Assembly (NCBI GenBank): GCA_030426085.1
Contig: JAUHYW010000031.1
Location: 1 to 64,000, forward strand
Length of the DNA stretch: 64,000 nucleotides
Origin: a bacterium
GTDB lineage: Bacteria; Myxococcota_A; Bradymonadia; UBA7976; UBA1532
Direction of reading: 5' to 3'
Position numbers and translations under genes: made by a program. A model generated the notes under the pieces. That model saw only the letters and a list, made by a program, of their open reading frames with translations. It had not been told where the DNA came from and searched no databases. This document shows, in pieces, positions 1-64,000 of the stretch. How positions within the stretch are numbered: position 1 is the first letter of the stretch; each line of letters opens with the position of its first letter.

Positions 1-60
1 CGCAACAATCGCTCCGGCTGATCGATGAGCCCTTCGAGACATTGCAGCTCGGAGGCGCCG

Positions 61-1002
61 ATGCCCCGCCCGTTGAGGTTCGTTCCCCAGCCCTGGACCC
101 CGTTCGAGTTGACGTGGCGCTGTATACAAGGCCGCTTTCTGATGCGGCCGGGGTCTGAGGCGAACGGGCGCATCGTGGGGGTCATCGGGCAGGCGATGCG
201 GCTGTATGCGGGCGACGTGCGGCTCTACTTCGCCGGCGGGACCTGCAACCACATCCACATCCTCGCCGCGTTCCGCAACGTCGAGGTCAAGGCGGCGTGG
301 CTGTGCCATGTGCGCACGAATATCTCGAAGGAGCTGGGCGAGCTCTACGACTGGCAGGGCTCTCATTGGGAGCGGCGGTCGACCGACATCCCCATCCTCG
401 ATGATGAGGCGTTGTGGTCGCGGCTGGTGTATCTCGCGGGGCAGGCGACGAAGGCCGGGTTGGTTCGCCGGGCAGCGGATTGGCCGGGTGTGCCCTGGAT
501 CCAGGCGGTGACGAGGGGCAAGCCGTTGGTCGGGGTGTGGTACGACCGGACGCGGCTGTACCGGTTGCGCCGGGCGTGGGCGGCCCGACCCAAGGGCCAG
601 CGGGGTGCGCGGCCGGTGCTCGCCGATGTGGCCGAACCGCGCACGGTCGAGTTGACGCCCCCACCGATGTGGGCTGCGCTGGGCGAGGACGAGCTGCGGG
701 ACCGCTGGCGCGAGGTGATCGCGACGGCCGAGGCGCGCTATCCGGCGCCGGCGCGGGTGCTCGGGCCGGCGGGTGTGCTGCGGATCAGGCCGCACGATCG
801 GCCGATGAAGAGCAAGCGCAGCCCGGCACCAGCGGTTCATGCCAGCAGCCGCGCGCAACGGTTCGTATGGCGCGAGGCTTACCGGGCGTTCGTCGAGACG
901 TATCGAGCCGCGATGAAGGCGCTTCGCGCCGGTATCGATGGGTGCGGGTTCCCGCCCGAGGGGTGTCGGCCGATGTGCATGGTCCCGGCGCCCGGCGGGT
1001 AG
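61..1002 (+). CDS. REP-associated (RAYT/Y1-type) transposase-like protein
   Basis: A 313-residue protein resembling the single-stranded-DNA HUH transposases of the IS200/Y1 superfamily, in particular the single-copy RAYT branch. The HUH metal-binding motif is visible as NHIHIL at residues 63-68. The likely catalytic tyrosine is Y124 in VYLAGQATKAGLV, which corresponds to the RAYT pattern Y-x-x-N-P-x-x-AGLV. Residues beyond about 180 form a basic, Arg/Pro-rich tail with no recognisable domain. An upstream ATG at 25 is in frame, but residue 61 starts the family-like region. No terminal inverted repeats or target duplication were found, which fits a RAYT better than a mobile IS. Short repeats lie immediately downstream at 1253-1481, where RAYT substrates are usually found. 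RAYT membership is inferred from motifs; active-site integrity appears good. Confidence 0.72.
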   Translation: MPRPLRFVPQPWTPFELTWRCIQGRFLMRPGSEANGRIVGVIGQAMRLYAGDVRLYFAGGTCNHIHILAAFRNVEVKAAWLCHVRTNISKELGELYDWQGSHWERRSTDIPILDDEALWSRLVYLAGQATKAGLVRRAADWPGVPWIQAVTRGKPLVGVWYDRTRLYRLRRAWAARPKGQRGARPVLADVAEPRTVELTPPPMWAALGEDELRDRWREVIATAEARYPAPARVLGPAGVLRIRPHDRPMKSKRSPAPAVHASSRAQRFVWREAYRAFVETYRAAMKALRAGIDGCGFPPEGCRPMCMVPAPGG

Positions 1003-1427
1003 TCGCCGCCGAGGTCGCTCGAGCCGATCACGAAGCAGGTGTTGGCCGCGCCCCAGGCGCAGGTGGTCCCGTGCGCGTGGTGACTCTGGTAGGGACCCCC
1101 GAAATGGGGGACTCGAGACGTCGGGGCGCCGATGTGAGGTTCGCGCCGGTCGGGGACGGGTGAATGGGCTGGATGGTGGTTCGGATTCGGGCAACGCGGA
1201 CAATGCCAGCCAACATCGGGCGACTGGATCTGGTCACTGGTAGTCACCAAGCGGTCGAGCATCACCAAGTGGTCGACGCCTGATTGGTCGAGCATCACCA
1301 AGTGGTCGACGCTTGGTTGGGATTGGTCGAGCATCACCAGGGTGCCAGGCACTTGGGATCAGGGGTACCGGGCACTTGGGGTCGGGCAGGGGTGCCAGGC
1401 ACTTGGGTCGGGCACTTGAGGTCGCAC
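1003..1427. other. Non-coding repeat-bearing stretch between RAYT-like gene and AraC gene
   Basis: No convincing gene lies here. The left part (1003-1250) shows nothing clear. The right part carries two families of short direct repeats, described separately, that run up to and into the 3' end of the AraC-family gene. Open frames here encode only the repeats or Pro/Gly/Arg-rich translations typical of GC-rich noise. Confidence 0.6.
1253..1340. repeat. Direct repeat family A (27-bp unit)
   Basis: A 27-bp unit beginning GGTCGAGCATCACCA occurs exactly at 1253-1279 and 1286-1312, and its first 15-16 bases recur at 1325-1340. Spacing is 33 then 39 bp. A degenerate relative containing GTCACCAAGC precedes the first copy. 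The copy number is too low and the spacers too short for CRISPR; proximity to the RAYT-like gene suggests REP-type sequence. Confidence 0.7.
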
Positions 1428-1481
1428 CTACATCGGGGCGTGGTTGGCGTCGGACATCGACCGGGGGTGCCAGGCACTTGG
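1340..1481. repeat. Direct repeat family B, palindromic core GTGCCAGGCAC
   Basis: The unit GGTGCCAGGCACTTGG occurs at 1341-1356, 1391-1406 and 1466-1481, with a variant GGTACCGGGCACTTGG at 1364-1379 and a partial copy near 1410. The core GTGCC-A-GGCAC is a perfect palindrome able to form a short hairpin, like REP/BIME elements acted on by RAYT proteins. The last copy lies inside the coding end of the AraC-family gene. Confidence 0.7.
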
Positions 1482-2234
1482 AGTCACGCCCGCGAAGGCC
1501 CGGAAGTCCCGCACGAAGTGCGCCTGATCGAAGTAGCCCAGCTCGACCGCCAGCCCCGCCCAGTCGCTGATCGGACCCGCCGCGATCCGGGCCACCGCCC
1601 GCTGAAACCGGATCAGGCGGCCGTAGCGCCGGGGCGTCAAGCCCACAGCGGCGGCGAAGCGGCGGCGCAGCGTCCGGGGGCTGATGCCCTGCGCCTCGGC
1701 CACCGCGGCCACCGCCGCGCCTCGATCGAGCGCCCGGCAGGCGGCCCGCATCGCCCGATCGTGGGGTCCCGGGGCCAGCCGGGCGGTCAGCCGCGCGTCG
1801 AACGTGGCCAGGACCCGGCCCGGCGGAGCCTCGAGCAGCCGCAGGCGCAGATCGGCGAAGCGGGGCAGCTCATCGAGCGGGACGTGGGTCCCGGCGACCG
1901 CCTCGAGCGGCACCCCGAGCACCGCCGGGCCGACCCCCGGGCGCAGCACGGCCCCCACGACCCGCCGCTGGTCGCGGGTGTCGAGCCCGATGGGTCGATC
2001 GAACGGACCGCTGACCGCGGCCCCGGGCAGGCGATGACGCCGCTCGAAGCGGGGGCCGTCGTCCCAGCTCAGCCGATCGGCGTCGAGGTTGACGATGATC
2101 TGGACCTCGGGGCTCGGCAGGTGGCGCTCGCGGCGGTGCGGCAGCCCGGGGGCCACACAGGCCCACAGGGTCTCGACGTAGGGGGCCAGCGCCGGGCTCG
2201 GCGGGCGGTGGAAGAGGCGGGGGGCCGGGTTCAT
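1428..2234 (-). CDS. AraC-family transcriptional regulator
   Basis: A 268-residue regulator with a C-terminal AraC/XylS double helix-turn-helix. The first HTH is near AEAQGISPRTLRRRF; the second runs LAVELGYFDQAHFVRDF and ends with the family signature GVTPSAW. The N-terminal 130 residues resemble the DUF6597-type sensor region (HLPSPEVQIIVNLD followed by a GPF motif) seen in regulators that bind small aromatic or envelope-related ligands; the ligand cannot be read from sequence. ATG at 2234 was preferred over a GTG three codons upstream. The codons for the conserved PSAW coincide with a copy of repeat family B, so the exact C-terminus (about ten residues after SAWH) may have been reshaped by repeat insertion. 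It is divergent from the FliL-like gene. Confidence 0.85.
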   Translation of the reverse strand: MNPAPRLFHRPPSPALAPYVETLWACVAPGLPHRRERHLPSPEVQIIVNLDADRLSWDDGPRFERRHRLPGAAVSGPFDRPIGLDTRDQRRVVGAVLRPGVGPAVLGVPLEAVAGTHVPLDELPRFADLRLRLLEAPPGRVLATFDARLTARLAPGPHDRAMRAACRALDRGAAVAAVAEAQGISPRTLRRRFAAAVGLTPRRYGRLIRFQRAVARIAAGPISDWAGLAVELGYFDQAHFVRDFRAFAGVTPSAWHPRSMSDANHAPM

Positions 2235-2320
2235 CGCGCGCACGCTACGAGAGACTTCGCCGGCATCGCAAGCGATCGCCGACCCTCGACCGGGCGGCGG
2301 CGATGGCGCATCATGCGGAC

Positions 2321-2887
2321 ATGAACCGCTTCGCCCTGCTCGCCGTGGCCGTCATCGCCATCGTCATCGCCTGGTTGGTGTTCTTCGCCGGCCCCACCGT
2401 CGAGCCGCCCCCGCCGGTGCAGGCGCCGACTGTGCCCACCGCGCCGCCGACGCCCCCGCCGACGGCCGAACCGGCCCCCACACCCGACCCCGCGCCCCCG
2501 CCGTCCGCTGCGCCCGAGGCCGACGCCGGCGTCGACGCCGAGGCCCCCCAGGGCCCGGTCACCGTCGACCTGGGGCAGCACGACATCCTGCTCGCCGAGC
2601 GCGACGGGCGCTTCCTGCGGCTGCACCTCGCCCTGGTGACCCCCGACGAGGCGGCGGCCCGCGTCACCCGGCTCAAGCGGCGCGCGCTGGTGCGCATGCT
2701 CTACTTCCTGGTGACGAAGCGCACCGCCGACAGCGCCGAGTCGCCCGGCGCCCGCGATCGGCTGGTCGAGACGCTCGAGCCCCGCTTCCGCAACCTGCTG
2801 CGCGCCGGGGCCCTCGACCGCATCGAGGTGTTGCGCCACGAGGTCGTCTTCAAGGCGCTGAAGCCGTCGCCCGACGGCGGGCCCTGA
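2321..2887 (+). CDS. FliL-like membrane-anchored periplasmic protein
   Basis: A 188-residue protein with one N-terminal membrane segment (about residues 3-22), a Pro/Ala-rich linker to about residue 85, and a compact C-terminal domain. That domain reads LRLHLALV, an R-x-x-L-x-x-L-Y-F-L-x-x-K helix, and a final GALDRIEVLRHEVVFK strand, the general plan of the FliL (stomatin-like) domain of flagellar basal bodies. No flagellar or motility gene neighbours it, so a role in stator support cannot be assumed; orphan FliL-like proteins occur in non-flagellated deltaproteobacteria. An upstream ATG at 2303 would add six residues before the signal anchor and is less likely. It ends convergently 7 nt from the CBS gene. 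Similarity is judged by eye and is moderate. Confidence 0.6.
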   Translation: MNRFALLAVAVIAIVIAWLVFFAGPTVEPPPPVQAPTVPTAPPTPPPTAEPAPTPDPAPPPSAAPEADAGVDAEAPQGPVTVDLGQHDILLAERDGRFLRLHLALVTPDEAAARVTRLKRRALVRMLYFLVTKRTADSAESPGARDRLVETLEPRFRNLLRAGALDRIEVLRHEVVFKALKPSPDGGP

Positions 2888-2893
2888 GCCCGA

Positions 2894-3466
2894 TCAGACC
2901 CACAGCGTCAGCGGGGCCCGCTGCACCAGCACCGCGAGCAGATCCCGGGCCGAGAGGAAGCCCACCGGCCGCCCCCGCGGATCGGTCACCGGGCCCCCGG
3001 CCAGCCCCCGCCGGGAGAGCCGGCGGGCGGCCTCGTGCAGCGTATCGTCGGGGGCGAGGGTGAGCACGTCGGCGATCATGATCCCGTCCAGCGGCCGGGC
3101 GGCCCAGCCGGGGTCTTGCCGGGCGCTGCGGAACAGGTCCGACTCGGCCACCAGCCCCGCCAGCCGACCGTCGGGGCCGACCACTGGGATGTGGCGGATG
3201 CGGCGGTCGCGCATCAGATCGGCCGCCTCGCCGGCGGTGGCGCCGAGGGGCAGGGTGACGACGGGGGCGGTCATGATCCGGCGCACTTGCAGGGTGCCGG
3301 CGTCGGTGGGTCGGGCCGGGCCGGGCGGCTTCTCCATCTCGCGGTAGGCCCGGGCGGCCTCGTCCCGGGCGGCGGGGCGCACCGGGGCGGCGGGGCGCAC
3401 GGCGGGGATGCGCTCGGCCGGGGGGCGGCGCACGGCGTCGACGGTGGGGTCGAAGTCGTCTCCCAT
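2894..3466 (-). CDS. CBS-domain pair protein
   Basis: A 190-residue soluble protein. After a basic, Pro/Ala-rich N-terminal 70 residues come two CBS motifs: VRRIMTAPVVTLPLGATAGE through RHIPVVGPDGRLAGLV, then IADVLTLAPDDTLHEAARRL through GGPVTDPRGRPVGFLSARDLL. Stand-alone CBS pairs bind adenine nucleotides (AMP, ATP, SAM) and act as energy or ionic sensors for a partner that is not evident here. ATG 3466 was chosen because a -10-like TACCCT sits only six bases upstream, predicting a leaderless message; longer in-frame starts to 3550 would extend into non-conserved sequence. It is monocistronic and convergent with the FliL-like gene. Confidence 0.85.
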   Translation of the reverse strand: MGDDFDPTVDAVRRPPAERIPAVRPAAPVRPAARDEAARAYREMEKPPGPARPTDAGTLQVRRIMTAPVVTLPLGATAGEAADLMRDRRIRHIPVVGPDGRLAGLVAESDLFRSARQDPGWAARPLDGIMIADVLTLAPDDTLHEAARRLSRRGLAGGPVTDPRGRPVGFLSARDLLAVLVQRAPLTLWV

Positions 3467-3472
3467 GGGGCC

Positions 3473-3478
3473 AGGGTA
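3473..3478 (-). promoter_or_regulatory. -10-like element, leaderless start of CBS gene
   Basis: Reading the minus strand, GCTACCCT is followed after six bases by the ATG at 3466. This matches the GNTANNNT pattern seen upstream of several other genes here. No clear -35 hexamer is visible. If used, transcription would begin at or next to the start codon. Confidence 0.4.
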
Positions 3479-3579
3479 GCACCGTCGGCGCGCTGTCGGG
3501 TCCGGATCTTGCTCGCCGGGGGCCGCCCGACGGCCCGTGCGATGACGCACGGTCCTCTACGATGCCGGGGAGGGCGCGT

Positions 3580-5679
3580 ATGCGGCGAGCGGGGCAGAGG
3601 CACGGTCGGCGGGCCGGGTGGGCGATGATGACTGCGCTGGCGGCCTTCGGCTGCGTCGACGATCAGGAGACGCCGGTCCAGCCGGTCGACATGGCGCCCA
3701 CGGTCGACTCGGCCCGGCCCGATGTGCAGCCGACGCCCGACGCCGCGCCGCCGCCGGACGCCGCGCCGGCGCCATCGTGCGGCAACGAGGACGACCTCTG
3801 GCCCAACCAGGAGGCGGCCGCGGCGAGCCCGATCGAGGTCGGCTTCACCCGGGCCGACCTCTTCATCTGCCCCGAGACCGACGACTTCTTCCGGCTGCCG
3901 CTGGTGGCGGGGCGGGCCGTGACGGTGACCCTGGTGGCCGATCCGCCGCGGACCGACCTCGACCTGGCCCTGCTCGACCTCGACGGCGCGCTGATCGCCG
4001 AGAGCACCGGCGAGGCGGGCGAGGAGCAGGTGGACCACGTCGCCGAGGCCGACGGCGAGGTGCTCGTGCGGGTGAGCGGCTACCTCGATCAGGCGGCGTT
4101 CTACGGGCTGACCGTCTCCGGCACCTGCCGCCTCGACGCCCAGTGCGGGCCGGCGCAGATCTGCGATCGCTACGCCGGCCGCTGCGCGCCCCTCGGCGGC
4201 GACTGCGGGGCCGATGACTACGAGCCCAACGACCGGGACGACGCCCCCAGCGCGCTGCCGCTGCCGCTCTCGGTCGACGGCGTCATCTGCGAGCAGGATC
4301 GGGACTGGTTCGCCCTGCCGGCCGAGGAAGGCGCCGCCTTCGAGGCGCTCGCCGCGGCGCCTCCGGGCACCGACCTGGATCTCTTCGTCATCGACGCGGC
4401 GGGCGAGGTGGTGGCCTCGGCGACCAACGACAGCGACACCAACCCCGAGCGCCTCATCGTGTCCGGGCTGCCGGCGGGCGACTATCGGCTGGGGGTGGTG
4501 CTCTTCGTGCCCGACGACGTGGCCGGGGTGGAGGCCACCTATCGGCTCGAGGTGGTCGGGCGCTCGGGCGCCGGCTGCGCCATCGACCGCGACTGCCTGG
4601 GCGACGGCCTGCCCCGCTGCGCGGACGGGCTGTGCCGGCCGGCCGAGCCGGGCGCGGCGCTCGGCGGGCGCTGCGGGTCGGACGCCGACTGCGGGGACGA
4701 CGCGGCGCTGTGCTACACCGGCGGCGCGGGGGGCCACGACAACATCTGCACCCGCACCTGCCAGGGCGACTTCGACTGCGGGGCCCTCGGCGGGGGCGCC
4801 TTCTGCGCCGCGATCAGCCAGACCACCGCGATCTGCTTCGGCGGCTGCGCGAGCGACGACGACTGCGGGGTGTTCTACGCCTGCCTCGGGGGGTCGTGCG
4901 AGGTGCGCGGCCCGTGCCGGGCGGACGCCGACTGCGCCGCGGGCGAGCGCTGCACCGCGGCCCGCACCGGCGACCGCTACTGCGCGCTGCCCCTGCCGCC
5001 CTCGACCTGCGGCCTCGACCCGGATCACGACCCCAACGACCGCCCGGTCGAGGCCACGCCGCTCGCGCCCGGCGGCCGGGTGGAGGCCGCCATCTGCAAC
5101 GGCGACGACGACTGGTACGCCATCGAGGTGCCCGAAGACGGCGGGGGGTCGACGCTGGCGGTGAGCGCCGCCTTCCGGGCGGGGGTCGACATCGACGTCT
5201 ACGTCTTCGACGCCCGGGGCAACCCCGTCGGCAGCGCGACCAGCCCCGACATGACCACCGAGGCGGTGCGGGTGCCCCACGTCGCGCCGGGCCTCTACCG
5301 GGTGCGGGTCGACCAGTTCGACAGCGACCGGCTCGCCGACACCGCCTACACCGTCGAGGTCGCCCTCGAGCCGGGCGAGGCGTGCACCGTCGACGGCGGG
5401 CAGTGCGCCCGGACCGCGCCGCTGCGCAGCGTCTGCGACGAGGGCAGCGGGGGCTGCGCGGCGCTCGAGGGCGAGGGCCGGGTGGCGCTCGGCGGGCGGT
5501 GCGACAGCGACGACGACTGCGTCGAGGAGGCCGACCTGTGCTGGGCGTTCGACGGCGGGGAGCGGCTCAACATCTGCACCATCGGCTGTCGGGCCGAGGC
5601 CGACTGCGGGGCGCTGCCCGGCACCGCCTGCACCCCGGTCAATCAGCGCTTCGCGGTGTGTCTGCCGCCTCCGGCTTAG
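3580..5679 (+). CDS. Large Cys-rich lipoprotein with three PPC-like domains
   Basis: A 699-residue secreted lipoprotein. Residues 1-25 are a lipoprotein signal (lipobox AAFGC, Cys25), followed by a Pro/Asp-rich linker. Three repeats of a roughly 100-residue beta domain follow (near 70-180, 210-330 and 480-600), each with a DDLWPN or DYEPNDRDD-type start, a DRDWF/DDWYAIEVP strand and a GTDLDLFVIDAAG-type core, as in bacterial pre-peptidase C-terminal (PPC) domains. Between them are Cys-rich modules of the form CGSDADCGDDAALCYTGG with about four to six Cys each, resembling the Dickkopf-like Cys-rich regions of myxobacterial surface proteins. No catalytic domain was seen; binding or display on the outer membrane is the likely role. 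ATG 3580 has GGGAGGG upstream; an ATG at 3562 is possible. Its end overlaps the convergent MATE gene by 41 bp. Confidence 0.85.
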   Translation: MRRAGQRHGRRAGWAMMTALAAFGCVDDQETPVQPVDMAPTVDSARPDVQPTPDAAPPPDAAPAPSCGNEDDLWPNQEAAAASPIEVGFTRADLFICPETDDFFRLPLVAGRAVTVTLVADPPRTDLDLALLDLDGALIAESTGEAGEEQVDHVAEADGEVLVRVSGYLDQAAFYGLTVSGTCRLDAQCGPAQICDRYAGRCAPLGGDCGADDYEPNDRDDAPSALPLPLSVDGVICEQDRDWFALPAEEGAAFEALAAAPPGTDLDLFVIDAAGEVVASATNDSDTNPERLIVSGLPAGDYRLGVVLFVPDDVAGVEATYRLEVVGRSGAGCAIDRDCLGDGLPRCADGLCRPAEPGAALGGRCGSDADCGDDAALCYTGGAGGHDNICTRTCQGDFDCGALGGGAFCAAISQTTAICFGGCASDDDCGVFYACLGGSCEVRGPCRADADCAAGERCTAARTGDRYCALPLPPSTCGLDPDHDPNDRPVEATPLAPGGRVEAAICNGDDDWYAIEVPEDGGGSTLAVSAAFRAGVDIDVYVFDARGNPVGSATSPDMTTEAVRVPHVAPGLYRVRVDQFDSDRLADTAYTVEVALEPGEACTVDGGQCARTAPLRSVCDEGSGGCAALEGEGRVALGGRCDSDDDCVEEADLCWAFDGGERLNICTIGCRAEADCGALPGTACTPVNQRFAVCLPPPA

Positions 5680-7060
5680 CCCGCGCGAGCGGAGTGTCGG
5701 GCAGGGCCCCGGCCGCGGCGGCCCGGGCCACCGGCCCCCCGGGGCGGAACCGGTGGATGAACAGCGCCGCCTGCACCACCGCGTGCACGATGAACGCGCT
5801 GGCCATGGCCCAGTAGGCGCCCACCGGCCCGTGGATCTGGCTGAAATACCACGCGGCCGGGATCTGCACGAAGAGGTGCCCCACCGCCGCGCTGAGCATC
5901 GCCGGCAGGGTGGTGCCCGCCCCGCCGAAGGCCTTGCTCAGCCCCAGCGCGACGGCGATGGCGGGGTAGGCGAAGACCTGGATCCGCAGCAGCAGCGCGC
6001 CCTCCCGCACCACCGCCGGGTTGTCGTCGAAGGCGGCGATGAGCGGCTCGGCGAAGGTGTGGACCAGGACCCCGGCGACGCACATCATGCCGGCGTAGAG
6101 CCCCACGGCGATCCAGGCGGTGTGCCACGCCCGCCGGGGCCGCCCGGCGCCCAGGTTCTGGCCCATCAGCGCCGCGGCCGCCTGCCCGATCGCGAGGCCG
6201 GGGATGACCAGCGCCATCGCCAGCACCAGCGTCGTCGAGTAGGCCGACAGCACCGTCTTGCCGAACGGGGCGATGATGGTGACCAGCGAGAACGAGGCCA
6301 GGGTGCGCACCAGGTGCTCCAGCGTGCCGGGCACCCCCACCTTCACGATCCGGCGGGTGATGCCGCCGCCTCCGGCGAAGCTGGCCCGGCTCACCCCGAG
6401 CCGCAGCCGGCCCCGGCCGATGAGCCAGGCCCCGGTGGCGAAGCCGGCGGCGTAGCTGGCGAGGCTGGCCCAGGCGGCGCCGGGCAGGCCCATGTCGAGC
6501 CCGAAGATGAACAGCGGGTCGAGGGCGGCGTTGAGCAGCGGGCTGACGGTGGAGACGACCAGCGCCGCCCGGGCCTCGCCGGCCCCTTGCAGGGCGAAGT
6601 TCTGCACGAACATCGGCACCTGGAAGATCGCGCCCCACATGCTGATGCGCAGGTAGGCCGCCGCCGGGGCGCCCACCTCGCCGCCGACCTCCATGAACTC
6701 GAGCAGCGGCTCGGGCACCACGAACGCCAGCCCGATGAGCGCCACCCCGAGCCCCACCGCCAGCAGCAGCCCCCGCCCGTAGTAGCGCGACGCCTCGGTG
6801 GTGTCGCCGATCCCGATGTTGCGGGCGACCCCGGCCAGGGTGCCGACGCCCATGCCCATCATCACCGTGCCGATGATCATCAGCGAGACGTGGGCCACCC
6901 CCAGCGCGGCGAGGGCGGCGGTGCCCACCTCGCCGACCCACAGCCGGTCGGCGAGCAGCACGACCAGGTTGAGCACGTTGCCCACCATGAACGGCAGGGC
7001 GAGGCGCAGCAGCGCCCGGACCGGGCTGCCTTCGGTCAGCGATTCGGAGGGTGGGGGCAA
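5639..7060 (-). CDS. MATE-family multidrug/toxin efflux transporter
   Basis: A 473-residue inner-membrane protein with about twelve hydrophobic segments in two homologous halves, as in MatE transporters (NorM/DinF-like), which expel cationic drugs or metabolites using Na+ or H+ gradients. Typical features are the opening LALPFMVGNVLNLVVLLADRLWVG, the QGAGEAR loop after helix 4 and PGLAIGQAAAALMGQNLGAG in the second half. The last 30 residues are a hydrophilic tail encoded over the end of the convergent lipoprotein gene. The only plausible start is TTG at 7060, since no in-frame ATG precedes the first helix. It lies 45 nt downstream of the LEA14-like lipoprotein gene on the same strand and is probably co-transcribed. 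The substrate is unknown. Confidence 0.9.
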   Translation of the reverse strand: MPPPSESLTEGSPVRALLRLALPFMVGNVLNLVVLLADRLWVGEVGTAALAALGVAHVSLMIIGTVMMGMGVGTLAGVARNIGIGDTTEASRYYGRGLLLAVGLGVALIGLAFVVPEPLLEFMEVGGEVGAPAAAYLRISMWGAIFQVPMFVQNFALQGAGEARAALVVSTVSPLLNAALDPLFIFGLDMGLPGAAWASLASYAAGFATGAWLIGRGRLRLGVSRASFAGGGGITRRIVKVGVPGTLEHLVRTLASFSLVTIIAPFGKTVLSAYSTTLVLAMALVIPGLAIGQAAAALMGQNLGAGRPRRAWHTAWIAVGLYAGMMCVAGVLVHTFAEPLIAAFDDNPAVVREGALLLRIQVFAYPAIAVALGLSKAFGGAGTTLPAMLSAAVGHLFVQIPAAWYFSQIHGPVGAYWAMASAFIVHAVVQAALFIHRFRPGGPVARAAAAGALPDTPLARAKPEAADTPRSAD

Positions 7061-7105
7061 GCCATGTCCGGGGTCGGGGGCGGCGGGGCCGGAGTGTCGA
7101 CCCTT

Positions 7106-7924
7106 TTAGTCGAGCGACCAGGCCCCGTCCAGCGGCCCGTAGCCCAGGGCGTTGCGCCCCAGGATGGGCAGGTCGAAGAAGAGCGAGCCCTGCGCCGAGA
7201 ACGGGATGTCGAAGGTCGGGGTCTGCCCCCGCAGCAGCTCGCTCGACGACTGGTCGAGCAGCTCGCTGACGAGGCCGAGCATGGCGTCGAGGTCCAGTTC
7301 GAAGCGCACCGCCGTCTCGGTGTTGCCCTTGGCCGGGATGAAGCGCAGCCCCAGGTTCGAATCGAAGTCGCCGAGCGGATCCTCGCCGTTGATCGCGCCC
7401 ACCGCGACGTCGATCAGGTCGTCGATGGTCGGCACGAAGTCCTCGATGCCGTCGACCTCGTTGTCGGGGGCCTTGCACGGCTCGTCGGGCATCTCGCAGT
7501 CGCCGCTCTCGGGGTCCTCGCAGAACGAGACGCACACCGCGCCCAGGGCCGCCTGCCCGGTGCCCTCGAAGACATCGAGCGCCAGCAGCATCTCGAGCAG
7601 CGGGATGGGGAAGTCGTTGTCGTTGGACAGCTCGAAGGTCGTCGTGAAGCCGAAGGTGAGGCTCTGGCGGGCGGGGGCGGCGCCGAAGGCCGTCTCGCAG
7701 CCGATCTCGGCCAGCACGTTGCCCGAGGCGAAGTCGTGGCAGTAGAAGGCCCCCAGCATCTCGTAGCTCGGGCGCTCGGTCAGGTCGACGGCCCGCAGCT
7801 CGGCGCCGGGCATGACCGGCAGCGTGGCGCCCGATCCGTCGCCGCCGTCGCCCGAGACGAGCGGGCAGCCGGCGGTGGAGAGCATCAGCAGGGCGGCGAG
7901 GGCGCGGGGGGTGCGAGCGTTCAT
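7106..7924 (-). CDS. Lipoprotein with LEA14/WHy-like domain
   Basis: A 272-residue lipoprotein (lipobox STAGC, Cys20) after a 19-residue signal. The body has FTTTFELSNDNDFPIPLLEMLLALDVFEG and, near the C-terminus, FDIPFSAQGSLFFDLPILG. Paired like this they look like the N-P-N-x-F-P-[IL]-P strand and closing strands of an LEA14/water-stress (WHy) domain, split by an insertion containing a Cys-rich acidic loop (residues 130-165, VCVSFCEDPES...DCEMPDEPC). Function is unknown; WHy-domain lipoproteins are envelope proteins often tied to stress or lipid handling. A GGAGGATCCG stretch directly precedes ATG 7924. It is upstream of, and probably co-transcribed with, the MATE exporter, and 53 nt downstream of the MazG-like gene. 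Confidence 0.68.
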   Translation of the reverse strand: MNARTPRALAALLMLSTAGCPLVSGDGGDGSGATLPVMPGAELRAVDLTERPSYEMLGAFYCHDFASGNVLAEIGCETAFGAAPARQSLTFGFTTTFELSNDNDFPIPLLEMLLALDVFEGTGQAALGAVCVSFCEDPESGDCEMPDEPCKAPDNEVDGIEDFVPTIDDLIDVAVGAINGEDPLGDFDSNLGLRFIPAKGNTETAVRFELDLDAMLGLVSELLDQSSSELLRGQTPTFDIPFSAQGSLFFDLPILGRNALGYGPLDGAWSLD

Positions 7925-7977
7925 CGGATCCTCCGAGTGGGGTTGCCGGGCGCCGACGGCGGCGACCGGTCGATGTT

Positions 7978-8448
7978 CTATGCCCCGTCGTCGTCGCGGG
8001 CGGCGGTCGTCGCGGGCAGCCGGGTCGGCCGGGCCTCGGGGTGGGCCGCGGCGTGGGCGGTGCCCTTGAGCGCGTTACCCCGGGCCTGCTCGACCGGATA
8101 CTTGCGCTCGAGCGCGTCGAGCTTGGCCAGGGCCACCGCCGGCAGATCCAGATCGGTCGCCGCGGCGAAGTTGATCAGGCTGATGAGCACGTCGGCCGCC
8201 TCCTCGGCGATGCGCGCCCGATCGGGCTGGCCGGCCCCCGGCGGGTGCGGCCCGGGGCCCTCCCGGCTCCACAGGTACAGCTCGAGCAGCTCGCCGGCCT
8301 CGACGCTCAGGCACATCGCGAGGTTCTTGGGGCTGTGGAACTGCTGCCAGTCGCGGGCGGCGACGAAGTCGGCCACCCGGCGGCGCAGGTGTTCGAATGG
8401 GTGCTGATCGAACGGGTGGGGGCGGGCGGTCGGCGGGCGGTCGGCCAT
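7978..8448 (-). CDS. MazG-like nucleotide pyrophosphohydrolase (RS21-C6 type)
   Basis: A 156-residue cytosolic all-alpha NTP pyrophosphatase. The divalent-metal motif of the family is clear: SVEAGELLELYLW (E-x-x-E) followed by IAEEAADVLISLINF (E-x-x-D), then the LDLPAVALAKLDALERKYPVEQARG helix and the K-Y-P ending typical of the RS21-C6/DCTPP-like branch. Members hydrolyse non-canonical or deoxynucleoside triphosphates to the monophosphate and pyrophosphate, cleaning nucleotide pools. The C-terminal 30 residues are a disordered tail. ATG 8448 was chosen because the family-like sequence starts about 20 residues later and a -10-like element lies five bases upstream. It is divergent from the multihaem gene. 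Confidence 0.88.
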   Translation of the reverse strand: MADRPPTARPHPFDQHPFEHLRRRVADFVAARDWQQFHSPKNLAMCLSVEAGELLELYLWSREGPGPHPPGAGQPDRARIAEEAADVLISLINFAAATDLDLPAVALAKLDALERKYPVEQARGNALKGTAHAAAHPEARPTRLPATTAARDDDGA

Positions 8449-8453
8449 GGCGC

Positions 8454-8459
8454 ACGATA
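8454..8459 (-). promoter_or_regulatory. -10-like TATCGT element before MazG-like gene
   Basis: On the minus strand GCTATCGT ends five bases before ATG 8448, so the message would be leaderless. The same octamer precedes the DUF362 gene at about the same distance (39157-39162). Confidence 0.42.
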
Positions 8460-8533
8460 GCGGTTTGCGGGCATCGGAGCCACCGCAGATCAGCGCCCGG
8501 CGGGCCGGAGATGATCGGGAGCGCCGGCCCCGG

Positions 8534-8539
8534 TAGACT
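8534..8539 (+). promoter_or_regulatory. -10-like TAGACT before multihaem gene
   Basis: GGTAGACTGT lies about 24 bases upstream of ATG 8564, leaving a short leader that includes the GGAG Shine-Dalgarno at about 8555. It matches the GNTANNNT pattern; no good -35 was seen. Confidence 0.38.
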
Positions 8540-8563
8540 GTCGAGCCGTCCGTTGGAGACCCC

Positions 8564-10804
8564 ATGGCCCGCCGAACGAACCCCCGCCGCGCCCCGCTTG
8601 CCATCTGCCTGGCGGCCGGCCTGTGCCTGAGCGTCGGGTGCCGGTCGAAGGCGCCCGCCGACCCGCCGCCCGCGGCGAAGGCCACGGCCCAGACCGATGC
8701 GCAGCCGAAGGCAGCCGAGAAGGCCGCGCCCGACGCCCGGGTCGACGCCGCGCCCGCCGCCCCGGCCCCCGCGCCGACGACCCGGGGCATGGCCGACGCG
8801 CCCCGCCCCGACGCCTGCTTCGACTGCCACCCGGACAAGACCGACGGCTTCCTGTCGACCGGCATGGGCCGCACCCTCTACCGCCCCGGGGCCCACCCCC
8901 CGATCGAGGACTTCACCCCGGGCAAGGCCACCGTGAAGCACCCCCTCTCGGGGCTGGTGTACCGGGCCTACGTCGACGACGCCGGCCGCTGGTGGCAGGA
9001 GGAGTCGATGCCCGGCACCGACTACCGCCGGGCGGTCGAGGTGAAGTGGATCGTCGGATCGGGCAACCACACCCGCTCCTATCTCGGCGAGCTGGAGGGC
9101 GAGGTCGTGCAGATGCCGCTGACCTGGTACAGCCGGCGCGCCATCTGGGACATGAGCCCGGGCTACGACCGGGAGGATCACTTCCGCTTCGAGCGGCCGG
9201 TCAAGCCGCAGTGCCTCTTCTGCCACAACGACCTGACCCCCGCCCGGGACGACATGCTCGCCGGCTACACCCGGCCGCTGCTGGAAGGCATGAGCTGCAC
9301 CCGGTGCCACGGGGACGGCGCGGCGCATGTCGCCGCCCGCAACGCGGGCGAGGGCCCCCCGCCGGGGCAGCCCGATCCGACGATCCTCAACCCGGGGCGG
9401 CTCGACAACCTCGCCCAGCTCCGCGTCTGTCAGCAATGCCACCTGACCGGCGAGGCCCGGGTGCTGCTCGACGGCCGCCGGTGGGACACCTACGACCCCC
9501 GCACGCCGCTCGACCAGCACACCTCGATCTACGTCTACGAGAAGGACGGCGGGGCCGACTTCGGCATCGCCAGCCACGGGCACCGGCTGTCGCTGAGCAA
9601 GTGCTTCACCGAGAGCGGCGGCACCCTGAGCTGCACGAAGTGCCACGACCCGCACGCCAAGTCCGACCCCCGCAGCCACCGGGCGGCCTGCCTCGGCTGC
9701 CACCAGCCCACCGACTGCGGGCCGGGCCATGGCAGCAAGCCCGACGCCGCCTGCGCCGACTGCCACATGCGCCAGGGGGACACCAGCGACATCCCCCATG
9801 TGCAGTTCACCGACCACTTCATCCGCAAGGACCCCAGCGACGAGGGGACCCCGCCCCGGCCGAAGACCACCGCGCTGGTCGACGCGCTGGCCGCCACCCG
9901 GCGGGGCGACGACCCGAAGAAGGCCGCGGTGCGGCTGGCCCTGGCCCACGCCCACGTCTGGCGGTTCAACGCCGCGCCGGAGCACGCCCCGGTGGCCCTG
10001 CGCGCGCTGACCGACGCGCTGGCGGTCGACCCCTCCCGGGCCGACGCCTGGGAGCAGCTCGGGCACCTGAAGCTGAAGCTGGGCGACGCGGCGGGCGCGG
10101 TGGCGGCCTTCGCCGAGGTCGAGAAGCGCGACCCGGACGCGGTGCTGTATCGCCTCGAGCAGTCCGAGGCCTACGAGCGCCTGGGCGACCTCGCCGCCGC
10201 CGAGCGGGTGCTGCGGGCGGCGGTCGAAGAGCGGCCCGACTACCGCAAGGCGTGGGGCAACCTGGCCAACCTCGCCCAGCGCGGGGGGCGCTTCGAGGAG
10301 GCCGAGCGGCTGTACGCCAAGGCCGAGGCCCTGGCCCCCGACGAGGCGATCACCGCCGCCAACCGGGGGCACAACGCGGTCTCGATGGGCGACCTCGAGG
10401 CCGCCGAGAAGTGGTTCACCGAGGTCCGCCGACGGGACGGGCACGACCCTATGGGCCCGTTCAGCCTGGCCACGCTCGCCCTGCGCCGGGACGACAAGCC
10501 CGAGGCGCTGCGGCTGCTCGGCGAGGCGATCGCGCTGAACGAGAAGTTCCCCCTGCCGTGGTGGATCCGGGGTCGCATGCACCTCGCGGCGGGGGACTTC
10601 GCCGCGGCCCGCAGCGACCTCGAGCGCTTCGCCGCGCTGGACCCCAAGAACCCCAACGCCTGGATCGATCTGGCCCGGGCCCACCAGAACCTGGGCCAGA
10701 AGCAGGCGGCGATCGATACGCTGCTGCGGGGGCAGTTCCAACTGCCGGGGCACCCCGCGATCCGGCAGGGGCTCGACGCGGTGAGCAGCGACCGGCCGCT
10801 GTGA
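8564..10804 (+). CDS. Seven-haem c-type cytochrome/TPR lipoprotein
   Basis: A 746-residue exported fusion. Residues 1-26 are a lipoprotein signal (lipobox LSVGC, Cys26), then an Ala/Pro/Lys linker. Seven CXXCH haem-c sites lie at residues 85, 217, 245, 289, 357, 376 and 397, in a layout like the cytochrome c554/c' family of multihaem electron carriers, with a further SGNHTRSYL region around 166 typical of that group. From about residue 430 to the end are at least six tetratricopeptide repeats (AWEQLGHLKLKLGDAAGAV, YRLEQSEAYERLGDLAAAERVL, AWGNLANLAQRGG...), making a protein-docking scaffold. It is anchored at the periplasmic or outer membrane face and probably receives electrons from a respiratory donor, but no c-type maturation or partner gene is nearby. 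CXXCH count is directly seen; the redox role is inferred. Confidence 0.92.
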   Translation: MARRTNPRRAPLAICLAAGLCLSVGCRSKAPADPPPAAKATAQTDAQPKAAEKAAPDARVDAAPAAPAPAPTTRGMADAPRPDACFDCHPDKTDGFLSTGMGRTLYRPGAHPPIEDFTPGKATVKHPLSGLVYRAYVDDAGRWWQEESMPGTDYRRAVEVKWIVGSGNHTRSYLGELEGEVVQMPLTWYSRRAIWDMSPGYDREDHFRFERPVKPQCLFCHNDLTPARDDMLAGYTRPLLEGMSCTRCHGDGAAHVAARNAGEGPPPGQPDPTILNPGRLDNLAQLRVCQQCHLTGEARVLLDGRRWDTYDPRTPLDQHTSIYVYEKDGGADFGIASHGHRLSLSKCFTESGGTLSCTKCHDPHAKSDPRSHRAACLGCHQPTDCGPGHGSKPDAACADCHMRQGDTSDIPHVQFTDHFIRKDPSDEGTPPRPKTTALVDALAATRRGDDPKKAAVRLALAHAHVWRFNAAPEHAPVALRALTDALAVDPSRADAWEQLGHLKLKLGDAAGAVAAFAEVEKRDPDAVLYRLEQSEAYERLGDLAAAERVLRAAVEERPDYRKAWGNLANLAQRGGRFEEAERLYAKAEALAPDEAITAANRGHNAVSMGDLEAAEKWFTEVRRRDGHDPMGPFSLATLALRRDDKPEALRLLGEAIALNEKFPLPWWIRGRMHLAAGDFAAARSDLERFAALDPKNPNAWIDLARAHQNLGQKQAAIDTLLRGQFQLPGHPAIRQGLDAVSSDRPL

Positions 10805-10822
10805 TCGGGCCGGCCGCCGTGA

Positions 10823-11416
10823 TCAGGGCGTCGCGACCCCCGCCTGCCCCAGGTACTCCCGGGTGAGCGTCCGGATCTTGTGCATCCAGTTGTAGACCAC
10901 CTGCTGGCGCACGCCCATCAGCTCGGCGGTCTCGGCCGGGCTGCGGTGGTCTTCGTAGACCGCCGCCAGCACCAGCCGGCCCCGCTCGGCGAGGTTGCGC
11001 TTCAAGTGATCCTGGAGGCTGTCGAGCAGGTCGCGCCCCATCGCCAGCGACTCGGGGTCGGGGCCGTCGCCCGCGGTCCGGGCCGCCGCTTCGAGCGGGG
11101 CGTCGTCCTGCCCGCCGCCCCGGCGCTCGGCGTTGTGGGCCCGGTTGCGGCGCCACAGCTCCCGGCGGCAGCACAGGCCGACGTAGCCCTCGAGGCTCTT
11201 GCCCCGCTCGGCGTCGTAGCTGCGCAGCAGGTGCCCGTCGCGCTCCATCAGCGTCAGCCAGATCTCCTGGGTCAGATCGTCGATGTCGTGGTGCCCCAGC
11301 CGGCCGCCGCGGCGGTTGAGGTAGGCCGAGACCCGGGCCCGGATGACCGGCACCAGCCGCCGCACGAGCATGCGCATGGCGCCCCGATGCCCGTCGAGCG
11401 CCCGGCGCACGAGCAC
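10823..11416 (-). CDS. ECF-type RNA polymerase sigma factor
   Basis: A 197-residue sigma-70 family protein with regions 2 and 4 only. Region 2 contains ALDGHRGAMRMLVRRL and the core-binding HDIDDLTQEIWLTLM; region 4 contains the HTH SPAETAELMGVRQQVVYNWMHKIRTL. The linker (residues 100-130) is acidic. The reading frame is open back to the stop of the preceding anti-sigma-like gene, and the only in-frame start that keeps region 2 intact is GTG 11416, 71 nt after that stop. Its placement directly behind a single-pass membrane protein with a cytoplasmic acidic N-terminus suggests a sigma/anti-sigma pair. Target promoters are unknown. Confidence 0.85.
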   Translation of the reverse strand: MLVRRALDGHRGAMRMLVRRLVPVIRARVSAYLNRRGGRLGHHDIDDLTQEIWLTLMERDGHLLRSYDAERGKSLEGYVGLCCRRELWRRNRAHNAERRGGGQDDAPLEAAARTAGDGPDPESLAMGRDLLDSLQDHLKRNLAERGRLVLAAVYEDHRSPAETAELMGVRQQVVYNWMHKIRTLTREYLGQAGVATP

Positions 11417-11487
11417 CTCGTCGGACTTCTGGCCGAAGCCGACCGCCGCGGCGAGCAGCCCCAGCAGCGAGAGGGCGAGCGCCGCGC

Positions 11488-12306
11488 TCAGGGGTCACCT
11501 CCCGCGTCGGGGGTCGGCTCGAAGGCCAGCGGATACTCGAACCACTGCGCGTCGCCCGCCTCGCGGGCCTCGTCGAAGATGCGCCCCGCGGCCCGGCCGG
11601 GGTCGCCGAGGGCCACGTAGAACCGCCACGGGCCGTACTCGGAGCCGAAGAGCCGCCCGGCGGGGGCCCGCACGATCACCGCCCCCCCCTCGACGCGCTC
11701 GACGGCGGCGGCCACCGCCCGCAGGGGCCCGCCCTCGGGGGCCACGAACGCCGCGACCGGGGGGGCCTCGCCCGCCTGGGGGGGGCGCAGGGTCACCTCG
11801 AGCACGCCGCCCGGGCGGAAGACCGGCACCCCGCCGACCGCCGCCTCGCTGCGTACGGTGGCCGCGCCCCCGGTCAGCGGCGAGGTGACGTAGGCGTGCT
11901 CGACGCCCGAGCGCAGGAGCAGCAGCCCGCCGCCCACCGCCAGCAGCGCCACGGCGGCCAGCGCCAGCAGCGGGCGCCACCCGCGTCGGGGCGCCGCCGC
12001 GCGGGGGGCCTGCTGCTCGGCCCAGGTCAACAGGGGCTCGGGGACCGGCTCGATCGAGGCGGCGGCCAGCGCCCGGGCCTCGGGCGAGGCGGCGAGCTGC
12101 CCCTCGAGGGCCGCGCCGGCGTCGTCGCTCAGCGCGCCGGCCCGCCAGGCCCGGATGAGGCCGTCGTCGATGTCGTCGTCGTCCGGCTCGGCCTCGGCCG
12201 CATCGTCGGTCGGGCCCGGTGGCCCGCCCATCGCCGCGCGCAGGAGCGCGTCGAGGCGGTCGTCGCCGTCGGGGTCGTCGTCGTGGGGGGGATCGGAGGT
12301 GCTCAT
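11488..12306 (-). CDS. Single-pass membrane protein, probable anti-sigma factor
   Basis: A 272-residue protein with a strongly acidic cytoplasmic N-terminus (residues 1-50, many Asp), a helical stretch DDGLIRAWRAGALSDDAGAALEGQLAASPEARALAA resembling the anti-sigma domain fold of FecR/RseA-like regulators but without the zinc HxxxCxxC signature, one membrane helix (about 112-130, LLALAAVALLAVGGGLLLL), and a periplasmic beta-rich domain of about 140 residues with a DUF4384-like feel. It precedes the ECF sigma gene on the same strand, so release of the sigma factor on envelope signals is a reasonable inference. No Cys for zinc binding is present. The start is the ATG at 12306. Confidence 0.6.
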   Translation of the reverse strand: MSTSDPPHDDDPDGDDRLDALLRAAMGGPPGPTDDAAEAEPDDDDIDDGLIRAWRAGALSDDAGAALEGQLAASPEARALAAASIEPVPEPLLTWAEQQAPRAAAPRRGWRPLLALAAVALLAVGGGLLLLRSGVEHAYVTSPLTGGAATVRSEAAVGGVPVFRPGGVLEVTLRPPQAGEAPPVAAFVAPEGGPLRAVAAAVERVEGGAVIVRAPAGRLFGSEYGPWRFYVALGDPGRAAGRIFDEAREAGDAQWFEYPLAFEPTPDAGGDP

Positions 12307-12374
12307 GGTCGGCTCGATGTCTGAGGTCGCACACCGCCCGCATCAGGTCAATGGGGCCGATCGGGCATTGCACG

Positions 12375-12394
12375 GTGAGCCGGGCTCACTTTTT
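12375..12394 (+). promoter_or_regulatory. Hairpin with T-run in the gap before the anti-sigma gene
   Basis: GTGAGC-CGG-GCTCAC (12375-12389) followed by TTTTT (12390-12394) has the form of a small intrinsic terminator for plus-strand transcription, yet both neighbouring genes are on the minus strand. It may block antisense transcription into the six-gene operon or be an operator dyad for the sigma/anti-sigma promoter. Confidence 0.35.
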
Positions 12395-12426
12395 CGGGAC
12401 AACGGCGGGATGTCGACCGTCGGCCG

Positions 12427-13575
12427 TCAGGTGGGGATCCAGCTCAGCAGCCGCGACTCGAGCGATCGCAGGTCGGCCCCGGCGACGACCTCGATCTCCA
12501 GCTCGGCCGCCCGGCGCGCCTGATAGCCCTTCAGCGGGCGGAAGCTGACCAGCATCGCCCGGCCGTTGGCCCCGCCGAGCAGCTCGGCGAGCGAGTCGAG
12601 CTTGTACAGCGCCGCCGAGCCGGCGTCCTGGCGCTCGAGGCAGGCGGTCTTGCACTCGATGACGAAGAGGCGGTTGTCGGCGAGGAAGGCCACGTCGATC
12701 TCGTTGCGCACCTCGCCCCCGCCCACCGACCGGGCGACCTGCACCCCCCGGCCGATGTCCTGGAGCGTCGGGCGCTGCTTCTGCAAGCCGAAGACGGCCC
12801 CGAAGACGTGGGCCTCGAGCCAGCCGCCCTGCACGAAGAAGCGGCGCGCCTCGTCGGGGAAGACCAGCCGGGACCCGGCCCGGCCGAGGCAGCCGGCGGC
12901 CTCGAAGCGCCGGATCAGGGCCTGGAGGTCCTCGGCGTCGCGCAGGCTGTGGCCCAGCGCCTCGCTGTAGAGCGAGCCCTTGGCGGTGCCGGCCAGATAG
13001 TTGAGCGTCGCCAGCGGCCGGGCGAGGTCCTCGACGTGGGTCACCAGATCGTCGCACAGCGCGCGCAGCGTCTGGGGCACCCCCTGCGCCGGGCCGGCGG
13101 ACTCGATCCGGGCGCCGTGGGCCGTCATGTAGGCCGCCAGCTTCATGCGGTCGGCCAGATCGGTCGCCGGGGCGCCGTCGGGGAAGTCGGGGTGGAACAG
13201 CCACACCAGGTGGTCGGTGCGGGGGTCGACGTAGAAGACGGGCTGGTCGAGCTGGCGGAAGACCTCGTAGGCCGCCAGGGCCATCGGGCGGGTGCCGCCG
13301 CTCACGTTGAGCGCGAGGTCGCCGCCCTCCCGCTCGGCGAGCAGGTCGAAGACGCGCGCCCGGACGCCCTCGACGTCGTGGGGGTCGCCGATGGGCCAGC
13401 GCACGCAGCGCACGCCGCGGGGGCCGAGCACCGCCTCCAGCCAGCCGGCCCGCTCGTCCTCGCCCCGGGGCGTGACCAGGACCGCCTCCCGGGGGGCGAA
13501 GGTCGGGTCGAGCGCCGGGGTGAGGCCGGCCACCGGCCCGTCGCCGACCAGGATGACGTGGGTCTCGCGCTTCAT
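12427..13575 (-). CDS. Card1/Can2-like CARF-PD-(D/E)XK nuclease (DUF1887 family)
   Basis: A 382-residue cytosolic protein, the usual length of Card1/Can2 enzymes. The N-terminal 145 residues form a Rossmann-like CARF domain with the ligand-loop signature NVSGGTRPMALAAYEVF at 90-106 and the opening strand THVILVGDGPVAGLTPAL. A linker and winged-helix-like segment follow (150-245). The nuclease domain opens with GGWLEAHVF (250-258) and carries the PD-(D/E)XK core EIDVAFLADNRLFVIECK, placing D294, E307 and K309 in the expected order; the published Card1 catalytic pair is E308/K310. Family members are activated by cyclic tetra-adenylate from type III CRISPR complexes and cut DNA and/or RNA. No CRISPR array or cas10 is visible here. 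ATG 13575 overlaps the MORN gene stop as ATGA and has GGAGG upstream. It is the last gene of a six-gene operon. Confidence 0.9.
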   Translation of the reverse strand: MKRETHVILVGDGPVAGLTPALDPTFAPREAVLVTPRGEDERAGWLEAVLGPRGVRCVRWPIGDPHDVEGVRARVFDLLAEREGGDLALNVSGGTRPMALAAYEVFRQLDQPVFYVDPRTDHLVWLFHPDFPDGAPATDLADRMKLAAYMTAHGARIESAGPAQGVPQTLRALCDDLVTHVEDLARPLATLNYLAGTAKGSLYSEALGHSLRDAEDLQALIRRFEAAGCLGRAGSRLVFPDEARRFFVQGGWLEAHVFGAVFGLQKQRPTLQDIGRGVQVARSVGGGEVRNEIDVAFLADNRLFVIECKTACLERQDAGSAALYKLDSLAELLGGANGRAMLVSFRPLKGYQARRAAELEIEVVAGADLRSLESRLLSWIPT

Positions 13576-15854
13576 GGAGCCTCCTGCGGTCGGGGGCGGC
13601 CCTTCTCGTAGGTCACCGTCGGGCGGGGGGCGCCGTCCGGGCGCCAGAAGCGCCACTCGCCCTGCTTCAGACCCGCCTCGTAGCGCCCCTCGCGGGCCTT
13701 CTGCCCGTCGGGGTGGAAGGCGGTCCACAGGCCGGTCTCCTCGCCCGCGGCGTAGGCCCCGATCTCGCGCACCGGGCCCTCGGCCCCCGGCGCCGCGTCG
13801 GCCGGCGCCGGGTGGTACCAGCGCCACTCGCCGTCCTTCTGCCCCGCGGCGTAGGCCCCCTCGGCGGCGAGGCTGCCGTTGGGGTGGTGCCGGCTCCAGA
13901 CCCCGACCTCGGCCCCCTCGGCGTAGGTGCCCACGAAGCGCCGGGCGCCGTCGCGGTACCAGCCCTCCCAGCGGCCGTGGGGCCGGTCGTCGCGGTAGGG
14001 CCCCTTCACCATCGGCTGGCCGTTGTCGTAGAAGGTCACCCACTCGCCGTTCTGGCTGCCCCGGGCGAAGGCGCCCCGCTTCTCGAGGTGCCCGTTGGGG
14101 TGCCACCAGCCCCAGTCGCCGACCCGGATCTGGCGCGGCTCGCCGTCGCCGCTCGGCTCGCAGATCATGCAGCCGGCGACCCGGGCCTCGGGGTCGACCG
14201 ACCACTCGCCGTCCCGCTCGTCGCACTGCTGGCGGGCCGGGTCGTCGGGCACGCCGGCCTCGTAGGTGACCGTGCGCCACCGCTCGCCGCTGTACCAGTA
14301 CTCGGCCCACTCGCCGTGCTTGCGCCCGTCGACATAGGGCCCCTCGCCCTTCTTCTCGCCGTTGTTGAACCACTCGGTCCACACCCCCGACCGCTCGTCG
14401 CCCTCGAAGCGGCCCCGGGCCTCGGGGAAGGACTCCCAGTGGTTGATCTGCCACTCGCCGACCCGCTGGCCCAGCTCGTAGTGCCCCTGCCACGCGACGC
14501 GGCCGTTGGTGTAGTACGCCGTCCACTGCCCGTGGCGCCGGTCGGCGAGGTAGCCCCCCTCGCTCTTGAGCTCGCCGGTGTAGAACCACGAGCGGGCCGG
14601 GCCGCTGCGCGCGCCCTCGGCCCAGGTCTCCTCCCGGTCGCGCACCCCGTCGTCGGTGAAGGTGGCCCACACCCCGTCCTTGGCCCCCTCGGCGTAGCGC
14701 CCCCGCTCGAGCAGGGTGCCGTCGGCCGCGTAGCGCACCCAGTCGCCGGTGCCGCCGAGGATCGTCGCCTGCCCGATGACCGCCCCGTCGACCGCCCGGT
14801 AGACGTGGGTCCCGTCGGGCACGCCCATCACGTACTGCCCCTCGCGCAGGACCTCGCCGGTGGGGTGATAGTCGACCCACAGCCCGTGGGGCTGGCCCTT
14901 CTCGAAGTCGGCGGCCCACGCCTTGTTGGCCTGATCGTCGTAGCCGGTCCACCGCCCGACCCGCTGCTCGGCGACCACGCAGCCCTCCGTCAGATCGCCG
15001 TAGTCGACCTCCCAGTCGCCGGCCTTCTCGTCGCAGGCGATGGCGTGTGGATTCTGGCGCTGGCCCTCCACGAAGTCGACCTCGCGCCACTTCAGGTTGC
15101 CCAGGGTGTACTCGGTCCAGGTGCCATGCTCCCGGCCCTCGACGAACGGGCCCTCCTGCACCTTGGGGCCCCGCCGGTGGTGGAAGGCCCACACCCCGTG
15201 GCGCTGGCCCTTCACGTAGGGCCCGGTCTCCTGCACCCGGCCGTCGGGGAAGTAGCGGGTCCAGACGCCGTCGTACACGTCGTCGGCGTAGGGCCCCTCG
15301 GCCGCCTTCTGGCAGTTGGTGTAGTACTCCGTCGCCGGGCCGTTGCGCTCGCCGGCCACCCAGGTCACCTCGAACGCGAGCTGGCCCCCGGGGTGGTAGC
15401 CCTTCCAGACGCCGTGCTCCTCGCCGTCGACGTTGTGCCCCAGCAGGCGGGTGCGGCCGTCGGGGTAGAGCTCTTCGTGCCGCCCGTGCAGCTTGCCGTC
15501 GACCATCGTCGCCCGGGCCTTGATCCACGGCTTCGGGCCCCGGTCGTCGTAGAACGTCCACTCGCCCTGCGGCTCGCCCCGGACCCGGCAGCCGGCCAGC
15601 TCGGCGGTCTTCAGCCACCGCCCCCGGGCCGCCCGGCAGGTGGCGGCGTCGACGATGGTCGGCGGGGTGAAGTCGGGCAGGGCCGCCGGATCGGGCGCCT
15701 CGGCGTCGGGCGGGCCGCCGTCGGACGGGTCGCCGTCGGACGGATCGGCGCCCGGGCCGGCGTCGGACGGGCCGCCGTCGGGCGCGCCCGCGTCCTGCGC
15801 CGCGGCGGGCAGCGCGAGCATCAGCATCGAGGCTGCGAACAGGGCCGCTCTCAC
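13572..15854 (-). CDS. Exported MORN-repeat (YwqK-like) protein
   Basis: A 760-residue periplasmic or surface protein. The signal peptide (residues 1-20, cleavage after LPAAA) is followed by a Gly/Pro/Asp linker (20-55), then about 20 MORN-2 type repeats of roughly 22-24 residues with the pattern G-x-W-x-x-[YF]-x-x-[NDG]-G-x-x-x-x-x-G-x-Y-x-x-G-x-[RK]-x-G, for instance HGVWKGYHPGGQLAFEV and NGEWVTFYDNGQPMVKG. Three Cys pairs interrupt the array (near 60-75, 310-330 and 525-555). MORN-2 arrays are extended beta hairpins used for lipid or protein contact and are known from YwqK antitoxin-like and surface proteins. The GTG start at 15854 overlaps the upstream TPR gene as GTGA, and the end overlaps the CARF nuclease as ATGA, so the three are translationally coupled. 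Confidence 0.88.
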   Translation of the reverse strand: MRAALFAASMLMLALPAAAQDAGAPDGGPSDAGPGADPSDGDPSDGGPPDAEAPDPAALPDFTPPTIVDAATCRAARGRWLKTAELAGCRVRGEPQGEWTFYDDRGPKPWIKARATMVDGKLHGRHEELYPDGRTRLLGHNVDGEEHGVWKGYHPGGQLAFEVTWVAGERNGPATEYYTNCQKAAEGPYADDVYDGVWTRYFPDGRVQETGPYVKGQRHGVWAFHHRRGPKVQEGPFVEGREHGTWTEYTLGNLKWREVDFVEGQRQNPHAIACDEKAGDWEVDYGDLTEGCVVAEQRVGRWTGYDDQANKAWAADFEKGQPHGLWVDYHPTGEVLREGQYVMGVPDGTHVYRAVDGAVIGQATILGGTGDWVRYAADGTLLERGRYAEGAKDGVWATFTDDGVRDREETWAEGARSGPARSWFYTGELKSEGGYLADRRHGQWTAYYTNGRVAWQGHYELGQRVGEWQINHWESFPEARGRFEGDERSGVWTEWFNNGEKKGEGPYVDGRKHGEWAEYWYSGERWRTVTYEAGVPDDPARQQCDERDGEWSVDPEARVAGCMICEPSGDGEPRQIRVGDWGWWHPNGHLEKRGAFARGSQNGEWVTFYDNGQPMVKGPYRDDRPHGRWEGWYRDGARRFVGTYAEGAEVGVWSRHHPNGSLAAEGAYAAGQKDGEWRWYHPAPADAAPGAEGPVREIGAYAAGEETGLWTAFHPDGQKAREGRYEAGLKQGEWRFWRPDGAPRPTVTYEKGRPRPQEAP

Positions 15855-17872
15855 CGCTCTTCTCCCGGGGTCTTCTTCGGCCCGAGCAGCCCGTCGAGCG
15901 CGTCCCGCGCGCTCTGGCGGACCGCCCGGCCGTCGAGGCTGTTGATGTCGCTCTGGGTCAGCTCGATGCGGGGGGCGAAGACCTCGTCGTGGAACCGGTC
16001 GATCGCCGCCGCGATCACGTCCCCCGGCGGCTCGCCCTCGATCGGATCGGCCGCCGCCTTCTCCGCCGCCTCCAGCTCGGGCCCGGCCAGCGACCCGCAC
16101 ATGCGCTTGGCCACCTGCACGCAGATCGTGATCCCGCCCTCGGCGTCGCTCACGCTCACCTCGAACGGGGCCCGGGGGTCGACGTCCAGCCGGGGCGAGG
16201 CCCGCAGGCGGTCGGCGATCTCGGCCCCCCGGGCGCCGCTCACCGGGCCCATGGCGACCGGCAGCGCCAGCCCCAGGTGGCGCAGGGCCGCCGGCTCGAA
16301 CTCCATCACGGCGGCGAAGTCCTGCCGGGCCCCGGCCCCGTCGCCGGTGCGCCAGCGGCTGTCGGCGATCCAGGCCCGGATGCGGTTGCGCAGCAGCCGG
16401 GGCTCCTCGGGCAGCGCCCGCAGGGCCGCCTCGCCGGCCTCGATCGCCTCGGCCCGGGCCCCCTCCCGCCAGCGCAGCTCGGCGAGGTAGGCGTCGAGGA
16501 AGGCCCCGGCCTCGTCGGGGTAGTCGGTCTCGACCGCGCGCACCTCGGCGATCGCCTTGCGCATCACCCCGGCCCCGAAGACGGCCAGCATGTCGGCCCC
16601 GTACCACGGCATCACGTCGGTGTAATACGGCCGGACGTGCTTGTGCAGCGTCTCGGGCAGGGCCGCCAGCCGGGTCGCCTCCCGGGCCGCGCGCCAGCGG
16701 GCGGCGGCGATCTGCTCGGCGTCGAGCCGCAGCCGGATGGCGTCCCAGAAGGTGCGGGCCGCCGACCGCTCGAGGAGCTGGTGATAGCGCGCCGTGAGCA
16801 CGCTGTAGCCCAGGAGCGCGTTGCTCAGCTCCACGATCTCGGAGGCGGCGCTGATCATGCCCGCCCGGTCGGGCGCGGCCAGGATCTCGCGGACCCGCAT
16901 CTCGGCCTCGTCGAGCTGGCCCAGGGCCAGCAGAAGCTCCACGAAGCGGGCCCGGATGACCATCTCGTTCTGCACCCGCAGGTCGGGCGGCCGGGGCACC
17001 GCCCGCAGCGCCTTGAGCGCCGACAGGCTCTGCTGGAACTGCCCGAATACGAGGTACATCGCGCTGAGCTGGGCGTGGGGCGAGGTGGGGCAGCTCCGGT
17101 CGTCGGCCTTGAGCGCCCGCTGGTCGTAGGTGATCGTGCGGGGGAAGTCGAACGCCCGCCGGGCCCCCAGCGCGGTGTTGGTCGCCAGGATGCAGGTGTC
17201 CTGGCCCAGCGACTCCAGCGACCGCTGACCCCACTCGTAGCTCGGCTTGCGGTTGCCGGCCTCCTCCTCGACGGCCATCAGCCCGTTGTAGGCCCGCTCG
17301 CGGATGTCGGGGTTGGGGTCGTGGATCAGGGAGCGCCCGATCACCCGGGCCTCTTCGAAGCGGCCCAGCTTGAGCAGCGGCCAGATGCGGCGCACCGTCT
17401 GCTTGGGCGCGTAGTGCGCGTCGAGCATGTCGAACGCGGCGAGCTGGTCGGCCCGGCGGTCCATGTGGCCGAGCACGATCGACTCCCGCAGCAGGATGCG
17501 CCGATGCCACGAGCGGGCGTCGCTCGACTCGGGCGGCACCCCGTGCTGCCGCTCGATGTGCCCCCGGGCCTGACGCAGCAAGTACAGCGAGCGGGCCAGG
17601 TTGCCCTCGGCCTCGGCGTGCACCAGCCCCAGCACGTAGGCCGCGATGAACGAGTCGGGGCGCGCCCGCAGGATGGCCTCGGCCTGCGCCCGGGCCTGGG
17701 CCCAGCGCCCGTTGTCGGCGCTGACCAGGGCCGCGCGCTCCTCCACGTCGCCCTGGAAGCCGTCGGTGAGCGCCAGCGGGTCCTGCATCTGGGCCCCGGC
17801 GGGGGCCGCGAGCAGGAGCCCGAGCCAGAGCCCCAGCGAGACCTGGAACAGCAGCGGGAGCGCGCGCCGCAT
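15851..17872 (-). CDS. Exported TPR-type helical repeat protein
   Basis: A 673-residue exported protein with a signal peptide (residues 1-27, ending PAGAQ). The body is nearly all helix with TPR-like pairs, for example AQARAQAEAILRARPDSFIAAYVLGLVHAEAEG, WPLLKLGRFEEARVIGRSLI, RFVELLLALGQLDEAEMRVREIL and AYLAELRWREGARAEAIEAGEAAL. A C-terminal 130-residue domain (from about 540) has strands FEVSVSDAEGGITICVQVAKRMCG with a Cys pair, of unknown fold. The start lies 3 nt after the MoxR stop. In MoxR-DUF58-transglutaminase loci a TPR protein is a common companion, and it probably acts as a periplasmic assembly or docking partner. No enzymatic motif was seen. Confidence 0.82.
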   Translation of the reverse strand: MRRALPLLFQVSLGLWLGLLLAAPAGAQMQDPLALTDGFQGDVEERAALVSADNGRWAQARAQAEAILRARPDSFIAAYVLGLVHAEAEGNLARSLYLLRQARGHIERQHGVPPESSDARSWHRRILLRESIVLGHMDRRADQLAAFDMLDAHYAPKQTVRRIWPLLKLGRFEEARVIGRSLIHDPNPDIRERAYNGLMAVEEEAGNRKPSYEWGQRSLESLGQDTCILATNTALGARRAFDFPRTITYDQRALKADDRSCPTSPHAQLSAMYLVFGQFQQSLSALKALRAVPRPPDLRVQNEMVIRARFVELLLALGQLDEAEMRVREILAAPDRAGMISAASEIVELSNALLGYSVLTARYHQLLERSAARTFWDAIRLRLDAEQIAAARWRAAREATRLAALPETLHKHVRPYYTDVMPWYGADMLAVFGAGVMRKAIAEVRAVETDYPDEAGAFLDAYLAELRWREGARAEAIEAGEAALRALPEEPRLLRNRIRAWIADSRWRTGDGAGARQDFAAVMEFEPAALRHLGLALPVAMGPVSGARGAEIADRLRASPRLDVDPRAPFEVSVSDAEGGITICVQVAKRMCGSLAGPELEAAEKAAADPIEGEPPGDVIAAAIDRFHDEVFAPRIELTQSDINSLDGRAVRQSARDALDGLLGPKKTPGEER

Positions 17873-17875
17873 CGC

Positions 17876-18901
17876 CTACCTCGACAGCGTGGAGCGGCTG
17901 AGGGTGTCCAGCGGGCCCTTCGCCGCGTCGCGCACCACCCGCTCGGGGGCGTCGGCCCCGGGCACCATCGCCAGCCGGTGGCGGAAGAGCGGCACGGTCA
18001 GGTGCTCGATGTCGGCCGGCGTCACGAAGTCCCGCCCGTCGAGCAGCGCCCGCACCTGCAACGCCGGGATCGCCTGCACCAGCGAGCGGGTCGAGACCCC
18101 CTGGGCCACCCGCTTGTCGCTGCGCAGCACCCCGGCGATGTCGACGAGGCACTCGTGCACCTTGGGCGAGACGTGCACCGCCCGCCGGATGAGATCGCGG
18201 GCCCCGATGACGGCGCCCCGGGTCACCTTCGGCAGATCGTCGGGCCGGCTGCGCGGCGCGCCCCAGCTCGCCAGGACCTCCAGCTCGCTGGCCCGGTCGA
18301 CGTGCTCCATCCGGATCTTGAACAGGAACCGGTCGAGCTGGGCCACCGGCAGGGGGTAGGTGCCCACCGAGTCCAGCGGGTTCTGGGTCGCGACGACGAA
18401 GAACAGGTCGTCGAGCCGGTGGCTGACGTTGTCCACGGTGACCTGCTTCTCGGCCATCGCCTCGAGCAGCGCCGCCTGCACCTTGGGGCTGGTGCGGTTG
18501 ATCTCGTCGACGAGCAGGACGTGGCTGAAGACCGGGCCCCGCCGGAAGTGGAAGTCGTTGGTCGTCGTGTCGAAGACCATCACCCCGGTGATGTCGCTGG
18601 GCAGCAGGTCGGGGGTGAACTGCACCCGGCGGAACGGCGCGATGTCGGCGTGCACCGCGTCGGTGATCGACTCGCCGAGCGCCTTGGCCAGCGTCGTCTT
18701 GCCCGAGCCGGGGTAGTCCTCGAGCAGCACGTGCCCGTCGCCGAAGAGGGCCACGAGCACCAGCTCGATCACGTCGTCCCGCCCCATCACGTCGTGGCGG
18801 ATGCGGGCCCGGACCCGCTCGATGGTGCGCCGGGCGCCGTCGAGGTCGAGGGCCGGGGCCTTGGCCAGCGGCGGGGCGGGGGGAGCCTGATCGTCGAACA
18901 C
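17876..18901 (-). CDS. MoxR-family AAA+ ATPase
   Basis: A 341-residue cytosolic AAA+ chaperone-like ATPase of the MoxR clade. Walker A is YPGSGKTT (63-70), Walker B VLLVDEINRTSPKVQAALLEAM with DE at 132-133, sensor 1 is VATQNP, and the MoxR C-terminal lid is complete. These ATPases remodel partner proteins, usually with DUF58 or VWA-domain adaptors. GTG 18901 lies 29 nt after the transglutaminase stop and begins just ahead of the conserved region; an alternative start at 19000 would overlap the upstream gene by about 70 bp and add non-conserved sequence. It is the third gene of the operon. Confidence 0.93.
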   Translation of the reverse strand: MFDDQAPPAPPLAKAPALDLDGARRTIERVRARIRHDVMGRDDVIELVLVALFGDGHVLLEDYPGSGKTTLAKALGESITDAVHADIAPFRRVQFTPDLLPSDITGVMVFDTTTNDFHFRRGPVFSHVLLVDEINRTSPKVQAALLEAMAEKQVTVDNVSHRLDDLFFVVATQNPLDSVGTYPLPVAQLDRFLFKIRMEHVDRASELEVLASWGAPRSRPDDLPKVTRGAVIGARDLIRRAVHVSPKVHECLVDIAGVLRSDKRVAQGVSTRSLVQAIPALQVRALLDGRDFVTPADIEHLTVPLFRHRLAMVPGADAPERVVRDAAKGPLDTLSRSTLSR

Positions 18902-18929
18902 GATGCCTCGCGAGAGCTTGGGTCCAGAG

Positions 18930-21080
18930 TCAGCGGGTGAACCACCACCCGAATGGATTGAGCGATCCGAGCGCGCGTTTCCAGCCCGGCACCCGCTCAC
19001 GGTATTCGCTGCGCACCCGCCGGGCGAGGGTGTGCACCGCCTGGGGGTCGTCGGATCGGGGGCGGCCGAGCGCCAGCCGCAGATGCACCCGGGTCAGCTC
19101 GACCAGCGAGGGGGCGATGTCGGCCAGCCGCTCGGCGTGACGCTCGCGGGTCTCGTCCGGGCGGCGGCCGAGGCCCAGGTCGCTGAAGCGGTCGAGCGTC
19201 GCGGCGAACTGCATCCGGTGGGCCAGCGGGCGGGCGGCGGCGGCGCCCATGCGGCCCAGCTTCACGATGAACCCGCCCAGCACGCACAGCCCGAGCAGGG
19301 TCAGCAGCGTCCAGCCGATGCGGGCCCAGGGGATGGCCAGCTCGCCGCCCGGCTCGCCCCGGCCGCCGGTGGGGTCGTCCCGGGCCAGCTCGCCGAGCAG
19401 GCTCTCGAGCGACTGGTCGACGAAGCGCGGCGGCGGCTCGTCGCTCCGCTCGGGGTAGATGTCGAACGGCACCCAGCCGACCCCGGCGATGTGGATCTCG
19501 GGCCAGGCGTGGGCCCGGTCGCCGAGGATGAGCACCGCCGAGCCGGCCCCCCGGGTCCAGGCGTCGACCGCGTAGCCCACCGCGACCCGGGCCGCGATGC
19601 CCTGGCTGCGGAACAGGTTGGCCGCGGCGTGGGCGAAGTGCACGCAGTAGCCCCGCAGGCTGCCGAAGAGGAACGAGCCGGTGGGGTCGTCGCCGACGTG
19701 GCGCTCTTTGCGGGTGTAGAAGCCTTCCTTCTCGAGGTAGCGCTTGATGGCGTAGGCCACCATCAGCGGGTCGCCGGCGAAGCGGGGGTCGACGTCGCGG
19801 GCCAGCTCGTCGGCCAGCGCCGCGTAGCGCGGGTCGTCGGGGTGGGCCAGGTAGTGCTCGGCCTTCTCGGCGGGCCAGCCTTCGGGCACCGACCCCCGGC
19901 CGACGAGCCGGCTGGTGGGGGCCGACAGCGCCAGCGAGATCGCCTCGTAGGCCGCCACGAAGCGCCGGGGCGCCGGGTTGTGGTGGGGGGCGACCTCGAT
20001 CGAGGCGGTCAGCGCCAGCGGCTGGGGGTGGTCGACCATCAGGAACATCGTGGTCGGCACCCGCTTGAAGAACGCCGCGGTCTGGCTGCCCTCGGCGGTC
20101 AACGGGCCGTCCACCGGGAAGTCGGTGATCACGTCCCGGTCGAACTGCCCGGTGGGGTCGATCGAGAGCCGGGTGCCGTCGAAGTGGGACAGCACCTGCT
20201 GGCGGAAGTAGTACAGCCCGGCCGGCGGCTCGAAGTCCTCGTGGAACAGCGCCAGCGCCACCGGCCGGGGCGGGGGCGGGCTGCCGCCGCCCGAACCGTC
20301 GCCCAGCGAGTCGCCGGCCCCGCCGCCGCCTCCGTCGCTGTCGCTGTCGCTGTCACCGTCGCCCTTGCCGTCGCCGGTCAGCCCCGCGGTGGGTTCGAAG
20401 TCGACGTCGATGCGCTGGTCTTCGAGCAGCCAGTAGACCCCGGCCCCGACCAGCAGCAGCAGCAGCAGCGTCAGCGTCAGCTTGAGCGGGGTCTCCCGGC
20501 GCAGGGCGAGCACCACCGCGGCGGCGGCGGCCATCACCCCCAGCGCCTGGAGCAGCACCTGGGGGTCGAGCCCCTGGGTCAGCGCCCAGTCGGTCAGCCA
20601 GCGGGGGCGGTTGATCATCAGCTCCCGGTGGCGGGCGAAGAGGTGGGCGACCGCGCCGATGACCGCGGTCGCCTCGACCAGGGACCACGTCCGGGTGCGC
20701 AGGGCCAGGCAGCGCACGGCGAAGACGCCGCCGCCGACGAGGCCGGCGAAGAGCGCCCCGTCGGCCACCACCAGGGTCATCCGGCTCGACAGGGAGCCCC
20801 ACACCCCGGTGGAGTCGCCGATCCAGCCCGAGAGCGGCGCGGCCAGGGCGGCCAGCGTCACCCCGAGCCCGGCCCCGACGATCACCCGCAGCCCGCGGCC
20901 CACGGCCAGCCGGGCGCCGATCACCGCCAGCGCCGCCGCCGACGCCGCCGCGATCAGGGCCGGGCCGCCGGCCAGGGGCCACAGCCCGAGCACCGCCGCG
21001 GCGGCCAGCACCAGCGCCCGGACCCCGGTCAGGATCGGGCCCTCGGCGCCCTCGATGGGGGGGGCGACGCGCTCGGTCAT
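18930..21080 (-). CDS. Transglutaminase-like membrane protein (TgpA/DUF3488 type)
   Basis: A 716-residue inner-membrane protein. Six or seven hydrophobic segments occupy residues 15-220; a Gly/Asp/Ser linker (235-270) leads to a periplasmic domain with the papain-fold transglutaminase core, and a last membrane helix lies near 590-615 with a cytoplasmic tail. The triad is intact: C479 in GSLRGYCVHFAHA, H524 in RAHAWPEIH and D540 in GWVPFDIYP. This is the TgpA architecture (DUF3488, transglutaminase core, C-terminal DUF4129-like tail), an envelope protease or amidase found with MoxR and DUF58. The ATG at 21080 overlaps the DUF58 stop as ATGA. Confidence 0.92.
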   Translation of the reverse strand: MTERVAPPIEGAEGPILTGVRALVLAAAAVLGLWPLAGGPALIAAASAAALAVIGARLAVGRGLRVIVGAGLGVTLAALAAPLSGWIGDSTGVWGSLSSRMTLVVADGALFAGLVGGGVFAVRCLALRTRTWSLVEATAVIGAVAHLFARHRELMINRPRWLTDWALTQGLDPQVLLQALGVMAAAAAVVLALRRETPLKLTLTLLLLLLVGAGVYWLLEDQRIDVDFEPTAGLTGDGKGDGDSDSDSDGGGGGAGDSLGDGSGGGSPPPPRPVALALFHEDFEPPAGLYYFRQQVLSHFDGTRLSIDPTGQFDRDVITDFPVDGPLTAEGSQTAAFFKRVPTTMFLMVDHPQPLALTASIEVAPHHNPAPRRFVAAYEAISLALSAPTSRLVGRGSVPEGWPAEKAEHYLAHPDDPRYAALADELARDVDPRFAGDPLMVAYAIKRYLEKEGFYTRKERHVGDDPTGSFLFGSLRGYCVHFAHAAANLFRSQGIAARVAVGYAVDAWTRGAGSAVLILGDRAHAWPEIHIAGVGWVPFDIYPERSDEPPPRFVDQSLESLLGELARDDPTGGRGEPGGELAIPWARIGWTLLTLLGLCVLGGFIVKLGRMGAAAARPLAHRMQFAATLDRFSDLGLGRRPDETRERHAERLADIAPSLVELTRVHLRLALGRPRSDDPQAVHTLARRVRSEYRERVPGWKRALGSLNPFGWWFTR

Positions 21081-22345
21081 ACGTGCCTCAACGCCTCCAA
21101 CTCGGCCTCGGCCAGCACCCGGCCCGCGCTGCGGTGCACCACCTTCACCGGCGCGTTCAGCCGGCGCAGCGCATCGTACAGCCCCGGCAGGGCCCGCAGG
21201 TCGGCCCCGACGTCGGCCGGCGGCTCCCGCAGCCAGCGCCAGCGGCCCCCGGGGCGCTCGAGCACCCCGTCGGCGCTGGCGATCACCGTCGGCGGGGCGG
21301 GCAGCGCCTCGACGAAGGCCGCCAGGTGGGCCTGCCACGGGCCGGGCTCGCCGGGCACGAACAGGATGCACCGCCCGAGACGTTCCCGGGGCACCGCCGC
21401 CAGGAACGGCCCCAGCCCCTCGCCGCCCCGATCGCGGTGGTGGGCCGCGCCGATGATCGCCGCCAGGGCGTCGTCGGGGGTGGTGGCCGGGGTCGGGCAG
21501 CCGTCGGCCCCGAAGGTGAAGTCGGGGCCGAGCAGGCCGGCCTCGAGGAAGGTGCGGGCCACCGACGCCGAGGGCTCGTCCCCCGGGCCGGCGACGAAGT
21601 AGGCCACCGTGCTCGGCTGGGGGGCGACCGCCCGCTCGGGCATGCGCACCAGCAGCCGCCGGGTGCGGGCGTAGGCGGTCCACACGATCAGCCGCACCGG
21701 ATCACCGGGCCCGTAGCGCCGCATCTCGACCAGATCGCCCTCGACCTCGCCCGCCGGGTGGGCGTGCCCGTCGCCGGCGGCGTTGCGGATGGCGGTGGTC
21801 AGGTCGACGGTGGCCCGGGCCGGCTCGATCACGAGGCTGGCCGACCACCGGCGGGGGAAGGCCATCGCGGCCAGCCCGAAGACGTCGCCGACGGTGAAGA
21901 GCCGCTCGACCCGCTCCGGGCGGCCCCGCTCGCCGAAGACCACCCGCTCGGCGGCGTAGCGGCCCGCGGGGCGCAGCGTCACCGAGACCGCGGCCGGCGT
22001 CACCCAGCGCAGCCCGACCCGGACCAGGGGCCAGAAGCGGAAGCGGGGCACCCGCAGGGCGGTGTCCAGGCCCCGGCCGACCTCGAGCCGCCCCTCGAGC
22101 CGCCCCTCGCCGCGCCGCTCGAGGTGCACGAAGAGCAGCAGCGCCGCCAGGGCGACCCCGATCACCGAGACCGCCAGCACCGCGAGCACCGCGATCGCCG
22201 CCGCCCGCACCACGAAGTCCGACTGACCCCGGCCCCAATACTCCAGGGCGACCCACGCGGTGAGCCCGGCCAGCACGCCCGCGCCCGACAGGGGCACGTA
22301 GCCCCAGAGGCGGGCGAGGCGGCGGCGGGCGCGGGTGCGGAGCAT
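21077..22345 (-). CDS. DUF58 domain membrane protein
   Basis: A 422-residue protein with two N-terminal membrane helices (about 17-37 and 45-72) and a cytoplasmic DUF58 domain. The signature EVEGDLVEMRRYGPGDPVRLIVWTAYARTRRLLVRMPE (about 195-235) corresponds to the E-x-LREY-x-PGD-x-R-x-I-x-W-x-x-SAR motif. DUF58 proteins are VWA-related adaptors of MoxR ATPases. It is the first gene of the operon; GGGAGGA precedes ATG 22345. The remaining C-terminal half is less conserved but contains a Rossmann-like strand RCILFVPGEPGPW. Confidence 0.9.
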   Translation of the reverse strand: MLRTRARRRLARLWGYVPLSGAGVLAGLTAWVALEYWGRGQSDFVVRAAAIAVLAVLAVSVIGVALAALLLFVHLERRGEGRLEGRLEVGRGLDTALRVPRFRFWPLVRVGLRWVTPAAVSVTLRPAGRYAAERVVFGERGRPERVERLFTVGDVFGLAAMAFPRRWSASLVIEPARATVDLTTAIRNAAGDGHAHPAGEVEGDLVEMRRYGPGDPVRLIVWTAYARTRRLLVRMPERAVAPQPSTVAYFVAGPGDEPSASVARTFLEAGLLGPDFTFGADGCPTPATTPDDALAAIIGAAHHRDRGGEGLGPFLAAVPRERLGRCILFVPGEPGPWQAHLAAFVEALPAPPTVIASADGVLERPGGRWRWLREPPADVGADLRALPGLYDALRRLNAPVKVVHRSAGRVLAEAELEALRHV

Positions 22346-22814
22346 CGGATTGTCCTCCCACCATCGGGGCGTCGGCGCAAGTGCCGCCGCGCGGTCGGGG
22401 GCGAGGTGTGGGAGCGCGCCGCGGGCCTTCGGGTTGCGCGGGGGCCCCCGATCGGACCGCCGGAGGTCGGTGTACCGGCGTGTGTTGCGAAAAGTGGAAC
22501 AACCGCAGGGGTGATCAGGGTCCTGGTCACAGTCTTGTAGTTCGGCGCCGATGCCCTCGCCAGGATGAGTGGCTTATGGGCTATTGAGATGTGTTTGTCA
22601 GGTCAGTGACCTCGCCTATATCTCCTATAGTCCCTCATCACCCCGCGCGCCGGATTGTCACGCACGTCTAAGTGCGCATTCCGCAAGGGGAAAAAATGCC
22701 TCCCTATACGTAATTGACTTATTGCGTGACCTCGACCTCCCCGGCAGAATCAGAGAGTGGACGGTGTGAGCGCGCCGTTCGCCCCACAAACGCCCGACAG
22801 ACGAGGGGAAGGTC
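22346..22814. other. 469-bp intergenic region with an AT-richer island
   Basis: This separates the six-gene operon from the small gene at 22815 and must hold divergent promoters. From about 22595 to 22745 the base composition is clearly lower in GC than anywhere nearby, with ATATCTCCTATAG, GGGGAAAAAATG and TACGTAATTGACTTATTG. A GGGGGCCCCC palindrome lies near 22440. Short open frames (for example 22569-22769) lack a Shine-Dalgarno and coding character. No certain -35/-10 pair was found. Confidence 0.5.
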
Positions 22815-23270
22815 ATGTCGTACGACACCGAAATCGAGATGTCGCCGCCGGTCCGGCTGCAGGATGCGGCCGAGCGCCTTCGGCTGGCTTCGACCGCCCT
22901 CGCGGCCCTCGCCCGGCTCGTCGACGAGGACGATCTGGTCCTCGAGCCGCACATCTCCCGGATCGAGTCCCGGGCGACCGAGCTGATGCGCACCGCCGGG
23001 CAGCTCGCCCGCGAGATGGGCGTCGGCCGCCGCTGGGGGCTGGACATCCTCTTCGCCTCGGCCGGCCCCGAGGTGCCGGTGCGCCACGCGTCCCCCGACG
23101 ACTCGATCGAGCTCGAGCCGCTCGAGCTGCTGCGCCCGATCGACGAGGCCCCGCTGCCGGTCGCCCGGGTGCGCCGCCCGTCGACCCCCTGGGCCCCGGC
23201 CGTCGCACTGCCCACGCCGCCGCTCGCCTCGGCCCTGGTCATCGGGCCGGCCGACGAGAGCACCTGCTGA
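22815..23270 (+). CDS. Small unknown protein
   Basis: A 151-residue soluble acidic protein without signal peptide. The first 75 residues are predicted helical (LQDAAERLRLASTALAALARLVDEDD, ISRIESRATELMRTAGQLAREMG), possibly a coiled-coil hairpin; the rest is Pro-rich and low complexity. A single Cys is the last residue. AGGGGAAGG lies six bases before ATG 22815, supporting translation. It is flanked by the AT-richer region upstream and stands alone. I do not recognise the family. Confidence 0.6.
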   Translation: MSYDTEIEMSPPVRLQDAAERLRLASTALAALARLVDEDDLVLEPHISRIESRATELMRTAGQLAREMGVGRRWGLDILFASAGPEVPVRHASPDDSIELEPLELLRPIDEAPLPVARVRRPSTPWAPAVALPTPPLASALVIGPADESTC

Positions 23271-23342
23271 GATCGCCCGGATCGGGGCGCCCGCCGGGGC
23301 GTCGGTCGCGCCGATCCACCGCGCTCACGGCGCTCGCTCCCC

Positions 23343-25100
23343 TCAGGGCAGCGGCACCCGCAGCACCCGCAGCCGGGCCTCGACCCGACCCCCTCGCCGG
23401 CTGGAGAGGCCCAGGGTGCCGATGATCGCCACCCCATCCCGCACGAACAGGCTGTTGGCGAACCCGGTCGGCCCGTCCTCGTCGACGAGCAACGGCGGGC
23501 TGGACCACCCGGCGCCGACGCGCAGCCCCATGCGCAGCGTATTGTCGCTGGCGTCCTGGTAGATCGCGACCGCCCGGGCCATCGGGTCGAGCGCCACCGC
23601 CGGATCGGGCCCCACCCGCCGCCGGCGGCCCTCGCCGCCCGGATCGACGACCTCGATGCTGCCCCCGCCCTCGATCGGTCCCCGATAGGCCAGCAGGGCC
23701 CAGGTCCGCTCGTCGGTGAAGAGCACCTGCACCCCCGCCTCGCCGGCCACCAGATCACACCACTCGCCCACCGGGTGCTCGAGCACGTCGGCGTAGCGCC
23801 CGCCGGGGTCGGCGTCCCGCCCGAGGCTCATCCGCCCGTCGAGCGGGTGCACCGTGAAGCCGTCGAGCCCGCCCCGGGCGAGGTGCAGCCGCCGCTCGGC
23901 GCCGTCGTGGAACGCCACCACCGCCGATCCGTCGGGGGCCAGCCGGAAGCAGGGGCGCACCCCGTAGCGGGCGGGCAGCACGCCCGGCGGAGGGGTCTCG
24001 CCGAAGACGCCGAAGCGCATCGAGAGGGCCACCACCCGGAAGTCGTCGGGCCCGGCCGGGTCGCCGTCGTCGGCCACCGCGTAGCGCAGTCCGGAGCGGC
24101 CGTCGACCGTCTCGACGACGCTGTAGACCAAGTGCGGCCGGCCCTGGGGGTCGAGCGCCAGCCGCACGTCCCGCCCGGCGTCGCCCTCGTCGTCGACCAC
24201 CACCGGCGCGAGCCACCGCCCGTCGCCCCCCCGGCGGGTGTAGCGCACCGCCCCCGCGTCGAGGTCGTAATACGCGACGTGCAGCCGGTTGCGGGCGTCG
24301 ACCGCGATCCGGGGATAGCGGCCCCGGTCGGGCCCCGGCTCGACCCGCCCCCCGCGCGCCGCGTCGGGGTCTTCGGCCGGCGTCTCGGGCAGCCCGTCGA
24401 CGAAGGTCACCCGGGGGTCGTCGCCCTCGAGGTCCTCGACGATCACCAGATCGCCGAAGTCGGGGTCGTAGGCCGCGAAGACCGGCGCCCCCCGCAGCAG
24501 CGCCATGCTCGCGTGGCGCAGGTCGCCGCCGGTGTCGACCGCCGGGGGCCCGACGCAGGCGCAGTCGGCCTCGTCGAGCGCGCACTGCGGCCCGTCGAAC
24601 GCCGCCGCGTCGAGCACCACCGCCACCTCGCCCGCCGCGCAGGTCATCCGGCAGGCGGGCGGCGCGGCCCGGCACAGGTCGCGGTGGGGGTAGCACGCCT
24701 CGTCGGCGGCGCACAGCCCGTCGCACGGCAGCCCGCGCACGCAGTAGCCGCCCAGGCAGCGCCCGCCGCCGCAGGCCCCGTCGTCGGCGCAGCGGCGGCG
24801 CACGCAGTAGTCGCCCCGGCAGTCGAAGTCGGGATCGGGGCAGCCCTCGGCGCAGCCGTCGGTGGGCGCGGCGGCGCAGAAGCCGCCCTGGCAGGTCTCG
24901 AGCGCGCAGCAGCCGAAGCCGGCGTCGCACTGCTGCTGGTCGACGCACAGCCCGCCGATGCAGCGCTGGCCGCCGGGGCAGTCGGCGTCCCGCTGGCAGG
25001 TGGACTCGGCGGCGGGCAGCCGGTCGTCGCAGGCGGCGAGCGCGGCGAGCGCGGTGAGCGTGGCGAGGGCGACGAGGGCGCGACGCGCGGCCGGGATCAT
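23343..25100 (-). CDS. Cys-rich lipoprotein with beta-propeller-like domain
   Basis: A 585-residue lipoprotein (lipobox LAAC, Cys24). Residues 30-190 are a Cys-rich head of about ten short modules such as CQRDADCPGGQRCIGGLC and CPDPDFDCRGDYC, then ACRMTCAAGEV. From 195 to the end are repeated beta units RYPRIAVDARNRLHVAYYDLDAG, VRLALDPQGRPHLVYSV, PCFRLAPDGSAVVAFHD and PAVALDPMARAVAIYQD, with an Asp-box-like feel, consistent with a six-bladed propeller. Probably a surface binding protein. ATG 25100 overlaps the upstream gene stop as ATGA. It is the last of a three-gene coupled set starting with the FHA-GGDEF gene. Confidence 0.85.
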   Translation of the reverse strand: MIPAARRALVALATLTALAALAACDDRLPAAESTCQRDADCPGGQRCIGGLCVDQQQCDAGFGCCALETCQGGFCAAAPTDGCAEGCPDPDFDCRGDYCVRRRCADDGACGGGRCLGGYCVRGLPCDGLCAADEACYPHRDLCRAAPPACRMTCAAGEVAVVLDAAAFDGPQCALDEADCACVGPPAVDTGGDLRHASMALLRGAPVFAAYDPDFGDLVIVEDLEGDDPRVTFVDGLPETPAEDPDAARGGRVEPGPDRGRYPRIAVDARNRLHVAYYDLDAGAVRYTRRGGDGRWLAPVVVDDEGDAGRDVRLALDPQGRPHLVYSVVETVDGRSGLRYAVADDGDPAGPDDFRVVALSMRFGVFGETPPPGVLPARYGVRPCFRLAPDGSAVVAFHDGAERRLHLARGGLDGFTVHPLDGRMSLGRDADPGGRYADVLEHPVGEWCDLVAGEAGVQVLFTDERTWALLAYRGPIEGGGSIEVVDPGGEGRRRRVGPDPAVALDPMARAVAIYQDASDNTLRMGLRVGAGWSSPPLLVDEDGPTGFANSLFVRDGVAIIGTLGLSSRRGGRVEARLRVLRVPLP

Positions 25101-27352
25101 GGGCGACGCCGGATGACCCGGAGCAGGGCCCCGGCCAGCAGCAGGCCCGGCAGGCCCGGCGGGTGACCCGGCGTGGATCGGCAGCCGCCGCCGAGCGGGG
25201 CCGGGGATCCGACGGTCGGTGCAGGGCTCGGCGCGGGGTCGGCCGGCGCAGGGGCCGGTGTGGGAGCCGGTGTGGGGGTCGGCCGGGGGATCGTGACCTC
25301 CAGCTCGGCCGGCGTCGGGTCGAGCGTCGCGTAGGCCCCCTCGGCCACCGCCCGCACCGCCAGCCGGTGGGCGCCCGGGAGCCGCAGCAGCGGCTCGCGC
25401 ACCACCAGCCGCCCGTCGACCGCCGCCCGCAGCGGGCGCCACGGGCCCCGGTCCAGGCGGTACTGGTAGCGGGCCTCTGCGGCGCCGACGCCGAAGGCCG
25501 AGACGGCCACCGTCGCCTCGCCCGGGGTCACCGCCTCGAGCGTCGCCCCGGTCTCCACCGCGCCGGTCTGGGCCGCCCGGTTCACCGGGTTGAGCGCCAG
25601 CAGCACCGAGAGGTGGTCGGCCATCGCCCCGTCGACCCGCAGCCCGGCGACGCGCAGGTCGTAGGGCAGGCCGGTCAGATCCTCGATCAGCCCGCTGAGG
25701 TCGACGTCCAGCGCCAGGGCCTCGGTGGACAGCGCCCGGGTCGCGAGGTCGAGCACCAGCCCCAGCAGCGTCGGCAGGTCGTCGGTGGCCACCAGCCCGT
25801 CGTACTCCACCGCCAGCTCGCCGATGCGCGGCGGGTCGAGGGCCAGCGCCAGCCGGTGGTCGGCGGTGGGCTGGATCGCCACGTCCACCGCGACCTCGGT
25901 CCGGGCGGCGAAGATGCGGCTCCAGCGGCCCTCGAGGTAGGCGTACAGCTCGACGCCCAGGCCGGGCACCGTCACCGAGACCCCCACCTGGGGCACGCCG
26001 CCGTCGTCCTCGATGGGCCGCAGCCCCAGCAGGGGGAACGCGTCGACCGGGATCTGGGGGTCGAGCACCACCATCATCGGCCGGGGGCCGTCGGCCAGCC
26101 GGTCGAGCCCGGGCAGCAGCAGCCCCAGGGTGTCGGTGTCGACCCGCTGGCCGGCGAGGGCCTCGATGTCGGCGGTGTCCAGCCGCAGGCAGAGCAGGCC
26201 CGAGCGCCACAGGCTCCACAGCAGCCGCTCCAGGGTGGCCCCGGCCACCGCCAGCCCCAGGTGGTACGGCTCGCCCTCGGCGTCGTAGCCGGTCAGCGTC
26301 GGCGGGGGCCCGGCGGCGAGCAGCGGGGCCCGGTTGGTGGGCGCCACGCAGGGGTGGCTCACCGCGTCCAGGCTCGGGTCGAGGCTCAGCCCCAGGCCGT
26401 CGCCCCGGTCGCCGGCGGTGCGCAGGGTGAAGCCCTCGGGGGTCGGCGCGACGCGGTACAGCAGGTCGTGGGCGTCGAGCGGCAGCGGCAGCAGCGCGCC
26501 CAGCATCGCCGCCGGGGCCGCGCCTTCGAGGGCCAGGGGCTTGTCGGTGTACTCGATCACCAGGTCGTTGACCGCCGCCTCGACGAACGGGGTCAGCAGC
26601 GCGTTGAGCTGGTCCGAGAAGAGCCCGTAGAGCAGCTCGAGGATGTCGGCCCCCAGGTCGCTGGCCCCGCAGGCGATGTCGCACTCGAGGGGGCTGCCGA
26701 AGTCGGAGCACTCGGGCAGGGTGGGGTCGACGCCCAGCTCGATGTCGAGGCGGTCCACCTCGGGGGCCTCGACGGCGACCCGCACCTGGAACCGGCCCTC
26801 GGCGTCCACCTCGGGGAAGACGTCCACCGCCAGCGACGCGGTGACGAAGTGCTCGCCCGGGTCGCCGCGGAAGACGCCGTTCTCCAGGGTGCAGGCCCCG
26901 TTGCCGCCGACGCCGACCCACACCTCGCCGCTCTCGAAGCGCAGCCGGGCGTCGGCCACCGTCAGCCGGACGCGGGCCGGCTCGCCGAGGAACTCGAGGT
27001 CGATGATCGCCGCCCGCAGGTCGAAGGCCACCCGCAGGTCGCGCAGGCCGATGCCCAGCCGGGCGTCGCCGGTCTCCTGGGGCGGGATGTCGAGGCGGAC
27101 CCAGCCGTCGGGGTCGACGTCGAGCAGCAGGCCCGCGATGCGCTCCCGCTCGGCGAGCAGCAGGTCGGTGCCGGCGGCGGTCAGCGCCACCTGGACCCCG
27201 GACTCGATGGTGTTCAGCTCGCTGCGGGGGAAGGGCGCCGCCGGGCTGCCCTCGCAGCCGGCCAGCCCCAGGTCGGGCCCGCCGGGGCCGCAGCCGAGCA
27301 GCAGCGCGCAGATCCAGAGCTGCAGCGGCGCCCGACGGCCGCGCCGGATCAC
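25097..27352 (-). CDS. Large lipoprotein with MYXO-CTERM-like tail
   Basis: A 751-residue exported protein starting at GTG 27352 with a lipobox LLLGC (Cys21). The body is rich in amphipathic beta strands of the kind DLRVAFDLRAAIIDLEFLGEPARVRLTVADARLRF and helices ILELLYGLFSDQLNALLTPFVEAAVNDLVIEY, reminiscent of tubular lipid-binding (BPI/TULIP-like) proteins; this is a weak guess. After a Pro/Ala/Thr linker the C-terminus is GGGCRS followed by a hydrophobic helix and RVIRRRP, matching the plan of the MYXO-CTERM sorting signal (Cys, helix, basic tail). Having both an N-terminal lipobox and such a tail is unusual. Its start overlaps the FHA-GGDEF stop as GTGA, and its end overlaps the next gene as ATGA. 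Confidence 0.78.
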   Translation of the reverse strand: MIRRGRRAPLQLWICALLLGCGPGGPDLGLAGCEGSPAAPFPRSELNTIESGVQVALTAAGTDLLLAERERIAGLLLDVDPDGWVRLDIPPQETGDARLGIGLRDLRVAFDLRAAIIDLEFLGEPARVRLTVADARLRFESGEVWVGVGGNGACTLENGVFRGDPGEHFVTASLAVDVFPEVDAEGRFQVRVAVEAPEVDRLDIELGVDPTLPECSDFGSPLECDIACGASDLGADILELLYGLFSDQLNALLTPFVEAAVNDLVIEYTDKPLALEGAAPAAMLGALLPLPLDAHDLLYRVAPTPEGFTLRTAGDRGDGLGLSLDPSLDAVSHPCVAPTNRAPLLAAGPPPTLTGYDAEGEPYHLGLAVAGATLERLLWSLWRSGLLCLRLDTADIEALAGQRVDTDTLGLLLPGLDRLADGPRPMMVVLDPQIPVDAFPLLGLRPIEDDGGVPQVGVSVTVPGLGVELYAYLEGRWSRIFAARTEVAVDVAIQPTADHRLALALDPPRIGELAVEYDGLVATDDLPTLLGLVLDLATRALSTEALALDVDLSGLIEDLTGLPYDLRVAGLRVDGAMADHLSVLLALNPVNRAAQTGAVETGATLEAVTPGEATVAVSAFGVGAAEARYQYRLDRGPWRPLRAAVDGRLVVREPLLRLPGAHRLAVRAVAEGAYATLDPTPAELEVTIPRPTPTPAPTPAPAPADPAPSPAPTVGSPAPLGGGCRSTPGHPPGLPGLLLAGALLRVIRRRP

Positions 27353-28230
27353 GTCGACACCCGGTTGCGCCCGTGCTCCTTGGCCCGGTAGAGCGCCGCG
27401 TCGGCGGCGGCGACGAGCTGGGCCGGCGAGACCATGTCGGGGGTGAACGCGCCGACCCCCACGCTGATGGTCACCGGCAGGGCCCGGCCGTCGAACTCGA
27501 AGTCGTACTCGTCGACCATCTTGCGCACGATCTCGGCGAAGCGGCTCGCGTCCTCGGTGCTCGTCTCGGGCAGCACGATGACGAACTCGTCCCCGGCGTA
27601 GCGGGCGAAGAGCTCCTCCTTGCGCATGCGGCCGGCGATCTCGGCGGCCATGGTGCGCAGCACGTAGTCCCCCGAGAGGTGCCCGTAGCGGTCGTTGATG
27701 CGCTTGAACTTGTCCACGTCGAACAGCAGCAGCGACAGCGCCCGCTCGTGGCGTCGGCAGCGGCTGATCTCGCGCTCGGTGTACTCCTCGAAGTAGCGCC
27801 GGTTGTGGATCTGGGTCAGCCCGTCGAAGATCGCCATGCGGTAGATCTCTTCGTAGTAGGCCGCCTCGACGTTGCTGGTGGACAGGAACTTGAAGATGGT
27901 GCTGCCGACCTTGATGAGGTCGCCGTCGCGCAGGGGGGCCCGGGTGATGGGGCTGCCGGCGACGTAGGTGCCGTTGGTGCTGCGCAGGTCCTCGATGAAC
28001 CACACCCCGTCGAGGAACATCAGCCGGCAGTGGCGGCGGCTGACCGACTCGTCGTCCACCGAGATGTCGGCGTCGAGATCACGCCCGACGACGGTGGACG
28101 GACGGGTGGGGTCGAGGTCGACCTTGTAGCCGATCCGGCTCCCGTAGATGGTCACCAGGATCTCGTGGGCTCCGCCGGTGTCGGCGTCGAACGCGGAGCC
28201 CCGCATGATGCGCGTCTGCGCGCCTCGCAT
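27349..28230 (-). CDS. FHA-GGDEF diguanylate cyclase
   Basis: A 293-residue cytosolic signalling protein. The FHA domain (about 20-110) has STVVGRD, the phosphothreonine-binding SRRHC and LRSTNGTYV; the GGDEF domain (about 130-290) has FDGLTQIHNRRYF, DVDKFKRINDRYGH, and the active-site loop RYAGDEFVIVLPE, that is AGDEF, a variant found in active cyclases. An RxxD inhibitory site is not present at the expected five-residue spacing upstream. It would make cyclic di-GMP under control of a phospho-Thr partner. ATG 28230 was taken; 28266 and 28206 are alternatives. It is coupled by GTGA to a surface lipoprotein gene. Confidence 0.92.
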   Translation of the reverse strand: MRGAQTRIMRGSAFDADTGGAHEILVTIYGSRIGYKVDLDPTRPSTVVGRDLDADISVDDESVSRRHCRLMFLDGVWFIEDLRSTNGTYVAGSPITRAPLRDGDLIKVGSTIFKFLSTSNVEAAYYEEIYRMAIFDGLTQIHNRRYFEEYTEREISRCRRHERALSLLLFDVDKFKRINDRYGHLSGDYVLRTMAAEIAGRMRKEELFARYAGDEFVIVLPETSTEDASRFAEIVRKMVDEYDFEFDGRALPVTISVGVGAFTPDMVSPAQLVAAADAALYRAKEHGRNRVST

Positions 28231-28275
28231 GCGGCCAACATACAGCCGCCCGTCTCGGCGGCGCAATCTCGTATC

Positions 28276-29295
28276 TCACCGCGGTGAGCCGGCGCCCTCG
28301 GCGGCCAGCGAGAGCCACAGCGGGCGGTGGCTGGAGATGTTCGACAGGCCCCGATACCCGCCGCCGTAGCTGCGGTAGGGGTCCCGATCGTCGAAGGCGT
28401 CGACCGCGCACGCCGGGTCGGGGCGCAGCCGTGGCGCGAGGGCGGCGTCGATGACGAGGTGGTCGATCCGGCTGTCGTAGCGGGTCTGGGAGCTGCCCGG
28501 GCAGTCGTCCTCGACGAAGACGAAGCGGGGGTCGCCCTCGAGCGGGGCCAGCCCCTCGATCTCGCGGTGGATGCCCCCGTGGGCGTCGTTGAAATCGCCG
28601 ACGATCACCACCGGCGGGTCGGGCGCCGGGGCCTGGGGCAGCCCGTCGGTCAGCCACCGGTGGAGCTGCTCGATCTGCTGGGCCCGGTAGGCGCTGTCCT
28701 CGGTGTTGGCGAACGGGTGGAAGTGCACCACCACCAGGGTGAAGCGCAGGTCGCCGTCCAGGCTCTCGACCCGGGCGGCGAGCGGGTCCTTGGACGGGAA
28801 GTCGGTGCCCGGCAGCCGGATCTCGCGGGGGTCTTCGACCCGCACCCGGTCGGTGCGCCACAGGATGGCCGGGTTCTGGGACCAGCCGCTCTCGCCGACG
28901 TGCCACGCGTAGCGCGCCGGCAGCCCGAGCAGCGCCAGCGCCGCGTCGCCTTCGATCTCCTGGAGGCCGAAGACCTCGACGTCGGTCTCGACGATCAGCC
29001 GGGCGATCATCCCGTAGTCGGCCTCGAGGCGGGGGGTGAACTCGGAGCGGTACGTCGCCCCCAGCCAGTCGATGTTGAAGCTGCCCACCTGGACCCACGC
29101 CGGGTCGGCCCGGTCGGGGTCCGGCGCGGGGTAGAGGTCGGGCAGGGCGGCGTCGATCGGGCCGAGGTCGGGCTCGAGGGCGTCGGCGATCGGGCCGGCG
29201 TCGGGATCGGGCGGCTCGGCGGGGTCGGCGGGGTCGGCGGGCGGCTGGCAGCCGGCGAGGGCCAGGGCGAGCAGCGTCGGGAGCGGGGCGCGCAT
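28276..29295 (-). CDS. Endonuclease/exonuclease/phosphatase-family lipoprotein
   Basis: A 339-residue lipoprotein (lipobox LAGC, Cys16) with a Pro/Asp linker and an EEP (DNase I-like) domain. Family motifs appear in order: SFNIDWLG, VFGLQEIEG (metal-binding Glu), VVHFHPFANTED, VIVGDFNDAHGG, RIDHLVI and SSHRPLWLSL. The complete Asn/Asp/His set suggests an active phosphodiesterase, with an extracellular nuclease or lipid phosphodiesterase role. ATG 29295 starts the signal peptide; a GTG/ATG at 29313 would add six residues. It stands 28 nt behind the methyltransferase stop, and 45 nt before the FHA-GGDEF start. Confidence 0.9.
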   Translation of the reverse strand: MRAPLPTLLALALAGCQPPADPADPAEPPDPDAGPIADALEPDLGPIDAALPDLYPAPDPDRADPAWVQVGSFNIDWLGATYRSEFTPRLEADYGMIARLIVETDVEVFGLQEIEGDAALALLGLPARYAWHVGESGWSQNPAILWRTDRVRVEDPREIRLPGTDFPSKDPLAARVESLDGDLRFTLVVVHFHPFANTEDSAYRAQQIEQLHRWLTDGLPQAPAPDPPVVIVGDFNDAHGGIHREIEGLAPLEGDPRFVFVEDDCPGSSQTRYDSRIDHLVIDAALAPRLRPDPACAVDAFDDRDPYRSYGGGYRGLSNISSHRPLWLSLAAEGAGSPR

Positions 29296-29323
29296 GACCG
29301 GATGGTGCCACATCCCGCCGGCG

Positions 29324-30121
29324 TCAGGCCCCCGGCTTGTCCACCCGCAGCAGCAGCCAGTTCCACTTGCGGCGCAGCGGGTGGACGATGTGATTCAGCG
29401 CGCCGCACGCCTTCCACGCCAGCCAGCCGCGGGCCGTCGTCAGCGGGTCGGTGAACGCCTCGTTGCCGCACGACGGGCAGAAGGTGTGCGGGCTGTACTT
29501 CCAGGCCCCGAGCCCCTTCGTGCGCAGCGCGAGCAGCGCCGGCACATAGGGCCGCACCCGCCACGAGTAGCCGAACGTCAGCCGGGCCTCGGCGGGGAAG
29601 AGCCCCCGGAAGGTGTCCTCGGTCATCGACTGGCGGTGCCCGTAGAGGTGGAAGACGACGTCGCACTGCGGGCAGCGATGCGACTGCATCAAGAGCTGCT
29701 CCCGGTTGGGCACCGTGATCAGGACGTGCTTTCCGGCCACCCGGTACAGCTCGGCGGCGGCCCGGGGCAGGTCGGCCGGGTCGAGGTGCTCGAGCACCTC
29801 GCAGCAGGTGACGAGGTCCATCGAGCCGTCGGCGAAGGGCAGCTCGAGGATGGACGAGCGCGCCACCGGCCGGCGTACGTGGCGCAGGCCCACCCGGCCC
29901 AGGTCGGTGCCGTAGGCCCGCTCCACCGGCAGGCGATGCAGCAGCTTGCCCGGCCCGCAGCCGACGTCCAGGGCCCGCTCGACCCCCGGCGGGATCATCG
30001 CGATGGTGTCGGCGATGCGCCGCGTCTCGCTCTCGGACATCGGCGCGTCGGGCGCGTGGTCGTGGGTCGCGGTGCGCTCGAACAGCGCGGCGGTGTCGGC
30101 GGGGGCAGAGGTCGGGCTCAT
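29324..30121 (-). CDS. SAM-dependent methyltransferase with CxxC pairs
   Basis: A 265-residue class I methyltransferase. The SAM-binding motif I is RALDVGCGPGKLL (about 50-62), with the downstream LPFADGSMDLVTCCEVLEHLDP motif. After the Rossmann core two Cys pairs, CPQC and CPSC (in HRCPQCDVVF and HTFCPSCGNEAF), could hold a zinc ion. Proteins of this type methylate sugars or lipids in polysaccharide gene clusters. ATG 30121 overlaps the glycosyltransferase stop as ATGA. It is the last gene of the four-gene polysaccharide operon. Confidence 0.88.
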   Translation of the reverse strand: MSPTSAPADTAALFERTATHDHAPDAPMSESETRRIADTIAMIPPGVERALDVGCGPGKLLHRLPVERAYGTDLGRVGLRHVRRPVARSSILELPFADGSMDLVTCCEVLEHLDPADLPRAAAELYRVAGKHVLITVPNREQLLMQSHRCPQCDVVFHLYGHRQSMTEDTFRGLFPAEARLTFGYSWRVRPYVPALLALRTKGLGAWKYSPHTFCPSCGNEAFTDPLTTARGWLAWKACGALNHIVHPLRRKWNWLLLRVDKPGA

Positions 30122-31425
30122 CGGCATGCCTCGTCGAAGATGCGGGCCATGTGGGCCGCGGCGGGGGCCGCCTCGAAGCGGGCGAGGGCCTCCGGGTCGG
30201 CGGTCTTCACCGCGCCGCCCCGCTTGTCGGCCAGGGCCGCGCGCAGGGCGGCGCAGATGGCGGCGACGTCGTGGGGCACCGCCCGGCCGAGGCCGGTCTC
30301 GGCGTGGATCCGCTCGACCTCGGGGTTGGCGGTGATGCTCAGCACCGGCCGGCGGGCGGCCATGTAGTCGTAGAGCTTGCCCGCGATGCGCAGCCGGTGG
30401 CGGGGGTGGGTGATGTCGAGCAGCAGGTCGGCCCGGCCGAGCAGGGCGGTGCTCTCGGTGAACGGCATCCAGGGCCGGGTCTGCACGAACGGGCGCAGCG
30501 CCAGCCGGTCGATGGACGCCTCGTCGGCCGGCGTGCGGTCGCCGAGGGTGGTCAGCATCGCCTCGCCCTGCGCCAGCGCCTCGGCGTCGATGAAGCGGCG
30601 CCACGCCTCGAAGAACAGCGCCCCGTCGCGCACCGGCGTCAGGTGGCCGAAGAATACGACCTCGAACGGGCCCCCGGGGCCCGGAGGGGGCGGCGGCGGG
30701 GCGTAGAGGTCGGGGTCGAAGTGGTTGCGGATGCAGGCGAAGCGCGCGGCGGGCAGCGTGGCGCCGTAGACCGCGCGGTAGTGGGCCAGGGCCGCCTCGG
30801 AGTTCATCACCACCTTCGCCGCCCGGGCGAAGGCCGCCGCCTCGAACCGGCGGGCGAGGGCCTGCCCGGTCGCGGTCCACGCCTCGCTGTAGATCGGGTC
30901 GTGGGCCCAGGGGTCGCGCAGGTCGCAGACCAGCGGCAGGCCGGTCATCTGCGCCAGGGCGTAGGCCAGGGCCATGCCCGAGAACGGGCCCGCGCTGACG
31001 TGGATCAGGCGGCAGCGGTGGCGCCGCAGCAACCGCAGCGCGCCGGCGAGCGCCCACGGCTGGAACTTCAGGTAGCGGTCGATCGGCAGCCCGCCCAGCT
31101 CCCGCCGGGTGCGGGCGAGCAGGCCGGCGGGTCGATCGGCCTCGGCCGCCTTGGCCGCCCGGGAGTCGGCCGCCGGGCGCACCGCCCGCGCGCCGGTGGT
31201 GCGATCCTGGAGCCAGGCCACCGGCCCGCTGCGGAAGCCGCGCCAGATGGGCACCGCCGGCACCAGCCCGTCGAGCGCCGGGTCGCGGTTGGCCTCGAAC
31301 GGCAGGCTCACCACCGCCGGATCCCAGCCGTGGCGGGGCAGGTGGCGGGCCAGGGTCAGCCCCCGCTTGGCGCCCACCAGCCGGCTGGGCGGGAAGTGGG
31401 GCGAGATCATCAAGAACGACGGCAT
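30118..31425 (-). CDS. Glycosyltransferase family 4
   Basis: A 435-residue cytosolic GT-B enzyme. The N-terminal half begins SFLMISPHFPPSRLVGAKRGLTLARHL, with LPLVCDLRDPWAHDP in the acceptor region; the C-terminal half has FEVVFFGHLTPVRDG and the nucleotide-sugar end GKLYDYMAARRPVLSITANPEVERI. This fits retaining GT4 enzymes that extend surface polysaccharides; donor and acceptor are unknown. An Ala/Arg-rich insert occupies 75-110. It starts 7 nt after the stop of the asparagine-synthase-like gene. Confidence 0.88.
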   Translation of the reverse strand: MPSFLMISPHFPPSRLVGAKRGLTLARHLPRHGWDPAVVSLPFEANRDPALDGLVPAVPIWRGFRSGPVAWLQDRTTGARAVRPAADSRAAKAAEADRPAGLLARTRRELGGLPIDRYLKFQPWALAGALRLLRRHRCRLIHVSAGPFSGMALAYALAQMTGLPLVCDLRDPWAHDPIYSEAWTATGQALARRFEAAAFARAAKVVMNSEAALAHYRAVYGATLPAARFACIRNHFDPDLYAPPPPPPGPGGPFEVVFFGHLTPVRDGALFFEAWRRFIDAEALAQGEAMLTTLGDRTPADEASIDRLALRPFVQTRPWMPFTESTALLGRADLLLDITHPRHRLRIAGKLYDYMAARRPVLSITANPEVERIHAETGLGRAVPHDVAAICAALRAALADKRGGAVKTADPEALARFEAAPAAAHMARIFDEACR

Positions 31426-31432
31426 CCTGCGC

Positions 31433-33130
31433 TCACTCCAGTCGGGATTGCAGAAAGAGCATCAGGTGGGGCAGCGCCGCGTCGAACCGAGGGCCGAAGG
31501 GCGACTCGCCCGCCACCAGCCGCCGGGGGTCGCCCCCGAGCACCGGGGCGAGCGCGTCGGCGGCGGCGTCGCACGCGGCGGCCCGCCGACGCAGCGCGGC
31601 GAACGGCTCCGAGCTGCGATAGGCCGAGCCGATGGGCCACGCGCCGTGCCCCTTCCACGGGGGCTGCCCGTCGAGCAGGCGCCGGGCCCGCACCTTCAGC
31701 TTGAGCAGGCGCTTGCTGATCGCGCTGCGCAGCGGCCCGGCGTCGAGCGGCGCGCCGGTGTTGGCGTTGGGGATGCGGCCGGCGGGCCCCGAGATGCGGC
31801 GGAAGGCGCGCAGCACGTCGGCGATGGGGGGGGCCGTCCGCCGCAGCGCGATGTCGACGATCGGGCGGTGCACGAACAGCTCGTCGGCGACGGCCAGCCG
31901 CTGCAGCGCGTGGCTGTGGCCCATGTCGCTCTGGCGGCTGCCGGGGTAGAACCAGATCCACTCTCCGGCGGTGGTGGGGCGGATCGCTTTCAGCTCGGCG
32001 TGGCGCTGCGCCGAGCGGGCCACGACCGCCTCGGCCACCGCCGGGCGCAGGCCGGCGAGCGCCCGGGCGTCGGGGCGCCACGGGGTGCCCCCGGCCCGCT
32101 GCATGTAGCCCTTGAGCAGCGTATCGCACAGGAAGCCGCCCACCAGGACGTCGATCGGGGCCGCCGCGAGCGCGTCGCGCAGGGCCAGCGCGTGGGCGTT
32201 GCCGATCGCCCGCTCGGCGCCGACCAGGGCGGTCTCCCGCGGGCCGAGCTCGGCGTAGAAGCTCGGCGGGCGCAGCGCGAGCCGCCACGGGGTGTCCAGC
32301 GACGCGGCGATGCGCTCGGCGAGGCGCACCTCGCGGTTGTCGGCGTGATCGCCGAGGGTCAGCGCCAGGGCCCGCTGCGCGGGCGGCACCGCCCCCAGGA
32401 CCGTCCGGGAGTCGGCCCCCCCGCTGAGCAGCACCGCGACCCGCGGGGTGTCGTCGCAGACGATGTCGGCGGCGGCCCGCACCGCGCCCTCGATCTCGGC
32501 GGCCGCGTCGGCCGGGGGGCGGGGGTCCAGCTCGTCGGGGGTCCACAGCCGGGTGGTCTCGAGCGCGAGCGCGCCGTCGGCGAGGGCGCAGGCGTGCAGG
32601 CTGCCCGGGCCCAGCTCCCGCATGCCCCGGCGGGTGGTGTGGGGGAAGGTCGGCGACCGCCGGATCAGGATCTCGGCCAGCGAGATCGGGTCGAAGTCGG
32701 CGCCCTGCCCGGCGAGCCCGGCCACCCGCTCGGGGTGGGTGCCGAGCACCGCGCCGTTCGGGGTACGGGCGAGGTAGACCGGGTAGAGGCCGAGCGGGTC
32801 GGTGAGCACCCGCAGGCCACGGGGGTCGGCCCGCAGGCCGACGAAGAGCCCCGAGAGGTCGCCGTAGGGCCGGCGGGGGTCGTCGGCCTCGATGCAGGCG
32901 CCCACCCGCCGCGAGATCCGGGCCGGGTCGTCGCCTCGGGGCCGCCCGCCGCAGAACCCGGGGCGGCCGAGGACCGCCTGCACCGCGTCGGCGTCGGCGG
33001 CCACCGCCTGCCCGTCGGCCGGGGACGGCGTGATCGCCAGCGCGCCCCACGGGAAGCGGTGCACCTGCTCCCCGGGGGCCGCCGCGGTGAGCGCCGCCGG
33101 CCCGAGCACGGCCACGAAGTCGTTCATCAT
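31433..33130 (-). CDS. Asparagine-synthase-like enzyme without glutaminase nucleophile
   Basis: A 565-residue AsnB-family protein. The N-terminal 190 residues keep a class II glutaminase fold (GLFVGLRADPRGLRVLTDPLGLYPVYLAR) but start MMNDFVAV, so the N-terminal Cys that hydrolyses glutamine is absent. The C-terminal part has the ATP pyrophosphatase loop VLLSGGADSRTVLG and helices with GGFLCDTLLKG. Such enzymes form amide or lactam bonds with free ammonia or another nucleophile. Placed between flippase and glycosyltransferase, it may add amides to sugar acids or peptides of a polysaccharide. ATG 33130 overlaps the flippase stop as TGATG. Confidence 0.85.
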   Translation of the reverse strand: MMNDFVAVLGPAALTAAAPGEQVHRFPWGALAITPSPADGQAVAADADAVQAVLGRPGFCGGRPRGDDPARISRRVGACIEADDPRRPYGDLSGLFVGLRADPRGLRVLTDPLGLYPVYLARTPNGAVLGTHPERVAGLAGQGADFDPISLAEILIRRSPTFPHTTRRGMRELGPGSLHACALADGALALETTRLWTPDELDPRPPADAAAEIEGAVRAAADIVCDDTPRVAVLLSGGADSRTVLGAVPPAQRALALTLGDHADNREVRLAERIAASLDTPWRLALRPPSFYAELGPRETALVGAERAIGNAHALALRDALAAAPIDVLVGGFLCDTLLKGYMQRAGGTPWRPDARALAGLRPAVAEAVVARSAQRHAELKAIRPTTAGEWIWFYPGSRQSDMGHSHALQRLAVADELFVHRPIVDIALRRTAPPIADVLRAFRRISGPAGRIPNANTGAPLDAGPLRSAISKRLLKLKVRARRLLDGQPPWKGHGAWPIGSAYRSSEPFAALRRRAAACDAAADALAPVLGGDPRRLVAGESPFGPRFDAALPHLMLFLQSRLE

Positions 33131-34635
33131 CACTCCACCTTCAGGTCGGAGAGCCGGCGCAGCGCCTGCACCCGGCGGCGACCGACCGCGGTCCGCATGA
33201 GGACCCCGTACGTGATCGCGACGGTCGTCAGCAGCCCCACCGCCAGGGCCACCGGGGGGGCCTCGCCGCCGAAGGCCGCCATCCGCAGCCCGTAGAGCGC
33301 CCCGAGCAGCGCCAGGTCGAACGCGAAGGGCAGCACGAGCAGCCGGTAGAGGTCCCCGGCCCCGATCGGGCCCGACCGCCCGAGCATGTGGAACAAGAGC
33401 GGCACGGCGACGTAGTAGCGCACGCCCACCGCGATGGCCACGCCCTCCACCCCCCACTGCAAGCCGATGACGACCGACGACACCTTCAGGACCAGGTCGC
33501 AGGCGTGGAAGATCAGGTGCTCCCGGGCCCGCCCCTGGGTGATGAACACCAGCCCCGAGAGATTCCACAGCGGCAGCAGGAAGCCGCCGATGCCCAGCAG
33601 CATGAAGATGCGCCCCGCCTCGACCCACTGCGCGCCGAGCACGAACGTGATCATGCCGTCCCCGAAGACGATCATGAACGCGACCATCGCCCCGACCACG
33701 ATGCTGAGGAACTCGGTGACCCCGACGAAGGCGGCCCGGTAGGTCTCGGGGCTGGCCACCGCCCGGCTCAGCGCGGGGAAGGTCACCGTGCGCACCGGGC
33801 GGTTGACCTGGGTGAGCGGCAGCATCAGGACCTCGTAGGCCTTGGCGTACAGCCCCAGCACCCGATCGCCCTGGGTGCGGCCGAGCAGCAGGTCGTCGAC
33901 GGTCGAGCCGAAGTAGTTGATGATGGACGCCAGCGTGAGGCTGCCGCCGAACGAGATCAGGCTGCCCACCCCCGCCCCCCACGCGGGCCGCCCCGGCCGC
34001 CACCCGGAGAGGGCGGTCGCCAGCGCGCACGAGACCGCCGCGGCGACGAGCATCTGGGCCACCAGCGCCCAGTAGCCGGCCCCGCTCCAGGCGAGCGCGA
34101 GCGCGGTGATCACGCCCGCCGCCACCGAGGCCAGCTCGACGACCGCGACCGCCTTGAACCGCATCTGGCGCCGCAGCAGGGCCTCGTGCTGCACCTGCAA
34201 GCCGCCGAGCGGGAAGACGAGCGCGATGGCGACGGTCACCCACAGCAGGTCGGGCTGGCGGAAGAAGGCGACCATGGCCGGGGCCAGCGCCGCGACGAGC
34301 AGCCCCAGCCCCAGCCCCAGCGCCGCGTTGAACCAGAAGAGGGTGTTGACCTGCGCGTGGGTGATGTCCTCCCGCTGGATGGTCGCCGCCGACAGGCCGG
34401 CGTCGCGCAGCTTGGCCACCAGCCCGGTGACCACGGTGACCATCGCGATGAGGCCGAAGTCGCCGGGCACCAGGAGGCGGGCGAGCAGCAGCAGGGCCCC
34501 GGCCTGCACCACCGAGCGCAGCACCTGGGCGATGACGACGATCCTGGTCCCCCGCACGGCGCGCCGGCCGAGGTCCTGCCGGAAGCGCTCGGTGTCCAGC
34601 GCCGGGTGCCGGGGACGCTGTTCTCGCTCGGCCAT
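33130..34635 (-). CDS. Polysaccharide flippase (WzxC/MOP family)
   Basis: A 501-residue inner-membrane protein with about 13-14 hydrophobic segments, beginning FRQDLGRRAVRGTRIVVIAQVLRSVVQAGALLLLARLL and containing the family stretch VPGDFGLIAMVTVVTGLVAKLRDAGLSAATIQRE. It moves lipid-linked oligosaccharide across the inner membrane. ATG 34635 preferred over a GTG two codons earlier. As first gene of the operon flippase, AsnB-like, GT4, methyltransferase, it would export the modified sugar. Confidence 0.92.
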   Translation of the reverse strand: MAEREQRPRHPALDTERFRQDLGRRAVRGTRIVVIAQVLRSVVQAGALLLLARLLVPGDFGLIAMVTVVTGLVAKLRDAGLSAATIQREDITHAQVNTLFWFNAALGLGLGLLVAALAPAMVAFFRQPDLLWVTVAIALVFPLGGLQVQHEALLRRQMRFKAVAVVELASVAAGVITALALAWSGAGYWALVAQMLVAAAVSCALATALSGWRPGRPAWGAGVGSLISFGGSLTLASIINYFGSTVDDLLLGRTQGDRVLGLYAKAYEVLMLPLTQVNRPVRTVTFPALSRAVASPETYRAAFVGVTEFLSIVVGAMVAFMIVFGDGMITFVLGAQWVEAGRIFMLLGIGGFLLPLWNLSGLVFITQGRAREHLIFHACDLVLKVSSVVIGLQWGVEGVAIAVGVRYYVAVPLLFHMLGRSGPIGAGDLYRLLVLPFAFDLALLGALYGLRMAAFGGEAPPVALAVGLLTTVAITYGVLMRTAVGRRRVQALRRLSDLKVE

Positions 34636-34688
34636 ACGCACCGTCTGTACGGGGTCGGGGGAAGGTCGGGTGTCGGACGTGGCGCCGG

Positions 34689-34694
34689 GTTATA
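34689..34694 (-). promoter_or_regulatory. -10-like TATAAC before polysaccharide operon
   Basis: Minus-strand GCTATAAC lies 54 nt upstream of ATG 34635, the nearest clear promoter-like hexamer in the 178-nt gap between the flippase start and the ChaN-like gene end. No -35 was evident. Confidence 0.42.
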
Positions 34695-34813
34695 GCATGG
34701 CTCGGGCCAACGGGGACGGGGCGGGCCGCGGGGGTTCGGGGCGCCCGACCGGAGGGCGCGTGCTCCGCCGGGCCGGTGAGCCCCGCGGGCGGCTCATCCA
34801 CCCTCGGGCCGGA

Positions 34814-35782
34814 TCAGGGCCCGGCGGGCTGACTGGCGGGCTGACTGGCGGGCGGGGGCGGGGGCCGCGCCGCCTCGATGCGCCGGAGCTGCTCCGCGAA
34901 CTTCACGCAGGGGTCGATCTCGTCCACCCGGGGGGTGAACCACACGTAGTCGAACCGGGCGGCGGCCCGCGGCGGGTCGTGGGCGCCCCGGCGCACCTCG
35001 AGCACGCCCACCGACACCGTGGGGATGGCCGGCAGGTAGAACGGCACCCCGACGTCCCGCCGGACGTGCCCGTTGCCCGCCACCAGCACCGCCCGGCCCT
35101 CGCGCCCGGCGGCGGCGGACAGCGCCCGGGCCATCGTGGCGTCCTTGAAGCGCTGGGCCCGCAGCATGCCCTCGACCAGCGCCGGGTCGGCGCGGCCGCA
35201 GTGCGACCGCTCGATCTCGCCCCGCAGCCCGGCCTCGGCGGCCTCGGGCAGCGGGCGGTCGAGGCCCATTTCGAACGGGTAGGCGTCCAGCGGCTTCGTC
35301 ATCGACGCCCGGACCGCGGCCCGCGGGGGGTGAGCCGGGCGCACCGGGGCCCCGAGGCGGTACAGCGGGGCGAACTTGGGGGCGTAGAGCGCGAAGTCGG
35401 GCCAGCCGCTGCGATCCCACCCCGCCGCCGCCCGCAGCGCCTCGGGGTCGGCCGCGCCGGCGATGGCCTCGGCGTCGTCGAGGTCGAGCTGCTCGAACAG
35501 CACCGGCACCGGCGGGCCGGCGAGGCCGTCGAGCAGCCAGCCGTGCAGCCGATGGTGGTCGGGGTTGTCGTGCTTCTCGCCGAGCAGGACCACCCGGGCG
35601 GCCGCCAGCCGGGCCCGCAGCGCCTCGGGGGTGATGAACCGGGCCTCGTCGGTGGACCAGATCCGACCGGCGAGCGGGTGCTCGTCCACCGCGGTCGCCC
35701 GCCAGTCGCCGATGGGCACCGCGGCCCCGCAGCCGACCAGCAGCAGCGCCAGCACGGCCGGCGTCGCCCGAGCGCGCCTCAT
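34814..35782 (-). CDS. ChaN-family (DUF399) lipoprotein
   Basis: A 322-residue lipoprotein (lipobox LLVGC, Cys18). It carries the ChaN signature VVLLGEKHDNPDHHRLHGWLLDGL, the FEQLDLDD strand, and the closing AVLVAGNGHVRRDVGVPFYL. ChaN-like proteins bind haem or iron at the outer membrane surface, and an evolutionary link to TraB/Tiki metalloproteases is known from the EKHD and GNGH motifs, both present. The C-terminus ends in a Pro/Ser/Gln repeat (SQPASQPA) from a small tandem duplication. It starts 1 nt after the copper monooxygenase-like stop, so the two are co-expressed. Confidence 0.9.
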   Translation of the reverse strand: MRRARATPAVLALLLVGCGAAVPIGDWRATAVDEHPLAGRIWSTDEARFITPEALRARLAAARVVLLGEKHDNPDHHRLHGWLLDGLAGPPVPVLFEQLDLDDAEAIAGAADPEALRAAAGWDRSGWPDFALYAPKFAPLYRLGAPVRPAHPPRAAVRASMTKPLDAYPFEMGLDRPLPEAAEAGLRGEIERSHCGRADPALVEGMLRAQRFKDATMARALSAAAGREGRAVLVAGNGHVRRDVGVPFYLPAIPTVSVGVLEVRRGAHDPPRAAARFDYVWFTPRVDEIDPCVKFAEQLRRIEAARPPPPPASQPASQPAGP

Positions 35783-35783
35783 C

Positions 35784-37421
35784 TCACTCCCCCTGACAGG
35801 CCAGCGGCACGCAGGCGCTGCCCGGCCCCGACGCCACGCAGCTCGCGCCCTCGCCGCACTCGTCGTCGGACTGGCACAGGATCACCGTGCAGTAGTTCTC
35901 GGCGCTGAAGTCGGCGATGCAGAAGTTGGCCGTCTGCCCGGCGCAGTCGCTCGCCGAGGTGCAGTAGCGGCCGACGCCGAGGTCGTTGCCCTCGTCCCCC
36001 GGCTGCGCGCAGCCGCCCTCGCCGCCGCCGTCGAGCAGGCGGGGGCTCTCGTCGTCGCTGTCGCAGATGAGGAAGCCCTCCCCCGGCGAGTAGTACATGA
36101 ACGCCACGCACATCTCCTCGGGCCAGCCGAGGGGGCGCCCGGTGGTGTTGTCCCAGCGGCAGGTCACCCGGATCGCGTCGCCCGGCTCGAGGGCCAGGGC
36201 CGGGGCGTAGACGTTGACCTCGGGCGTGTCGCGCAGGGTCGGGCCGTCGGTGGCGTGGTACAGCAGCTCGGGCGCCTCGCTGCCCGCCCGGATCAGCTCC
36301 AGTTCGAAGAGCACGCCCCAGTCGTGGGTGTGCCCCAGCAGGGTGTGCAGCGCCAGCGGGCGGTCGATGGTGCAGGTCTTGACCCGTTCGAAGCCCACCG
36401 CGCCGGCCGGGACCTCGAAGTCCGAGTCCAGGACGCTGAACGCGTCGGCGATGGTCTCGGGCGGCGTCTCGGCCACCCGGAGGTCGACCGTGTCCATCAC
36501 CCACCGCGGCTCGAGGTCGACGTTGATGTAGTGGGACTGGATGATGATCTGCTCGCCCCGCCGGATGCGCAGGCCGATGCCCTCGGGCATCTCGATCGCC
36601 GCCCCGCCCGCGCCGCCGGCCGCGGCGACGAAGCGCATCGCGCCCATGTCGATCTGGTCGCACTCCACCGGGGCGTGGGCGTCCTCGGGGGCCATCGAGA
36701 CGTAGACCGCCGCGTGGTGCCCGCCGGCCATCTGGGTGCTGTCGGCCTTCACGAAGACGATGTCGTCGTCGACCGGGACCTCGAGCCGGCTGCACACGAC
36801 GTGCTCGGTGCCCGGCTGCAAGAGGATGGGCGGGGTGTAGAACCGCACCGTGTTCCCCGGATCGGCCGGGGGCGGCAGGCAGCCCCGCAGCCCGGCCTCG
36901 TCGTCGGCGTCGCACTCGACGTACTGCCCGCCCTGGGCCGAGAGCGGGGCGAAGTCGGCCACGAAGTCGGCCCCCTCCAGCGGCGCCCCGGCCTCGATCC
37001 AGGCCCGCAGCGCGGCGAGCGACCCCGGCCCGAGCGCGGGGAAGGCGGCCAGCGGCATCGAGGCGCCGTAGCTCTGCGCGCCGACCTCCTGGGGCGAGGC
37101 GGCGAGCTTCCAGTAGAGGAAGCTGCGGCCCACGTCCCCCGGGGCCACCCGCAGGTAGCCGTCCCGGGCGGCGGCGTTGTTGACCGGGGGCACGTCGAGC
37201 AGCCGGGCGTAGGACGCCTCGACGTCGCCCAGCCCCAGCCCGCCCACGCCCCGGTCGCCGTCGTGACACCCGGCGACCGCGCAGCTCGGGGTGATGATCT
37301 GCGCGTGGATCTGGCGGTAGCCGGGCGCCGTCGCGGTGGGCGCCTCGGCCTCGTCGGCCGCGCACGCCGCCATCGACACCCCGAGGGCCGCCGCCAGTAG
37401 AGCCATCTGGAATCGTCTCAC
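35784..37421 (-). CDS. Copper type II monooxygenase-like lipoprotein with N-terminal CX4CH site
   Basis: A 545-residue exported protein. Lipobox SMAAC (Cys20). Residues 47-53 form SCAVAGCHDG, a CX4CH site inside a planctomycete/myxobacterial-type cytochrome-like domain (35-150). From about 190 is a domain like PHM/dopamine-beta-monooxygenase: HH at 235-236 (GGHHAAVYV), H297 (SHYIN), HTH at 364-366 (GHTHDWG) and M437 (EEMCVAFMYY), the ligands of the two copper sites. The C-terminal 95 residues are Cys-rich with four to five pairs. It might oxidise a peptide or other substrate at the cell surface. GTG 37421 was chosen because GGAGG lies seven bases upstream; ATGs at 37439 and 37460 are less likely. 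Confidence 0.85.
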   Translation of the reverse strand: MRRFQMALLAAALGVSMAACAADEAEAPTATAPGYRQIHAQIITPSCAVAGCHDGDRGVGGLGLGDVEASYARLLDVPPVNNAAARDGYLRVAPGDVGRSFLYWKLAASPQEVGAQSYGASMPLAAFPALGPGSLAALRAWIEAGAPLEGADFVADFAPLSAQGGQYVECDADDEAGLRGCLPPPADPGNTVRFYTPPILLQPGTEHVVCSRLEVPVDDDIVFVKADSTQMAGGHHAAVYVSMAPEDAHAPVECDQIDMGAMRFVAAAGGAGGAAIEMPEGIGLRIRRGEQIIIQSHYINVDLEPRWVMDTVDLRVAETPPETIADAFSVLDSDFEVPAGAVGFERVKTCTIDRPLALHTLLGHTHDWGVLFELELIRAGSEAPELLYHATDGPTLRDTPEVNVYAPALALEPGDAIRVTCRWDNTTGRPLGWPEEMCVAFMYYSPGEGFLICDSDDESPRLLDGGGEGGCAQPGDEGNDLGVGRYCTSASDCAGQTANFCIADFSAENYCTVILCQSDDECGEGASCVASGPGSACVPLACQGE

Positions 37422-37507
37422 GCTGCCGCCTCCCGTCATCGGACTCGCCCCCGTCGGCACGATCCGCGAGCCGGCCCGCCGGAATCAAGGGCGAACCCGC
37501 CCCGTGC

Positions 37508-37513
37508 TACTGT
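37508..37513 (+). promoter_or_regulatory. -10-like TACTGT before small lipoprotein
   Basis: GCTACTGT lies about 20 bases upstream of GTG 37533, leaving a short leader that contains the GAGGAGG Shine-Dalgarno. It fits the shared GNTANNNT pattern. Confidence 0.42.
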
Positions 37514-37532
37514 CAGCCCCGAGGAGGTGCCC

Positions 37533-38102
37533 GTGTCGCAGCGGTGGTGTCTGCCCGTCGCCCTGACGCTCGCCGCCTGCGCGGGGGACGACGCCATCGA
37601 CGTGCCCCGGACCCCGGCGGCGCTGGTCAACCCCTTCGACTGGACCGCCCTCGCCCCGGCCGACGACCCCTTCGCCGACCACCGCCCGGCCGACGCCGCC
37701 TGCCCGCCCGGGAGCTGGGGCGGCGAGCCGTTCGCCGAGCAGTACACCCTCGAGGTGCAGACCGGCCCCGGCGCTTGCCGCTGGCTCTCGGCCCGCCAGC
37801 CCACCCTGTCACCGGTGGCCGCCGGCGACCCGATCCGGATCCGGCTGTGGCACTTCGCGCTGACCCCCGAGCGGCCCGGCGAGCGGGCCGAGGCCCACGC
37901 CGCGCTGGCCCTCGCTGGCGACGTCATCTGGGAGCGGCGGGTCGTGATCCCGGCCGAGGGCGGGCTGCTGCTCGACACGGTCGCGGCGCCGAGGACTCTG
38001 CCCGCGGGCGCGCCGCTCGTCTTCCACCTGCACAACCACGGCGCGAACACCTGGAACCTGCTCGAAGTGCTCGCCCGCCCCGCCGACGCCGGCCCGCCCT
38101 GA
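37533..38102 (+). CDS. Small lipoprotein of unknown function
   Basis: A 189-residue lipoprotein (lipobox LAAC, Cys16) starting at GTG 37533, four bases after GAGGAGG; an in-frame GTG at 37527 overlaps that site. Residues 60-185 are predicted beta-rich with two Cys (59 and 82) that could pair, and repeated motifs such as RLWHFALTPERPGE and VFHLHNHGANTWNLLEVLA. It looks like a small beta-sandwich. I do not recognise the family. It ends convergently 6 nt from the DUF362 gene. Confidence 0.72.
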   Translation: MSQRWCLPVALTLAACAGDDAIDVPRTPAALVNPFDWTALAPADDPFADHRPADAACPPGSWGGEPFAEQYTLEVQTGPGACRWLSARQPTLSPVAAGDPIRIRLWHFALTPERPGERAEAHAALALAGDVIWERRVVIPAEGGLLLDTVAAPRTLPAGAPLVFHLHNHGANTWNLLEVLARPADAGPP

Positions 38103-38108
38103 CGGCGC

Positions 38109-39149
38109 TCAGCCGCCGAGCACCCGCCCCGGCTCGACGTGGCTCGGGGTCCACCCGGCGACCCGGCCCCCGGCGTCCACCCGCCGCCAGCGCATGCGCT
38201 CGAACGGGGCGCCGAGGCCCATCCCGGTCGCGACCTTCAAGAACGTCGGCGGCCGCCGGGTGCGCTCGATCGGGGTCAGCCCCCGGGCCGCCCGGGCCTC
38301 GTTGACCAGCTCGAGCACCGCCCAGTCCATGGCCACCGGATCCTCGGTGATCAAGAGCGCGTCGGCCACCGCCCGGTGCTTCGGCTGGTCCTGGGGGCCC
38401 TTGTCCCAGGTGACCCGGCTGGCGTCGCAGATCACGAGGCGGGTCTTGTCCCGGATCTCGGGCTGGGCGTACAGCCAGGGGATCGCGTGGTGGATGTCGC
38501 GGTGGAACGGCCGCACCCGGTCCAGGCTGCCGAAGGCCATGTTCTTCAGCGCCCCGGTGACCCCGGTCAGGTCGTGATCCTTGGGCACCATCAGGTTGAT
38601 CACCGCCGTGGCCTCGTCGAGCACCCGGCACCAGCGCAGCGTCTGGCGCCCGTCGGCGTAGGGCACCGCCCGCTCCACGTAGCCCCGCATGGCGTGGTTC
38701 ACGCAGGCCACCCGCCCCGGCTCGTCGACCAGGCGGTAGCCGCTGCGCCGCATCCGGGTCGGGTACTGGTCGTAGATCACGACGCGATCGGGCGGCACCC
38801 CGACCCACTGCGCCAGCTCGGCGAGGCGGTCGGCCAGCGCCGGGTGGAACGGGTGCCCCGGGGCGGCGAGCGCGTTGACCTTGAGCGCCACCCGATCCGC
38901 CGGGTGCACGTAGCGGGCGAGCGCGGCGACCGGATCGGCGGCCCCGGTGAACGCCACCAGCGCCTCGTCGAGCAGCCGGCGGGCGGCGGCGGTGTCGAGC
39001 CGGTCCCGGGTGGCGAGCCCCGGCCGGTCGAGGCGCATCAGCTCGCCCGGCCGGTCGACGATCCCCATGCCCCGGGCCCGGCCGGCGCCGAGGGCGAGCA
39101 TGCCGGCCCCCAGGCCGAGGGCCGCGCGGCGATTCATCTCGGGTGCCAT
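38109..39149 (-). CDS. DUF362-family protein with Tat-like signal
   Basis: A 346-residue exported protein. The N-terminus MAPEMNRRAALGLGAGMLALGAG has the twin-arginine form (N-R-R-A-A-L-G), so folded export is likely. The DUF362 body has RVALKVNALAAPGHPFHP, VVIYDQYPTRMRRSGY, INLMVPKDHDLTGVTGALKNMAFGSLDR and ITEDPVAMDWAVLELVNEAR. In other bacteria DUF362 domains often occur with ferredoxin modules, absent here. Function not known. ATG 39149 is preferred for the -10 element just upstream; 39137 also possible. Confidence 0.83.
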   Translation of the reverse strand: MAPEMNRRAALGLGAGMLALGAGRARGMGIVDRPGELMRLDRPGLATRDRLDTAAARRLLDEALVAFTGAADPVAALARYVHPADRVALKVNALAAPGHPFHPALADRLAELAQWVGVPPDRVVIYDQYPTRMRRSGYRLVDEPGRVACVNHAMRGYVERAVPYADGRQTLRWCRVLDEATAVINLMVPKDHDLTGVTGALKNMAFGSLDRVRPFHRDIHHAIPWLYAQPEIRDKTRLVICDASRVTWDKGPQDQPKHRAVADALLITEDPVAMDWAVLELVNEARAARGLTPIERTRRPPTFLKVATGMGLGAPFERMRWRRVDAGGRVAGWTPSHVEPGRVLGG

Positions 39150-39156
39150 GCCGAAT

Positions 39157-39162
39157 ACGATA
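39157..39162 (-). promoter_or_regulatory. -10-like TATCGT before DUF362 gene
   Basis: Minus-strand GCTATCGT ends seven bases before ATG 39149, giving a leaderless or nearly leaderless message. It is identical to the octamer before the MazG-like gene. Confidence 0.42.
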
Positions 39163-39277
39163 GCGCAGCCGGCGCGCGCCCGCTCGTGCAGTGCGGCTCT
39201 TGCAGTGCGGGGGGCAGCCGGGTACACCGTTGTCTCCGGGCGATGGCGCCCGCCGGGATCGTGATTCGGAGGAGCCT

Positions 39278-39886
39278 GTGAGCAAGCCCAAGAACCCGCT
39301 CGAGCCGCTGGAGCGGGCCCACGAAGAGGAATACTTCCACCGCCAGGACCAGAAGCTCATCGAGCAGATGCGGGACAAGCTCGCTCGGGAGCAGGCCGCC
39401 GCCGACATCAAGGCCGAGACCGGCCTGGCCGACGAGGCGCTGCTGGGCCGGCTGGCCGCGCTGGGGGTCAAGAAGGAGACCATCCCGGTCCTGCACCTCA
39501 TGCCGCTGGTGCAGGTGGCCTGGGCCGACGGCGAGATCCAGGCCGGCGAGCGCGAGCTGCTGATGGAGGCCGCCGACAGCACCGGGGTCACCGGCGAGTC
39601 GCGGGCGGCGCTCGAGGCCATGCTCGAGAAGCGGCCGTCGGACGAATACTTCGACGCGGCGCTGTCCTTCATCCGCCACATGGTCGCCGCGCTGCCCGAG
39701 GGCGAGGGCGAGAAGGCCAAGGAGAACCTCGTCGATCTGGCGTGGCGGGTGGCCGACGCCAGCGGCGGCGTGTTCGGGCTGTGGGGCCGGGTCGAGGACT
39801 CCGAGAAGGAGGCCCTGCGCGACATCGCCCAGAAGCTCACCGACAGCAACGCCGACGCCGCCGCGAAGCTGCTGCGCAAGCTGTAG
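39278..39886 (+). CDS. TerB-like helical protein
   Basis: A 202-residue cytosolic protein starting at GTG 39278, with GGAGGA five bases upstream. A charged helical N-terminus (ERAHEEEYFHRQDQKLIEQM) precedes a TerB/DUF533-like domain with the conserved HLMPLVQVAWADGEIQAGERELLMEAADSTGV, in which the acidic W-A-D-G-E motif can bind a divalent metal. TerB-like proteins occur in stress and membrane-linked metal responses. No other ter gene is near. In-frame ATGs further upstream lack a Shine-Dalgarno. Confidence 0.82.
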   Translation: MSKPKNPLEPLERAHEEEYFHRQDQKLIEQMRDKLAREQAAADIKAETGLADEALLGRLAALGVKKETIPVLHLMPLVQVAWADGEIQAGERELLMEAADSTGVTGESRAALEAMLEKRPSDEYFDAALSFIRHMVAALPEGEGEKAKENLVDLAWRVADASGGVFGLWGRVEDSEKEALRDIAQKLTDSNADAAAKLLRKL

Positions 39887-40134
39887 CCCCCGAGGGCTCA
39901 GAGCCACTCGGAGACCGGCAGCGCGAGGTGCTGCCGCCAGCGGTCGCCGTCTGCGGCCTGGATCCGGTGGCCGAGCCCGCCCGCCTCGCCTCAGACCCAC
40001 GGACAGGGCCGATCGACGGCGACCCGCCGGCCCCGCGAAGATCTGGAGCCGGGCGGCGCCCCGAGCGCTCGGGCGGCGGCGCTCGCGAGGCCCATGCCTG
40101 CCGCGCGCCGCGCCCGAAAGCAAGCGCCCGGCGC

Positions 40135-40140
40135 TATACT
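40135..40140 (+). promoter_or_regulatory. -10-like TATACT before the MopE-like lipoprotein gene
   Basis: GCGCCCGGCGCTATACT (40124-40140) is repeated exactly at 49855-49871, upstream of the ArsA operon. Transcription would begin at about 40147, inside the hairpin that covers the ribosome-binding site. The rest of the 290-bp gap (39887-40177) shows no gene. Confidence 0.5.
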
Positions 40141-40141
40141 G

Positions 40142-40170
40142 CCCCCGGCGCCGGGGGACGGCGCCGGGGG
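40142..40170 (+). promoter_or_regulatory. 5'-leader hairpin masking the Shine-Dalgarno
   Basis: CCCCCGGCGCC (40142-40152) and GGCGCCGGGGG (40160-40170) are perfect 11-bp complements with a seven-base loop. The 3' arm includes part of the GGGGGAGG Shine-Dalgarno (40166-40173), five bases before ATG 40178. Such a stable hairpin could strongly limit translation unless opened. Confidence 0.6.
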
Positions 40171-40177
40171 AGGCTCC

Positions 40178-42709
40178 ATGCGCGCGGCGATCCTGCTCAC
40201 ACTGTGCGTCGTCGTCGGCTGCGTCGACGACCCGGCCGTCATCGGCGACGGCGACCTCGCGCTCGCCGACGCGGCGGTCGACCTCGACCTGCCGCCGATC
40301 GTCGACGCCCGCCCCGACCTGGGGCGCCTCGGCGAGTTCGGCGAGCCCTGCGAAGAGGACGCCGAGTGCGTCTCGGGCTACTGCGTCGAGGCCCGCGACT
40401 TCGGCCGGATCTGCACCCGCACCTGCGGCGAGTGCCCCGCCGGCTTCGAGTGCGCGCCCATCGGCAACGCCGGCCCCGACCGGACCTTCGTCTGCCTCGC
40501 CGACCAGCCCGACCTGTGCAAGCCGTGCGAGACCGACCGCGAGTGCGACGACCCGGCCGACCTGTGCCTGACCATCGGCCTGCGCACCTACTGCGGCGAG
40601 GACTGCGCGGTCGACGGGGTCTGCCCCGAGGGCTACGCCTGCTTCGAGTTCGAGCGGGACGACGGGCCGGTGATGCAGTGCGCCCCGGCCGACGGCGAGG
40701 GCTGCGCGCCGTGCCGCGACGCCGACGGGGACGGCTACGGCGAGGGCGCCGACTGCCTGGGGGCCGACTGCGACGACGAGGACCCGGGCACCTACCCCGG
40801 GGCCGACGAGCGGTGCGACGGGCGGGACAACGACTGCGACGCGGCGGCCGACGAGGCGCCGTCCGATCGACCCGAAGACGGCGCCTGCGCGGCGCTGGGG
40901 CTGTGCCGGGGCACCGCGCCCGCCTGCGTCGACGGGGGCTGGGTCTGCCCCTACCCCGAGGGCTGGTCGGATGACGGCGAGCCGCTGTGCGACGGGGTGG
41001 ACGAGGACTGCGATGGCGCGGTCGACGAGGACTTCGACCGCCAGGGCGACGTGGCCCACTGCGGGCAGTGCGGCAACGCCTGCGACTACGCCCACGCGGC
41101 GGCGGCCTGCGAGGCCGGGCGGTGCGTGATGGGGGCCTGCGAGGCGGGCTGGCACGACGCCGACCGCGACCCGGGCACCGGCTGCGAGTACCTCTGCGCG
41201 CCCACCCGGGAGGGGGTCGAGGCGTGCGACACCATCGACAACGACTGCGACGGCGCGGTGGACGAGGGGCTGGACGCGCCCGAGCTGTGCAACGGGGCCG
41301 ACGACGACTGCGATGGGGCGGTCGACGAGGGCTTCGACCTGCTCGCCGATCCGGAGAACTGCGGGGCCTGCGGCCGGGTGTGCGACCTGCCCGACGCCCG
41401 GGCCCGCTGCGAGGCGGCGGCGTGCCTCATCAGCGGGTGCCTGGGCGGCTTCGTCGACCTCGACGGGCGGCCGGAGAACGGCTGCGAGTACGCCTGCCAG
41501 CCCACCCGGGAGGGGGTCGAGGTCTGCGACGGGGTCGACAACGACTGCAACGGGGTCGTCGACGACGGGGTCGACCTCGCCGCCGACGTGCAGCACTGCG
41601 GGCGCTGCGGCAACCGCTGCGACCTGCCGCCCAACCGGGACGCCGGCTGCGCCGCGGGGCAGTGCTTCGTGGGTGGGTGCGTCGCCGGCTTCGTCGACGC
41701 CAACGGCGACCCGACGGACGGCTGCGAGTACGCCTGCGCGCCGAGCGGGGTCGAGGTGTGCGACGGGGACGACGACGACTGCGACGGGCGGGTGGACGAG
41801 GGCACGCTCAACGCCTGCGGGGCGTGCGGGGCGGTGCCGGCCGAGGTGTGCGACGGCGTCGATCAGGACTGCGACGGGCGGGTGGACGAGGGCACGCTCA
41901 ACGCCTGCGGGGCGTGCGGGGCGGTGCCGGCCGAGGTGTGCAACGGGGTCGACGACGACTGCGACGGGGTGATCGACGGGGGCCGGGTCTGCGGGCCCTA
42001 CGTGCAGCAGCGCTGCCGGCTGTTCGTGGGCTGGGGCGACAGCCGGGCGGGGCCCAACGGCGCCAGCCCGGTGTGGGATCGCTGCCCGGCGGTCGACCGC
42101 GATCTGGCGGGCAACGTGCGCTGCACCGGCACCCGGCGGGACGGGCGCTTCGCCCGGATCCAGGTGGACGGCGACGTCAACGGCGATGACCAGTTCGCCC
42201 CGGCGCTCTTGTGCGACGACGGCGGCGATCCGGCGCTGGCGGCCTACATCCAGAGCCACTGCGCGCTGTTCTGGGGCCACGCCGACCGCGAGCAGGGGCC
42301 CGACGGCAGCCCGGCCTGGGGGCCGTGCCCGGGGGTGCTCAACGGCGACAACGGGCGGCTGCGCTGCACCTCGAGCGGCTACGACGGCGACTTCCGGGCC
42401 TTCGTGACGGTGGGCGACGTCAACGACGACGACGACTTCGGCTTCGCCTGGATCTGCCGCGACCCGGATGACCCGGCGCGGGCGGCGGCGCTCCAGTCGG
42501 CGGTCGCGGTGTACGTGGGCTGGGCGGACAGCGAGCGGGGCCCGCCGGACGGTTCGGCGACCTGGGGCCCGTGCCCCGGCGCGGCGAGCGGCGACCGCAA
42601 CAACCAGCGCTGCGTGAGCACCCGGGGCGACGGCCGCTTCCACCGCATGCGGCTGGGGGGCGACGTCAACGACGACGACCAGTTCGGCTTCGCCTTGCGC
42701 GCCCGCTGA
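40178..42709 (+). CDS. MopE-like Cys/Asp-rich lipoprotein with C-terminal three-repeat domain
   Basis: An 843-residue lipoprotein (lipobox VVGC, Cys15). Residues 50-185 have Cys-rich modules; from about 185 to 605 come about eight copies of the putative metal-binding motif CDG-x-D-x-DCDG-x-x-DE (for example LCDGVDEDCDGAVDE and VCDGDDDDCDGRVDEG) set in CGxCGxxC frames. This is the myxobacterial MopE-type element, thought to bind calcium. The last 240 residues are three tandem copies of an unfamiliar 70-residue domain, each with W-x-x-CP and GDVNxDDxFxFA. Export to the cell surface is likely. ATG 40178 chosen by its Shine-Dalgarno. Confidence 0.88.
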   Translation: MRAAILLTLCVVVGCVDDPAVIGDGDLALADAAVDLDLPPIVDARPDLGRLGEFGEPCEEDAECVSGYCVEARDFGRICTRTCGECPAGFECAPIGNAGPDRTFVCLADQPDLCKPCETDRECDDPADLCLTIGLRTYCGEDCAVDGVCPEGYACFEFERDDGPVMQCAPADGEGCAPCRDADGDGYGEGADCLGADCDDEDPGTYPGADERCDGRDNDCDAAADEAPSDRPEDGACAALGLCRGTAPACVDGGWVCPYPEGWSDDGEPLCDGVDEDCDGAVDEDFDRQGDVAHCGQCGNACDYAHAAAACEAGRCVMGACEAGWHDADRDPGTGCEYLCAPTREGVEACDTIDNDCDGAVDEGLDAPELCNGADDDCDGAVDEGFDLLADPENCGACGRVCDLPDARARCEAAACLISGCLGGFVDLDGRPENGCEYACQPTREGVEVCDGVDNDCNGVVDDGVDLAADVQHCGRCGNRCDLPPNRDAGCAAGQCFVGGCVAGFVDANGDPTDGCEYACAPSGVEVCDGDDDDCDGRVDEGTLNACGACGAVPAEVCDGVDQDCDGRVDEGTLNACGACGAVPAEVCNGVDDDCDGVIDGGRVCGPYVQQRCRLFVGWGDSRAGPNGASPVWDRCPAVDRDLAGNVRCTGTRRDGRFARIQVDGDVNGDDQFAPALLCDDGGDPALAAYIQSHCALFWGHADREQGPDGSPAWGPCPGVLNGDNGRLRCTSSGYDGDFRAFVTVGDVNDDDDFGFAWICRDPDDPARAAALQSAVAVYVGWADSERGPPDGSATWGPCPGAASGDRNNQRCVSTRGDGRFHRMRLGGDVNDDDQFGFALRAR
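41778..41941 (+). repeat. Two 74-bp exact direct repeats (90-bp period)
   Basis: Bases 41778-41851 and 41868-41941 are identical over 74 bp, encoding the CDGRVDEGTLNACGACGAVP unit twice. The identity at silent positions indicates recent duplication or gene conversion. Confidence 0.85.
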
Positions 42710-42737
42710 GCCCGACCGGCGGCGCCCCGCTCAGCGG
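42703..42737. terminator. Hairpin spanning two convergent stop codons
   Basis: CCGCTGAGC (42703-42711) pairs exactly with GCTCAGCGG (42729-42737), a nine-base stem with a 17-base loop that includes another GC-rich stem. It spans the stops of the convergent lipoprotein (42709) and acyl-CoA dehydrogenase (42731) genes and could end transcription from both sides. No U-tract is present. Confidence 0.45.
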
Positions 42738-43909
42738 ATGATGCTGCGCCCGGCCAGCTCGCGGGTCATGTTCTTCTGGTGGGCCTCGAGCGTGCCCCCG
42801 CCGATCTCGAGCAGCTTGGCGTCCCGCCACAGCCGCTCGACCTGATACTCGCCGACGTAGCCGTAGCCCCCGAGCACCTGGATCGCCCGGTCGGCGACGT
42901 TCTTGGCCATCGTCGAGCAGAAGAGCTTCACCCCGTCGCTGTCGAGCCGGTTGCCGGCCGAGTCGAGCGCGAGGCTGTTGCTGGTGTTGTAGGTGTAGCA
43001 CCGCCCGGCCAGGTACTCGGCGTAGCTCTCGGCGATGTGACGCTGGATCTGGCCGAAGGCCGACAGCGGCTTGCCGAACGACATGCGCTCCCCGGCGTAG
43101 CGGTTCATGACCTCGACGCAGCGGCGGGCGATGCCCAGGCTCATCGCGGCCAGGGTCACCCGCTCGATCTCGAGGTTGCGCATCATGCTGGTGATGGCGG
43201 TGCCCTCGCCGCCGACGCGGTTGGCCGCCGGCACCCGGACCCCTTCGAAGACCAGCTCGGCGGTGGGCGAGGCCCGCATGCCCAGCTTGTCGTCGAGCTT
43301 CTGCCCCAGCCGGAAGCCGGGCATGCCCTTCTCGACCAGGAAGAGGCTGATCTGCTTGCGGTTGTCGCCGGCGACGCGGGCGTAGACCAGGAACACGTCG
43401 CCCAGGGTCTCGTGGTCGAGGGCCCCGTTGGTGATCCACATCTTCGAGCCGTCGAGGATGTAGCCGTCGCCGTCCCGCCGGGCGCTGGTGCTCATGCCGA
43501 GCACGTCGGTGCCGGCCCCCGGCTCGCTCATGCACATGCCGCCGATGAGCGCGCCGCTGCACGCCCCGGGCAGAAACCGCGCCCGCTGCTCGTCGCTGCC
43601 GTTGATGGCGAGGTTGTTCACGAACAGCATCGAGTGGGCCAGGTAGGCCAGGCAGAAGCCGGGGTCGGCGGCCGACAGCTCCTCGTGGGCGATGACCGCG
43701 GCGGTGGCGTCCATGCCCGACCCTCCGAAGCGCTCGGGCACGGTGATGCCGAGCAGGCCGAGGTCGCCCAGCGTGCGGAACAGCCCGGCGTTGAACGTCT
43801 CGGCGCGGTCGGAGGCGGCCGCCTGGGGGTCGACCTCCTTCTCGGCGAAGTCGCGCACCATGCGCCGCAGGGCGAGGTGCTCGTCGGTGGGGTTGAAGAG
43901 GTCGGTCAT
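42731..43909 (-). CDS. Acyl-CoA dehydrogenase
   Basis: A 392-residue flavoenzyme of the ACAD family, oxidising an acyl-CoA to its 2-enoyl-CoA with FAD. Characteristic stretches are LGLLGITVPERFGGSGMDATAAVIAHEELS, GGMCMSEPGAGTD, KMWITNGALDHETLGDVFLVYAR, IERVTLAAMSLGIARRCVEVMNRYAGER, FGKPLSAFGQIQRHIAESY and the terminal VLGGYGYVGEYQVERLWRDAKLLEIGGGT. The chain length and the GYGY motif point toward short/branched-chain enzymes such as isovaleryl-CoA dehydrogenase, but substrate is not certain. ATG 43909. A GTGTGATACAC dyad at 43937-43947 lies 27 nt upstream and may be an operator. Confidence 0.93.
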   Translation of the reverse strand: MTDLFNPTDEHLALRRMVRDFAEKEVDPQAAASDRAETFNAGLFRTLGDLGLLGITVPERFGGSGMDATAAVIAHEELSAADPGFCLAYLAHSMLFVNNLAINGSDEQRARFLPGACSGALIGGMCMSEPGAGTDVLGMSTSARRDGDGYILDGSKMWITNGALDHETLGDVFLVYARVAGDNRKQISLFLVEKGMPGFRLGQKLDDKLGMRASPTAELVFEGVRVPAANRVGGEGTAITSMMRNLEIERVTLAAMSLGIARRCVEVMNRYAGERMSFGKPLSAFGQIQRHIAESYAEYLAGRCYTYNTSNSLALDSAGNRLDSDGVKLFCSTMAKNVADRAIQVLGGYGYVGEYQVERLWRDAKLLEIGGGTLEAHQKNMTRELAGRSIIR

Positions 43910-44044
43910 CACGCGGCTCCGGGGGTGGGTCCGTCCGTGTGATACACCAGCCCGACAAGCGGCCGCGAGGCGGTTGAAATCACCCGGCGGATGGCGCTCT
44001 ATTCGGCCCGCTTCGGGCCGGACACCCGAGGGAGGAGTTTCCGC

Positions 44045-46588
44045 ATGATGCTGCGGGCCTGGATGATCGCGGGGCTCGGCGTGCTGCTGAGCCTGGGCTG
44101 CACGCCGGCCGATGACGACGACGGCGCCGGGGGCGCGGGCGGCGCGCCGGTGGACGCGCAGCCGGATCAGACCCGGCCCGACATGGCGCCCGACCCCGAC
44201 ATGGCGCCCGACCCGGACATGGCGCCCGACCCGGACATGGCGCCCGACATGGCCCCGCCCGGCCCGGACATGGCGCCCGACCCGGACATGGCGCCCGACA
44301 TGGCCCCGCCCGATCCGGACATGGCGCCGCCCGACCCCGACATGATGCCCGACATGGCCCCGCCGGCCTGCGAGGACGACGACTTCGAGGACGACGACCG
44401 CCCGATCGACGCGGTGGCCCTCGACGGGCTCGATCAGCGCCCGGTGGGCCGCGGCGAGAGCGTCGAGCGCCGGCTGTGCGGGGGGGACGACGACGTCTAC
44501 GCCGTCGACGGCTGCGCCAACGGGCGGCTGGAGGCCGAGCTGCGCTTCGCCCATGCCGACGGCGACCTGACCCTGACCGTCGTCGACCTCTTCGGCGCGC
44601 CGCTGGCCACTGGCGAGAGCGCCACCGACGACGAGCTGGCGGCGGTCGATCTGGACGACAGCGCCCCGGTCTTCGTGCGGGTGAGCGGCCCGCTGGGGGT
44701 CGCGGTGGACTACGGGCTGACGCTCATCCGCACCTGCCCCGAGTGCGTGGCCGACGCCGACTGCGGGCGGGGGTCGCTGTGCGACGACCTCGTCTGCGCG
44801 CCGGGCGAGTGCCGGGTCGACGCCGACTGCCCGGGGCGGGTCTGCGCCGATCGGGCCTGCGTGCAGTGCGCCGCCGACGACGACTGCCCCGACGGGGTGT
44901 GCGCCGATCGCGTCTGCGTCGGCTGCCGGGGCGACGACGACTGCCCGGCCGGGGTCTGCGAGGGCGCGCGGTGCGTGCAGTGCCGGGGCGACGGCGACTG
45001 CCGGGCCGGGGTGTGCGTGGGCGCGGTGTGCGTGGGCTGCGGGGACGACGGGGACTGCCCGGGCGGGGTGTGCGCCGACGAGGTCTGCGTGCAGTGCCGC
45101 GACGACGGGGACTGCCCCGACGGGGTGTGCGTCGAGGAGGTCTGCGCGCAGTGCCGGGCCGACGACGACTGCCCCGACGGGGTGTGCGTCGACGCGGTCT
45201 GCGCGCAGTGCCGGGGCGACGGCGACTGCCCGGGCGGGGTGTGCGCCGACGCCCGCTGCGTGGGCTGCGCCGACGACGGGGACTGCCCCGACGGGGTGTG
45301 CGTGGCCGAGGGCTGCGTCGAGTGCCGCGACGCCGACGACTGCCCCGGCGGGGTCTGCGCCGCCGATCGCTGCGTCGAGTGCGCCGCCGACGGGGACTGC
45401 CCCGACGGGGTGTGCGTGGCCGACCGCTGCGTCGCGTGCCGGGGCGACCGGGACTGTCCGGGCGGGGTCTGCGCGGACAACGCGTGCGCGCAGTGCCGGG
45501 CCGACGCCGACTGCGCCGACGGGGTCTGCGCCGAGGGCGTCTGCGTCGGCTGCCTCGACGACGACGACTGCCCCGACGGGGTGTGCGAGGGGCAGCTCTG
45601 CGCCCAGTGCCGGGGCGACGGGGACTGCCGGGCCGGGGTGTGCGTGGACGCGGTGTGCGTGGGCTGCGGGGCTGACGACGACTGCCCCGGCGGGGTGTGC
45701 GTCGACGCCGCCTGCGCCGCGTGCCGGGACGACGCCGGCTGCCCCGACGGGGTCTGCATCGACGGGGCCTGCGCCGAGTGCCGGGGCGACGCCGACTGCC
45801 CCGGCGGGGTGTGCGCCGGTGAGCGCTGCGTGCAGTGCGCGGGCGATAACGACTGCCCCGACGGGGTGTGCGCCGGCGAGCGCTGCGTGCAGTGCGTGGG
45901 CGACGGGGACTGCCCCGACGGGCGCTGCGCGGACTCGATCTGCGTCGAGTGCGTGGGCGACGGGGACTGCCCCGACGGCTTCTGCGTGGCGTCCGCCTGC
46001 GCGCAGTGCCGGGAGGACGCCGACTGCGCCGAGGGCGAGCTGTGCGCCGGGGGGCGCTGCGTCGTCGTGGCCCCCCGGGGGCCGGGCCCGGTGGAGCTGG
46101 TGATCACCGAGCTGATGCCCGACCCGGACGCGGTGAGCGACGCCGACGGCGAGTGGTTCGAGATCTACAACGCCACCGACGAGCCGCTCGAGCTCGAGGG
46201 GGTGCGGGTGAGCGAGATCGACGGGGGCAACCCCTTCGTCATCCAGGGGTCGCTGGTCATCGGGGCCGGGGCCTACATGGTGCTGGGGCGAAACGCCGAC
46301 ATGGCGGCCAACGGCGGGGTGCCGGTGGCCTACGCCTACGGCAGCGCGATGGCCCTGCGCAACACCTTCGACGACGTGCAGCTCGTCAACGTCGAGGGGC
46401 AGGTCATCGACGTGGTGGCCTACGACGACGGGGTCGACTGGCCCGACCCGACCGGGGCGTCGATGCAGCTCGGCAGCGGCCCGGTGGGGGTGGAGAACAA
46501 CGACGGGTCGCTGTGGTGTGAGGCGGCCCAGCCCTTCGGCGCGGGCGACCTGGGCAGCCCGGGGGCGCCGAACCCGCCCTGCCCCTGA
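44045..46588 (+). CDS. Giant Cys-repeat lipoprotein with C-terminal lamin-tail domain
   Basis: An 847-residue lipoprotein (lipobox LSLGC, Cys19). Order: signal (1-19), an extended PDMAP-type linker (about 45-105), a PPC-like beta domain (about 110-235), then from about residue 256 some 22 tandem 19-residue modules with pattern C-x5-C-x4-C-x4-C-x2 such as [19 protein letters not shown], and finally a lamin-tail (LTD) domain from about 680 with [38 protein letters not shown] domains of bacteria are often on secreted nucleases or surface proteins. The repeats should make a rigid disulphide-rich rod, presenting the LTD. GGGAGGAG lies seven bases before ATG 44045. Confidence 0.92.
44178..44358 (+). 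repeat. Low-complexity PDMAP-coding repeat
   Basis: About 13 copies of the coding unit for PDMAP or DPDMAP make a Pro/Met/Asp linker in the lipoprotein. The DNA unit is roughly 12-18 bp long (CCCGACATGGCGCCCGAC type) and prone to slippage. Confidence 0.75.
44810..46066 (+). repeat. 57-bp tandem repeat array, about 22 units
   Basis: Each unit codes for one 19-residue Cys module. Units 4 (44981) and 15 (45608) are nearly identical, and units 3 and 5 match 14 and 16 better than their direct neighbours, suggesting that an older block of about eleven units (627 bp) was duplicated. This is coding sequence and not a CRISPR array. Confidence 0.85.
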
Positions 46589-46603
46589 ACGGCGACGGGC
46601 AGG

Positions 46604-46626
46604 CCGCCGGGGTCAGCCCCCGGCGG
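46604..46626. terminator. GC-rich hairpin between convergent stops
   Basis: CCGCCGGGG (46604-46612) pairs with CCCCGGCGG (46618-46626) over a five-base loop, between the stop of the Cys-repeat lipoprotein (46588) and the last codons of the convergent gene ending at 46613. A bidirectional terminator is possible; no T-run follows. Confidence 0.4.
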
Positions 46627-48466
46627 GGGCGGCGGGCGCGGCTGGGGGCGCCGGGGTGGGGGCCGGCTGGGGGCCCAGCATGCCGATCCAGATGGTGTAG
46701 GCCACCAACACGCTGAAGATCACCGCCACGTTGAGCAGGAGCTGCCCCCAGCGGCCCTTCTCCCAGATCTTGGGGTCGGGCAGCGGCAGCTTGCCCTGCT
46801 GGATCATGCGGCCGGTGCGGAACGCGTCGACGATGGCGAAGAGCCACGGCAGCACCAGCACCGCCGACAGCGCGCAGGCGATGCCCCGGTCGCGCTGGCC
46901 GTTGTAGACCTGCCCCATGCCCGGCAGCACCAGGCTGAGCGCGGCGGCGAGCGGCGCGCTGTGGGCGATGCGGGGCGGGCCCTGCCCCTCGCCCTCCCGC
47001 TGCACGATGCGGAACGAGCCGCTGTCGGTGACCTCTTCGTCGGGGCGGGCGATGGGCCGGGCGACCATCTGGCCGGTCGACAGGATCGCGACCCCGCCCG
47101 AGGGCGTGCCCCGGCGCCCGGTGTCCCCCGCCGTGCGCCGCTCGCGGTCGAGCTGGTAGACCCCCGGGCGCACCCCGCGGCTCGACTTGCTCGACGCCCG
47201 GCGCGCGTCGCTGCGCATCTCGGCCTCGAGCTCCTCGTCGGTGACCGCGCTGACCTGCCGGGTCTCGACGTCGTCGTCGGCGAGCGGGTCGAGCGAGGCC
47301 TCCCGGGTGAAGGTGCCCGTCTCGGACGGATCGACCGTCGGCGCGTCGAGCTGCACCACCATCGGCCCGCCGGGCGGGTTGCGGGACATCGGCGGGTCGA
47401 GCGAGGGCAGCCGGTCGGGGGTCGACAGGCGGGGCAGCGGCAGATCGTCGAGCTCACCCGGTCGGGGCGGCGGCGGGCCGAGGCCGGCGTCGACCCCGGG
47501 CGGCATCAGCAGCCGGTCGGTGGGCTTGTCCCCGATCGCGGCGCCCCGCCGGGGCGGGGCCTCGGCGATGGGCGGCGGCTCGAGCAGGTCGACCGGCCCG
47601 CTGGGGAAGCTGCGTCGGCGGCCGCCCTCCCGCAGCCGGCGCACCGCGGCGGGGTCGAACTGCTCGTTGGGCGCGGCGAAGCCGGCGAGCGTGCCCCGGT
47701 CGGCGGGCGGCGGCGGGCCGTCGATCGAGCCCGAGGAGGGCGGGGGCGGGGGCGGCTCGTACATCGCCGCCCCGAAGGACTGGGTCGGCCCCGGCCCGAG
47801 CGGCAGCTCGTCGTCGATGATGCCCATCAGCCCGCTGGCGTAGCTCGGGGCGCCGCTGGGGCCCTTGACCGCGGTGGGGATGTCGGCCTCTTCGTCGTCC
47901 CCGCCGACGACCGGCGGCAGCGCGTCGACCGGATCGGGCGCCTCGCCCACCCGGGCGAGCGCGGCCCGCACCATCGAGGGGTCGAACGGGCGGGTGGCGT
48001 TGTAGCGGACCTCGTCGCTCTCGGCCGGCGGGCCGTCGGGGCGGTCGATGTCGGGCAGGGGCGGCAGGTCGCCGTCGGGGGGCACCCCGAGCGGCGGGGC
48101 CGAGCGGGCGGCGGCCTCGAGCGCCTTGCGCAGCCCGGCCATGTTGAACGGCTGGGTGCCGGGCCCCACCGGGCTGGCCCGGTCGCCGGCCGCCGGGCCC
48201 GGGGGCCGCTCGCCTTCGAGGGGGCGGTCGACCACCTCGGCCTCGGCGCCCAGGCTCTGGAACACCGCGACGAGCTGCTTGGCCTCGTCGAAGGGCAGGC
48301 CGACGGCGACGACCACCTCGCCGTCGTCGAGCGCGGCCTCGAGGCTCTCGGCGTCGCCGCCGATGATCGGGCTGATCATGAGCGCCAGATCGGCCGCCCA
48401 GTCCTCGCCGGCCGCCTGCGGCTGCCGAATGCGTACGCCGTATCCCTGTGCGCCGTCCACGCTCAC
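46613..48466 (-). CDS. Membrane protein with disordered linker and TM2/DUF5683-like end
   Basis: A 617-residue protein. The first 80 residues are a small alpha/beta domain resembling the C-terminal fold of ribosomal protein L7/L12 (VVVAVGLPFDEAKQLVAVFQSLGAEAEVV). Residues 85-470 are Pro/Asp/Gly-rich and probably disordered, with scattered short repeats (RPFDPSMVRAAL, EQFDPAAVRRLRE, QPFNMAGLRKAL), likely peptide docking sites. The end has three hydrophobic segments (PLAAALSLVLPGMGQVYNGQRDRGIACALSAVLVLPWLFAIVDAFRTGRMI), the typical plan of TM2/DUF5683 domains. Function unknown. Starts at GTG 48466, 67 nt behind the ferritin-like gene stop. Confidence 0.8.
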   Translation of the reverse strand: MSVDGAQGYGVRIRQPQAAGEDWAADLALMISPIIGGDAESLEAALDDGEVVVAVGLPFDEAKQLVAVFQSLGAEAEVVDRPLEGERPPGPAAGDRASPVGPGTQPFNMAGLRKALEAAARSAPPLGVPPDGDLPPLPDIDRPDGPPAESDEVRYNATRPFDPSMVRAALARVGEAPDPVDALPPVVGGDDEEADIPTAVKGPSGAPSYASGLMGIIDDELPLGPGPTQSFGAAMYEPPPPPPSSGSIDGPPPPADRGTLAGFAAPNEQFDPAAVRRLREGGRRRSFPSGPVDLLEPPPIAEAPPRRGAAIGDKPTDRLLMPPGVDAGLGPPPPRPGELDDLPLPRLSTPDRLPSLDPPMSRNPPGGPMVVQLDAPTVDPSETGTFTREASLDPLADDDVETRQVSAVTDEELEAEMRSDARRASSKSSRGVRPGVYQLDRERRTAGDTGRRGTPSGGVAILSTGQMVARPIARPDEEVTDSGSFRIVQREGEGQGPPRIAHSAPLAAALSLVLPGMGQVYNGQRDRGIACALSAVLVLPWLFAIVDAFRTGRMIQQGKLPLPDPKIWEKGRWGQLLLNVAVIFSVLVAYTIWIGMLGPQPAPTPAPPAAPAAPAGG

Positions 48467-48533
48467 GTCTCGCAGTCAATCCCCCCTATCAATGGCACGG
48501 ACCGCCGGGGATCTCCAGTTTCGAGTACCCCCG

Positions 48534-49718
48534 TCAGCCGGCCATCATCTGAGCGTCGGACAGCCGGTCGGTGGAGGGCAGGTGGATATAGCGCCCGAGC
48601 CCCACCCGCTCGTAGTGCCGGGCCACCCGGGGGGTCAGCAGCCCGATGGCCCGCAGGTTGGGCACCAGCCGCCGGAACATCGTGCGGCGGAAGGTCTCGA
48701 GCCCCGGCATCTGCTCGACGAGCCGGTTCCACTCCCGGCGGCTCATGAGGTGGGCGAAGTCCTCCTCGTACAGCTCGTGGGCCAGGAACCGGTTGCGCAT
48801 CAGCACCACCACCTCGAACGCCCAGTCCTCCCGCTCCCGCCGCTCGCGCTCGGAGAGCCGGCGGTAATGGGGGGCGAGCGCCAGGATGCCGTAGCGCACG
48901 TGCCGCGCCTCGTCGTGGATGACCCGCCGCAAGAGCTCGCGCAGCAGCGGCTCGTGGGTCGTGCGGCGCAGGGTGGCGAACGCGCCGAGCGCCAGCCCTT
49001 CGACCAGGATCTGCATGCCGAGGAACTTCATGTCCCACCGGCCGTCGGTCATCAGCCCGTCGATGATCGTGAAGAGGTTGTCGTTGATCTCGTAGCGCAG
49101 CTCGAGCTTCTCGGTGAGGTAGCGGTGGAAGACCTCGACGTGGCGGGCCTCGTCCATCACCTGGGTCGCCCCGTAGAACTTGCCGTCGAACTGCTCGGTG
49201 GCCTCGGTGACCTGGGCCGCGGCGAGCAGGGCCCCCTGCTCCCCGTGCAGGAACTGGCTGAGCATCCACGCGGTGAGCTTGAGCACGAACGTCTTTCGCG
49301 CGCGGGCGTCGGGGCGGAACCCGGCCCGCTCGAAGACCGACCAGTCGACGAAGCCCCGGTCGACGAGCGGCGTCGCCGGGTCGTAGGGGTCGACCGAGGT
49401 CTGCCAGTCCAGATCGGTGGCCCCGTTCCACTGCAAGCGCTTGGCCTTCTCGTACAGCGCCCGCATCTCGGGGTTGTCGTGGGGGTAGTCGAAGTCGAAC
49501 CACGCCCGGTGACGGGCCTGCATCCGGGCCCGGCCCGAGCGGCCCTGGCGCAGGAAGAGCCCCCGGGCGGCGGACGGGGCCAGCCGGGTCATCACCCGCA
49601 GGTTCTCGACGGCGAGCACGGCGTTGAGGTGGTCGACGTAGGCCTCGACCCGGGTGCGGACCGGGGTCGGCAGGCGCCGGACGATGGGGTTCTTGTCCAC
49701 AAAAGCCGGGATCTGCAT
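48534..49718 (-). CDS. Ferritin-like diiron protein
   Basis: A 394-residue soluble protein with a four-helix diiron core. The metal ligands appear as E-(n)-EARH pairs: HGEQGALL near 155, VMDEARHVEVFHRYL near 190, LVEGLALGAF near 240 and VIHDEARHVRYGI near 275. This resembles AurF-like/ribonucleotide-reductase-like diiron oxygenases that oxidise or hydroxylate small molecules. The N-terminal 110 residues include a WFDFDYPHDNPEMRALYEKAKRLQWN motif common in these proteins. GGGAGGCGCCG precedes ATG 49718. It is divergent from the ArsA operon, with promoter elements 95 bp apart. Confidence 0.87.
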   Translation of the reverse strand: MQIPAFVDKNPIVRRLPTPVRTRVEAYVDHLNAVLAVENLRVMTRLAPSAARGLFLRQGRSGRARMQARHRAWFDFDYPHDNPEMRALYEKAKRLQWNGATDLDWQTSVDPYDPATPLVDRGFVDWSVFERAGFRPDARARKTFVLKLTAWMLSQFLHGEQGALLAAAQVTEATEQFDGKFYGATQVMDEARHVEVFHRYLTEKLELRYEINDNLFTIIDGLMTDGRWDMKFLGMQILVEGLALGAFATLRRTTHEPLLRELLRRVIHDEARHVRYGILALAPHYRRLSERERREREDWAFEVVVLMRNRFLAHELYEEDFAHLMSRREWNRLVEQMPGLETFRRTMFRRLVPNLRAIGLLTPRVARHYERVGLGRYIHLPSTDRLSDAQMMAG

Positions 49719-49756
49719 CGGCGCCTCCCACGCCCGGTGGCCTCCGGGCCACAAAA

Positions 49757-49762
49757 AGCATA
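49757..49762 (-). promoter_or_regulatory. -10-like TATGCT before the diiron gene
   Basis: Minus-strand GCTATGCTTTTT lies about 39 bases upstream of ATG 49718. It matches the GNTANNNT pattern and is followed by a T-run. Confidence 0.45.
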
Positions 49763-49865
49763 GCACCCGGGCATTTGCCGGCCAACGCCGTCGACCTCGG
49801 GGTCGATTTCGAGGCCGGGCGGCGCGGGCCGGGGCCGGTCGGTGGCGGCGGCCGGCGCCCGGCGC

Positions 49866-49871
49866 TATACT
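49866..49871 (+). promoter_or_regulatory. -10-like TATACT before ArsA operon
   Basis: The 17-bp string GCGCCCGGCGCTATACT (49855-49871) is the same as that before the MopE-like lipoprotein gene. Transcription would start near 49878. No clear -35 is visible. Confidence 0.5.
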
Positions 49872-49915
49872 CCCCGCTCCCTCGACCCTCCCCCGACCCG
49901 AGAGTGGCCCCCTCC

Positions 49916-50830
49916 GTGCACTTCCTCGACCGGCGAGTCCTCCTCATCAGCGGCAAGGGCGGCGTGGGCCGCACCACCGTCACCGTGGCCCTCGCCCGGG
50001 CGGCGGCCCGGGCCGGCAAGCGCACGCTGGTCTGCGAGATCGCCAACCCCGAGGGCGGCCCGTCGGCTATCGGGCGGCTGCTGGGCCTCGACGGGGTGGG
50101 CCCCGAGCCGGTCGCCGTCGGGCCCCGGCTCGACGCGTGCCACCTGTGGGCCCGCACCGGGCACGCGCGCTTCCTGCAGTCGGTGCTGCCGGGCAAGGCG
50201 CTGGTCCGGGCCGCGCTGCGCTCGCGGGCGGTGGACAAGTTCCTCACCGCGGCGCCCTCGTTCCACGAGATGGGCCTCTTCTACCACCTGCTGACGCTGC
50301 TGCGGGCCGAGCGGGACGGCCGCCGGCGCCACGAGCTGATCGTGCTCGACATGCCGGCGACCGGGCACACCCTGGCGCTGACCGGGCTGCCCGAGATCCT
50401 GCTGCGGCTGATGCCCACCGGCCCCATCGCCGCCGCGCTGCGCGAGGGGCAGGCCGTCCTCAACGACCCCGATCAGGGCGCGGCGTGGGTGGTGACCCTG
50501 CCCGAGCAGCTCCCGGTGACCGAGGCCATCGAGCTGCTCGCCGGGTTGTCCGAGACCGAGATGCCGGCCGGCGGGGTGCTGCTCAACCGCATGCCGCCCG
50601 ACCCGTTCACCCCCGCCGAGCGGGCGGCGCTCGACGGCTGGATCGAGGGGCGGCAGGTCTTCGGCGAGGTGGCGTTCCGCCGCATCGAGGCCGCCGCCGA
50701 GGCCCGGGCCCGGCTCGAGGATCGCGTCGAGGTGCCGGTGCTGACCCTGCCCGAGCTGGGCGACGAGCCGGTGCCGGGGCTGGTCGGCGCGCTGGCCAAC
50801 TACATGGCGGTCGACGGGGGCGGGCGATGA
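49916..50830 (+). CDS. ArsA-like ATPase, first paralogue
   Basis: A 304-residue P-loop ATPase of the ArsA/Get3/MinD group. Deviant Walker A KGGVGRTT with the signature Lys (about 13-20), switch-type VLDMPATGHTLALTGLPEILLRL and the C-terminal VGALANYMAV. The usual second P-loop half is missing, so two such proteins probably pair; the second copy is the next gene. These pairs occur with actinobacterial and myxobacterial stress or membrane-insertion loci. GTG 49916 begins HFLDRRVLLISGKGGVG; GTG 49904 is an alternative. The stop overlaps the next ATG as ATGA. Confidence 0.87.
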   Translation: MHFLDRRVLLISGKGGVGRTTVTVALARAAARAGKRTLVCEIANPEGGPSAIGRLLGLDGVGPEPVAVGPRLDACHLWARTGHARFLQSVLPGKALVRAALRSRAVDKFLTAAPSFHEMGLFYHLLTLLRAERDGRRRHELIVLDMPATGHTLALTGLPEILLRLMPTGPIAAALREGQAVLNDPDQGAAWVVTLPEQLPVTEAIELLAGLSETEMPAGGVLLNRMPPDPFTPAERAALDGWIEGRQVFGEVAFRRIEAAAEARARLEDRVEVPVLTLPELGDEPVPGLVGALANYMAVDGGGR

Positions 50831-51972
50831 CCGGCCCCGTCGCGCGCATGCTCGAAGAGAAACGGGTCGTGGTCTGCTGCGGGGCCGGCGGGGTGGGCAA
50901 GACCACCGTCTCGGCCTCGCTGGCCATCGCCGCGGCCCGCGCCGGCCGGCGGGTGCTGGTGGTCACCATCGACCCCAGCAAGCGGCTGGCCGAGACCCTC
51001 GGCGTCGAGCGCAACCCGCCCGAGCCGGTGCCGCTGCCCGCCGAGCGGCTGGCGGCGGCGGGCATCGTCGAGGGCACCCTCGCCGCGTGGATGCTCGACC
51101 CCAAGCTGGTCTCCGACCGGGTGGTGGAGAACTTCGCCCGCAGCCCGGAGGACGCCCGCCGGCTGCTCGACAACCGGATGTATCGCAACATCACCGCGAT
51201 GATCGCCGGCTTGCAGGAGTACACCGCCGTCGAGGCGCTGCACGGCTTCGTGATGGAGGACGTCTACGACCTCGTCATCCTCGACACCCCGCCCAGCCGG
51301 GACGCGCTGCGCTTCCTCGACGCGCCCGACCGGGTGGCCATGTTCCTCGACCGGCGCATCTTCAACCTGTTCGTGCCCGGCGAGGGCAGCGCCATCCGGC
51401 GCATGGCGACCCGGCTCATCGAGAAGGTGATGGACGTCGCCTTCGGCGAGCAGACCCGGCGCGATCTCCAGCAGTTCTTCGACCTGTTCGGCGGGGTGCT
51501 CGACCACCTCAACCACAACCAGCACGAGATGCGGGCGTTCTTCAAGCAGCCCGACATCGGCTTCCTGCTGGTGACCTCGCCCGCCCGGGAGGCGCTGGCC
51601 GAGGCCGGCTTCTTCGCCCGCAAGACCCGCGACGAGCTGAAGATGCACCTGTGCGGCTATGTGCTCAACCGCAGCCTCGCCGCCCAGGCGGGCTACGCGA
51701 TGCCCGACCCCGCCGCGCTGCCCGACGACGCCGATCCGGCGCTGCGCTCGGGGCTGTCGACCCTGGCCGGGCTGGCCCGGGTCGAGCAGCAGAAGGTCGC
51801 CGAGCACCTCGCGCTCGCCGCCGATCTGGAGACCCGGGCCGGCGACGGCTTCGCCTGGGTGCTGCCGATGCTCGGCGGCGGCGCCGGCGATCTGGCCGAC
51901 CTGGTGCATCTGGCCGACGTGCTGGTCGCCGAGCGCCCCCCCGGGCACCCCGACTCCGAGGAGACCCCATGA
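50827..51972 (+). CDS. ArsA-like ATPase, second paralogue
   Basis: A 381-residue ArsA-family ATPase, with Walker A GAGGVGKTTVSASLAIAAARAG, then VVTIDPSKRLAETLGV, DTPPSRDALRFLDAPDRVAMFLD and FLLVTSPAREALAEAGFFARK. It is larger than the upstream copy, with an insertion of about 60 residues (EGSAIRRMATRLIEKVMD to NQHEMRAFF) that may be the client-binding helical part. Working with the first paralogue as a heterodimer is likely. ATG 50827 overlaps the upstream stop; its own stop overlaps the thioredoxin ATG. Confidence 0.9.
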   Translation: MTGPVARMLEEKRVVVCCGAGGVGKTTVSASLAIAAARAGRRVLVVTIDPSKRLAETLGVERNPPEPVPLPAERLAAAGIVEGTLAAWMLDPKLVSDRVVENFARSPEDARRLLDNRMYRNITAMIAGLQEYTAVEALHGFVMEDVYDLVILDTPPSRDALRFLDAPDRVAMFLDRRIFNLFVPGEGSAIRRMATRLIEKVMDVAFGEQTRRDLQQFFDLFGGVLDHLNHNQHEMRAFFKQPDIGFLLVTSPAREALAEAGFFARKTRDELKMHLCGYVLNRSLAAQAGYAMPDPAALPDDADPALRSGLSTLAGLARVEQQKVAEHLALAADLETRAGDGFAWVLPMLGGGAGDLADLVHLADVLVAERPPGHPDSEETP

Positions 51973-52586
51973 ACCGCATCGCCGCCCCGTCGCTGCTGGC
52001 CCTGACCGCCGCGCTGGCCCTCGGCTGCGCCCCGAAGGCGCCGGCCGACGCCCCGGTCGCCGCATCGAAGGCCGCCGAGCAGGCCGCCCCGCCGGCGAAG
52101 ACCGAGGCCGCCCCGAAGGCCGAGAAGGCCGAGAAGGCCGCCCGAAAGACGGTGGCGCTGAAGAAGCCGACCCCCGGCGAGCGCAAGGCGAAGCGGGCCA
52201 TCGAGTGGCCCGCTCAGGGCGTCGAGTGGGTCGAGGACTGGGCCGCCGCCCGGGCCCGCAGCGCCGAGAGCGGCAAGCCCATCTGTCTGGTGGTCTACGC
52301 CGACTGGTGCCCCCGCTGCAAAGAGCTGACGCCGCTGTTCGCCGAGCCCGATCTGATCGCGGCCAGCGAGGGGTTGATCATGGTCCGCCAGGACAACGAC
52401 GCCCGCCCCGACTGGCTGCAGCAGTACGCCGAGCAGGGCAGCTACGTGCCCCGCATCTTCTTCTTCGGCGCCGACGGCAACCTGCGCACCGACATCACCA
52501 GCGGGCACCCCCGCTACCCCTTCTTCTACTCGGCCCGGCAGAAGGCGGCGCTCGTCAAGAGCATGAAGACCGCCACCGGCGCCTGA
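51969..52586 (+). CDS. Thioredoxin-fold lipoprotein
   Basis: A 205-residue lipoprotein (lipobox LALGC, Cys20). After a Lys/Ala-rich linker (25-75) comes a thioredoxin fold with the active site YADWCPRCKEL (about 110-120) and a cis-Pro strand YVPRIFFFG. The domain matches thiol-disulphide reductases of the DsbD-gamma/thioredoxin_7 type. It acts in the periplasm. ATG 51969 overlaps the ArsA stop as ATGA, so the redox protein is translationally linked to the ATPase pair. Confidence 0.9.
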   Translation: MNRIAAPSLLALTAALALGCAPKAPADAPVAASKAAEQAAPPAKTEAAPKAEKAEKAARKTVALKKPTPGERKAKRAIEWPAQGVEWVEDWAAARARSAESGKPICLVVYADWCPRCKELTPLFAEPDLIAASEGLIMVRQDNDARPDWLQQYAEQGSYVPRIFFFGADGNLRTDITSGHPRYPFFYSARQKAALVKSMKTATGA

Positions 52587-52594
52587 GGAGGCCC

Positions 52595-53197
52595 ATGACC
52601 CCCTTCGAGCCCATCCGCGACCGGGACACGGTCTACGTCTGCGTCGACATCGAGGCCAGCGGGCATGTGCCCGCGCTGTTCAACATGGTCTCGATCGCCG
52701 GGGTCGAGGTCCGGCTGGACGGCGACCGCCACCAGCGGGGGGCGCACTTCTATCACGAGCTGCAGCCGGTCTGTGACGGCTTCGACCCCGAGGCGATGGC
52801 CATCCACGGCATCAGCGAGGCCCACCTGCGGGCCCACGGCGCGCCGGCGAAAGAGGTGATGGCCGAGATCGACCGCTGGACCCGGGCCCTGCTCGGCCCC
52901 GGCCAGCGGGCGCTGTTCGTGGGGCACAACGCCGCCTTCGACTGGAGCTTCGTCGCCTGGTACTTCAAGTGGGCCGGCATCGCCAACCCGTTCCGCTACG
53001 ACCCGCTCGACACCAAGGCGCTGACCATGGGGCGCTATGGGGTGCCGTGGCGCGAGGCCACCAAGACCGGCATCCTGAAGCGCCAGCCCGAGCTGGTGCG
53101 CCCCGATCCCGACACCGAGCACCACGCGCTGGTGGACGCCGAGTTCCAGGCGGACATCCTCATCGCGCTGCTCGACGGGCGGGGCCCGACCCGGTGA
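52595..53197 (+). CDS. DEDDh-type 3'-5' exonuclease
   Basis: A 200-residue exonuclease of the DnaQ/RNase T group. The DEDDh residues are in place: D18 and E20 in VCVDIEASG, D116 in FVGHNAAFDWSFV, H176 and D181 in EHHALVDAEFQ. It would trim single-stranded RNA or DNA. RNase T and oligoribonuclease are the closest kinds by size; substrate is unclear. GAGGAGG precedes ATG 52595 by four bases. It is the last gene of the ArsA operon, 8 nt behind the thioredoxin stop. Confidence 0.9.
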   Translation: MTPFEPIRDRDTVYVCVDIEASGHVPALFNMVSIAGVEVRLDGDRHQRGAHFYHELQPVCDGFDPEAMAIHGISEAHLRAHGAPAKEVMAEIDRWTRALLGPGQRALFVGHNAAFDWSFVAWYFKWAGIANPFRYDPLDTKALTMGRYGVPWREATKTGILKRQPELVRPDPDTEHHALVDAEFQADILIALLDGRGPTR

Positions 53198-53381
53198 CGG
53201 GGCCGATGACGGGGCGGCGAACGGCCGGATCCTGACCTGAACCCGACACTTCGTCGGCCCCCGCGGGCGCGGCCGAAACGGCAGATCGCCCCGAGAGATC
53301 GCCGCTCGACTTGCGCAACGCGGTCAACGACGAAACAATGAGCTTGCATATGGGGGGCCCGGACCTGACCGGGTGTCATTC

Positions 53382-53402
53382 GGCCGGGGGGGCTTCCCGG
53401 CC
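53382..53402 (+). promoter_or_regulatory. Leader hairpin before the unknown gene at 53421
   Basis: GGCCGGG (53382-53388) pairs with CCCGGCC (53396-53402), with a seven-base loop, just ahead of the AAGGAG Shine-Dalgarno (53408-53413). The rest of the 223-bp gap has no gene. Confidence 0.4.
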
Positions 53403-53420
53403 CGCGAAAGGAGAATTCCC

Positions 53421-53969
53421 GTGATGGGTGGAGGCCGCTCGGCTGTAGCGGCAAAGATCAGCCCGGAGAAGTTGCGCGAGGCGGTGCTCGAGGCGTTCGA
53501 GGCCGAGGAGGTGGGCACCGAGACGTTCGACGACTTCTACGACGTCAAGACATGGTGCCGATCCCACAGCGAGATGCTCGGGGGCGAGGTGGGCCAGGAG
53601 GCCTGGTACATCTGGAAGAGCGGCGACTACGCCGTGATGGGCGACCTGAGCATGGACCTGCCCCAGAGCGCAGACGCGCTCGCCCGGCTGTCGAAGCGCG
53701 TGGGCGGGGTGGTCGCCGCGGCGATCGACCCCTACCAGGAGTACGCGTTCTTCGCGTACTTCGAGGACGGCGCGCTCAAGCGACGGCTGGTGCTCGAAGA
53801 CGAGCAGATCCTGGAAGAGGGGCTGCCGGTCAAGGCCGAGCGGGGGCGTCACATCGACGACTTCAACGAGGAGGAGGCCGGGCGGCTGTGGCTCAGCTAC
53901 AAGCTGCCGACCTTCGACCACGACCCGCTCGAAGGCCCGTTCCACTGCGTGGCGGCCAAGGTCGGCTGA
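53421..53969 (+). CDS. Unknown cytosolic protein
   Basis: A 182-residue acidic protein. GTG 53421 is six bases after AAGGAGA; ATG 53424 is also possible. Residues 10-60 are helical and charged (SPEKLREAVLEAFEAEEVGTETFDDFYDVKTW), followed by WYIWKSGDYAVMGDLSMDLPQSADALARLSKRVGGVVAAAIDPYQEYAFFAYF and a closing GRLWLSYKLPTFDHDPLEGPFHCVAAK. The order of strands and conserved-looking aromatic residues suggests a small alpha/beta fold such as those of immunity-type proteins, but I recognise no family. It stands alone, with its own leader. Confidence 0.65.
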   Translation: MMGGGRSAVAAKISPEKLREAVLEAFEAEEVGTETFDDFYDVKTWCRSHSEMLGGEVGQEAWYIWKSGDYAVMGDLSMDLPQSADALARLSKRVGGVVAAAIDPYQEYAFFAYFEDGALKRRLVLEDEQILEEGLPVKAERGRHIDDFNEEEAGRLWLSYKLPTFDHDPLEGPFHCVAAKVG

Positions 53970-53987
53970 CCGCGGCGGACGCCCGCA

Positions 53988-54929
53988 TCAGCGCTCGGCC
54001 GCCTTCGGGCGGGACCAGCGGCGCTGGTGGTGCAGGGTCAGGCGACCCTCGCTCTGCCGGGTGGTGAACGTGGTGCGCCCGGGCCCCCGCAGCACGCGGG
54101 GGTCGTCGTCGTCGGCCTTGTAGCCGGCGGCGAGCAGCGCCTCTTCGAATCGCTTCTGCAGCGCCGGCGCGTCGGCGGTCTGCACCGTCGCCGCGTACCG
54201 CTCGACATCGGTGGAGCGCGCGCCGCCCCGGCGGGCGTGGTACCGGCCGGCTTCGAATCCGACGAGCGGCGTCTCGCCGAGCGCCGCGATCCACGGCGCC
54301 CCGGTCGTCAGCAGCGTGGACGGCGGCGGCAGCGGCCCCTCGGGGTCGGCGTCGTCGAGCACCATCTCGACCCGGGACGGCCGCTCGGGCGGGCTGCTGA
54401 TCGTCCAGGTCAGCGTGCCCCGCTCGGGGTGCGTCACCGGAGGCGTCGGCCGGGCCGCGTCGCCGGCCCAGGCGGTGATCGCGGCCTTCACCTGCGCCTC
54501 GAGGCGCGCCCCCCGCAGCGGCGTGATCCAGCGCAGCACGAGCCGGCGGGCCCCCGGCTGCGGCTTCAGCAGCCGCATGCGGCGGTACAGCTCGACCTCG
54601 ACCAGCTTGGCGTCGGCCGGCACCAGCGCCCGGGCGTGCGCCGGGCCGCCGGCCGGATGCGGCACCGGGGACTGGGCCTCGAAGAACCGATCGCGCATCA
54701 GGCTGCGCACGCTGTCGAGCTGGGCCTTCTCGGCCGGATCGGGCGCCTTCGCCCGCAGCGGCGCGGCGGTGCCCGGGACGTGGGTCGGCGGCTGCCCGAT
54801 GGGGGCCTGCTCGGGGGCGGCCGGCGCGGCGGCAGTGGGCGCAGGCTCGGCCGGCGGGGGGGCCTCCGAGCGGCAGCCCGGGGACAGCGCCAGCGCGGCG
54901 AGCAGCGCCGCGCGTCGGATCGGGCCCAT
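53988..54929 (-). CDS. Lipoprotein of unknown function
   Basis: A 313-residue lipoprotein (lipobox LSPGC, Cys19) starting at ATG 54929 with GGAGGATGTC upstream. After an Ala/Pro linker (20-70), the body has several stretches like LVEVELYRRMRLLKPQPGARRLVLRWITP, YHARRGGARSTDVERYAATVQTADAPALQKRFEEALLAAGY and a positively charged end (HHQRRWSRPKAAER). Predicted alpha/beta; no catalytic motif was seen. It lies divergent from the pyrophosphatase-like gene. Confidence 0.72.
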   Translation of the reverse strand: MGPIRRAALLAALALSPGCRSEAPPPAEPAPTAAAPAAPEQAPIGQPPTHVPGTAAPLRAKAPDPAEKAQLDSVRSLMRDRFFEAQSPVPHPAGGPAHARALVPADAKLVEVELYRRMRLLKPQPGARRLVLRWITPLRGARLEAQVKAAITAWAGDAARPTPPVTHPERGTLTWTISSPPERPSRVEMVLDDADPEGPLPPPSTLLTTGAPWIAALGETPLVGFEAGRYHARRGGARSTDVERYAATVQTADAPALQKRFEEALLAAGYKADDDDPRVLRGPGRTTFTTRQSEGRLTLHHQRRWSRPKAAER

Positions 54930-55065
54930 GACATCCTCCTGTGCGGGTCGCGGTCGCCCTGCTGTATGCCGCACCCGCCTTCGGAAATCCACCGCTGGCC
55001 ACGGGGCCGATTCTGGGCCACCCTGCCCCCGACCCGCCTTGCCCGACCCTGCGCCGGAGGCCACC

Positions 55066-56442
55066 ATGCGCCCGCTGCTCGTCCTCGACATCGTCGGCCT
55101 GACCCCGGCCCTGCTCGAACACATGCCCCGGGTGCGGGCGGTCGGCGCCGACGGCTTCACCGCGCCGCTCGACGGGGTGCTGCCGGCGGTCACCTGCACC
55201 GCGCAGTCGAGCATGCTCACCGGGACCCTGCCCCGGGAGCACGGGATCGTGGCCAACGGCTGGTACTTCCGCGATCTGGCCGAGGTCTGGCTGTGGCGCC
55301 AGTCGAACCACCTCGTGCAGCGGCCGAAGGTGTGGCACGCCGCCCGCGCGCGCTTCGGCGAGGGCTTCACCACCGCCAAGATGTTCTGGTGGTACAACAT
55401 GTACGCCGACGTGCAGTGGGCCGCCACGCCCCGCCCGGTCTACCCGGCCGACGGCCGCAAGCTGCCCAGCATCCACACCGACCCCCCCGAGCTGAAGGCC
55501 GCGCTCCAGGGCCCGCTGGGCACCTTCCCCCTGTTCAACTTCTGGGGCCCCACCGCCGACCTGAAGTCCAGCGACTGGATCGCCCGGGCCACCCGGCAGG
55601 TCATCGACGCCCACCGGCCGAGCCTGACCCTGTGCTACCTGCCCCACCTGGACTACGACCTCCAGCGCCACGGCCCTCACGGGCCCGAGGCGAAGGCCGC
55701 CGCCGCCGAGATCGACCGGGTGGCCGGCGACCTGATCGACCACGCCCGGGGGCAGGGCTACGCGGTGATCGTGGTCAGCGAGTACGGCATCACCCCGGTC
55801 ACCGACGGGGTGCACATCAACCGGGCGCTGCGCGAGGCGGGGCTGCTGAAGGCCAACGTCGTCGACACCGGCTGGGAGCTGCTCGACGCCGGGGCGAGCG
55901 ACGCGTTCGCCGTCGCCGACCACCAGGTGGCCCACGTCTACGTGCGCCGGGCGGAGGACGTGCCGAAGGTCAAGGGGCTGCTCGAGGCGCTCGACGGCGT
56001 CGAGCGGGTGCTGGACGCCGAGGGCAAGCGCGAGGCGGGGCTCGACCACCCCCGCAGCGGCGAGCTGGTCGCGCTCGCCGCGCCCGACCGCTGGTTCACC
56101 TACTACTACTGGCTCGATGACGCGGTGATGCCCGACTTCGCCCGCACCGTCGACATCCACCGCAAGCCGGGCTACGACCCGGTCGAGCTCTTCCTCGACC
56201 CCCGGATCGCGCTGCCCAAGGTCAAAGTGGGGCTGACGCTGCTCAAGAAGATGCTCGGCCTGCGCTACTACATGGACGTCATCCCGCTCGACGCGACGCT
56301 GGTGCGGGGCAGCCACGGGCGGCTGCCGGCGAAGGACGAGGACGGCCCGGTGGTGCTCTCCACCGAGGTCATCGGGGCCGCCGATCGGCTGCCGATGACC
56401 GGCGTCTTCGACCTGATGCTCGACACCCTCGCCCGGGATTGA
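55066..56442 (+). CDS. Nucleotide pyrophosphatase/phosphodiesterase of the alkaline phosphatase superfamily
   Basis: A 458-residue enzyme. The metal-binding Asp is in LLVLDIVGLTPALLEHMPRVRAVGADG, the nucleophilic Thr in LPAVTCTAQSSMLTGTLPREHGIVANGWYF, and further ligands in YLPHLDYDLQRHGPHGPE, VVSEYGITPV and GSHGRLP. This is the type I phosphodiesterase/nucleotide pyrophosphatase plan. No signal peptide is seen, so it acts in the cytosol. One metal site reads SEYG where many relatives have SDHG, so metal use may differ. Confidence 0.88.
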   Translation: MRPLLVLDIVGLTPALLEHMPRVRAVGADGFTAPLDGVLPAVTCTAQSSMLTGTLPREHGIVANGWYFRDLAEVWLWRQSNHLVQRPKVWHAARARFGEGFTTAKMFWWYNMYADVQWAATPRPVYPADGRKLPSIHTDPPELKAALQGPLGTFPLFNFWGPTADLKSSDWIARATRQVIDAHRPSLTLCYLPHLDYDLQRHGPHGPEAKAAAAEIDRVAGDLIDHARGQGYAVIVVSEYGITPVTDGVHINRALREAGLLKANVVDTGWELLDAGASDAFAVADHQVAHVYVRRAEDVPKVKGLLEALDGVERVLDAEGKREAGLDHPRSGELVALAAPDRWFTYYYWLDDAVMPDFARTVDIHRKPGYDPVELFLDPRIALPKVKVGLTLLKKMLGLRYYMDVIPLDATLVRGSHGRLPAKDEDGPVVLSTEVIGAADRLPMTGVFDLMLDTLARD

Positions 56443-56464
56443 TCGACGATCGCGCGCCGCACGC

Positions 56465-56493
56465 TTGACCACGCGCCGCGAACCGGGTATCTC
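56465..56493 (+). promoter_or_regulatory. Sigma-70-type promoter of rplM-rpsI
   Basis: TTGACC (56465-56470) and TATCTC (56488-56493) are 17 bases apart, close to the housekeeping consensus. This is the best -35/-10 pair in the window. The leader is about 60 nt. Confidence 0.65.
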
Positions 56494-56514
56494 TGCGCGC
56501 CCGTTTTTCTCGCG

Positions 56515-56534
56515 CCCCGGCGGCTTTGCCGGGG
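56515..56534 (+). promoter_or_regulatory. Leader hairpin of rplM
   Basis: CCCCGGC (56515-56521) pairs with GCCGGGG (56528-56534) over a six-base loop in the untranslated leader. A place for L13 feedback binding, as known for rplM in other bacteria, is possible but not shown. Confidence 0.45.
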
Positions 56535-56558
56535 CCCCGCTCGACAGAGGTCAACGCA

Positions 56559-57017
56559 ATGTACACGCGCTCCACGCCCACCGCGGAGGCGATCGCCCAG
56601 CGCCAGTGGTGGGTGGTCGACCTGGACGGTGAGACGGTGGGTCGGGCGGCTTCGCGTATCGCGCACATCCTGCGCGGTAAGCACAAGCCGTCGTATACCC
56701 CCCACGTCGACGATGGCGACTACGTCATCGTGCTCAACGCCGACAAGGTGCAGTTCAAGGGCAACAAGTGGCAGCAGAAGCGTTACTACCATCACACCGG
56801 CTACGTCGGTGGGATCAAGGACGCCACCGCCGCCGAGGTGCTCGAACGCAAGCCCGAGGTCATCATCCAAAAGGCGGTCAAGGGCATGCTGCCCCGCGGA
56901 CCGCTCGGCCGGGCGATGCTCAAGAAGCTCAAGATCTACGCCGGCGGGGATCACCCCCACGGGGCGCAGCAGCCCCAGGTGCTGGATCTGAACACGGTGC
57001 TGGCGAAGTCGGCCTGA
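56559..57017 (+). CDS. rplM: 50S ribosomal protein L13
   Basis: A 152-residue protein with the L13 sequence [45 protein letters not shown] and the conserved [27 protein letters not shown]. It is slightly longer than the E. coli protein (142). L13 binds 23S rRNA early in 50S assembly. An upstream start at 56526 would add unlike sequence. Forms an operon with rpsI. Confidence 0.98.
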
Positions 57018-57168
57018 GCCGCGTCGCCGCGAAGTCTGGTTCTTTTCGAGGTTTTTCCGAGGTTTCCCGCACGCGCGCAGCGATTTGCGACAACCGCCCC
57101 CGCCCTGCCGGGGGATACAAATCGGCCGGCGAGGTCGGGCGCGTGCGACGCCATCGAGGTTTTGAGAC

Positions 57169-57567
57169 ATGATCGAGCAGCCCGAACAGTGGCAGGCCGT
57201 GGGCCGACGCAAGAGCGCCGTCGCCCGGGTCTATCTTCGGCCGGGGACCGGCAAGGTCACCATCAACGGCCGTGAATTCGAGGACTACGTGCCGCGGGCC
57301 AACCTGCGCATGCTGATGATGGCGCCGTTCGAGGTCAGCGAGACCCTCGAGCAGTTCGACACCTACATCAACGTGCGCGGCGGCGGCATGAGCGGTCAGG
57401 CCGGCGCGATGCGCCACGGCATCACCCGGGCCCTGATGGAGTACGACCCCGAGCTGCGCAAGCCGCTCAAGCGGGCCGGCTACGTCACCCGCGACGCCCG
57501 GGTCGTCGAGCGCAAGAAGTACGGTCAGCCCGGCGCCCGCAAGCAGTTCCAGTTCAGCAAGCGCTGA
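57169..57567 (+). CDS. rpsI: 30S ribosomal protein S9
   Basis: A 132-residue protein with [30 protein letters not shown] and the conserved C-terminus [15 protein letters not shown], whose last Lys-Arg contacts P-site tRNA. Lies 151 nt behind rplM; the gap is pyrimidine-rich with three copies of CGAGGTTT, which might be part of translational control. Followed at 8 nt by argC. Confidence 0.98.
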
Positions 57568-57575
57568 GCCGGCCG

Positions 57576-58592
57576 ATGGCGCGGCGAGCGGCCCTGGTCG
57601 GGGCCAGCGGATACACCGGCGTCGAGGCGCTGCGGCTCTTGTCGCGGCACCCCGACATCGATCTCACCGCTTTGTGCGCCGGCCGCATGGCCGGCCGCCC
57701 GCTCGCCGAGGTCGCCCCGGCCTTCACCGGGGTGGCCGCGCCGCCGCTCGAGCCCTTCGACCCGAAGGCGGTCGCCGCGGCGGCCGACTTCGCCTTCCTC
57801 GCCCTGCCCCACGGCACCGCCCAGGACGCCGCGGCCGACCTGCTGGCCGAAGGGGTCCGGGTCATCGACCTCAGCGCCGACCACCGCTTCGACGACCCGG
57901 CGGCCTACGCCGCGATCTACGGCGAGCACCGCCGGCCGGGCTCGCTGGCCGAGACGGTCTACGGCCTGCCCGAGCACAACCGGGGCCGCATCGCGAAGAG
58001 CCGGCTGGTGGGCTGCCCCGGGTGCTACCCGACCAGCGTCATCCTGGCCGCGAGCCCCGCGGTGCGGGCCGGCTGGGCCGTCGGCGACGTCATCGCCGAC
58101 TGCAAGTCGGGGGTCAGCGGCGCCGGCCGCAACCCGGGGGCCGGCACCCACTACCCCGAGACCGCCGACGGGCTGCACGCCTACAAGACGCTGGCCCACC
58201 GCCACGCCCCCGAGATGAGCCGCAACCTGGGCGGGGCCCGGGTGCACTTCGTGCCCCACCTGGTGCCCATCGTGCGGGGCATCCTGTCGACGGTCTACCT
58301 CCGGCTCGATACACCGCGGACGCTCGACGCCGCGCGGGCGCTGTACGCCGAGGCGTACGACGACGAGCCCTTCGTGCACGTCCTGCCGGCGGGGGCCCAC
58401 CCCGACCCGCGGCACGTCCGGGGCACCAACCGGTGCCACATCGGGCTCTTCGTCGACGGCGACCTGCTCGTGGTGCAGGCGGCCATCGACAACCTGGGCA
58501 AAGGCGCCGCCGGGCAGGCGGTGCAGTGCTTCAACCTTATGGCCGGCCTGCCCGAGACCACCGGGCTCGAACACACCGCGCTGTTCCCGTGA
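57576..58592 (+). CDS. argC: N-acetyl-gamma-glutamyl-phosphate reductase
   Basis: A 338-residue enzyme of arginine synthesis. It reduces N-acetylglutamyl phosphate to the semialdehyde with NADPH. NADP-binding GASGYTG at 9-15, catalytic Cys150 in VGCPGCYPTSV, SGVSGAGRNP and the PHLVPIVRGILSTVY stretch agree with type I ArgC. Start 57576 is 8 nt after the S9 stop, so it may be co-expressed with ribosomal genes. No other arg gene is in the window. Confidence 0.96.
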   Translation: MARRAALVGASGYTGVEALRLLSRHPDIDLTALCAGRMAGRPLAEVAPAFTGVAAPPLEPFDPKAVAAAADFAFLALPHGTAQDAAADLLAEGVRVIDLSADHRFDDPAAYAAIYGEHRRPGSLAETVYGLPEHNRGRIAKSRLVGCPGCYPTSVILAASPAVRAGWAVGDVIADCKSGVSGAGRNPGAGTHYPETADGLHAYKTLAHRHAPEMSRNLGGARVHFVPHLVPIVRGILSTVYLRLDTPRTLDAARALYAEAYDDEPFVHVLPAGAHPDPRHVRGTNRCHIGLFVDGDLLVVQAAIDNLGKGAAGQAVQCFNLMAGLPETTGLEHTALFP

Positions 58593-58608
58593 GCGGCGGG
58601 GCCGCCTG

Positions 58609-59007
58609 ATGTGTGGACCGATCCTGCTGGCCGCGATCCTGATCCCGGCCGTCGAGCTGTGGGTCATCATCGAGGTCGGCAGCCGCATCGGCGCGCTGAC
58701 CGCGGTGATGCTCGTCTTCGTCACCGCCGGTCTGGGCATGGTCTTCGCCCGCAACCAGAGCCTCTCCACCATCAGCCGCCTGCGCGAAGGCACCCTGCCG
58801 GCCGACGTGGCCGGGCTCGACGGGCCGCTGTTGCTGATGGCGGCGCTGCTGCTCCTGATCCCCGGCTTCGTGACCGACGGACTGGGCGGGCTGCTCCTGA
58901 TCCCGCCGGTGCGTCAGCGCGTCGCCCGGGCCATCGTCGACCGCTTCGGCGGCCCGGGGGGGCCGGACGGATCGGGCACGGTCATCGTCGTGCGGCGCCG
59001 GGATTGA
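58609..59007 (+). CDS. fxsA: FxsA family membrane protein
   Basis: A 132-residue protein with three or four hydrophobic segments and the FxsA pattern: PAVELWVIIEVGSRIGALTAVMLVFVTAGLGMVFARNQ, then LLLMAALLLLIPGFVTDGLGGLLLIPPVR. FxsA of E. coli relates to phage F exclusion; in most bacteria its role is not clear. It is 16 nt behind argC and probably in the same operon. Confidence 0.9.
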   Translation: MCGPILLAAILIPAVELWVIIEVGSRIGALTAVMLVFVTAGLGMVFARNQSLSTISRLREGTLPADVAGLDGPLLLMAALLLLIPGFVTDGLGGLLLIPPVRQRVARAIVDRFGGPGGPDGSGTVIVVRRRD

Positions 59008-59051
59008 CCCGCACGCCCGCTCGGGGGCACGCTCGTCCGACCGGAGGGGCG

Positions 59052-59447
59052 ATGGCGCGCGCTCGGATTCGTATGGGGGCCCTGCTGGCGCTGCTCGTCG
59101 GCTGCGAGAGCACGGCGCTCAGCCTGATCGACCCGTCGCAGGTCACCGCCGAGTTCACCCCGCAGTACGTCACCGGCGGCGCCGAGTCGGTCACCGTGCA
59201 GGTGGTGCTGCTCGGCGTCGAGGACCCCGACGACGCCACCGGCGAGGTCACCGAGCGCCAGATCCTGGACTTCGACCTGGGCCCGGGGCTGGCGCTGGAC
59301 CGCTCCGAGTTCACCACCAACTTCCGCTTCGAGGTCGAGCTGATCCGCTTCGCCGACGCCGTCGAGGGTCCGCGCACGCTGTCGTTCCAGATCCGGAACC
59401 ACTACGGCACCTTCGTCGCGACCGGCGAATTCTACATCTTCGACTGA
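59052..59447 (+). CDS. Small beta-rich lipoprotein
   Basis: A 131-residue lipoprotein (lipobox LLVGC, Cys18). The mature part is an all-beta domain with acidic stretch LLGVEDPDDATGEVTERQILDFDLG and closing SFQIRNHYGTFVATGEFYIFD. GGAGGGG precedes ATG 59052 by four bases. Family not recognised. It lies 3 nt before the next gene. Confidence 0.75.
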   Translation: MARARIRMGALLALLVGCESTALSLIDPSQVTAEFTPQYVTGGAESVTVQVVLLGVEDPDDATGEVTERQILDFDLGPGLALDRSEFTTNFRFEVELIRFADAVEGPRTLSFQIRNHYGTFVATGEFYIFD

Positions 59448-59450
59448 TCG

Positions 59451-60296
59451 GTGGTCGGCCTGCTCACCCTCTGGATCGGGCTGCTCGCGCCGCCGGCCCC
59501 GCCCGCCGATGATACACCGGCCGACGCCCCCCCGGCCGACGCCCTCGACGCCTCGATCGCGTGCTACGAGCAGCTCGACTACGTCTGCGCCGACGCCCGG
59601 CTGGCCGAAGCGCTGGCCAGCGACCTGAGCGGGCCCCGGCGGGCGCGGGCCCACCTCTACGAGGCGCTGCTGGCCCTGGCCTGGCGCGATCGCATCCGGG
59701 CCCGGCGGGCGGTGCGAGCGCTGCTGGCGATCGACCCCGCATTCGACCCGGGCCCGGTGCCCCCGCCGCTGGCGAAGCTCTTCGAAGAGGAGCGGCCCGA
59801 TCCGCCGCCGCCGCCGGCCCTGATGCTGCGGCTCGACGGCACCCTGCTCCCGGTCTTCGGCCAGGACGCGACCCAGTGGACCGAGGGCCTGGGGGTCGAG
59901 CTGGCCGGCGGGGTCCTGCTCGATCGGCGGTGGGCCCTGGAGGCGACAGTGGGCTACGCCGACTTCGCGCCCCGGCTGTTCACCCTCGAGGGGCTGACGA
60001 TGCTCTACGGCACCCTGGGGGTGAGCGTGCGGGGCACCCTGGGCCCGCTGGCGCTGCAAGGGGGCGTCGCCGGGGGCGCGGCCCGGGTCGAGGTGGACGG
60101 GGTGCTGGTCGACGACGGCTACTGGGCGGTGGCCGCCGCGCTGCCGCTGGAGATCTCGTGGCCTTTCTGGCGGGGCCTGGGGGTCGGCGTGCGCTTCGCC
60201 CCGCTGCTGCTGACCACCACCACCGGCGACACGGCGGCCGCGTCGTATATACTCCCGCTGACCGTCGGCCTGCGCTACGTGGCGCCCGCGCCGTAG
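59451..60296 (+). CDS. Exported TPR/beta-barrel-like protein
   Basis: A 281-residue protein that begins at GTG 59451, three bases after the preceding stop, with a short signal sequence (VGLLTLWIGLLAPPAP) and a Pro/Asp linker. Residues 30-110 look like a TPR hairpin (SIACYEQLDYVCADARLAEALASDLS, ARAHLYEALLALAWRDRIRARRAVRALL). Residues 120-281 have alternating strands (LMLRLDGTLLPVFGQ, LGVELAGGVLLDRRWALEATVGYADFA), as in small outer-membrane barrels. Function unknown. Confidence 0.72.
   Translation: MVGLLTLWIGLLAPPAPPADDTPADAPPADALDASIACYEQLDYVCADARLAEALASDLSGPRRARAHLYEALLALAWRDRIRARRAVRALLAIDPAFDPGPVPPPLAKLFEEERPDPPPPPALMLRLDGTLLPVFGQDATQWTEGLGVELAGGVLLDRRWALEATVGYADFAPRLFTLEGLTMLYGTLGVSVRGTLGPLALQGGVAGGAARVEVDGVLVDDGYWAVAAALPLEISWPFWRGLGVGVRFAPLLLTTTTGDTAAASYILPLTVGLRYVAPAP
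60248..60253 (+). promoter_or_regulatory. Possible internal promoter before FHA-sigma54 activator
   Basis: TATACTCCCGCT, inside the end of the beta-barrel-like gene, resembles the TATACTCCCCGCT before the ArsA operon and lies 73 bases ahead of GTG 60326. It would give the regulator its own transcript. Confidence 0.35.
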
Positions 60297-60325
60297 CCCC
60301 GGCGGGATCCTGAGAGGAGACTGCC

Positions 60326-62236
<1,911 letters not shown>

Positions 62237-62251
62237 CCGCCGGCGGGCTGC

Positions 62252-64000
62252 TCAGCGGGACGCGGTGGGCCCGTCGGCGGTCTCGACGGTGAGCGTCAGC
62301 CGCTCCATGCCGTCCACCGCGCGGGCCCACTCGGCGAAGGCGGGGTAGGCCTCGGGCGCGACCGGGCCGCCGGGGATGCGCAGCTCGGCCTCGATCTCGA
62401 CCGCGTCGTCGTCGGCGTCCACGCCCAGCGCGTAGCGATAGCCGGCGTGCGCCCGGGCGCCGGGGCGGGCCTTGACGGTGAAGTCCCGATCGCTGCTCAG
62501 CGCGATGGACACCCGCTGGTTGGTGGGCAGGTCGATCGACAGGGGGATGGTGCGCGACTCCTCGTGGCCGTAGCGCCGGCCGGGCTGGACCGGGAACGCG
62601 CCCAGGCGCAGGGCGTCGCCGACCTCGGCCTCGAAGGTGTAGCGCAGGACCAGCGCGCCGGTCGGGTCGTCCGGATCGGGGGCCGCGATGGGGTCCTCGA
62701 AGTCGATCACCCGCCCGGCGGGGAAGGCGTGCAGCAGCAGCCGCTCGACGAGCCGGGGGCGCATCTCGGGGTCGAGGCGGTCGAGGTAGCGGCCGATGAC
62801 GCTGGCCTCCTGGCCCCACAGGCGGTCGACCACCGCCCCCCGCACGACCCCGTCGGCCCCCCAGTGGGCCTCGACCTCGACCCGCCGCTCGTCGGTCACC
62901 GACCGGCTCTCGGGCAGCGGGATCGGGTCGACCGGATGATCGGGAGGCCACACGATCAGCCCGTCGCCGCCCAGCATCAGGTGGGGCAGCCAGCCCACCG
63001 GGGCCCGGTCGGGGCCGGGGTCGATCCACGGGCCGTCGTCCAGGGCCACGAGCGCATACGGGTAGTCGGCGACCTGCATGAACGGGCCCGACGGCACCCG
63101 CACCTGGGGGCGGGCGAGCACCAGCCGGTGGGCGACCCCGACCGCCTCGAGCGCCGCCGAGAGCACCAGCGCCCGGTTGCCCTGGCCGTCGTGCATCGCG
63201 GGGGCCACCGCGCGGCCGATCAGGCCCACGTCGCCGCTGACGTCGGCCCGCACCGCCCGGGACAGCCGCCGGACCTGCGCCGCGCGGTCGCCGTCGCCGG
63301 CGATGGACCGGGCCCAGGCGTCGAACGCCGCGGTGCGCCGCCGCCGGGCCAGCACCCGGTCGCGGTAGTACGACAGATCCTCGGCCAGCGCGACGCCCCG
63401 CCCGGCCCGGATGGACGGCAGCCACAGGCCGGCGGGCACCGGGTCGCTCTCCGGGGTCCGGGCCAGCGTGCCGCGGGCGTCGAAGCGCAGGCCGATCCGA
63501 TCGCCGAGCCGGGCCGGCTGGGGCGCCGGGGCCCCGTGCAGCCGCTGGTGGTCGGGCGGTTCGCCGTCGAAGCCGTAGACCTCGAACCGCTGGTCGAAGA
63601 TGGGCATGTCGACGCCTCGGAAGTACACCCGGGGCGTCAGGTAGCCGCCGTCGTAGAGGTAGCCGTTGTCCCCCGGCTCCAGGTAGACCGCCACGACGTA
63701 GTCCCCGTCGGCCAGATCGGGCAGCGACAGGCTCTCCTTCTCGGGGACCTCCTCGGCGTAGAGCCGACGCCCGTCGTCCTTGCGGGTGTAGAGCGCGATG
63801 GGCACCACGTCGTCCCCCGGCAGCGACAGCTCGCCGAACTCCTCGGCCGCCTCCCGGGAGCGGATGGCCAGCACCTCGTGCACCCAGCGCAGGCTGGTGC
63901 CGTCGTCGAAGTAGACGATGGCGCTGTGGTCGAGCACCCGCACCGCCGGGCCGGGCAGCGGGGGGCGGGCCTCCCACGCGGCGATGACCGCCTCGGTGTC
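62252..64000 (-). CDS. DUF3857/transglutaminase-like protein (5' end outside window)
   Basis: Partial: the frame stays open to the right border, so the true start is beyond 64000. The visible 580 or so residues begin with the DUF3857-type RVLDHSAIVYFDDGTSLRWVHEVLAIRSREAAEEFGELSLPG, contain a transglutaminase-like middle (NRALVLSAALEAVGVAHRLVLARPQ, followed by YPYALVALDDGPWIDPG), and end with a DUF3858-like beta domain (YTFEAEVGDALRLGAFP). The usual Cys in the first segment is replaced (GQGNRALVL), so catalysis is doubtful while the His/Asp strand remains partly. Probably an exported protein. Convergent with the FHA-sigma54 gene. Confidence 0.83.
   Translation of the reverse strand, partial: DTEAVIAAWEARPPLPGPAVRVLDHSAIVYFDDGTSLRWVHEVLAIRSREAAEEFGELSLPGDDVVPIALYTRKDDGRRLYAEEVPEKESLSLPDLADGDYVVAVYLEPGDNGYLYDGGYLTPRVYFRGVDMPIFDQRFEVYGFDGEPPDHQRLHGAPAPQPARLGDRIGLRFDARGTLARTPESDPVPAGLWLPSIRAGRGVALAEDLSYYRDRVLARRRRTAAFDAWARSIAGDGDRAAQVRRLSRAVRADVSGDVGLIGRAVAPAMHDGQGNRALVLSAALEAVGVAHRLVLARPQVRVPSGPFMQVADYPYALVALDDGPWIDPGPDRAPVGWLPHLMLGGDGLIVWPPDHPVDPIPLPESRSVTDERRVEVEAHWGADGVVRGAVVDRLWGQEASVIGRYLDRLDPEMRPRLVERLLLHAFPAGRVIDFEDPIAAPDPDDPTGALVLRYTFEAEVGDALRLGAFPVQPGRRYGHEESRTIPLSIDLPTNQRVSIALSSDRDFTVKARPGARAHAGYRYALGVDADDDAVEIEAELRIPGGPVAPEAYPAFAEWARAVDGMERLTLTVETADGPTASR

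Follow-up and report, generated by a model that had tools for sequence, protein, structure and literature searches.

The window analysed here, a stretch of 64,000 nucleotides of bacterial DNA, contains on its forward strand a frame (40178-42706, +) that is translated without internal stops and carries three related repeats at its end (Table 1). The last 240 residues of the lipoprotein-like product, 843 residues long, form this set of three repeats, hereafter the trio. The ATG start was chosen because it gives a lipoprotein-like signal peptide, and a longer open reading frame (ORF) from 40094 is also present; the relative L009 has, as judged by eye, a similar start, MKRLSMMLCALALLSC. The protein matches the MopE motif (PF11617) in eight stretches (E = 1e-36 in the Pfam scan), the first of which was placed at 40766-40855 and a later one at 41840-41890, and its overall score is 125.3 bits against a curated cut-off of 27. 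It resembles MopE proteins in these eight stretches, but the motif covers the presumed stalk and the trio itself has no match. At least 147 places match PF11617 in the genome of the organism (150 of 989 candidates scored), and for this reason the motif does not define the trio head; 14 control genomes gave no match to PF11617. A neighbouring ORF of 865 residues (43991-46588, +) carries a long run of short Cys-rich DxDCPxGVCxxxxCxxC repeats followed by a different C-terminal domain.

Table 1. Features of the gene encoding the three-repeat protein, in window positions.
Feature	Position	Strand	Basis
Gene of the 843-residue protein, stop included	40178..42709	+	Open frame
Signal peptide, lipobox-like VVGC	40178..40222	+	By eye from translation
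MopE motif region (PF11617), presumed stalk	40766..41980	+	Pfam match; region end by eye
Repeat copy 1, Cys a, b, c, d	41996..42235	+	Translation; BLASTP between copies
Copy 1 Cys: a 42014-42016, b 42083-42085, c 42122-42124, d 42212-42214; predicted pairs a-d and b-c	42014..42214	+	Translation
Copy 1 loop GDVNGDD, putative metal loop	42170..42190	+	Translation; conservation
Repeat copy 2, Cys a, b, c, d	42236..42481	+	Translation; BLASTP between copies
Copy 2 Cys: a 42260-42262, b 42326-42328, c 42365-42367, d 42455-42457; predicted pairs a-d and b-c	42260..42457	+	Translation
Copy 2 loop GDVNDDD, putative metal loop	42413..42433	+	Translation; conservation
Repeat copy 3, Cys b, c only, protein C-terminus	42482..42706	+	Translation; BLASTP between copies
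Copy 3 Cys: b 42572-42574, c 42611-42613; predicted pair b-c only	42572..42613	+	Translation
Copy 3 loop GDVNDDD, putative metal loop	42659..42679	+	Translation; conservation

The three tandem copies at the end of the protein, described in an earlier note on this sequence, are real, with pairwise BLASTP identities of 46-53% (copies 1 and 2, 46%, E = 1e-19; copies 2 and 3, 53%, E = 6e-24; copies 1 and 3, 46%, E = 2e-19). At the DNA level a core of 86 nucleotides recurs with start-to-start spacings of 243 and 246 nucleotides, which corresponds to a repeat period of 81-82 residues; the length of about 70 residues given in that note therefore describes the conserved core and not the period. The long F-x-GW...CP pattern proposed for the repeat holds as a consensus from which single copies deviate, with GH for GW in copy 2, Y for F in copy 3, and GPNGAS and DDQFAPA in copy 1, and the RC-x(4-5)-DG-F motif is present in all three copies with its spacing corrected to RC-x5-DG-x-F in each. 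A chance repeat is ruled out by the BLASTP matches between the copies and by conservation across genomes.

No match to the trio was found in Pfam, NCBIfam or PHROGs, and sequence and profile searches of PDB chains with the repeat returned nothing convincing. Individual scans of 34 trios and 29 single repeats against Pfam gave scattered weak matches, each to one member. The earlier view that the repeat belongs to no named family has thus stood up: a profile match to a named domain, fixed beforehand as the refuting observation, was searched for and not found. In the portions of the open-licence literature accessible to the search, no paper on the domain or on its cis-tripled, stalk-mounted form was found. 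The domain is unnamed in the libraries searched, and the fibre plan of its single-copy relatives, described below, is already known.

The trio profile matches 15 of the 57 genomes of the organism's own class and 21 of 377 genomes sampled from the phylum Myxococcota, where the single-repeat profile matches 22 of 377, and a broader repeat profile matches 17 of 317 genomes of another class. Eight places match in the genome of the organism (G000; 10.1 Mb in 178 contigs), and four of them cluster on contig C124. Four trio genes of the type with MopE motifs are close together there (G000:C124:17239-26810; L037), and a similar four-gene cluster is seen in the sister genome G001 (C87; L039). The only relative found in a named genome collection belongs to the metagenome assembly "bacterium isolate 2_bin.46" and is 85% identical over the trio. 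In another bacterial protein (L098:3-2228, genome G358) a trio follows nine stretches that match Stig1 (PF04885, E = 9.2e-48), a Cys-rich family named from plants. Scans of viral contigs with three queries (the trio, a fibre tip and a spacer repeat) revealed no relative, nor did a phage search with one fibre tip or a plasmid search with one spacer repeat, leaving a phage or plasmid origin unsupported.

Copy number is either one or three in the whole proteins collected, none of which has two, four or more copies. Three copies were found in 46 deduplicated proteins (28 ORFs bounded by a stop on either side, 17 truncated at the upstream end alone and one cut within the third copy) and, beyond these, in L008, where one copy is split into two matches. 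One copy occurs in 14 proteins of the same set; what looks like a fifteenth single copy (L022) comes from a trio gene truncated at the edge of its locus, and the five proteins with two copies are each truncated in the same way. The chains that carry three copies are of other kinds than those with one, and most of them are lipoprotein-like. The other class adds 14 whole three-copy proteins, and two pieces from it, one with two copies and one with a single copy, stop at contig ends. In spacer-type trios, 36-42 residues separate the copies. One spacer-type trio gene, in a genome of 16.04 Mb (G552:C1:6414500-6419500; L145), is split over two frames in its second copy, through either a real break or a sequencing error. 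As a control, MopE motifs were counted by regular expression in the 28 whole three-copy ORFs; the count is 1 to 8 in 20 of them and 0 in eight, three of which are spacer-type.

The GDVNxDD element, for which the earlier note had raised the possibility of metal binding, has a D-x-N-x-D spacing as in dockerin-type Dx[DN]xD calcium loops, and its sequence is compatible with a calcium-type loop. It differs from these and other such loops in that the trio has no Pfam match, and membership of the dockerin or EF-hand families was rejected since no Pfam match appeared in the trio at E 10. Strand-like hydrophobic residues follow the element, and the later EF-hand ligand positions are absent, as judged by eye. 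The strict form G[DN]V[DN]x[DN]D is present in 111 of the 194 aligned copies, and in an earlier set of 150 copies the four loop positions are all D, N or E in 54-67%, depending on the class. The repeat could be a metal store or stalk element similar to the MopE motifs, in which the GDVN loop would serve as ligand and adhesion would play no part, as the constant place of the D/N-rich loop in most copies and the annotation of the MopE motifs as metal-binding (by their Pfam name) would allow. We regard this as improbable, because the strict loop is missing in 83 of the 194 copies, and because the fixed copy number, the C-terminal position and the role as a variable fibre tip fit a head better.

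Six Cys positions (a, x, y, b, c and d) form three co-occurring pairs in the 194 aligned copies. Positions a and d are both occupied in 151 copies, neither in 42 and one alone in a single case, copy 1 of L014, which begins at a contig end; b and c are both present in 187 and both absent in seven, and x and y are both present in 66 and both absent in 128, with not one copy carrying a lone member of either pair. The picture was alike in the earlier set of 150 copies. Nine ORFs were left out before the count of 150 (six cut by a locus edge, L008 with its split repeat and the two very divergent tips of L050), as were L145 (frame break) and L148 (contig end) before the count of 194, and L173 and L180 are in neither. 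Since most copies are related by descent, these counts do not represent independent events. Only a and d remain in two fibre tips and in copy 2 of L018, and only b and c in certain other copies, so that the pairings a-d and b-c are fixed if the bonds form within a copy. Seen from the sequences, the domain family and its Cys pairing by co-occurrence are well supported, and we infer the disulfides themselves from this pairing.

The seven joint losses of b and c fall in four places, namely copy 2 of L018, the third copies of L048, L049 and L053, the tips of L060 and L100, and L096. Outside the count, the b-c rule is broken by three divergent tips of genome G054 (two in L050 and one in L173), in which position c is a Cys, position b is not, and one more Cys follows a at a distance of three residues; the divergent single tips of this genome (L050, L173, L179 and L180) suggest a rearranged disulfide. 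Among 60 third copies, 39 retain only the inner pair (b and c), three have no Cys and 18, of the spacer type, have all six, and the a-d pair is absent from all 42 third copies of the MopE-type lineage. The earlier statement that copy 3 of the window protein had simply lost its first Cys thus has to be replaced: its last Cys is absent too and, given the strictness of the pairs, what has gone is a whole predicted disulfide, a trait of the family that may trace back to one event.

Single copies of the domain are found at the tips of fibre-like proteins. The trio profile aligns with the single-tip profile with an hhalign probability of 96.0 (E = 5e-9) and with that of the spacer and tip repeats with a probability of 97.5 (E = 7e-12). 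In the single-copy proteins a long middle part connects an N-domain of about 100-120 residues to the tip domain, which lies at or near the C-terminus. This N-domain is shared by all 13 whole single-copy proteins (four on C34 of the organism's own genome, three in G001, two in L179 and one each in L101, L096, L100 and L181) and by a fourteenth with a weak tip match (L180), the remaining single (L102/L182) being cut by the contig start, and the N-domain profiles of two lineages align with each other with a probability of 98.7. The N-domain profile is absent from 46 of 46 and 18 of 18 ORFs of the two three-copy sets, an absence that is firm only for whole ORFs because 17 of the 46 are cut upstream. 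It was not found in L046 either, where the sister genome has its whole copy of the gene; the locus of the window itself (L001) is cut upstream. The N-domain is also present on other C-terminal ends, several of them unlike one another, in 29 listed ORFs without the tip, some of which are cut or repeated, and the cut ones could still bear a tip.

The single-copy relatives are mosaics, one N-domain being joined to differing C-terminal tips in examples such as the L094 cluster. At this cluster (G000:C34:163870-168609; L094:3871-8610), four tandem fibre-like genes have a common N-domain, a common single-copy tip and differing middle parts, and three genes of the same kind lie on C32 of the sister genome G001 (L095). 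The shafts of two single-tip fibres match the shufflon pilus-tip protein PilV (PF04917; E = 4e-8 and 1e-14); this likeness concerns the N-terminal constant region of PilV and not its tip, and the window protein has no such match. One protein with the N-domain (L158) matches collagen, though below threshold (E = 0.0021). A CPxG...G...C segment, counted by regular expression, precedes the copies in spacer-type trios and is frequent in the fibres L096 and L100.

A comparable plan is described for the mosaic adhesive trimer (MAT) fibres of Bdellovibrio, which have a conserved N-domain of about 130 residues, a shaft and exchangeable tips whose fold involves no strand swapping, form trimers in the six solved members and include one tip that binds GlcNAc and LPS (PMC10769870). 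The single-copy relatives follow the plan of the non-S74 group of these Bdellovibrio bacteriovorus fibres, with a signal peptide, N-domain, shaft and swapped tip, and their N-domain of about 100-120 residues may correspond to that of about 130 residues in Bdellovibrio. In contrast, the fibre N-domain is missing from the window protein, to judge by its sister-genome copy; the window protein has MopE motifs in the position of a shaft and bears three tips per chain on them. Whereas six MAT tips have been solved (PMC10769870), the repeat domain has no convincing sequence match among PDB chains.

Trees were built from 87 and 66 of the 150 repeats, the careful tree having only 93 columns. Copies group by type and position, with 9 changes versus a shuffled-label mean of 52.7 for 87 rows and 7 versus 41.9 for 66 rows. 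One branch (100/96) separates the 42 MopE-type rows, without exception, from the rest; in the careful tree single branches likewise set apart the MopE-type copies 2 (85/85) and copies 3 (97/87), and copies 1 require two changes. This grouping by position indicates that the MopE-type trio was mostly inherited as a block. The placement of copy k of both trio types in one clade is rejected for k = 1, 2 and 3 (AU p = 7e-6, 7e-4 and 7e-4), with groups set by copy position after the quick 87-row tree was already known; tripling has consequently taken place at least twice, under the model used and with 93 columns. Concerted evolution of the copies in a lineage could produce a pattern like that of repeated tripling. 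Inside the spacer trios AU p values of 0.16-0.33 are compatible with a third triplication as well as with its absence.

The constant number of three copies in proteins of the window type might also reflect one composite, internally threefold domain, such as a β-trefoil, of which each repeat would be a lobe, and searches returned a very weak local similarity to designed β-trefoils (best E = 0.17 over about 18 positions; E = 2.1 in another search). This explanation is very improbable and was set aside, as 13 whole proteins have the domain just once and all six Cys are present in 9 of the 12 aligned single copies; the repeat is also about twice as long as a β-trefoil lobe.

The trio may instead reproduce a small fibre-tip domain in single-chain, pseudo-threefold form and serve as an adhesive head, an explanation that, read from sequence comparisons, we judge about as likely to be right as wrong. 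The reading of three as the functional unit follows from the copy-number rule, its tie to the protein architecture and its repeated origin. In each unit of about 80 residues the a-d disulfide would join the first and last strands and b-c would close the middle, with the D/N-rich GDVNxDD loop sitting before the last strand. On the fibre proteins one copy would cap each chain of a presumed homotrimer, and one chain would supply all three units in the window protein and, by a separate origin, in the spacer-type proteins of a different class. The MopE repeats or the spacer would act as a stalk that keeps the head off the membrane, and the head would probably bind a ligand, for instance a glycan, that another surface presents. 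In these steps we infer the trimer, the surface display and the ligand binding. The copies are not equivalent, since copy 3 lacks the a-d pair and many copies lack the strict loop.

The main rival, which we consider possible and rather unlikely, is that the three copies are independent tandem modules, comparable to beads on a string, that raise avidity without contacting one another and that persisted by descent after two triplications. Indeed, two triplications are few, and three copies could persist by descent alone. The repeat can probably fold on its own, since every copy contains an a-d or b-c pair of its own and the domain is found singly on fibres, and the 36-42 residues between the copies of spacer-type trios are also consistent with separate modules. 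Contacts between copies, threefold or other, are likewise absent from the AlphaFold2 models, but these were built from window and L009 sequences (six repeats and two trios) and are too poor to be used (pLDDT 54 for one repeat and 37 for the trio, respectively). On the other hand, no whole relative has gained or lost a copy, whereas the MopE count in the same proteins varies from 0 to 8, the three-copy state arose at least twice, and the single copies sit on trimer-like fibre scaffolds, all of which argue for a pseudo-threefold head. For the corresponding history, in which the tip domain of a trimeric fibre was converted at least two times independently into a head of exactly three copies and the third copy lost its disulfide in one lineage as its place in the pseudo-trimer became special, we see an even chance.

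Defining this domain, which has no name as yet and three predicted disulfides, in a phylum rich in predators ties the proteins with MopE motifs, whose motif places are abundant in this genome, to a probable adhesive head. The rule of one copy on fibres and three off fibres points to a way in which a trimeric adhesin could be rebuilt as one chain. If this is true, a protein with a MopE or spacer stalk would do the job of a homotrimeric, MAT-like fibre.
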